27,692 nt of DNA from a virus: the IMG/VR virus record IMGVR_UViG_3300028609_000013, positions 1 to 27,692 of that record; one strand, 5' to 3'. Position 1 is the stretch's first letter. Each line of letters opens with the position of its first letter. Under the pieces are notes generated by a model. The model was given only the letters and a program-made list of their open reading frames with translations. It did not search any database and was not told the origin of the DNA. Position numbers and translations under genes: made by a program. Shown one piece after another: positions 1 through 27,692 of the stretch.

Positions 1-920
1 CATTGGCAATCGATCGTCGGGTTCCAGCCAGGATATCGGTTCGCGAGCGGCCCACCAACCTCGATACAGGGCATCCACACCTCGTCTGGACCGTGCCAGA
101 TATACCAATCGTTCTCACAGGGATGTTCGTATGGTTCGCAACCGTCAGGGCAGTTCGCGTTCCGGGCGAGATGGTATTCCCGCGCGCTTTGAATCTCCGT
201 GGGAAGAGGGTGGGATTTATAAAAGAGCGCCCACCCAAAGCAGCGCGGGGGCTGCCAGTCTCCGTCTATGTCGTCCCTGCACTCGGTGAACAGAACTGCA
301 GGTGGGCGTGAGTCTAGGTTTGTGGCATAGGGGTCACCTTCCCATGGGTAATGGAACCGTGTCCACCGCCAGTAACGTGCAAGATTGTACTCGCCCTGTG
401 GATACCTGAGAATGGGTTCGCCGCAAAAACAGTCCCGCCCTCGACAGCGCTTGGCTACGAGATAGTATCCTGCGCGTCCGTAGCTCGCGTAATACTCGCA
501 AAAGCGCCCCTCGCACGGGCACTCTTCTGCCGGTTCCTCTTCGGGAATGCACTCCCGCCATACGGAAAGGCCCTGCCACTCACACGGAGGCCCTGGACAT
601 TTGTAGCCTGCTATGCAGGTCTGCTCCGCGGCCACATAGATCTGTCGTCCTGTGTCGAACTCGTAAATACAGTAGCCATATGTCGTCTCACTCGTCGTCG
701 TCGTCAGTGGCGGAGGGGGCGGAGGTAGATCGTAGCTGGTAGTCGTCGTTGTGGCCGATGGTGTACACGAGGACAGAAACGTGTCCCCGTTTTTCAGGAC
801 GATGCGAGGCGACACTCGCGGTGGCGCGCACTGGCACCCAGAGGGGCAGTCGCGGTCCCCGTGGGGCACCCACTGCCCGTTCCAGTAAGCGATTCTACAA
901 CGATAGAGACAGGTGGCCAT
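1..920 (-). CDS. Cysteine-rich putative tail/adsorption protein, 3' end beyond window
   Basis: This reading frame starts at ATG 920-918 and stays open for 306 codons to the left edge of the window, so the C terminus is missing. I translated it by hand from the complement and found no stop. The product has about 24 cysteines. Residues 4-33 (CLYRC...W...C...C.C..P) and 136-170 form Cys modules like those in the C-terminal half of the upstream protein. Between them lie two short Thr runs (57-61 and 73-76) around a stretch of six prolines. The start codon overlaps the upstream stop as TAATG, which favours translational coupling. No signal peptide is visible. It lies at the end of the tail gene cluster, so a fibre, spike or adsorption role is inferred from context only. 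The family is not recognised. The reading frame is well supported; the function is not. Confidence 0.75.
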   Translation of the reverse strand, partial: MATCLYRCRIAYWNGQWVPHGDRDCPSGCQCAPPRVSPRIVLKNGDTFLSSCTPSATTTTTSYDLPPPPPPLTTTTSETTYGYCIYEFDTGRQIYVAAEQTCIAGYKCPGPPCEWQGLSVWRECIPEEEPAEECPCEGRFCEYYASYGRAGYYLVAKRCRGRDCFCGEPILRYPQGEYNLARYWRWTRFHYPWEGDPYATNLDSRPPAVLFTECRDDIDGDWQPPRCFGWALFYKSHPLPTEIQSAREYHLARNANCPDGCEPYEHPCENDWYIWHGPDEVWMPCIEVGGPLANRYPGWNPTIDCQ

Positions 921-3844
921 TAGGGTGGTGGTTCTGTGCAGTTGTACCTAGGACAAACACACATGCAGCCGGCGATTCCAATAGTACCACAGACCGGCCG
1001 CGAGTTCTCTCCCTCACACCGGCCGCTTACGCGGTTGCCATCATAACATGGTACCGGAAGGGCAATGTCGGGGCACTGGCACCCGCTGTCGTCACCGAAA
1101 TCCTCGCACGAGTGTACGCGTATCCACTGGCCGCCCCGGCACTCCCAGACACAACTCCCCTGGCAGGGGATTTTTTCTGGAGGACCAGCACAAACGCAAT
1201 CCTGGCAGCGCTCTCGCCGCACTCTGCCCGACCACGTCCGGTACTCACACTCAAGGGCGTCGCCCGTTCTGCACGTTGATGTGTACAGTACCCACCCTGC
1301 TGGTCTGTCAGGCCACTCGCACCATATGTAGGTGCACTGACCACGACAGCGCAGTGGACGTGGACGGATAGGAGGTGCTCGCCTGATGCAGCGACTTTCG
1401 GTGTACTCACATATGTCCACTGGGGGAGGTGCGGCACACGGGCAGTCTGGGCAGCACGTGTTGGAAACGAGATATAGATCGCCATAGGGTGGCGCGGCAT
1501 ACCATACGCATCTGCCTGTCTCGCAGTCGCAATCGCGAGTGGTCGTTGTTGTAGTGCTCGGCAGTTCATCGCAGCACGGATGTCCAACGGGCCATGGTCC
1601 GCAGAGCTCATCGAGAGGCTGGCATTCCTCGGGAACCTCAGGACACTCATCTTTACTTGGTCTGCACTCTCCAAAAGCGACGTCGCCAACATCAATGTCC
1701 TCGCACTCCGACGGGTAGCAGCAGTGGCAGCCCGTGGAACACTCCATTGTCTCAGGATCATCGGTGTCCGTTCTGACAAACCCATACTCAGTCCAAACCC
1801 AGCTACACTCTCCCTCGCAGACCTCTGGAGTGGTGGTCGACGTAGATGTGGTGCAGTCACGGCCCTCAGGAAACGAGCTCTCCTCAGGGCATTCGTCCTG
1901 TTTTCGCTCTCGCTGCACGCACTGAGTGTACGTTGATTTACATTCGTAGTCCTGGGTTGTAGTTCCATGCTCTTCTAGGACGATCGTTTCCTCGTCGCAA
2001 CAAAACTCGGGATAACATGCCTCGCATCCCTCAGGACACGGCTCCTCGAGTTCCCAGTGGCCCTCGGTGTACCGCTGCCCAGTCTGCACCCATCGCCAGG
2101 AAGCAAGGCTCCCCTCGCAGGGCGCCTCCTCATCGCAGGAAACCGACCAGGAGGCACCTATGACGTCGCTATCGCACTCGACCTCCACTGGTTCTGGACA
2201 AAAACACGGCTGGTGGCATTCGTCCGCATCATCCAGTTTTACCCAGTAGTATCCTTCTGTACTCTGAATACACGTCCAGTAACAGAAGCAGGACGTGCAT
2301 GGATGCGCTGTTTCGCGCGCTTTTTCAGGATAGACTTTCCCCGGAGTATATCCGGGGTTGTATCCCGGCGGTGTTGTCGTTGTCGTGGTAGGGCAGTCCC
2401 ACCCCCAGTGCCGAGGCCAATGGGCCGCTCCCAACGATCGGATTGTTGCCCTAGCCGCATGGAGGTCGATTCGCAACCAGTCCGTTTGCTCGGGCAGCAA
2501 GGGTATGCCGGCCAGTGCATACTCAGCCACCTTTCCGCCGCGACCCAGGCGGCGCCACAGCCTGCGATGAATCGGGAAAAGGACCCGGTAAAGGCAGTCT
2601 TTGGAACAATTGGACTCCACAATTGCTATCTGCAACTCCCCCGGGGCAATCGGCAAGGTCCAGTTATCAAACGAGCGGTCCTCAGGAAACACCCCGTCTC
2701 TACACACCGGCGCCAACACATACAGGGACTGTACAGCTGTCCCCTCGATGATGGCCCCCGCAGTCCTGGGACCACTAATCGCGGCAGGCCGGCCGATCTT
2801 ACGAATGTAGACTATGTCTGTTACATGAGGGATCGCGCACAGATGCGCAGCCAGAGCATCGATAAGGGAGTCGGCTGGTATATCACTCTGTTGCCAGAGC
2901 ACTGTGTTGGGCACTGTGAGACAGTTATACTCATAGTCACTAGTCGTTGTTGTTGTACTAGTTGATGTTGTTGTGGTCGTAGTGGTGGTAGTTGTAGTCG
3001 CGCTTTTTGGGATGCATTCATACGTCGTTGTCGTTGTCGTTGTGCTCGTTGTCGTTGAGGTTGTAGCAAGGTATTCCGGTTGTTCGTCGTACCCGGGAAT
3101 CGATTCCCGCTGTTCGCCCTCGAGGTAGACAAAGAGCTCGCTGTACTGGCGTATCTCACGTGCCTGGAGATAACGACCGAGGATGGGATGACGAGCTATC
3201 TGGTGGAACACCTGCCGCGCAACCGCGGCCCAACTGCTGGTGTCGCGGAGAGAGACTCGCACCTCACGAAGAAAGTAACTCCACGACGAGAGAAGGACCA
3301 GATATACACCTGTCAAGCTAATCGGATCCGGACGACCTTTCTTGGCCTCCTCGTCCGCTTCCTCGTACTCGTTTGTGGTCGTTGTGGTGGTTACGGGGGT
3401 GTATGGGTAGGGGGAACGGAGCCAACCGATGCGCACCCACCCCACAGGAAACATGGGCAGTGAAAATCGGTCAACTACCTCCTGCTTGTCATCGAGGAAC
3501 ACTATCTCCAGTAGCGGTGCTGGGTGGTTTCTGGCTGTCAGCAGCACCGACCCTGGGAGCACCGTTATCAGTGAGGCGGGCCGAGTAGCGCCTGTGCACC
3601 ATAGGAGCACGCCCGGCTCGAGCTCTGGCACAGGATCCCACTCGAACGCTCCTAGAGGCAACCCAAGTCCCTGGGGCCCCACACCCCTGCCGCCCACATA
3701 TCCAGGTGTCCACGTCCGCCGCTGATAAAGCGATCGGTATGCAGGTAGCGCTCGGAGGCGCTCGATATGCTGCTCTACTGCATCATTATAGCCTGTAACA
3801 GCAATCGGGGCATCTACATATCTGTAAACGATCTGCATGCTCAC
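920..3844 (-). CDS. Large Thr-linker, cysteine-rich putative tail structural protein
   Basis: The protein has 974 residues in a modular layout. Three non-repetitive domains (about 1-150, 175-255 and 310-483) are separated by Thr linkers at 152-157, 261-302 and 485-491. From about 513 to the end follows a region with roughly 60 cysteines. Short Cys modules recur there with the pattern C-x-G-x-C-x-W/Y ... W ... C ... C-x-C-x-P, for example around CEGECSWVW and CQGSCVWEC. Start ATG 3844 overlaps the previous stop by ATGA. It lies downstream of the tape measure, where phages place baseplate, fibre and receptor-binding genes. Many disulfides and flexible Thr linkers would suit an exposed virion protein, but this is inference. 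I recognise no named family. The gene itself is certain from its length and overlaps. Confidence 0.85.
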   Translation of the reverse strand: MSMQIVYRYVDAPIAVTGYNDAVEQHIERLRALPAYRSLYQRRTWTPGYVGGRGVGPQGLGLPLGAFEWDPVPELEPGVLLWCTGATRPASLITVLPGSVLLTARNHPAPLLEIVFLDDKQEVVDRFSLPMFPVGWVRIGWLRSPYPYTPVTTTTTTNEYEEADEEAKKGRPDPISLTGVYLVLLSSWSYFLREVRVSLRDTSSWAAVARQVFHQIARHPILGRYLQAREIRQYSELFVYLEGEQRESIPGYDEQPEYLATTSTTTSTTTTTTTYECIPKSATTTTTTTTTTTSTSTTTTTSDYEYNCLTVPNTVLWQQSDIPADSLIDALAAHLCAIPHVTDIVYIRKIGRPAAISGPRTAGAIIEGTAVQSLYVLAPVCRDGVFPEDRSFDNWTLPIAPGELQIAIVESNCSKDCLYRVLFPIHRRLWRRLGRGGKVAEYALAGIPLLPEQTDWLRIDLHAARATIRSLGAAHWPRHWGWDCPTTTTTTPPGYNPGYTPGKVYPEKARETAHPCTSCFCYWTCIQSTEGYYWVKLDDADECHQPCFCPEPVEVECDSDVIGASWSVSCDEEAPCEGSLASWRWVQTGQRYTEGHWELEEPCPEGCEACYPEFCCDEETIVLEEHGTTTQDYECKSTYTQCVQRERKQDECPEESSFPEGRDCTTSTSTTTPEVCEGECSWVWTEYGFVRTDTDDPETMECSTGCHCCYPSECEDIDVGDVAFGECRPSKDECPEVPEECQPLDELCGPWPVGHPCCDELPSTTTTTTRDCDCETGRCVWYAAPPYGDLYLVSNTCCPDCPCAAPPPVDICEYTESRCIRRAPPIRPRPLRCRGQCTYIWCEWPDRPAGWVLYTSTCRTGDALECEYRTWSGRVRRERCQDCVCAGPPEKIPCQGSCVWECRGGQWIRVHSCEDFGDDSGCQCPDIALPVPCYDGNRVSGRCEGENSRPVCGTIGIAGCMCVCPRYNCTEPPP
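2372..2392 (-). repeat. ACN triplet run encoding Thr linker
   Basis: Consecutive ACN codons encode six or seven threonines at the border between the third globular region and the Cys-rich half of the 974-residue protein. Confidence 0.7.
2939..3064 (-). repeat. ACN triplet tract encoding long Thr/Ser linker
   Basis: About 42 codons, mostly ACN with a few TCN/AGT, encode a Thr/Ser linker (residues 261-302) interrupted by a short segment containing one cysteine. The tract is imperfect in the third codon position, so it is partly eroded, but its low complexity makes replication slippage and length variation between strains plausible. Confidence 0.8.
3374..3391 (-). repeat. ACN triplet run encoding Thr linker
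   Basis: Six consecutive ACN codons encode a Thr linker (residues 152-157) between the first and second globular regions of the 974-residue protein. Confidence 0.7.
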
Positions 3845-4323
3845 ATCAGAGCCCAGTCAAAATCAGCCTGAAAATCCATCGCGATGCTCACATAGGACAC
3901 GTTTCCCTCAACCGGTGATAGCCACTCTACAGGACCGGACGTAGTTGCGGCAAGGCAGCCCCGGAAATTGCCCTCCGGAGGCTCACCGTCGATCACTCGT
4001 TCAATGACTCGAGCACACATACTGTACAAAGAGCCATCAGCATCCGTTAACAACATAGTCATCGTACCTGGTTTCTCTGCGGCTAGTCGCACATACAGCC
4101 TCACCCGCACGATAAATTCCACTGTACATTGGTACCGGTTTTGTTCAGGTACCCGAAAACGCATATCGCGCGGGGACACGATGGCAAAAACAGCCCCCGG
4201 GGGGATCACATCAGGTGCTGTATCGGCCGCAGCAATGAGCACAGAGTCTGAGGGGAGCCTAAGGGCCTCAACAACCCGCTCTTTGAACCAGATCAAGATC
4301 TCTTGGGGGGTTACATCCGTCAT
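3841..4323 (-). CDS. Putative tail completion/terminator-like protein
   Basis: The product has 160 residues. An N-terminal helix (TPQEILIWFKERVVEAL) is followed by a beta-rich body, with alternating hydrophobic strands near residues 80-98 and a strand-like C terminus. Size and layout resemble phage tail terminator or tail completion proteins, which cap the tail tube and join it to the head. That assignment rests on general shape, not on a diagnostic motif. The position, after the tape measure and a large tail protein, is unusual for a tail terminator, so a baseplate component is an alternative. The start overlaps the upstream stop by ATGA and its own stop overlaps the next start the same way, so translation is probably coupled. 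Confidence 0.8.
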   Translation of the reverse strand: MTDVTPQEILIWFKERVVEALRLPSDSVLIAAADTAPDVIPPGAVFAIVSPRDMRFRVPEQNRYQCTVEFIVRVRLYVRLAAEKPGTMTMLLTDADGSLYSMCARVIERVIDGEPPEGNFRGCLAATTSGPVEWLSPVEGNVSYVSIAMDFQADFDWALM

Positions 4324-6380
4324 GCGAGCACCGGTCCAATCCTCTCGCTAAACACCAGTGGTAGACCCCCGTAGGCCTGCTGCTCCCCGGGCGGCACCAG
4401 ATAGGGTCGCACGATAACCGGCAGCGGAACGCCTTGTGGCGGTGCCCTGTCCAGCACCCACCGGGCTCTCATACTCATGCGGTAAATGTACGCGTCGCCA
4501 GTAGGGGAGAGCACTGGTGGATAATAGCGAAACGTCGGTTTGCCGATCAACCACCCTCTAATAGTGTATCGATCTCCACCGGGAAGCGTAACCTGCGTTT
4601 GAAAATCTCTCACGCTCGGAAGCTCGGGCAGCGACCCCACGCGCTCACAGTCATAACGGATCTCACGATAACATGCTGTAGCACCTACGCCGACCACTAT
4701 CGCTGAAACGGGCCCCGCGTCCGAGAGTCGCAGAGCGTGTCTTCCAGTATCGTAGCGATAGATATCCTGGATGCGTGTATAGGTGTACATCCCCAGACCA
4801 CTATCGGGAGCATACCGCCCGCGGATCTGTTCCGGCCACAGGTTTTCATACGGATCGAAGTCGTCGGCTTTGTAAACTATCGCCTCAACAGGGAAATCAG
4901 GTCTCCCCGGGGTCTCAGCCACAGTTTCTGGGGCATCACTTTGGGGTTTTCTGGCCTGGAACCATGGAGGCAACTCTTCTCCCTCAGGAAATCCGTGATC
5001 GCACCCGAATGGGTGCTGCAGGTAACACATGAACATCCGTATCAGTGTCCAGTCGCGCACGTCTGGGAAAGGAACCTGGGTGAACCCATAGGGATCACCC
5101 TTCCAACTGATGGCAGGATGATAGAGACGATCACCAAAGGGGTAGACAAACCGCGTTTGCTGTCCTCCAGGCACCGGCAGTTGCGGGATGTCCTCCACCC
5201 CGTCCTCAATCCCCTGAATTTCACGGCCGGCTTTAAAAATATGCGACTGAATGAAATTCTGTATGCCCTGAGAGTCGGTCGGCAAACTCTCAATCTCCAT
5301 GTTGAGCGACACCCGCGATTCCAGGCCGAACTCCTCCACAATCTCGCAGTCGCGAATAATAAACGCTGTGCCGTATTGGCTGGCTTTTTGCTTAAATTCA
5401 AGAAAAAAGTTCGCCAACTGAACAGCCCTTCGCACCAGCATAAACCGTGGCACGACTGGAGGACCAGTCAGAGTTATTTGTACACCTGCTATTGCTGTGG
5501 CCCCGTCCTGCACACGTCTGCGGTGGGTGATGTGCATGGTAGTCGCTGGCCAGGGCGCTGCGTCCTTTGTTTGTCTGTCCACTATCTCGTACTCCAGCCG
5601 CAGGCCGTCCTCTCTCACAGCAAACCGTGCAGACTCTCGCCGGAATCCAGGCTCAAGGGGAGGCCAACAAAACGGGCCCCTAAGTTCCTTCAGTGGCCCC
5701 TCCTGCACGTGCCCTTGTCTTTCAGGCGGGATCTTCACAACCGGTTTCGTACTGACGAGGCAACCACGTATGGTTCGTGTTATCGCAAAGTTGCTATCGA
5801 ACGATTCCTCGAGGGCCCACCTGTTGGAGATAACAGTAGGGCTAGGCAACGCACATAATTCCTCTACTGCCTTTCTCTGATATTCGTCACTGGGATAGTG
5901 TAACACCACGCTTTCCACTCTCCAGGAGATCGTGCACAGGCGATGGCCCATGATCGACAACACGCGTAGCTCCTGGGGTTGAGGGCCGTTGCGAAAATCG
6001 CGAAACGCATACCGGTTATCTATATAGGCCTGCGCAGGCTGAATATCCAGAACCGTCCGGTCATCGATTTGCCACTGACCACCGACCAGTCTATGTGTAC
6101 GAACGATCACCTGGAGCCTGCGTCGCGGCTCTCGCAGGGCAATAAACATATCCTCCAGCCGCCGCTGTGTATGCGGGCGCGACACGATGCCCCCGCCCTC
6201 AGGGTCGAACATCCATGCTCCTGGCGGGGCATCATGCGCGCCCAGGATCCCCTCTACGGTTATGCTGAACCGGGTATACAGCAGGTCAGTGCCTGAATCG
6301 TCATATACCATCTCCTGCCGGAAATCGCGGATATGGCAGTTGTAGATCTCTACGTTGTTATAACGAACAATTGTTGGCAT
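4320..6380 (-). CDS. Large putative tail/baseplate structural protein
   Basis: The product has 686 residues and no signal peptide or membrane segment. It looks mostly beta: the N terminus (VRYNNVEIYNCHIRDF ... FSITVEGILG) and later segments show strand-like alternation. It is the first gene after the tape measure, where many siphophages encode a distal tail protein or tail hub. A hub or baseplate role is therefore inferred from position only. Start ATG 6380 overlaps the tape-measure stop as TAATG. The stop overlaps the next gene by ATGA. Several plus-strand reading frames of up to 373 codons lie opposite this gene and look like shadows. I do not recognise the family. Confidence 0.85.
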   Translation of the reverse strand: MPTIVRYNNVEIYNCHIRDFRQEMVYDDSGTDLLYTRFSITVEGILGAHDAPPGAWMFDPEGGGIVSRPHTQRRLEDMFIALREPRRRLQVIVRTHRLVGGQWQIDDRTVLDIQPAQAYIDNRYAFRDFRNGPQPQELRVLSIMGHRLCTISWRVESVVLHYPSDEYQRKAVEELCALPSPTVISNRWALEESFDSNFAITRTIRGCLVSTKPVVKIPPERQGHVQEGPLKELRGPFCWPPLEPGFRRESARFAVREDGLRLEYEIVDRQTKDAAPWPATTMHITHRRRVQDGATAIAGVQITLTGPPVVPRFMLVRRAVQLANFFLEFKQKASQYGTAFIIRDCEIVEEFGLESRVSLNMEIESLPTDSQGIQNFIQSHIFKAGREIQGIEDGVEDIPQLPVPGGQQTRFVYPFGDRLYHPAISWKGDPYGFTQVPFPDVRDWTLIRMFMCYLQHPFGCDHGFPEGEELPPWFQARKPQSDAPETVAETPGRPDFPVEAIVYKADDFDPYENLWPEQIRGRYAPDSGLGMYTYTRIQDIYRYDTGRHALRLSDAGPVSAIVVGVGATACYREIRYDCERVGSLPELPSVRDFQTQVTLPGGDRYTIRGWLIGKPTFRYYPPVLSPTGDAYIYRMSMRARWVLDRAPPQGVPLPVIVRPYLVPPGEQQAYGGLPLVFSERIGPVLA

Positions 6381-7372
6381 TAGCGTGCCCTCGGTTCACG
6401 TGGTGGTGGAGGAACAGGCCGCCAGGCCTCCACGTCGGGCCCGCGGCCCCGTGATACCTGCAACAGTGCCGCTATTAGCGGATGAACCTCTGGAGGAGGC
6501 GGATTTTTTATCCCAGGAACCAGACTCGCCAAATGGTCCACGATGGAACCCAAGACGGCCAATACGCGATTGAAAAACGTACGCATGATTGAGGCCATCT
6601 GCTGAGAGAGAATTTGAATATGCCGCGTACTATCCAACAGTTCACGATAGCTCTGGAGCTCTCGCTGCCACTGCGGCGCTAGTGCAGCAGCTACGGCGGC
6701 TCTTTCTCGACGCCTGTATACCTCGACAAGCGCCCTCATCCCAGCAGCAGCCGGGGACACATCCGCGAACTGGTCAAAGATCGCCAAAAGGCGACTGCCT
6801 GCTTTTTCCGCAGCGTGCGCGATCATTTGAAACGATTTAACTAGTGCAAAACCCCCAACTGCCAGAAGCCCCAGGGCCTTCAAAACAGGCAGAAACGCGG
6901 GGGCCAGTCTCGCGGCTGCGGCCTCTCCAGCAGGGGTGGCCGGCGGTCTAGCTCCTAGAATGCCCGGAGCCGCTGCAGTTTCAGCCACTCGCACTGCACC
7001 TACCCCTAGCATCGGTCGTGGAGGTGCTCGCCTGGCTATAGGTGGAGGGGAGGGCGGTGCGGGGATAAGAGGCGGCTCTGCCGCTCGCCTCTCTACCGTA
7101 GGCACCCGTACACCTTCCACTGCCTGACTTCCCAAGTCTACAACTTGCTCAAGCTTGTCATCTATTTCCTCCTGCGTTCGGGCCACCGCGGCCAGCCCCT
7201 CCGCTACTCGCTGAACCAGCCCAACCCGCTCAGCCAGTTCCGTCAATCGGGGCCGTTCCTCTGCAACTGCACCCTGAGTGGTCGCCGCCCCAGGGATGCG
7301 TGCTGTTGCCGCAGCCTGTTGTGTGCCGGCCCGAATCTGTCTGAGAATGTGAAGGAATAGCCGGGCAATCAC
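6380..7372 (-). CDS. Short tape measure-like protein
   Basis: The product has 330 residues and uses a GTG start at 7372, overlapping the stop of the frameshifted chaperone frame (GTGA). Tape measure proteins fix tail length, thread through the tube and often contain hydrophobic segments. Here the N-terminal third is Ala/Glu/Arg-rich and helix-prone. Residues about 85-145 are rich in Pro and Ala. A hydrophobic segment (FLPVLKALGLLAVGGFALV) lies near 165-185. A long helical region and a Pro-rich tail follow. The best evidence is position: it directly follows the slippery-site tail chaperones, the classic G/GT-to-tape-measure order. At 330 residues it is short; the usual rule of about 0.15 nm per residue implies a tail near 50 nm. 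An internal virion protein is the alternative. Confidence 0.75.
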   Translation of the reverse strand: MIARLFLHILRQIRAGTQQAAATARIPGAATTQGAVAEERPRLTELAERVGLVQRVAEGLAAVARTQEEIDDKLEQVVDLGSQAVEGVRVPTVERRAAEPPLIPAPPSPPPIARRAPPRPMLGVGAVRVAETAAAPGILGARPPATPAGEAAAARLAPAFLPVLKALGLLAVGGFALVKSFQMIAHAAEKAGSRLLAIFDQFADVSPAAAGMRALVEVYRRRERAAVAAALAPQWQRELQSYRELLDSTRHIQILSQQMASIMRTFFNRVLAVLGSIVDHLASLVPGIKNPPPPEVHPLIAALLQVSRGRGPDVEAWRPVPPPPREPRAR

Positions 7373-7949
7373 TTGAGGAACTCCGCACGTGCCTTGTACA
7401 GCTGATACTGTACTCTCCCAGTTTCAGGATCGTCAAACAGCACCTCGAAAGCCGTCTGGGGTATCTCGCCTAGGGCCATAGATACAGCCATCATCGTGGG
7501 CCATGCGCGTAGCAGTAGAAACTCGTTGAGGTGTAACTCTAAACACACTGAGAGAGAAGGGTCGTCTATAGGGGCGCCTGGGATTTTCCAGACCCAGTCT
7601 CCGTAGAGGGCTGCGGCCCGAATCCATGGTCTACTTTTTTTTTAAGATGCTCCAAATGGTGCAAAAATCGCTGGAACAACACCACGATCTCACTCTCTGT
7701 TAGTCCTGAGCCAGTCTCGGGATCAAAGCGGCGAAGACCGAAAATCTCCTCTATCGCTTTCAAAAATTCGCTTGTCTCCGGCTCTTTTTGTTCGTCCACT
7801 GCAGGCAGGAGCGACACGATATCTGGATCGTGGTGCAGGATACGCCTGTACAGATAGAGCACATCTCCCCATACGATCCGGCGGCCGTTGTAGTACCGGA
7901 ATAGCGCACCAGACCTTTTTAATCTCCAGCGCCGATATATCCGCAGCAT
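7369..7949 (-). CDS. Tail assembly chaperone fusion made by -1 frameshift (GT-type)
   Basis: The zero-frame ORF contains CTT AAA AAA AAA GTA. Slipping back one base on the A9 run gives AGT AGA CCA and an open frame of 88 codons ending at TGA 7371-7369. The fusion would be 105 + 88 = 193 residues. The -1 frame has a TAA stop directly before the run (7644-7642), so it is reached naturally only through the slip or a weak internal start. The extension, from SRPWIRAAALYGDW to YKARAEFLK, looks like real protein, with Trp, Tyr and acidic residues in a helical pattern. Known siphophages make G and GT chaperones this way just before the tape measure; they bind tape measure and tube subunits. The start is shared with the short form. 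Confidence 0.8.
7566..7949 (-). CDS. Tail assembly chaperone, short (G-type) product
   Basis: This is the unshifted product of 127 residues. It is basic at the N terminus (MLRIYRRWRLKRSG) and then acidic and helical. Three lysine codons (AAA x3, residues 103-105) form the slippery run, after which 22 further residues are read before TAG. It starts 12 bases after the portal stop. In siphophages the short form is made in excess over the frameshifted form and acts as a chaperone for tail tube assembly around the tape measure. Sequence similarity to a named family was not seen; the call rests on size, the slippery site and the following tape measure. Confidence 0.8.
   Translation of the reverse strand: MLRIYRRWRLKRSGALFRYYNGRRIVWGDVLYLYRRILHHDPDIVSLLPAVDEQKEPETSEFLKAIEEIFGLRRFDPETGSGLTESEIVVLFQRFLHHLEHLKKKVDHGFGPQPSTETGSGKSQAPL
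7635..7643 (-). other. A9 slippery sequence for programmed -1 ribosomal frameshift
   Basis: Nine consecutive A bases on the minus strand are read as AAA AAA AAA in the zero frame. The heptamer A AAA AAA fits the X XXY YYZ rule for -1 slippage. The -1 frame is closed just before the run and open for 88 codons after it. I did not establish a downstream stimulatory hairpin. Confidence 0.8.
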
Positions 7950-7961
7950 GGGATAATCGCT

Positions 7962-9554
7962 TTACCGCCGCTGTTGTTGTTGCTTTAAATATTCCAACGG
8001 ACCGATCCCCTCAGGCAGCTGCACACGACGCCAGCGGCTGTTGACCAACCTGTACAGTCGTCCACCCTTCAGCTTAAAATCCACGCCCGCCGGTCGCTCG
8101 AGCGAGAACACTTCAAACTGTTGCTCGGGAGTTTCCTGGGGCTGCGCCACTGCATATGCGGGGTTTATGAGCACTTCCTCTTCTTCTGTCGGAATTCCGG
8201 CACCGGTCAGATCGCGGATATCCTGAGCGCGGATTTTCAGCCCCATGTCGAATGCGATCCGCAGGGCTCTCAACCGAGCCTCAACATCGGGTTTGTCTAC
8301 CTCAATCACGAAGCGGAAATACGAGGGGTCTAGCGTAGGGAAGTTCCACGCAACCAAACGCCTCACTAGTTGATCGGTCAGCGTGTCGGCGAGATTGGAT
8401 GAGTCATATCTAACAATTTGCAGGAAAGTGTCCAGATGTATACTGGCCAGGTTCGACCCTAGGCCAGTTGGGTGCGCCTCTGTGGTGAGCGTTTGGCCGA
8501 GAATGTACCGTTTTATTTGATGGCCGAAATATTCGGAAAGCACCTCCCGAAGGACCTGCGCGCCTGCCAGCGACGGTTCGATCCTCTCCACACCATAAAC
8601 CGCCCCCTCCGCTCCTGGTGGACGGGGTATCAGCAGCACGTTTTTCGCTACCCCAACGCGTTCCGTTGCTGCTCTTAACATCTCCTGCCGCGCCGTCGTG
8701 TTGCCCGTGGGATAGTACCAGAGCTCAATGCCAAATGCCGACCTCTCCAGAAACTCCATAAGCCAACGTAGCGCCTCCTGCTTCTGATACCAGCACCAGT
8801 AGACGCGTGTACGGATGCCCACCCCGAAGATACGATCGGCTGTGATAGCGTCCTCATATTCACCATCCTCAATAATATGCCGATGGATGACAACCAGATC
8901 ACGTCTATGCTGCGGCGGGAAATATGCCAGCCCCCGATGAGTAGGCACTATATGTTCGCGATTGGCCTCCCACCATTGCCGTATTTCCTCGGAGAGCCCT
9001 GGCTGTTGTCCTATCAAAATTCCCCACTTCTCCAGAGAGGGAGAACTCAAAGGCGAGTCTAATTGCCAAACGAACTTGTCGCCGTGTATGGGCATCCACG
9101 ACCGCACACCTACCCACGGCCTGTCGTCAAGCCACATCCACGCATACTCATTGGCCACCCCATACCGGCCGTACCATATAGCGGACATCAGTACATCACG
9201 ATACTGAGTGAAGCGAGGGATCCGCCGTAACAGGCGGCTTATTATTTCCGCAGCATGTCTGTACACGTTGTCCTGCGTCTCTACCTCGATCCGCCAGTCC
9301 AGGAGCGCCGTGGCCCGTTGTCGGAGCTCAACGCATTCCATCACCGTCGGATCGTAGCGCATGGCACGCGCGTATGTGGCGGAGTGCCGCAGAGCCTCGT
9401 CAGATGATCGATAGGTGCGAATCGCAGCACCGCCAGAGACTAGACCTACAAACGTTAGCGCGTGAGGAACCAGTGGACGCCCGTTTCCCGGCGGCATCCC
9501 GGGAATTGTGTGCACCTGTCCACCTTCAACGATGTAAATCGCATCATCGCTCAT
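7962..9554 (-). CDS. Portal protein, Mu gp29-like (DUF935-type)
   Basis: The product has 530 residues. The portal is the dodecameric ring at the head vertex through which DNA is packaged. The diagnostic stretch is near residues 345-405, where IKRYILGQTLTTEAHPTG, then SNLASIHLDTF, then DTLTDQLVRRLVAWNFP match the pattern of Mu gp29/DUF935 portals (I-LGQTLTTE ... VH ... D ... LN-LI--L---NF). The N terminus contains the expected early region (MRYDPTVMECVELRQRATALLDWRIEV). The C terminus is extended, with a terminal LKQQQQRR. It starts one base after the tail-tube candidate stop, with no clear ribosome site of its own, so coupling is likely. Its place after capsid, connector and tube genes, rather than next to the terminase, is unusual. 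Confidence 0.88.
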   Translation of the reverse strand: MSDDAIYIVEGGQVHTIPGMPPGNGRPLVPHALTFVGLVSGGAAIRTYRSSDEALRHSATYARAMRYDPTVMECVELRQRATALLDWRIEVETQDNVYRHAAEIISRLLRRIPRFTQYRDVLMSAIWYGRYGVANEYAWMWLDDRPWVGVRSWMPIHGDKFVWQLDSPLSSPSLEKWGILIGQQPGLSEEIRQWWEANREHIVPTHRGLAYFPPQHRRDLVVIHRHIIEDGEYEDAITADRIFGVGIRTRVYWCWYQKQEALRWLMEFLERSAFGIELWYYPTGNTTARQEMLRAATERVGVAKNVLLIPRPPGAEGAVYGVERIEPSLAGAQVLREVLSEYFGHQIKRYILGQTLTTEAHPTGLGSNLASIHLDTFLQIVRYDSSNLADTLTDQLVRRLVAWNFPTLDPSYFRFVIEVDKPDVEARLRALRIAFDMGLKIRAQDIRDLTGAGIPTEEEEVLINPAYAVAQPQETPEQQFEVFSLERPAGVDFKLKGGRLYRLVNSRWRRVQLPEGIGPLEYLKQQQQRR

Positions 9555-9555
9555 A

Positions 9556-10074
9556 TCATGAGAACGGCTTATAGAGGACGTACACGTTATTGATTAGTTT
9601 TGGATAACAGTCAAACGTGAGCACCATGATCGATGGGCGCGAGCCTTTGTTTATCTCCATTGGTTCTCGAGGGACTGCCCGCGGAAACTCCCAGTCCACA
9701 GTTCCCTGCTTCTGAAAATCCAGCACCAATCGATAAGCCAACCCGTTAACAAAGACAGCAATCCCCGGCCCGGGAACCACCCCTGGGTTATGGTCCGGTA
9801 TCGAACTGACACGCTTTGCAATCTGGTCGGCCACTGCCGCGTCCCACTTCGTCAGCTCCAGCTGCACAACTGCTCGCTCGCCGTGATAAATGAGTTCCGC
9901 CGGCGGGCCGGCATCTCCTCCCCATTCGTCGGTATGCACCTCCTCCCACAACGCCTCCGTGCGGATCCGTGCGCCATCGCGAGTGTACCCTAGTACCCTC
10001 AGCTGGTTATTGGCGCAGCCCTCAGGACCAATCCGTATCAGGGCCGGGCCTGCCACATGCACCTGTACTGCCAT
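9556..10074 (-). CDS. Putative major tail tube protein
   Basis: The product has 172 residues with alternating polar and hydrophobic strands and few helices. The N terminus (MAVQVHVAGPALIRIG), a central segment (ERAVVQLELTKWDAAVADQIAKR) and a strand-rich C terminus (SRPSIMVLTFDCYPKL) fit a tail tube beta-sandwich. Tube subunits stack as hexameric rings around the tape measure. The assignment rests on size, fold-like pattern and location between connector and chaperones; I see no specific motif. A head-tail joining protein is the main alternative. A GAGGGGA ribosome site lies upstream of ATG 10074. Confidence 0.8.
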   Translation of the reverse strand: MAVQVHVAGPALIRIGPEGCANNQLRVLGYTRDGARIRTEALWEEVHTDEWGGDAGPPAELIYHGERAVVQLELTKWDAAVADQIAKRVSSIPDHNPGVVPGPGIAVFVNGLAYRLVLDFQKQGTVDWEFPRAVPREPMEINKGSRPSIMVLTFDCYPKLINNVYVLYKPFS

Positions 10075-10088
10075 CCCCAGTCCCCTCG

Positions 10089-10583
10089 CTACCCTACATC
10101 AGCGTCCGCTCTCGATGGATAGTACCGTGAACACCTATCCACCAGCAGGTTCAGTCGATACATGTCCGCTAGCATGGGCGCCTCCGTTCGCGGGAGGCTG
10201 CCTGCCTGCGCACTAGGTGTCACGAAAATCAGTTCCCCCGATTCTAGGGCCTTTAGAATCTCGGTTGTTTGCGTCCTCAGAGTCTCATAAATCTGACCAC
10301 CTAGCGTGTTTACCCTACAGGCCGCAAGCCGGACCATAGCCAACGCACACACCACATCTTTCAGAAACTCTCTATCCGGCCCAGCCAACTGCTCGAGTTC
10401 TTCAACCGAATACCGACGGCCCTTCAGCACCGCAGCACGCAGCTGGCCTTCCGCCCCCTGCAATGCAGTGATAACCCGCTCACTGCTCTCAGGGGACTCC
10501 TCCTCACGACCGTCGTCTCGGGCCAGCTGCGCTACAAGCCGACGGTCATACCGCAACAGCAAATCGCTGGGGTCAGCCAACAT
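10089..10583 (-). CDS. Head-tail connector, Mu gp36-like (DUF1320-type)
   Basis: The product has 164 residues. The N terminus (ADPSDLLLRYDRRLVAQLARDD) followed by helices in ITALQGAEGQLRAAVLKGRRYS and FLKDVVCALAMVRLAA matches the Mu gp36/DUF1320 layout: an RY motif, a tract of helices and an Ala-rich last helix. Such proteins form the adaptor ring between portal and tail. The C terminus is longer than usual, with about 50 extra residues, mostly helical. The start is six bases after the major capsid stop, consistent with the head gene order. The connector role is known for the family; membership is judged from pattern only. Confidence 0.82.
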   Translation of the reverse strand: MLADPSDLLLRYDRRLVAQLARDDGREEESPESSERVITALQGAEGQLRAAVLKGRRYSVEELEQLAGPDREFLKDVVCALAMVRLAACRVNTLGGQIYETLRTQTTEILKALESGELIFVTPSAQAGSLPRTEAPMLADMYRLNLLVDRCSRYYPSRADADVG

Positions 10584-10589
10584 GGTCGG

Positions 10590-11621
10590 TTACACCACGT
10601 TAGTGAACAAAACCGCAGCTGCGGGAGCAACCAACTGGCAATCGAAGTCCTCGACGACGCGCCCCACGGTTCGGCGATTGTCGGGGTCTTCCTTTGTCTC
10701 GACCGTCATTTCTTCCTTCATAAAGAACACCAACGCCGCAAAATTCACCACGCCTGCCGACCCTTCCATCCCTCCTGGACGAGCCAGCAACACCGCCTGG
10801 TTGTTTGGGAACACGCTCTCCACAACACGTGTTCCGCCTTTGCGGCTTACCACCTTCCGCGTCTCATCGATTACTACTGGATAACCGTACAATACCTCCG
10901 GTACACCGTAGCTGACGTTCGTCCTCTCAGTCGCTCCTCGCAAAAAGTCCCAACCCGCCTGGGTCCGCAACATTTCCAGAATTTCCGGCGCTTGAGCGAT
11001 TGCCCTCGCCACACCAGTGCCCATCACGAGCACGAGATCGTCCTTCGTGACGGCGCCGAGAGTGTCGTTCAAGATAATATCCGCAGCATCGTTCAGGCTC
11101 CTCAAAATCCTCCTGCTCGTCAAATCTGAGGTCGCCCACGTGCCCCCGTAGGTGCTGCTTACGTTGATCACGTGTCCACTATCGTGCCGAGTTGAGTCAA
11201 ACAAAACGTTCGCGGCGGCCTGAGTTCTCGCAGTCATTGCCCTCTGTGCGGCAGCCTGCGCGTGTTTTGCAACGATGTCCCACGACGCTTGCTGCACCGC
11301 TTTCCATCCTAGTGTAAATTCGTACGCATATCGCTGCGTCCTGTAGGGACGGAACTCAAACTCACGCGCGCTATCGTTCCGTCGCGGCGCGTCTGCGCCA
11401 TCGTACCAAACGAACTCCCTTAGATCACTGTAGAGGATCCTCCCCGCATCATCGGGGCTCAAAAATAGATAATACCCTGTGTCACGATCAACAGGTACGA
11501 CTTGACTATAGCGCGCAACTTTAAACCGTTTCGGGTCGCGCGCAAAGTCCACTGTCAATTTATCCCCGGCCAACGCTACCGGGACGTACGTGTTCGACGC
11601 TCCAGGCATTACTAGCGGCAT
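10590..11621 (-). CDS. Major capsid protein
   Basis: The product has 343 residues, a normal size for an HK97-fold capsid subunit without a scaffolding delta domain. Features that fit are an N-terminal arm, a mixed alpha/beta core with a long helical stretch (QASWDIVAKHAQAAAQRAMTARTQAAANVLF split near residues 109-143), and a terminal strand-rich part. The order protease/scaffold, cement protein, capsid, connector strongly supports this call. ATG 11621 has a strong upstream GGGAGGAAG ribosome site. Residues 4-14 (VMPGASNTYVP) are identical to residues 169-179 of the protease/scaffold protein, with different codons, so the N terminus may be a maturation cleavage or scaffold-binding site. The fold is inferred, not shown. 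Confidence 0.87.
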   Translation of the reverse strand: MPLVMPGASNTYVPVALAGDKLTVDFARDPKRFKVARYSQVVPVDRDTGYYLFLSPDDAGRILYSDLREFVWYDGADAPRRNDSAREFEFRPYRTQRYAYEFTLGWKAVQQASWDIVAKHAQAAAQRAMTARTQAAANVLFDSTRHDSGHVINVSSTYGGTWATSDLTSRRILRSLNDAADIILNDTLGAVTKDDLVLVMGTGVARAIAQAPEILEMLRTQAGWDFLRGATERTNVSYGVPEVLYGYPVVIDETRKVVSRKGGTRVVESVFPNNQAVLLARPGGMEGSAGVVNFAALVFFMKEEMTVETKEDPDNRRTVGRVVEDFDCQLVAPAAAVLFTNVV

Positions 11622-11650
11622 TGCCTTCCTCCCATCTCATTGTTTTTACA

Positions 11651-12067
11651 TTACGACAACGCAGGTCGGATCTTGTTTAACGGTACCACAAACACCCTTA
11701 TTTTTTGTCCACTACCAGTGGCTGAGTCCAGAGCGACCGCCCCATAGTTGCGGATTGTTGTCCCTGTCGTTTCCACGGGTACCCCACGTCCTGATGAGTC
11801 ACTACGAAGCAGTTGGCCAGCGGAAATTGTGCCCCCGGCTTCCAGTAAGCAAATTTCTCCTACACTGTATACTGCTATGCTCTGGCCCGCCTGTGCTGCA
11901 AGGGGAGTGCCCCCGTAATCGCTCAACGGGGCTCGCTGCGTCCCCTCATGAGAAACGCCTATCACGTCCGCGTTATCTCCAGCCTGTGCCACAGTCCCTG
12001 GCCCACTAATCGTGACAAACCGCGACGGCGCAATATTTCCAGATGCCCGAAAATTCAGCACTGCCAT
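11651..12067 (-). CDS. Capsid cement/decoration protein (DUF2190-like)
   Basis: The product has 138 residues, mostly beta and rich in Gly, Ser and Ala. The N terminus (NIAPSRFVTISGPGTVAQAG ... DVIGVSH) and the central SVGEICLLEAGGTISAGQLLRSDSSGRGVP resemble the DUF2190 family, whose members are found next to capsid genes and are often described as capsid cement. The gene sits directly before the major capsid gene, the usual place. A clear AGGGAGA ribosome site precedes ATG 12067. Decoration of the capsid exterior to stabilise it is known for similar proteins and inferred here. No catalytic motif was seen. Confidence 0.82.
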   Translation of the reverse strand: MAVLNFRASGNIAPSRFVTISGPGTVAQAGDNADVIGVSHEGTQRAPLSDYGGTPLAAQAGQSIAVYSVGEICLLEAGGTISAGQLLRSDSSGRGVPVETTGTTIRNYGAVALDSATGSGQKIRVFVVPLNKIRPALS

Positions 12068-12079
12068 TTCTAATTCTCC

Positions 12080-12781
12080 CTATTTCACTTTGCGACCTGT
12101 AACCTGTTCGAGTGCCTCCTCAAATGACAGTTCCACGCCTTTTTCTCGCTGCCGCAGCACCAGTTCTCGCGCTCTCCGGCGATCGTCCTCTGAATACTGT
12201 TCACGAGTTTCACCAGGCGCAGGCGGCGTTGCTATCATGGGCAGACGTTCACCTATTGGGATGCGCCGGTAGTTCTCCTCAATGCACCGGAGGTGATCCT
12301 CAAACTGCTCATGCCCCATTTTCGGCCAGCGGCAACGCTCCATTTCACGAGATAGATCGAACGCATAGAACTGCCGCAGCGATACCAGACGAGCGTACCG
12401 TTCCGCGTTAACCCGCTCAGCCTCAGCTGCCTCGAGCCTGGCCTGCAGCTCCTCAATCCGTTTAGCCATCGCGGAATAAGACTCGCGCGGTTCGGCGCTA
12501 GAGTCGCGTTCTCTACCAGCAGCGGCCCCAAACATCCGCCGCTGCGCCTCGGTAAGCTGATGCCCCCGTACCTGTCCCTCTTTTAAAATCTGTTTCGCCT
12601 TTTCCGGGTCTATCCGTTCCGATGGCTGTTCCTGGTAGGCCTCCTCGTTGCTTTCCTCCACCTCCTCCACTTCCGCTTCCCTGGCTTGAGCTAGTTCCTC
12701 GCTCATCTTCCGCTTTACCCACTGAACCCAGTCCAGCTGTTCCAATGCCTCAATGACGGCTTTCAATAAGTCATCATTCAT
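12080..12781 (-). CDS. Nested scaffold protein from internal start
   Basis: An in-frame ATG at 12781-12779 (residue 191 of the fusion) is preceded by GAGGAG at 12796-12791, nine bases upstream. It would yield a 233-residue scaffold (MNDDLLKAVIEALEQLDWVQW...) without protease. Lambda C/Nu3 and Mu I/Z use the same arrangement to make scaffold in excess over protease. The start falls just after the VMPGASNTYVP motif, exactly at the boundary of the two domains. The ribosome site is better than that of the full-length start. Its use in vivo is inferred. Confidence 0.68.
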   Translation of the reverse strand: MNDDLLKAVIEALEQLDWVQWVKRKMSEELAQAREAEVEEVEESNEEAYQEQPSERIDPEKAKQILKEGQVRGHQLTEAQRRMFGAAAGRERDSSAEPRESYSAMAKRIEELQARLEAAEAERVNAERYARLVSLRQFYAFDLSREMERCRWPKMGHEQFEDHLRCIEENYRRIPIGERLPMIATPPAPGETREQYSEDDRRRARELVLRQREKGVELSFEEALEQVTGRKVK

Positions 12782-13351
12782 CGGTCCATACTCCTCGCGC
12801 TTCGAAACGTGTTCTGGCACATACGTGTTACTAGCACCCGGCATCACGGCATAACGTTCTACTGTCTGCCCGTTCACCACGGCTGAGTACAGCAGCGTTA
12901 GCCCCAGATCCAGCCGCGGAGGTTCGCCGCCCAACAGGGCAATTGGATCAAAATGGGTTTCCTCCAAATTCTCCTTCAAAATAAACTCGGGGCTCCTGCG
13001 GGGGTATCGCCGCAGAACGTCCCTATACTCCGGGTACAAATGAATATCCGCAAATATAGCGATCCTCTCTCCTAGAACGCCCAAATAGAACGGCCCCGCA
13101 AAACCGACGACAGGCGGATTATCCCCGGGCCCTTTCGTGTGCCCAATAGTCACCGCCGCGTAATCGCCAGTTTGCTCTATCCGCCGATTGCAATTTCTCA
13201 CTATGGCCGAAAGCAGCCGCCAGTCAAACTGGACCCTGCGACCGTCAGACAAAACTGCCTCGTGACTCACGAACAGAGGCACGTGCCTGACGGTCACAAA
13301 CCCCCCCTCAGGCAACTGCTTTCCCGGTGCGGTTAACTCGACGGGCGACAT
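12080..13351 (-). CDS. Prohead protease-scaffold fusion, Mu gpI-like
   Basis: The product has 423 residues in two parts. Residues 1-168 look like a Mu I-type head maturation protease: a VTIGHTKG segment (His71), PPVVGFAGPFYLG, then EYRDVLRRYPRRSPEFI (Ser120) and FDPIALLGGEPPRLDLGLTL. The SPEF and 'ALLGG-P' stretches fit that family; the His/Ser catalytic roles are inferred. Residues 191-423 are highly charged and helical, including a strongly acidic stretch and a long coiled-coil-like segment, as expected for a scaffold. The two are joined by residues 169-190, which contain VMPGASNTYVP, shared with the capsid N terminus. ATG 13351 has no strong ribosome site. The capsid genes follow in the expected order. 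Confidence 0.82.
   Translation of the reverse strand: MSPVELTAPGKQLPEGGFVTVRHVPLFVSHEAVLSDGRRVQFDWRLLSAIVRNCNRRIEQTGDYAAVTIGHTKGPGDNPPVVGFAGPFYLGVLGERIAIFADIHLYPEYRDVLRRYPRRSPEFILKENLEETHFDPIALLGGEPPRLDLGLTLLYSAVVNGQTVERYAVMPGASNTYVPEHVSKREEYGPMNDDLLKAVIEALEQLDWVQWVKRKMSEELAQAREAEVEEVEESNEEAYQEQPSERIDPEKAKQILKEGQVRGHQLTEAQRRMFGAAAGRERDSSAEPRESYSAMAKRIEELQARLEAAEAERVNAERYARLVSLRQFYAFDLSREMERCRWPKMGHEQFEDHLRCIEENYRRIPIGERLPMIATPPAPGETREQYSEDDRRRARELVLRQREKGVELSFEEALEQVTGRKVK
12791..12796 (-). promoter_or_regulatory. Internal Shine-Dalgarno site for nested scaffold
   Basis: GAGGAG on the minus strand lies nine bases before the in-frame ATG at 12781. It sits inside the protease/scaffold reading frame, where a ribosome site is otherwise not expected. 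Confidence 0.65.
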
Positions 13352-13420
13352 AGTGTACGGTTGCTCAACTAAGCTAATCCCTCAACGCATGTCCACCACG
13401 ATTTTATCGCGCAGCGCTTT

Positions 13421-14515
13421 CTAAGACAAACCCACTAAATGTCGCATCTCGGGGCGCGGCGGCTTTACCACTTTGAAAACCTGAACGACTTCCATCGGCC
13501 TCGGACTCGTTACATACTGTCCGCGCCACAGCACCGTTCGCGGTGCGAACACCTCTACTAGATGTGGCTTGCCCGTTTTGGGGTCGGTTATCCACTGCAG
13601 AGTTGCCTTTCGAGGTACATATCCCCCTACAATCCCCGCCAAAAAATAGTCCTTTTTGTGCCCCGAGGCCGTCCCACGAACTCGCAGGTTGTCCCAAACC
13701 CAGCCTCCCTTCGAAGGCGCGTCCAAAAAACGGAGAAACTCCTCTGGGGTCACTCCGCGATAACCGTACAGCGACCCCCCAAACTGCCGGACGCGACCCT
13801 CCCTCACAACCGTCACTAGGAAACGCACGTAGAGTGTGCCGGTGTCCAGGTCATAGCCGATAGAGTGCACGTTGGACGACTCTACGCGCACCATTTCCCC
13901 TGTTACCAACGGGTGATCGGCCGGGAACTGCCGCGGCCCAGTAGCAAACGCGACGATCACCTGTTCACCAACGGCCGCCCTGCGCCTCCGAGTCTCGATC
14001 TCCCGCTCAGCAACCGGCACAGTCTCCACGGGCCGGCGTTCTGGAACGGGCGCAAACTGTGACGCCCAGTCCAAAAACCTGGCTGCCGCCTCCACAGCAC
14101 GCCGCAGTTCTGCGTCCGTGAGTGGCATACCTGGCCTAGGCAGCACCTCAAACCCAAACGCCCGCAATAGTTCGATAGCTATCTGTACAGTATCGAACCG
14201 CCTCTGACGCCGCAAGCCGTGGACGATAACGTCGAGCAGGCGCCCAGCTGGCCCCAGTTGTTTTAGAAACTCCCGGAGATACCCCTCAAAGGCCGACCCA
14301 GAATAGCGCTCGACGAGCTCAACCTCACGGACAATAGGCCCAACCAAATCCCGAAGTTCACGCACCTCGCGCACAGCACCTAGCATCTCGGCGAGCCCCA
14401 GCCTCCCTGTTCCCCCGTAGCGCCGTACGAGCTCGCCAAATCGCGTACGCCAGAACGCCTCCTCCAGTTGCCGCTGGATCTCGCGCTCCGCGTTACGAAA
14501 TAGGTCACCATTCAT
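13421..14515 (-). CDS. KTSC-domain putative head protein
   Basis: The product has 364 residues. The N-terminal half is helical and rich in Arg and Glu (LRELVG-like segments up to residue 190). Residues about 211-282 resemble a KTSC domain: VESSNVHSIGYDLDTGTLYVRF, then LYGYRGVTPEEFLRFLDAPSKGGWV. In that family the strand 'IGYD--T-TL-VRF' is followed by 'Y-Y--VP---F--FL-A-SKG'. KTSC was named for its place at the end of some lysyl-tRNA synthetases and is also seen in small stand-alone and phage proteins; its molecular role is unclear. The gene occupies the slot between large terminase and protease, where the portal usually sits. A minor head role is inferred. The start overlaps the terminase stop by 11 bases. 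Confidence 0.8.
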   Translation of the reverse strand: MNGDLFRNAEREIQRQLEEAFWRTRFGELVRRYGGTGRLGLAEMLGAVREVRELRDLVGPIVREVELVERYSGSAFEGYLREFLKQLGPAGRLLDVIVHGLRRQRRFDTVQIAIELLRAFGFEVLPRPGMPLTDAELRRAVEAAARFLDWASQFAPVPERRPVETVPVAEREIETRRRRAAVGEQVIVAFATGPRQFPADHPLVTGEMVRVESSNVHSIGYDLDTGTLYVRFLVTVVREGRVRQFGGSLYGYRGVTPEEFLRFLDAPSKGGWVWDNLRVRGTASGHKKDYFLAGIVGGYVPRKATLQWITDPKTGKPHLVEVFAPRTVLWRGQYVTSPRPMEVVQVFKVVKPPRPEMRHLVGLS

Positions 14516-15986
14516 ACCTCGGCTCCCACGGAATCGATTCCGGGGCCCCCCACGTCACACGATGAACCTCAGGTACCATCGGCGCTGTGGCCGTGAGCAG
14601 CCGTACAGCCATCTCCAGTGCATCGGGCCCGTCATCATATCGCCCCAGGGGGAACTCCCTCAACTGGTCCACTAGCATGCGGCATGACGGCACGTCACGA
14701 AAACGCAGTTCCCGATGAGCGAGGTACGGCGACAACCGCCGGATCCGCATCACTTTCGGTTCCACGTTCATAATGGGCCACGCCGGAATCCGCAGCCCAA
14801 ACCTCGACAGCGACTCCCGTTCGAACAGTCTCTCAAACAGGCCGTGGAACTGATTCGTCTCGATGGCCACCCACAGCGGCCGATAACGATCGTAGAGAGA
14901 AAACGCCACTCGGATCACCTCCTCTGGTGGACGCACAGCTATGTCTGCATCTACGTACAGTAGCTGTCTATCCGGGGCTACACCCACCACCACAATCGCG
15001 GCGTAGTCTCCCGCGCTATCGGCCCGTCCGCGCGACGGGTCAATGGCCATTATCCAGTGAGTTGCTGGTGGCGGCCAGCGGTCCTCCCCGACCCACAGCC
15101 AGTCGCCAAAATAAGACTCTGGGAACTCCGTGCCCCCCGCTTCCACCGGATCCTGTTGATAGAGTGCAGCGAACGCCCTTAGATCCTGCAGCCGCAGTTT
15201 TTCTAGCGCCTGTAAATCCATAAACGCCGGCCACAGTGGTTCACCCGGTCGACGTGGATCTAGCGGACTGGACAGCCGTTCATCGGCGATCGCGGGGAAC
15301 GACAGTACAGCCCAGTCTGCGGCCGAGCCCCTGAGCAGTCTGCCCACGAGATCATCCCTGTGCCACCTAGTGGAACACACAACGATCCGACCCCGTTCAC
15401 TCAATCGACTGACGAGGTCGCTAGTAAACCACTCCCACACCCGCTCCCGATAGCGTTCGCTTTCTGCCTCCTCACGACTTTTTATCGGATCGTCCACGAT
15501 AGCTACGTCCGCACGGAGCCCCGTTATAGCGCCGCCTATTCCAGTGGCCCTCAGGTATCCCCCCTGAGGCAGTTCCCAAAAGCTCTCCCGATCGATGTAA
15601 TCGCTGCCTCGCGGGGCGAGCGCTACCTGAGGGAATGTGCACTTGTACCAGTGGCCGCCCATAATCCGCCGAATGTCCCTGCTATGGGCCTCAGCTAGTG
15701 TCGCTGTATGCGTGGTTACGATGATCCGGGTTTTCGGATCTCTCCCTAGCATCCACGCCGGGAAACGCCTGCACACCAGCTCGCTCTTCCCATGCCCTGG
15801 CGGCATGCACACTATGAGCCGCAACAGCTCCCCCTCGGCCACCTGACGCAGATATCTAGCAAGCACCCTATGATGCCAATTGGCCCGGTAATCGGGCTTA
15901 GTGAGTTTAGTGAACGCCAGTAGACTACGCCTCGCCAAATGTAGCGCCGCGCGTCTCGCTAGCTCCAGCCTCACGCCTTGCTTCAT
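14505..15986 (-). CDS. terL: Terminase large subunit
   Basis: This is the ATP-driven DNA packaging motor and nuclease. From the start chosen here it has 493 residues. Walker A is MPPGHGKSE (61-69), Walker B is VAIVDDP (161-167), and the coupling motif is CSTRWHRDD (204-212). The nuclease domain shows IMAIDPSRG (Asp316), AIETN (Glu376) and DDGPDALEM (Asp451/455), the usual three acidic sites of the RNase H-like fold. I chose ATG 15986 because TGAGGT lies just upstream; a longer frame begins at 16034 but adds 16 basic residues and overlaps the small terminase more. Even so the overlap with the small subunit is 62 bases, which is large. Function is certain; the start is less so. Confidence 0.96.
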   Translation of the reverse strand: MKQGVRLELARRAALHLARRSLLAFTKLTKPDYRANWHHRVLARYLRQVAEGELLRLIVCMPPGHGKSELVCRRFPAWMLGRDPKTRIIVTTHTATLAEAHSRDIRRIMGGHWYKCTFPQVALAPRGSDYIDRESFWELPQGGYLRATGIGGAITGLRADVAIVDDPIKSREEAESERYRERVWEWFTSDLVSRLSERGRIVVCSTRWHRDDLVGRLLRGSAADWAVLSFPAIADERLSSPLDPRRPGEPLWPAFMDLQALEKLRLQDLRAFAALYQQDPVEAGGTEFPESYFGDWLWVGEDRWPPPATHWIMAIDPSRGRADSAGDYAAIVVVGVAPDRQLLYVDADIAVRPPEEVIRVAFSLYDRYRPLWVAIETNQFHGLFERLFERESLSRFGLRIPAWPIMNVEPKVMRIRRLSPYLAHRELRFRDVPSCRMLVDQLREFPLGRYDDGPDALEMAVRLLTATAPMVPEVHRVTWGAPESIPWEPRYEW

Positions 15987-16362
15987 CGATGACCTCAAAC
16001 AGCCGAAGCGTTTCCGTATCGATCTCCTCCTCACTCATCTCCTGTATAGGTGGCCACGGGTTCACCGGCCGCGCGCCCTCTGGATCTAGCCGGTTAATCA
16101 GGAAGACAAGCAAGCGCGCACTGGCCCGATCCCGTCTGTCCCTGGCCCGGTCAATGGCCTCCCCGACAAGCCGCTCCCATACCATCTGCCTCGCCTGGGC
16201 CACTGCCTCCCGGTAGGCGGGCCTTTCCAGCCACTTATAGTGCAGCCGCCGAGAGATCCCTACAGCCTCCGCCGCCCCGAGGATGGTACCGCACTCGGCG
16301 AAGGCTTCCAGAAACTGGATCTGCTTCGGCCTCAGCCCCGGGGGCCAGTTGCTACGCATCAC
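15925..16362 (-). CDS. terS: Terminase small subunit
   Basis: The product has 145 residues. An N-terminal helix-turn-helix (LRPKQIQFLEAFAECG, then ILGAAEAVGISRRLHYKWL, residues 10-46) is followed by a helical arm and an acidic C terminus, the typical small-terminase layout. It binds the packaging site and recruits the large subunit. The gene directly precedes and overlaps terL by 62 bases. Two ATG codons in a row open the frame (16362 and 16359), and either could be used. It begins one base after the stop of the holin-like gene. The call rests on domain layout and neighbour. Confidence 0.9.
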   Translation of the reverse strand: MMRSNWPPGLRPKQIQFLEAFAECGTILGAAEAVGISRRLHYKWLERPAYREAVAQARQMVWERLVGEAIDRARDRRDRASARLLVFLINRLDPEGARPVNPWPPIQEMSEEEIDTETLRLFEVIDEARREAGASETRGATFGEA

Positions 16363-16363
16363 A

Positions 16364-16615
16364 CTACCAACCTAAAACGACGCGAACCGTATTCCCTAAC
16401 AACACCACTACGAGTCCTGCAATCCCCGACGCCAGCCATATTAGGGCGTTTACCCTAGTGGACAGCCCTATACCACCGTTTCCCCAGATTTCTCGTTCCA
16501 GCCGCTCGATCCGCCTGCAGAGTGCAGGTAGCATCCCTGCTATTTCGGCCACCGACACCCGCACGTCGTCCAGTTTTTCCTCTACCCGCTGTAATCGTTC
16601 GCTGTCGTGTGTCAC
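16364..16615 (-). CDS. Small holin/XhlA-like membrane protein
   Basis: The chosen start is GTG 16615, overlapping the peptidase stop as GTGA; the longer upstream frame has unlikely Cys/Gly-rich residues and overlaps the peptidase. The 83-residue product starts with a coiled-coil-like segment (SERLQRVEEKLDDVRVSVAEIAGMLPALCRRIERLEREI), then one hydrophobic segment (VNALIWLASGIAGLVVVLLGN) and a short basic tail. This resembles XhlA-type holin-associated proteins, which have a cytosolic helix and one membrane segment. Position between a peptidase and the terminases supports a lysis role. A membrane-anchored head or packaging protein is possible. No second membrane protein is seen nearby. Confidence 0.72.
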   Translation of the reverse strand: MTHDSERLQRVEEKLDDVRVSVAEIAGMLPALCRRIERLEREIWGNGGIGLSTRVNALIWLASGIAGLVVVLLGNTVRVVLGW

Positions 16616-17388
16616 TCGTCTCCCTCCGGATCGACAACAACTCTCACCGCCCAACCATCTGTCCAAAACGCATCCCTGAAATAACTCTCGGGTACGATCG
16701 CCATACCCCGCTGCCCCCAATCCGGCCCCCACGAATTTACAACTTTCACCCCCCATTGGTTGTATTTTTGAGCGAGCCCTACCGCACACATAGCATGTCC
16801 ACCTGCCCGCCCTACGCGGCTAGGGATCCACCCATCAGGCCCCGGGATAAAGTTAGCGCCTATCAATATACCAATGTTTACCCCAAAGCCTAACTGAATA
16901 GCGCTCGCGATATGCTCAAACGTAGGGCAATCCCAGGCTTCCAAAACACGAAACTTCTTGGCATCCTCTTCCCACCCCTTCGGCCACCTGGACGGCTGCC
17001 AGTGGAGATGGGGCACAATACTGGCGCGGCAGACACCTCGCAGTTCCAGCTCCCGTATCGCATCAACTAAAGTCGATCCTGCGTCCCGCCCCCCATTTAT
17101 ACGTCCGTACAGGTTGCCTGCAGAAAGCTCGACATAGGGCGCCCCCGCTGCAGCACGAAGCAGGTGGATCGCCTGCACACTAGCAAACGCATTACAGGCG
17201 CCTGTCCTGCCCTGGTCTAAAACCCGGGTTATGAAATGGCTCCAGTCGCACGGCCGCCACTCGGCGCCCGGGATTAAACGTCCCCCTCGGCTCGTGCCGA
17301 ACACCGGGTAAACGCTTCCCGGATACGCCGTCCGGGGCAAACACCCCAGAACACGCTCCACTCCAGCAATCAACGCTACAGTTGCCAT
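16612..17388 (-). CDS. Papain-like (C1-type) cysteine peptidase, candidate endolysin
   Basis: The product has 258 residues with the C1 peptidase signature. Residues 57-69 (VLDQGRTGACNAF) hold the oxyanion Gln59 and nucleophile Cys65, GGHAMCAVG holds His198, and VVNSWGPDWGQRG holds Asn218. All three catalytic positions and the closing NSWG-xxWG motif are present. I see no pro-domain inhibitor of the usual length and no clear signal peptide. It lies between a signal-peptide protein and a holin-like gene, so it may be the lytic enzyme acting on cell-surface protein or peptide cross-links. A virion-maturation or adsorption protease is the alternative. The enzyme class is well supported; the lysis role is inference from context. 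Confidence 0.9.
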   Translation of the reverse strand: MATVALIAGVERVLGCLPRTAYPGSVYPVFGTSRGGRLIPGAEWRPCDWSHFITRVLDQGRTGACNAFASVQAIHLLRAAAGAPYVELSAGNLYGRINGGRDAGSTLVDAIRELELRGVCRASIVPHLHWQPSRWPKGWEEDAKKFRVLEAWDCPTFEHIASAIQLGFGVNIGILIGANFIPGPDGWIPSRVGRAGGHAMCAVGLAQKYNQWGVKVVNSWGPDWGQRGMAIVPESYFRDAFWTDGWAVRVVVDPEGDE

Positions 17389-17394
17389 AGAGAA

Positions 17395-18132
17395 TCACCA
17401 CGGGCAGTACGGACCTACACATGGACCTACGTACACTGGGGCAGGCCGCCGACTCCCTTCCGTACGCGACTGGGCAGCCACCACAAGGCCCAGCTTGCCT
17501 AGAATAGTGACAAACTCGCCTCTATTACGCGGAGCACTAAACGAATGATAACTTCCATCCTTAGAAATCGCTAGCAGCCGAGGCAGCCCCTCGCGAATCG
17601 CTACCTCAATCCACGCTTTCAACTCCCTCGGCACCTGCCCCCGCTCGTCCTTAACATCCTTGTCCACCACCCGGAACTCCCAGCCAGCAGCCTGGAGTGC
17701 TCGACGGATGTTCACGTCATTCTGCGCAAGCGCCTGTTCTACGGTTCGCTCACTCGACTCTTCAATCCACAGGAGGATGTACGGAGGTTTAGGCTCCGGC
17801 CTTGGAGGCTCCGGCCTAGGAGGCTTCGGATCTGGCCCCGGTTGAGGGGCACTCCCGTTCCGGAATCTATGCACCACTATCCGTGGGGCGCCATCATTGC
17901 AATCGGCAGCCACTATCACGACCGATGCGGGCCTAGATGAGGCAAAAATCAGCCCCCGATCGCCCCCGGGAAGAACTACCTCCAGAAAACGAGCCGCCAT
18001 CTCCTCCGGAAGCACTTTCCACGTTACCGGCCCTGAGGCGCCATCAAACCGGAAAACGGCCAGGTCTCCGGGCTCTACCTCGGTTGGACCTACGATGGCC
18101 AGCCCGAACACTAACGCCAGAAAAGCCCACAT
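17395..18132 (-). CDS. Signal-peptide protein with Pro-rich linker, unknown function
   Basis: The product has 245 residues. The N terminus MWAFLALVFGLAIVGPTEVEPGD looks like a short export signal, but no lipobox is visible. A beta-rich domain (to about residue 92) is followed by a Pro-rich linker (95-117). Then comes a second domain with YILLWIEESSERTVEQALAQ, WEFRVVDKDVKDERG and PRLLAISKDGSYHSFSAP, an alternation of strands and helices that could be thioredoxin-like; this is only a guess. The C terminus holds PCVGPYCPW with two cysteines. It lies directly before the peptidase, so it may be a periplasmic or envelope-active lysis partner. I do not recognise a family. The stop is six bases before the peptidase start. 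Confidence 0.8.
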   Translation of the reverse strand: MWAFLALVFGLAIVGPTEVEPGDLAVFRFDGASGPVTWKVLPEEMAARFLEVVLPGGDRGLIFASSRPASVVIVAADCNDGAPRIVVHRFRNGSAPQPGPDPKPPRPEPPRPEPKPPYILLWIEESSERTVEQALAQNDVNIRRALQAAGWEFRVVDKDVKDERGQVPRELKAWIEVAIREGLPRLLAISKDGSYHSFSAPRNRGEFVTILGKLGLVVAAQSRTEGSRRPAPVYVGPCVGPYCPW

Positions 18133-18135
18133 CGA

Positions 18136-18354
18136 CTAGGTCTCTCTATCCGTCCCTCGCTCTAACTCGCCCAACGCGTCACTGAAACTCCTGTACACAG
18201 GCGCGAACCCAGGCCCTAACAGTCGATACAGCACCAAAACCAACTCCGCCACCTCCTTGGCAATCAATAAAGCCTCTCCCGGTGTAATCCTCCCGTCAGC
18301 ACTAGCCTGCCGCACCGCCTCAATAACGTCCCGCAGCTCTTTAACTAGGTCCAT
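18136..18354 (-). CDS. Small helical protein of unknown function
   Basis: The chosen start ATG 18354 has GGGAGA about eight bases upstream; a longer frame from 18414 would begin within the -10 box of the likely promoter. The 72-residue product (MDLVKELRDVIEAVRQASAD...) is helical, with a hydrophobic segment (AKEVAELVLVLYRLLG) that is amphipathic rather than a clear membrane span. It is the first gene after the repeat-rich region, so it begins the lysis/late operon. A holin-like or regulatory role cannot be told apart here. Confidence 0.7.
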   Translation of the reverse strand: MDLVKELRDVIEAVRQASADGRITPGEALLIAKEVAELVLVLYRLLGPGFAPVYRSFSDALGELERGTDRET

Positions 18355-18413
18355 AACCAATCTCCCTATTCGACTCTGCCGACGCACCCACTGTACAAAC
18401 ACTCCCCAAAACA

Positions 18414-18419
18414 ATTATA
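18414..18419 (-). promoter_or_regulatory. Candidate late promoter -10 box
   Basis: TATAAT occurs on the minus strand about 60 bases before the first lysis gene. No good -35 box lies 16-18 bases upstream, where the sequence is G-rich. If functional, this promoter may need a phage activator or an extended -10, and it would drive the lysis and structural genes. Confidence 0.4.
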
Positions 18420-18528
18420 CCGCCCACCCCCCAACCCGCCAGCACCTAAACGCCACATTAGTAGAGATCAGCCAAGATTAGTAGAGATCAGTTGCCAAAT
18501 CACCTTAGTGATCTCTACTAAAATATGT

Positions 18529-18572
18529 CCGTTCCTGGCCGTTCCTGGCCGTGCGCGGCCGCTCCTGACCGG
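18529..18572 (+). repeat. Left 10 bp tandem array, CCGTTCCTGG-type
   Basis: Units are CCGTTCCTGG, CCGTTCCTGG, CCGTGCGCGG and CCGCTCCTGA, followed by CCGG. Each is 10 bases long, close to one helical turn, so proteins bound to each unit would line up on one DNA face. Confidence 0.85.
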
Positions 18573-18714
18573 AAATAGTAGAGATAGTAGAGATGACCTC
18601 TGCTGTCCACCCGCTACTGTCTTTGTGTCCTGCCATTTTTCCGATCGTTTTGATCGATCACGATTTCCCCCTTACGGTTAGCACTACTATCTCTACTATC
18701 TCTACTGTTTTCGG

Positions 18715-18754
18715 CCAGGAACGGTCAGGAGCGGTCAGGAGCGGTCAGGAGCGG
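18715..18754 (-). repeat. Right 10 bp tandem array, complement of the left array
   Basis: Units on the plus strand are CCAGGAACGG then three copies of TCAGGAGCGG. The block is the mirror image of the left array, with the same start-to-centre distance. Confidence 0.85.
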
Positions 18755-18856
18755 ACAATTTTTAGTAGAGATAATATTTGTGATCACTCTACTAATCTCT
18801 ACTATTTCGGCCTGCATCTCTACTGCCTCCGTCGCTCGTGGTCCGTTTGAGGGGGC

Positions 18857-21412
18857 TTATTCTTCCTCCTGTCTCCACGCCTGTTCACTACGCTCAATCC
18901 GGTAGCGGGTGTACCCCATTGTTTTGCCTGCTGGGACTAGCCGTCGGCCACCGTACTCCTGTTCGGCCATTCGCCTAAACAGGTAGCCCAGTGAGTCGTG
19001 TGCCAGTGCCTTGGGAGCTACGCTGGCGCTTAGGAGCGTTTCTAGTTCCTGTGCCTCTGGGGAGTTGTGCCTGGATGTTTGTAGCAACTGCAGCACAGTG
19101 CGAACAGTAAAATGCTGGGCAGCGAATTGCCGGTCTAAAAGTTCAAGAATCGCAATTTTCCGTTCGTAATCGGGGTCATCTTCGAGTTTTACTCTAGCGG
19201 TCCAGGGGTCGGGATAACCTAACCAAATGAGCGACTCGCGGACTATCTGGCCCCATTTCCTGAAGATGGTCAGCGTCGGGACCTGCCGTGATATAGGTCT
19301 CCCTGCGATCAGGTACGCTTTTGCGATGATGAGAAAGCAGCTAATCAATTCCTTCCTGACTTTTTGGGTTAACGCGATTACATCAGGGGGATTGCCGGGA
19401 GCCATATCTGGGTCGCCCGTCTGAGTTCGGCTATCAAGATGCACCTCGAGAGTCCTGCGCGCCAGATCTCCGCCAACCTGGACGTTATTGCCATTAATAA
19501 GGTAAAGAAACCGATTGGGGTGTTCCACAATTCTGCTTTCCCCAAGCAAGCGGAAGGATAGTCGCGGGCTGGTCAGAAAGCTGGCCAATTGATCACTACT
19601 CAGTCGCTTGTTGTAGTTGTCGATACTGATAACAGGCCAACCCTGATGGATAGCGCTCTCGATGCGCTTATCGATCTCCTCGTGCGCCTCTCTAGGTGTT
19701 ATTCTGGATACTACTCGGCCTGTGGCAATAACAGCCACAAGGTCAGCAAGCAAAGTTTTGCCTGCGCCCTGTCTCGTCGCTGATATCATGAATAGCGGTG
19801 TCTGGTCGAGTGAAGGGAGAACTGCAGCGGTATAGAGGCAGGCTAGGCCCACGCTTTCAGAAAGGGTATTAGCGAACTTAAAGGGAAGCGAGTGCACTAG
19901 TGTCAATACCCCATCCAGGGCGCGTTTAGCGTTTTCTATCGTGGGCCTTTCGGGTATTTGCTCTAGAATGTCTGTCCAGTTGTCGGTGAAGAAAAGGCCG
20001 GTTTCGGAGTCGTGCCCTAAGGGCGCCCGTATCTCTCCGTTTGTGTCGATATAGGGCGTGTAGGCGAACCCAGCGAACGGCAGAAGAGTAGTTTCAGGAT
20101 TGTCTAGGAGAAGAGAGAGAACACTGGAGGGAATAGGTCTTTCTTCAAGAGTTTCAGGATCTGTGAAGCGGACGTGGTCCGCCAGCAGGAGAAGGACGGC
20201 TTCCGGTGACGGAGGATGGATCTGATACTCTAACTCGCTGTTTTTCGCTGCCGAGCATTTTTTTACCACAACAAGACTAGAGCCCATCCGGTAAAGCGGC
20301 ACCGCCTTGGTGACGATAACATGTTCAAGCTGTTTGACGATTCGCTTTAATCGCTGCGGCAGGGGCGAATACTCGATGACTGTACGGTTGTCATCCTTGT
20401 AGTCGACGAGGGACCGGATGGCACGGATGATAGACTCGGGCACTCCTGCTTCTAAAAGAAGAGAAGCGGCTGCGACATCTTCCAGTGGTTTGTCATAGGT
20501 AGTTTCCAGTGTTTTATATCTATCGGGCAAGTTGTTGTTGGGCAGCAGTGCGACACATTCATCGTAGATGCGTTGACTATCCTCGCGTGAGAGGCCGCTG
20601 CGGCGGAGCAACCCGGCCAAACCCAGCGACAGTTTGTGCCGACTGCCATCGGTCCAGTATGGCGCCAGGAGTTCTTTAAGTTGGCGGGCGACTACGTTAG
20701 TGTCGCGAGCCGTGGGCGGTTTGGCCTGCCGTTGCTGTTGGGGAGTTAGTTGGCGCCGGGGCGTCGCGCGCTGTTTTTTGAAGATGGCTTTGAGCAGTTT
20801 AGGGGGCACAGGGGAGATATCGCGATCATTAATGAACCTGTACCTGTGGCCAGAGGGATGTAAGGACGGGGCAACGACCACGAACTGTCCGTCCCGTTTA
20901 ACTTCGATATGATCTCCCAGCTGCGACGCGAGGGAAAAACCAGCAGGGACGTCGGGGTACTGAAAAAACAGATGTACACCGCGCCCGGTACGGGCAACAA
21001 GGGTATAGTCTCGTGTAAGGCCAAACTCTTTTTTAAGCCAGAGAAGCTGTTTTTCAGGCTGGTCGATGTCGAGAACCAGCACGCCAGACGCGCGACCGCA
21101 AACTAGTCCGAGATTGCATTTTAACGGAAGGAATTTTTGAAGAAGGGCCTCATCAAATCTAGTTGTAGTCTCCCAGCCTACGATCATGGGGTGTTTTCCC
21201 GGGGTTCTGCACAGTGGCTCACCCGAGGCCAAGCGCTTGATATCCCCACATCGACAGAGGAACTGGTTGTTGCACTGCGTTAGGCCGTAAACGGGAATAA
21301 TCGGCCAATCACGACTTTTGTATGCGGCCACCGCTTGTTCAATCGTGCAGATGGAAGAAAGGCCGGCGCCTGAAAAACGGTTACTGTGTGTTTGGGGCTG
21401 GGTGTTGTTCAT
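18857..21412 (-). CDS. Primase-polymerase / SF3-type helicase fusion
   Basis: The product has 851 residues. Residues 20-215 resemble a bifunctional primase-polymerase: Cys47, Cys53, Cys55 and Cys68 may bind zinc, GKHP at 72-75 and VLVLDIDQP (Asp115, Asp117) hold catalytic acids, RTGRGVHLFF at 141-150 carries His147, and FVVVAPSLHPSGHRY matches the family. The C-terminal part holds Walker A ATRQGAGKT (545-553), Walker B VISID (594-598), a sensor-like LINGNN (638-643) and GDLARRTLEVHLD with Arg652/653. It would unwind and prime at the origin. Phages with this fusion often place it next to the origin; the repeat array lies just after its stop. It overlaps the HTH gene by 32 bases. Confidence 0.9.
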   Translation of the reverse strand: MNNTQPQTHSNRFSGAGLSSICTIEQAVAAYKSRDWPIIPVYGLTQCNNQFLCRCGDIKRLASGEPLCRTPGKHPMIVGWETTTRFDEALLQKFLPLKCNLGLVCGRASGVLVLDIDQPEKQLLWLKKEFGLTRDYTLVARTGRGVHLFFQYPDVPAGFSLASQLGDHIEVKRDGQFVVVAPSLHPSGHRYRFINDRDISPVPPKLLKAIFKKQRATPRRQLTPQQQRQAKPPTARDTNVVARQLKELLAPYWTDGSRHKLSLGLAGLLRRSGLSREDSQRIYDECVALLPNNNLPDRYKTLETTYDKPLEDVAAASLLLEAGVPESIIRAIRSLVDYKDDNRTVIEYSPLPQRLKRIVKQLEHVIVTKAVPLYRMGSSLVVVKKCSAAKNSELEYQIHPPSPEAVLLLLADHVRFTDPETLEERPIPSSVLSLLLDNPETTLLPFAGFAYTPYIDTNGEIRAPLGHDSETGLFFTDNWTDILEQIPERPTIENAKRALDGVLTLVHSLPFKFANTLSESVGLACLYTAAVLPSLDQTPLFMISATRQGAGKTLLADLVAVIATGRVVSRITPREAHEEIDKRIESAIHQGWPVISIDNYNKRLSSDQLASFLTSPRLSFRLLGESRIVEHPNRFLYLINGNNVQVGGDLARRTLEVHLDSRTQTGDPDMAPGNPPDVIALTQKVRKELISCFLIIAKAYLIAGRPISRQVPTLTIFRKWGQIVRESLIWLGYPDPWTARVKLEDDPDYERKIAILELLDRQFAAQHFTVRTVLQLLQTSRHNSPEAQELETLLSASVAPKALAHDSLGYLFRRMAEQEYGGRRLVPAGKTMGYTRYRIERSEQAWRQEEE

Positions 21413-21584
21413 GTGTACGGACCCACTCTCGTAACGTATCCGAGCGGAACAGTCGTCGACTGCCTATTTGTACAGTAGGCAGTTTTCCTTCCTTTACTAG
21501 CCGCCGGATCGTTCGCTCACTAACTCCGAGTACAGCGGCAGCTTCGCGGATGTTCAGTAGCAGTTTCCCAGGGGAGTTATCCAT
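21381..21584 (-). CDS. Small excisionase-like helix-turn-helix protein
   Basis: The product has 67 residues. Residues 9-30 (LNIREAAAVLGVSERTIRRLVKEGKLP) and the following QIGSRRLFRSDTLREWV match the DNA-binding helix-turn-helix 17/excisionase layout (MerR-like winged helix). Such small proteins often act as transcription factors or excisionases. No integrase is in the window, so a regulator, possibly of the nearby repeat array, is more likely; this is inference. An AAGGAGG ribosome site precedes ATG 21584. Its end overlaps the primase start, so the two are co-expressed. Confidence 0.85.
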   Translation of the reverse strand: MDNSPGKLLLNIREAAAVLGVSERTIRRLVKEGKLPTVQIGSRRLFRSDTLREWVRTHEQHPAPNTQ

Positions 21585-21634
21585 GGGGCCTCCTTAAACG
21601 GCCTTGGTGTAATTGGTCTACCTAGGGACAGCCG

Positions 21635-22351
21635 TTAAAAGACCATGTCATTTTCCGACTGAGCCCGCTCTTGCGGAGAAGAGGTAGAGATTTGTCTGGC
21701 CGGCTTGCTGCGGATTTTGGCGGTTAGCTTTTGTACGCGGCCTTCGTCAGGCTGAGTTACCTCTTGCGGTTCTACGTCGAGTACAGGTTCAGGAATGTCA
21801 AGTGCCTCCTCAGTGATGGAGAACCCTCGCAGCACGTCGGGAAACGCGTCGCGGAGGGCCCAGGAGCGGGCGCGCATCTGGAGCATGCGTTGTGGGTACT
21901 GCTGCCATGGGCCAGGTTTGCCCCACAGATTCGCTCGTACAGCATCCTCTACAGTAAACTCGCGGGTAACAGGTTTTCCGGGACGGCGCCGTACTGTACA
22001 TCTAGCACCTATCAGTTTTCCGCTAGCGGGATCGTAGAGTATCTCCTCAGAGAACACAGACTCATCCCAGTCGGGGTGAGTTTTACATAAGGCGAGAGCG
22101 GCGTCTCCCCACACAGCAGGGCGTCCGTTGATCACCGCAATGTTTTGCAGGGACGCGAGTGGGCCCAGACCGATTTCTGCACCGAAAACCATGGTAACGG
22201 CGATAGTGTTCGCGTCAGTGCCTTTAGGCGCCAGTCCGCTTTCCGCGACCATTTTGGCGAAGCGCAGATAGTCGTCGACGGTGGACAACCGAATAGGGGC
22301 ATTGGCCCGCTGGGCTGTTTGGACGACGGCAGGTACATGGTCATTGTTCAT
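21635..22351 (-). CDS. RecT-like single-strand annealing protein
   Basis: The product has 238 residues. The core (TVDDYLRFAKMVAESGL, then FGAEIGLGPLASLQNIAVINGRPAVWGDAALAL at about residues 56-88) fits the RecT family, where a helix is followed by 'elGl-p--al--i-vi-Gkp-l--d'. The region ARCTVRRRPGKPVTREFTVEDAVRA continues the fold. The last 60 residues are charged and disordered, ending with ENDMVF. RecT proteins anneal complementary single strands and pair with a 5'-to-3' exonuclease, here the YqaJ-like neighbour that overlaps the start by 11 bases. Its acidic tail could bind SSB-like partners, but that is a guess. No regulatory site is seen. Confidence 0.82.
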   Translation of the reverse strand: MNNDHVPAVVQTAQRANAPIRLSTVDDYLRFAKMVAESGLAPKGTDANTIAVTMVFGAEIGLGPLASLQNIAVINGRPAVWGDAALALCKTHPDWDESVFSEEILYDPASGKLIGARCTVRRRPGKPVTREFTVEDAVRANLWGKPGPWQQYPQRMLQMRARSWALRDAFPDVLRGFSITEEALDIPEPVLDVEPQEVTQPDEGRVQKLTAKIRSKPARQISTSSPQERAQSENDMVF

Positions 22352-23252
22352 TTCGAGCAGCCTCCCTTAGATCAAAACGGTGATAGGTGGACAACCGTTC
22401 AACCTCTTTAGCAACCTCCGGATAGCGGGTGCGAAGCAGGTCGAGGTCCACTGCACGCCGCTGCACCTCAGTATAAGAGAGTTTCCAGCCGGAGGGAGCG
22501 ATGCCGATTTGTGCATCACCTAACGCGGTTATCAACTGTCGCTGTAACAGTTCGCGCCGCTCGTCAAGCTCTTTTATCTGCTGGCGGATTGCGACATACT
22601 CGGCTATGAGAGGATCAACCTCCGCTGGTAAGTGTACTGTGGTCGGCGTTCTTCGAATCTGCTGGAGATACTCCAGTGGCGGGGGCTCGTCAGATGGTGG
22701 AATGCGTGGCTGAATGTGGTTTCTCCAGAAGGCAACACACCTCTCGACGATGGCGTGGATGAGCTCGGGGTAACGGGGAATTTTGTACAGACGCCATTCA
22801 AAACCTCGACGCGACGCGAGGAGAAGAGGCACATAGGCGACTTCCAGCCCCGTAACAAACAGGGCATGCTGAGTCTGCACCAGCACGTAGTCAGGAACGT
22901 CGCTGGACAGATCGTCACCCCACCCTTCAGGGAAGGAGGACGTTTTGGCCTCGATGAGCGCGTGGGAGGCGATCCCGTCGCATGTCGCGGAAAGGATGGG
23001 TTGCTCTTTAGATACACGGAACACGTTGTGGCGGACGTTTGTTAGCCCCACCCTTTCCGCGGCGTACTTAACCAGTGTTCTTTCAAGCCGTCGGCCGGTC
23101 TCCATAGCTTGAGAGTCTGGTGTTTCTATTTCAGAGACTTTTCTCCAGTAGATGTCGGCGGGAGTTTCCCAGGGGGATACCCCGCAAATTGCCGGCGATT
23201 CCGATGCCCCTATGTGCCGTCGACGGCGCTTTTGTCGGTGTTCGCTGAGCAT
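22341..23252 (-). CDS. YqaJ-family viral recombinase/exonuclease
   Basis: The product has 303 residues. RRRRHIGASESPAICGVSPW (10-28) and the following YWRKV are the hallmark of YqaJ/lambda-exonuclease-type nucleases; ETGRRLERTL (51-60) gives Glu51. ATCDG (Asp92), LIEAKTS (Glu101, Lys103) and YVLVQTQHALFVTG (Gln126) complete the PD-(D/E)XK active site. Such enzymes resect double-strand ends from 5' to 3' to provide single strands for RecT. The C terminus (residues 180-303) includes a coiled-coil-like segment (ELDERRELLQRQLITAL). A good AGGAGAT ribosome site precedes ATG 23252. It overlaps the upstream nuclease by 43 bases. Confidence 0.9.
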   Translation of the reverse strand: MLSEHRQKRRRRHIGASESPAICGVSPWETPADIYWRKVSEIETPDSQAMETGRRLERTLVKYAAERVGLTNVRHNVFRVSKEQPILSATCDGIASHALIEAKTSSFPEGWGDDLSSDVPDYVLVQTQHALFVTGLEVAYVPLLLASRRGFEWRLYKIPRYPELIHAIVERCVAFWRNHIQPRIPPSDEPPPLEYLQQIRRTPTTVHLPAEVDPLIAEYVAIRQQIKELDERRELLQRQLITALGDAQIGIAPSGWKLSYTEVQRRAVDLDLLRTRYPEVAKEVERLSTYHRFDLREAARNEQ

Positions 23253-23617
23253 GTCAGTTCATCTCCTGTCATTACGACTCGTATGATCCGCGGTTTCCAG
23301 ACGCGGCGATTCCTGCGCCGTAGGCGCCTCCACCACCACAGCTCGATCGATCCTCCAGCACGGAGCCACGCCACAGCAGCAGCACGCGTAGACTCATCCT
23401 CCATGATCCGCTGCAGATGTCTGCCATGTCCGCAGGTGTAGGCCTGTATAGCGACGATGGAGCGTTCCCCGATGGCCACAATATCGATAAACCCGAAAAG
23501 ATCTTGGCGTCGTTTCGCCTGGGGAATCCACCGTTCGACGACGTCGGCGACGATATTTGTTTCTCGCAGGTACCGTAGGGTTAGTTTGTTGGCCTGAGTG
23601 CCCATACGAGTGTTCAC
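23210..23617 (-). CDS. PD-(D/E)XK-like small nuclease
   Basis: The product has 135 residues, starts at GTG 23617 and overlaps the clamp stop as GTGA. Residues 37-60 (RRQDLFGFIDIVAIGERSIVAIQAY) form the Holliday-junction-resolvase-like strand pair: Asp45, then a hydrophobic strand with Gln58 where other members carry Glu or Gln. RHLQRI and AVAWLRAGGSIELWWWRR follow as in related phage nucleases, ending with W-P-R. The loss of a full acidic D...E-x-K triad means activity is not certain. Its place between clamp and recombination genes fits repair or resolution of branched DNA. The C-terminal end is short and basic. Confidence 0.8.
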   Translation of the reverse strand: MNTRMGTQANKLTLRYLRETNIVADVVERWIPQAKRRQDLFGFIDIVAIGERSIVAIQAYTCGHGRHLQRIMEDESTRAAAVAWLRAGGSIELWWWRRLRRRNRRVWKPRIIRVVMTGDELTCSANTDKSAVDGT

Positions 23618-24726
23618 CTAGTTGCTAGTGGCATGAGGAGGGCGCGGTATCCGCCTGCCCGAATCTGAATGGGCTGTGTCGGCCCGTAGAAACCCAGCAG
23701 AGCATTTTTTTCTCTAATCGGATGTAAGGCCTCAAGAAGGTATCGTGCACGGACCCTGAGTGCGACCTCTCCGTCTCGGATCGCACGTACGGGTAGGCGT
23801 CCACATCCCTTTGCGGCTTCACTCTCTGCACCGATGTAAAGCGTGTTCTGAGCTACCGTCAGAGTCACTGGTTGCATCGCCCCATCGACAGCGCGGGCGA
23901 TTTGCCGGATTAAGCGGGCAAGCTCACTAATGTCGACCTCAGTCTCTATGGGAGGTTCTTGACTAGGCAGAACCTTTTTCCAGTCTGGATAGTGCCCAGA
24001 GAGCCTGCGCAGCCATACTGTGTACAGTGGTGAAGTGACGCACAAAAACGACGCGTTATAGGCCAAACTAACTGTATCAGTACTAAGCAGTTTTAAAAGC
24101 ACGCCGATTGCTCGTAGACCGTTGGGCAGTACGAGAATATTTCTCCAGGTGCACGGCCGTTCCATCTGCACTGAGGCAGTGTATGTGGCCATGCGTTTAT
24201 TATCTGTGGTGACGACGGTGAATTGGTTCGGCTCGTCTATGTCAAAAAGCACTCCATCTAGTGCGCAGTACTGGGTTTCGCGCGTTGTCGCGTACAGTAC
24301 ATGACGAAGAGCCTGCAGAAACTCCTCGGCAGATATGGTAACCGGATCGACCTCGCTAGCACGATCGGGAAGCGGCGGAAACTCGTTTACCTCTGGCGTA
24401 TGAAACTCGACGGCGGCTGTACTGCTGGACACCAGTACACCTGAGTCGGTTGTGCAGAAGTGGAGATGACTGCCCCTCTGCCCGGCTAAAAAACGAAGAA
24501 AACGGGCCAGGGGAATAAGCGCAGCCCCATCTTCGTCAAGGATGGCTGCCTCAGTTTTCACCTGGCAGAAATGGTCGAAATCGGTGAAATCGATAGCTAC
24601 CTCCTGTTTCCTGGCTACGATGCGGACATGCGGCGCGATACGCCCACCTATGGCTGGACTAGGGCACAGCCGTTCAGCTGCCGCTAGCACCCGTCGCAGT
24701 GACTGTGTTTCGAGGGCAATCTTCAT
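23614..24726 (-). CDS. dnaN: DNA sliding clamp (DnaN/beta-type)
   Basis: The product has 370 residues, matching the 360-380 of bacterial beta clamps. The start MKIALETQSLRRVLAAAERLCPS follows the typical N terminus of helix plus strand. The PEVNEFPPLP, EFLQALRHVLYATTRE and DGVLFDI stretches are those of the second clamp domain, and FTVVTTDNKRMATYTAS fits the typical 'TDG-RL' strand region. The C terminus (YRALLMPLATR) resembles the usual 'iMPmR'. The clamp tethers polymerase to DNA. No polymerase is present in this window, so it may serve the host or an out-of-window polymerase. An AAGGGA ribosome site precedes ATG 24726. A terminator sits about 40 bases before the start. Confidence 0.92.
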   Translation of the reverse strand: MKIALETQSLRRVLAAAERLCPSPAIGGRIAPHVRIVARKQEVAIDFTDFDHFCQVKTEAAILDEDGAALIPLARFLRFLAGQRGSHLHFCTTDSGVLVSSSTAAVEFHTPEVNEFPPLPDRASEVDPVTISAEEFLQALRHVLYATTRETQYCALDGVLFDIDEPNQFTVVTTDNKRMATYTASVQMERPCTWRNILVLPNGLRAIGVLLKLLSTDTVSLAYNASFLCVTSPLYTVWLRRLSGHYPDWKKVLPSQEPPIETEVDISELARLIRQIARAVDGAMQPVTLTVAQNTLYIGAESEAAKGCGRLPVRAIRDGEVALRVRARYLLEALHPIREKNALLGFYGPTQPIQIRAGGYRALLMPLATR

Positions 24727-24765
24727 GGCTATGGTCCCTTCTCGTTAGTGCAGTAGAGGCTAAAC

Positions 24766-24810
24766 AAAAAGACCCTCCCCCACCATCGTCATGATGGCGA
24801 GGGAGGGGGG
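24766..24810 (-). terminator. Rho-independent terminator (hairpin element 1)
   Basis: On the minus strand, a GC-rich stem has CCATC/GATGG around the loop ATGAC, extended by CCCTC/GAGGG with a small asymmetry. It is followed by TCTTTTTG. It lies between the small early genes and the sliding clamp, and would end or attenuate transcription entering the replication module. The stop of the small ORF 24789-25043 falls in its stem-loop. Confidence 0.7.
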
Positions 24811-25043
24811 AGGCGGAGCCGGGAGGAGGCTCGACGTCTGTACATTCGGCCTTTTCTCTTAGCTAGTTGTTCATAAACCTTAGGACACACTCTATAAATA
24901 ACCACTACCGGGCGATGGGACGTTTCGTGACCGGGAGTGTCCACCCCACTGTATTCTAGAGCAGGCGCCTGACGGATATACACCCGATAGAGAGGCGGAC
25001 GAGTGATGCGGACTGTCTGGGTGATCAGGAGGAGATGGTGCAT
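24789..25043 (-). CDS. Small putative protein, doubtful
   Basis: An ATG at 25043 opens a frame of 84 codons (MHHLLLITQTVRI... to PPPSPS) that ends inside the terminator stem. Its first 55 residues alternate like beta strands and look protein-like; the end is basic and low in complexity. No ribosome site precedes the ATG, and an upstream in-frame start at 25157 would run through hairpin element 2. It may be a small early protein or a spurious frame. Confidence 0.35.
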   Translation of the reverse strand: MHHLLLITQTVRITRPPLYRVYIRQAPALEYSGVDTPGHETSHRPVVVIYRVCPKVYEQLAKRKGRMYRRRASSRLRLPPPSPS

Positions 25044-25221
25044 GCGTCTAGGCGGGCAGGTGCGTGAGCAACAGATAGCTAAACTGGGCGCAGTTGCGGG
25101 TTCGACGGAGGATGACATAGGGCGTGTCCTCCAGGGAGTCCCCCCACCAGTCGTCACGACGGTGGGGAGGGCTGGATTCTCGTCGGGTCAGTGCAGTGCC
25201 GATTGGCCGTCAGCTACACTT
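25044..25221. other. Short intercistronic gap holding hairpin element 2
   Basis: This stretch of 178 bases has no convincing start for the next frame and contains the second GC-rich hairpin. A plus-strand frame crosses it, but has no ribosome site and looks like a shadow. Confidence 0.5.
25142..25167. repeat. Hairpin element 2
   Basis: CCCCACC, one bulged base, GTCG, a three-base loop, CGAC and GGTGGGG form an 11 bp stem. Outer TCCAG/CTGGA (25130-25134 with 25172-25176) could extend it. No T run follows on the minus strand, so it is unlike a normal terminator. It resembles elements 1 and 3. Confidence 0.7.
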
Positions 25222-25467
25222 TTAGCTCTCACGAATGCTGCGAGGCCGCCGCTTCAGAAGCAGCCCGGAAAGCTCGATGTAGCGCGGGGATCCGAACACG
25301 ACAATAGACTGTCCCCGACCGAGCCGGGCAGAAGCGTAGATGCGGCCCTGCCGGATGGTTCCGCGGCACCATCGGATCTGGCCGTCGGGCCGGACCACGC
25401 GGATCACGCCCGGCGAGACCTGTTCGGCACGCCAACCCGTGCTGGTGAGAATGGAACGCTGCAGCAT
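25222..25467 (-). CDS. Small protein of unknown function
   Basis: The product has 81 residues. ATG 25467 follows a good GGGAGGT ribosome site at eight bases. The sequence is basic and strand-rich (GVIRVVRPDGQIRWCRGTIRQGRIYASARL) and could form a small beta-barrel, though no family is recognised. It is the first gene after the operator-containing promoter at 25625-25654 and lies behind a structured leader, so its expression is likely regulated at two levels. It could be an early host-takeover or nucleic-acid-binding protein, but nothing specific supports this. Confidence 0.7.
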   Translation of the reverse strand: MLQRSILTSTGWRAEQVSPGVIRVVRPDGQIRWCRGTIRQGRIYASARLGRGQSIVVFGSPRYIELSGLLLKRRPRSIRES

Positions 25468-25512
25468 CGCAGTACCTCCCGTGGGCTAGAAAACCCTACT
25501 CCGCCAACCATG

Positions 25513-25589
25513 CCCATAGATTCACGTCCCTGATGCGCCCGCCGCTAGTCGTCCCGACAGTGGCGGGGGAGGGAACTGGAATCTACGGG
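25513..25589 (-). ncRNA. Structured leader RNA (hairpin element 3)
   Basis: In the minus-strand transcript CCCGTAGATTC (25589-25579) pairs along 11 bases with GAATCTATGGG (25523-25513), with one G-U pair. Inside are GTTCCCT/AGGGAC, CCCGCC/GGCGGG (25567-25562 with 25543-25538) and GTCG/CGAC around a three-base loop. On the plus strand the G-U becomes A-C, which breaks the outer stem, so the fold suits minus-strand RNA. It lies between the promoter and the 81-codon gene. An attenuator or protein-binding leader is inferred. Confidence 0.6.
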
Positions 25590-25624
25590 CGACCAACCAC
25601 GTTCCGCCTCCCGTTTCTGATGCT

Positions 25625-25654
25625 ATTTTAACCACGGTTAAATATGCATGTCAA
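25625..25654 (-). promoter_or_regulatory. Sigma-70-like promoter with internal operator palindrome
   Basis: On the minus strand TTGACA (25654-25649) and TAAAAT (25630-25625) are separated by 18 bases. The spacer and -10 overlap the palindrome TTTAACCGTGGTTAAA (25642-25627), 7 bp arms with a 2 bp centre. A repressor bound there would block RNA polymerase. It drives the 81-codon gene and possibly the genes beyond. Confidence 0.75.
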
Positions 25655-25741
25655 GACCCCACCCCCAAAATTTTTTCTAAGCACCTCGCCTGACACCTAC
25701 GAGGCAGCATTTAGTAGGAGTGCATAACAGGGGCACTAGAT

Positions 25742-26020
25742 CTAGACGGACGCAAGGGGCCGCTCAGGTACGAAAAGGGTCTCTATGTCTCTAAACGTAG
25801 TAGGTTTAGAATATCGTGGGGTTCGTTTTGGTTTTGGGTTCTCTTGTTTCCATCGCACGACGTCCTCCAGGCAGACTGCGATGGCGTTTTTCCCCAGCCG
25901 CACGTAGCGGATTTGCCCGTAGCGCCTAGCGAGCATCCATATCCACTGCCGACTGGTACCGATGATCTGTGCCGCTAGTGGCGTAGACACCCAGTGTACA
26001 TCATTCTGGGTAGTGTTCAT
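25742..26020 (-). CDS. Helix-turn-helix DNA-binding protein
   Basis: The product has 92 residues. STPLAAQIIGTSRQWIWMLARRYGQIRYVRLGKNAIAVCLEDVVRWKQEN (from residue 12) is a winged helix-turn-helix of the excisionase/HTH-17 type: the helix pair, the 'R--R-G-' turn and the strand followed by the closing helix 'DV-RW'. The C terminus is basic and proline-rich. It is the sole gene between two operator-containing promoters, so it is a candidate repressor or activator acting on one or both; autoregulation is inferred. ATG 26020 follows GGAGGA at seven bases. It differs in sequence from the other small HTH protein. Confidence 0.85.
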   Translation of the reverse strand: MNTTQNDVHWVSTPLAAQIIGTSRQWIWMLARRYGQIRYVRLGKNAIAVCLEDVVRWKQENPKPKRTPRYSKPTTFRDIETLFVPERPLASV

Positions 26021-26054
26021 GTGTGTCCTCCGTTAAAAAACGACTGTACGCGTT

Positions 26055-26082
26055 AGTATAGCGCCATAGCGCTCTACGTCAA
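26055..26082 (-). promoter_or_regulatory. Sigma-70-like promoter with internal operator palindrome
   Basis: On the minus strand TTGACG (26082-26077) and TATACT (26060-26055) are separated by 16 bases. The palindrome AGCGCTATGGCGCT (26073-26060) fills most of the spacer. It lies about 35 bases upstream of the HTH gene start, consistent with its being that gene's promoter and operator. Confidence 0.78.
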
Positions 26083-26100
26083 CAGCTGGCCGCTTGTTCA

Positions 26101-26829
26101 CTAGTCACAAGGCAGCGTCGACTCTTCCAGCTCCAGCACGAGCTCGGCAACATCCCGGTCGAGCTCAGGGCGTACGTGCACAGGCCAGTCCACTGCGGGA
26201 ATAGGAACGCGATCATACCACCCTTCATCGTCAGGCCCCCTCATAAACCACTGAGAATGCCACGTTCTCGTTAGCCAGTGAAACGCGTAGGTGGGCCCGT
26301 AGAACCGGTCGTAGTGTACAGGCGAACCATATGTTTCCTGCAAACGGGCGAGCATCTGCTGGTCATAGTCCGCCCTGCGAGTGTCAGGCCATCCTCCGAC
26401 TGCTCTGCAGGCATCTAGCCGCAGAGCCAGTGCTCCGTGAAACCGGCCAACGGCGCGTTCGCACGCTAGGCCCTGATAGGTCGAATAGACCCACTGAGGA
26501 TGAGCCCACGGGCCCTCTTGTAGAGCGAGAGCAACCGCTTCTAAATGTCTGTTCAGGTATAGATCGTCATCGTCCCAGACAACGAGCCCCTCGGTAGAGC
26601 CCGGTAGCATCTCCAGCATCGCGTTGTATTTGGCCGAGAGCGACGGGTATCGTGTAGGCACAGAGATGATCTTCCAGTTCTCCCCTTCTTCGGGATGGAT
26701 TTTCCCCGAGTCGTCAAGGGCCAGAAAAAACCGCTTCTCTTTAGGATAGGTTTGACGCTCGAATAGCGCGAGTGCCGTAGCTAGTGCATGCGGCCTGAAA
26801 TAGGATGGACAGAGGCATGTTAGATACAT
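26101..26829 (-). CDS. GT-A type glycosyltransferase
   Basis: The product has 242 residues. It begins with LTCLCPSYFRPHALATALALFERQTYPKEKRFFLALDD, the GT2-like nucleotide-sugar fold start, then YPSLSAKYNAML and a metal-binding acidic stretch VVWDDDDLYL (Asp86-89), which matches the DxD site. Later parts (GRFHGALALRLDACRAVGGWPDT, then RADYDQQMLARL) are like the acceptor half of small GT2 enzymes. It could modify virion proteins, phage DNA or the host surface; context does not tell. An AAAGGAGAGGT ribosome site precedes ATG 26829. The gene lies 13 bases after the zinc-ribbon gene, so they are co-transcribed. Confidence 0.87.
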   Translation of the reverse strand: MYLTCLCPSYFRPHALATALALFERQTYPKEKRFFLALDDSGKIHPEEGENWKIISVPTRYPSLSAKYNAMLEMLPGSTEGLVVWDDDDLYLNRHLEAVALALQEGPWAHPQWVYSTYQGLACERAVGRFHGALALRLDACRAVGGWPDTRRADYDQQMLARLQETYGSPVHYDRFYGPTYAFHWLTRTWHSQWFMRGPDDEGWYDRVPIPAVDWPVHVRPELDRDVAELVLELEESTLPCD

Positions 26830-26842
26830 ACTACCTCTCCTT

Positions 26843-27692
26843 TTACCACTTACCTAAAGGACAACGCGATACAGCCCACCGTGCTTTTCTGCGGATCGGG
26901 CAGCCACATACTGTACAAAACTCGCCCTGGCGTCGGTCGCACAGTGCACAAATGTTGAGCCTCTCCTGGAATACCTCTTCGGGCACAGTCGCTGCGCCAC
27001 TAGCCAGGTGCTCAATTGCAGAGAAGGTGAACCCTTTAAGGCGCTCAAGAAAACTAGGTAGGGCCTTGGTGGCGAACCGCGCCTCACGCGAGACCAGAAT
27101 GAACCCGGCGCCCTCGGTTTCTGCCGCCAAGACAACATAAACTGAACCCGTTGAAGTGAGCCACTCCCGAACGCGCTTCAGGATCGTTGTTTCGCTCCTC
27201 GTTTCGCTGTGTTTGGTATCGGGACGATAAACGGTGACGGTAATTTCATCAGCCAAGCCTGTGTTGGCAAAGGCGATGGTCGGCCATTTGTAGAGGCTGT
27301 CTTTGATGCGATCGAAAAAGAGCCCTAGGGGCTGTGGCGGATCGTATATCAGCACCTCAGTGCCGTCCGGCTCAGGGAGAACATCGATCCCACCACGAAT
27401 CAAACGCTCGGCAGTCACTGACGGTGCTGGGCTCCTGTACAGGGCCCGAGGCAGTAGCCGGGCCCAGCGGGGATCAACAGTGACTACGGCCACCTGGTCG
27501 TCTCCGTAACCTAGGTCAGCGAGTTTATGGGCAATTGCCTCTAGCTCTGGCCGCGGCGGCCTGTCGCCGCAGGAGCCGCAGCGGCGCTGTTGTTGTGGTG
27601 GACGGGGGGCAGGCACGAGAGCCGGAGGTTCGTATGGCTTGTCAATGTTCTCTAGCAGAGAGTTGAACTCCTGTTCACTAAGAAGGTTTGGC
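26843..27692 (-). CDS. Zinc-ribbon protein of unknown function, 5' end beyond window
   Basis: The frame stays open to the right edge, so the N terminus is cut. A GTG at 27616 would give 257 residues, but the 25 codons upstream (PNLLSEQEFNSLLENIDKPYEPP) look like real protein, so the true start is probably outside. Near the start is CGSCG. The central part has alternating strands. The C terminus holds ICALCDRRQGEFCTVCGCPIRRKARWAVSRCPLGKW: paired CxxC...CxxCxC and a final CPxGKW, a small zinc ribbon often found at the end of phage proteins near glycosyltransferases. It is unlikely to be an enzyme by motif. A role in modifying or scaffolding with the glycosyltransferase is only suggested by adjacency. 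Confidence 0.75.
   Translation of the reverse strand, partial: PNLLSEQEFNSLLENIDKPYEPPALVPAPRPPQQQRRCGSCGDRPPRPELEAIAHKLADLGYGDDQVAVVTVDPRWARLLPRALYRSPAPSVTAERLIRGGIDVLPEPDGTEVLIYDPPQPLGLFFDRIKDSLYKWPTIAFANTGLADEITVTVYRPDTKHSETRSETTILKRVREWLTSTGSVYVVLAAETEGAGFILVSREARFATKALPSFLERLKGFTFSAIEHLASGAATVPEEVFQERLNICALCDRRQGEFCTVCGCPIRRKARWAVSRCPLGKW

Follow-up and report, generated by a model that had tools for sequence, protein, structure and literature searches.

A mirrored DNA element of ~370 bp (positions 18459–18825) is very probably the replication origin of a tailed phage. The element lies in an IMG/VR viral record, analysed over its whole length of 27,692 bases (hereinafter designated the window), that encodes portal, major head, scaffold and terminase proteins on the minus strand. 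It comprises ten TAGTAGAGAT sites and two decamer arrays, mirrored with exact spacing about a centre at 18641.5. Its position at the 3' end of a PrimPol-helicase gene, a GC-skew switch, the mirrored dyads of many relatives and the precedents of PICI/SaPI and pRN1 lend good support, at the level of sequence, to the origin proposed in an earlier note on this DNA.

The left half of the element contains plus-strand TAGTAGAGAT sites at 18459–18468 and 18479–18488, a minus-strand site at 18511–18520 that faces the left decamer array (18529–18571, minus strand), and a plus-strand inner doublet with 9-bp spacing (18576–18585 and 18585–18594). The right half carries the same elements in mirrored order: a minus-strand inner doublet (18689–18698 and a CAGTAGAGAT site at 18698–18707), the right decamer array (18712–18754, plus strand), a plus-strand site facing it (18763–18772), and minus-strand sites at 18795–18804 and, outermost, at 18816–18825 (CAGTAGAGAT). 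The positions of mirror pairs sum to 37283 except for the outermost pair, which is off by 1 (37284), bearing out the earlier description of one ordered set of sites in both arms. The arrays mirror likewise (18529 + 18754 = 37283), but of the four 10-bp units claimed for each, the right array has four CGGYCAGGAR copies and the left only three good ones plus a degenerate unit, CGGCCGCGCA. When up to one mismatch is allowed, TAGTAGAGAT matches 11 times in the window compared with 1.0 expected in shuffles, and ten of these matches fall inside the element. No other cluster of the element's iterons is found elsewhere in the 27.7 kb, and Rfam and tRNA searches returned nothing.

Alignment of the element against the window's record by blastn pairs 18460–18594 with 18689–18824 in inverted orientation (76%, E 4.9e-22), confirming the giant diverged palindrome built from two iteron families, and includes an ungapped core of 116 nt (18479–18594 on the plus strand and 18689–18804 on the minus strand, 77%). 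Mirror identity is 8/47 inside the 94-bp centre (18595–18688), which is thus not mirrored, and 10/38 outside the arms. Between the arms, identity amounts to 38/39 in the sites, 29/40 in the decamer array and 22/37 in the spacers. The excess of the sites (97%) over the spacers (59%; p 3.8e-5) supports selection on the sites, which are thus constrained; the decamer array is not demonstrably better conserved than the spacers (p 0.24). The selection argued for in the earlier note is therefore supported for the TAGTAGAGAT sites and not demonstrable for the decamers. Since 59% identity is well above random even in the spacers, the arms probably descend from an old inverted duplication and diverged afterwards, rather than having been built independently as two halves. 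The centre is 50% A+T compared with 43% for the genome, the decamer centres are 36–42% A+T, and the T-rich flanks of the sites point into the decamer arrays, not into the 94-bp centre. The element could form a hairpin (z −12.2), as expected of any inverted repeat.

The element occupies a 440-bp intergenic gap between the primase-helicase gene (18857–21412, minus strand) and the first late gene (18136–18414), its outermost site lying 31 bp past the primase-helicase stop, so that the earlier placement between replication and late genes, directly after the primase-helicase, is correct. The replication module, which precedes the late genes in gene order, encodes the primase-helicase, a 67-aa HTH_17/excisionase-like DNA-binding protein (21381–21584, minus strand) that overlaps the primase start and is a putative second binder, RecT, a RecE-like YqaJ nuclease and a DNA clamp. 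The clamp (23614–24726) is a beta-type sliding clamp encoded by a roughly 30-kb phage, and on the late side a papain-family (C1) peptidase gene (16612–17388) shares 79–80% identity with its counterparts in two sister phages.

Although every gene is on the minus strand, the sign of the GC skew switches at the element within ~340 bp, near the position 18640 that the earlier note named for such a check; the cumulative minimum falls at 18980 on a curve that is flat from 18.5 to 19.1 kb. On the coding strand, third-codon-position skew is +0.65 and +0.40 beside the element and declines to ~0 at 1–3 kb; across the element, the primase and RecT genes have values of −0.17/−0.19. These signs fit diverging G-rich leading strands that leave the element. 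The switch also coincides with the module boundary, so recombination could contribute, and a compositional difference between the modules could explain it in part.

The 851-aa primase-helicase, the proposed initiator, contains an N-terminal PrimPol domain (PF09250, residues 30–204), an SF3/D5-type helicase (~440–745) and a winged-helix-like C-terminus (~749–851). The helicase region matched no Pfam model but aligns with many uncharacterised proteins, retaining the Walker A and B motifs, an NGNN motif and an RR pair. An AlphaFold2 model of the helicase (pLDDT 86.6), built from an alignment of 38 sequences (the window's protein and 37 viral homologs), matches vaccinia D5 (VIA-align Z 12.1), SaPI5 primase-helicase (11.9), PriRep1 with dsDNA (11.9), NrS-1 CTR (11.0) and papillomavirus E1 (10.6), the two scores of 11.9 being those of structure entries 7ola and 7pds. 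The predicted core thus has the fold of the SaPI/PICI Rep helicase, though D5, NrS-1 and E1 match similarly, all five matches lying within about 1.5 Z of each other. Model residues 327–429 run helix-strand-three helices-two strands, and from secondary structure alone the C-terminus is predicted to be winged-helix-like; folded by itself, the C-terminal domain is modelled with low confidence (53.8). For the helicase domain (18857–20146) and its relatives no Pfam-A model gives a good match, and they look like an unregistered SF3/D5-type helicase family. Weak RIG-I profile matches were judged coincidental. The NrS-1 template motif, which we take to be TTTGGTTA, occurs once in the window, outside the element and at chance level.

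The mirrored spacing that the earlier note expected in relatives recurs, with differing sequences, at the ends of homologous genes. With the window's primase-helicase protein as query, homologs were collected from planctomycete genomes and phages and 58 gene ends were tested. A mirrored-iteron dyad was called at a score of at least 8, a threshold chosen on this set; 25/58 gene ends, of which 22 also exceeded all 100 shuffles, reached it, as did 12 among roughly 320 control windows (Fisher p 1.8e-14). At this threshold, now set in advance, a second set of 46 viral genes (41 distinct), fetched with a helicase alignment, gave a dyad at the gene 3' end in 30/41 distinct genes versus 12/655 control windows (p 8e-34), a rate biased upward because that alignment is rich in dyad-bearing members, whereas the contrast with same-contig controls is unbiased. 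Among all genes tested, the window's dyad (score 68) is surpassed only by the near-identical pair L126/L127 (79).

The geometry of these dyads recurs while their iteron sequences vary, as exemplified by L028 (GGGAAGTAC), L032 (TGCGGGGTT), L034, L050, L084 and L081, in the last of which site orientations alternate as in the window. Iteron spacing has its mode at 9 bp and the centre gap a median of 67 bp. Sites in most relatives point inward at the dyad centre, many show the order site, TTATTTCC, centre, GGAAATAA, site, and the second repeat family is absent from most. Four dyads (L026, L027, L029 and L031), and more weakly a fifth (L033), fall within the last ~100 codons of the gene; in these five the centre contains an alternating CA/CG sequence and the encoded tail is of low complexity (THAHAHA). 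Whatever the iteron sequence, two motifs are enriched around the surveyed dyads, ACTTAC (23% vs 3% in control windows) and TATTTCC (26% vs 4%), and ATATAGA..GGGC.GAAA forms the end of many centres. Sites are better conserved than their surroundings in 5/8 comparisons of related pairs (clearly in 4) and less conserved in 3/8; in the L105/L106 pair the sites are identical at 82/82 positions and the surroundings at 77%. Iteron similarity rises with identity of the C-terminal domain (Mantel p 0.003), a correlation that is weak once the core is accounted for (partial correlation 0.17) and whose direction is that expected if this domain binds the iterons. The GC-skew jump at the dyads of viral relatives is weak (20/29 positive, p 0.06, mean rank 0.47).

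The window shares with these relatives 9-bp-spaced mirrored iterons at the end of the helicase gene. An nhmmer search with a core HMM built from the dyads of 36 relatives found no match in its element, so that the relatives' conserved centre motifs (TATTTCC, ACGCGCGAGA and ATATAGA..GGGC.GAAA) were not recognised there, indicating that the window is not a close sequence member of the relatives' dyads. T-tracts follow an orientation rule to a modest degree, occurring in 26/66 inside flanks and 9/66 outside flanks. The element may consist of two origin units of ~125 bp each in inverted orientation instead of one giant dyad: two standard dyads, in each of which the facing sites are ~55 bp apart and enclose a central decamer array. 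Because the orientation rule is only moderately consistent and the core HMM misses the window, we hold the two-dyad arrangement tentatively, at somewhat below even chances.

Two sister phages share the window's late genes and differ in the replication module. G001 (contig L008; major capsid protein 89% and TerL 72% identical to those of the window) has no replication module in common with it and encodes a different primase, whose module is flanked, at the locus equivalent to that of the element, by two inverted, diverged TGACGGTT iteron units (~125 bp) 4.1 kb apart. These units, at 2540–2690 and 6790–6940 of L008, bracket RusA and primase genes, with their inner ATTTCC ends facing each other; an overlap between the contig ends makes circular permutation of the genome probable. 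The second, L015 (major capsid protein 87%), has late genes as in the window, and its contig starts inside yet another replication module, a third type in the same phage group; its minus-strand ORF 295–1572 contains, at 859–1058, an AT-rich palindrome together with some nine iterons of 11 bp (GGTATGGGGTC). As modules and iterons in G001 and L015 both differ from those of the window, replication modules are swapped within the group, each with its own iterons. A DNA search for phages with the element gave no match, an exact iteron-dimer scan of viral contigs gave three matches, at chance level, and no close relative carrying the same replication module emerged when the window's primase, RecE and clamp served as queries.

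The HTH protein encoded at 25742–26020, put forward in the earlier note as a possible binder of the sites, loses ground here, since a sister phage whose replication module and iterons are both different retains a 63% homolog. The primase-helicase itself is the likelier ligand of at least one site family. We suggest that it would bind the TAGTAGAGAT iterons through its winged-helix-like C-terminal domain and that, the sites being mirrored, two SF3/D5-type hexamers would load in opposite orientation. The opposed hexamers could then melt the intervening DNA and travel away from each other, and the PrimPol domain would prime the exposed strands for bidirectional replication.

Three other functions were weighed against an origin. 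An unlikely one is a transcription control region, in which one or two DNA-binding proteins, such as the HTH_17 protein, would act on clusters of operators to switch expression from early replication to late genes. The 440-bp gap between early and late modules, the small HTH_17/excisionase-like protein encoded beside the primase and ten operator-like copies in two orientations all suit such a region, and the position between early and late genes is also compatible with a dual role. However, with all genes running the same way there are no divergent promoters on which a mirrored operator could act, the stretch 18300–19000 yielded no sigma-70-like promoter, and the dyad tracks the end of the primase-helicase gene across unrelated genomes, sometimes inside coding sequence; the skew switch would also be left unexplained. 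Slightly less probable still is an incompatibility, copy-control or partition locus with centromere-like iterons, comparable to plasmid inc repeats or to crr of P4, replication being initiated at another place. Copy control is often the role of iterons close to initiator genes, and P4 has in crr a second iteron site, near its alpha gene; yet no ParA/ParB-like gene was recognised in the window, the element is its only cluster of these iterons, and the skew minimum falls at the element. That the arms mark the termini of a mobile or site-specific recombination element, or stem from a recent functionless inverted duplication, would account for their clear duplication and for the inverted arms 4.1 kb apart around the primase module of G001, but we consider this very improbable, given that the sites are constrained relative to the spacers, that no transposase or recombinase was recognised near the element and that other genomes show the geometry again with different sequences.

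Among described origins, those of PICIs and SaPIs are the closest kind. In these, directly 3' of rep, a melting region lies between two sets of iterons, an organisation described in 2018 as unique to PICIs and as absent from every other bacterial replicon (PMC6092414). The window's element resembles them in lying immediately 3' of the initiator gene, in its two iteron sets around a central, presumed melting region, and in the modelled helicase fold of its initiator, which matches SaPI5 primase-helicase. It differs in belonging to a complete tailed phage; a PICI is a satellite without virion genes of its own, and the capsid, portal, scaffold and terminase genes present here show that the window is not one. 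Its primase is an AEP-type PrimPol, its helicase is not recognisably similar in sequence, its centre is only mildly A+T-rich, and its arms are mirrored, longer and supplemented by a second, decamer family. The C-terminal domains of SaPI Rep and SCCmec Cch2 bind iterons that follow the respective genes on the downstream side, and two hexamers have been proposed (PMC7581432). The putative SCCmec origin likewise lies in the intergenic region after the helicase gene, but it has three 5-nt iterons only, a separate primase and no mirrored arms of the window's size (PMC7581432). In pRN1 and phage BIP-1 one protein combines PrimPol, SF3 and winged-helix domains, and an origin-like stem-loop lies on the 3' side of its gene (PMC4234260). 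The window's protein shares the domain order of pRN1 ORF904 and BIP-1, its winged helix being predicted from secondary structure, and pRN1's essential origin is similarly placed just downstream of the gene in symmetric DNA (a large stem-loop); the pRN1 stem-loop spans ~100 nt and lacks iterons, in contrast to 370 bp with ten iterons here. P4 differs from the window in its Toprim primase, its two separated sites and its unrelated sequence. Alike are the repeated unit and the protein architecture, the C-terminal winged helix of the P4 alpha primase-helicase binding iterons (PMC4234260). The window represents an elaborated variant of the PICI/SaPI kind, with two site families and possibly two inverted dyads.

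Taken together, we lean, by a modest margin over even chances, towards mirrored-iteron origins at the gene 3' end being general to a broad SF3/D5-type primase-helicase family that lacks a Pfam model and spans phages and other elements, with iteron sequence free and geometry kept, some origins lying in the initiator's last codons, and the window representing a doubled inverted form with a second site family in the dyad centres. Mirrored putative start sites of the same kind follow dozens of related genes elsewhere among viruses and bacteria. A PICI-like organisation here occurs in a complete phage and widely beyond, as judged against the open-access literature that we searched (an earlier description elsewhere is possible), which puts in question the 2018 claim of an organisation confined to PICIs and hints at a replicon type common to phages, satellites and other elements. 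With its mirrored layout, the element would allow head-to-head loading of two SF3 helicases to be tested directly. Looking for mirrored iterons, mostly spaced at 9 bp, where a primase-helicase gene ends provides a sequence-independent rule for finding origins, applicable to uncultivated phages whose origins are otherwise unknown.
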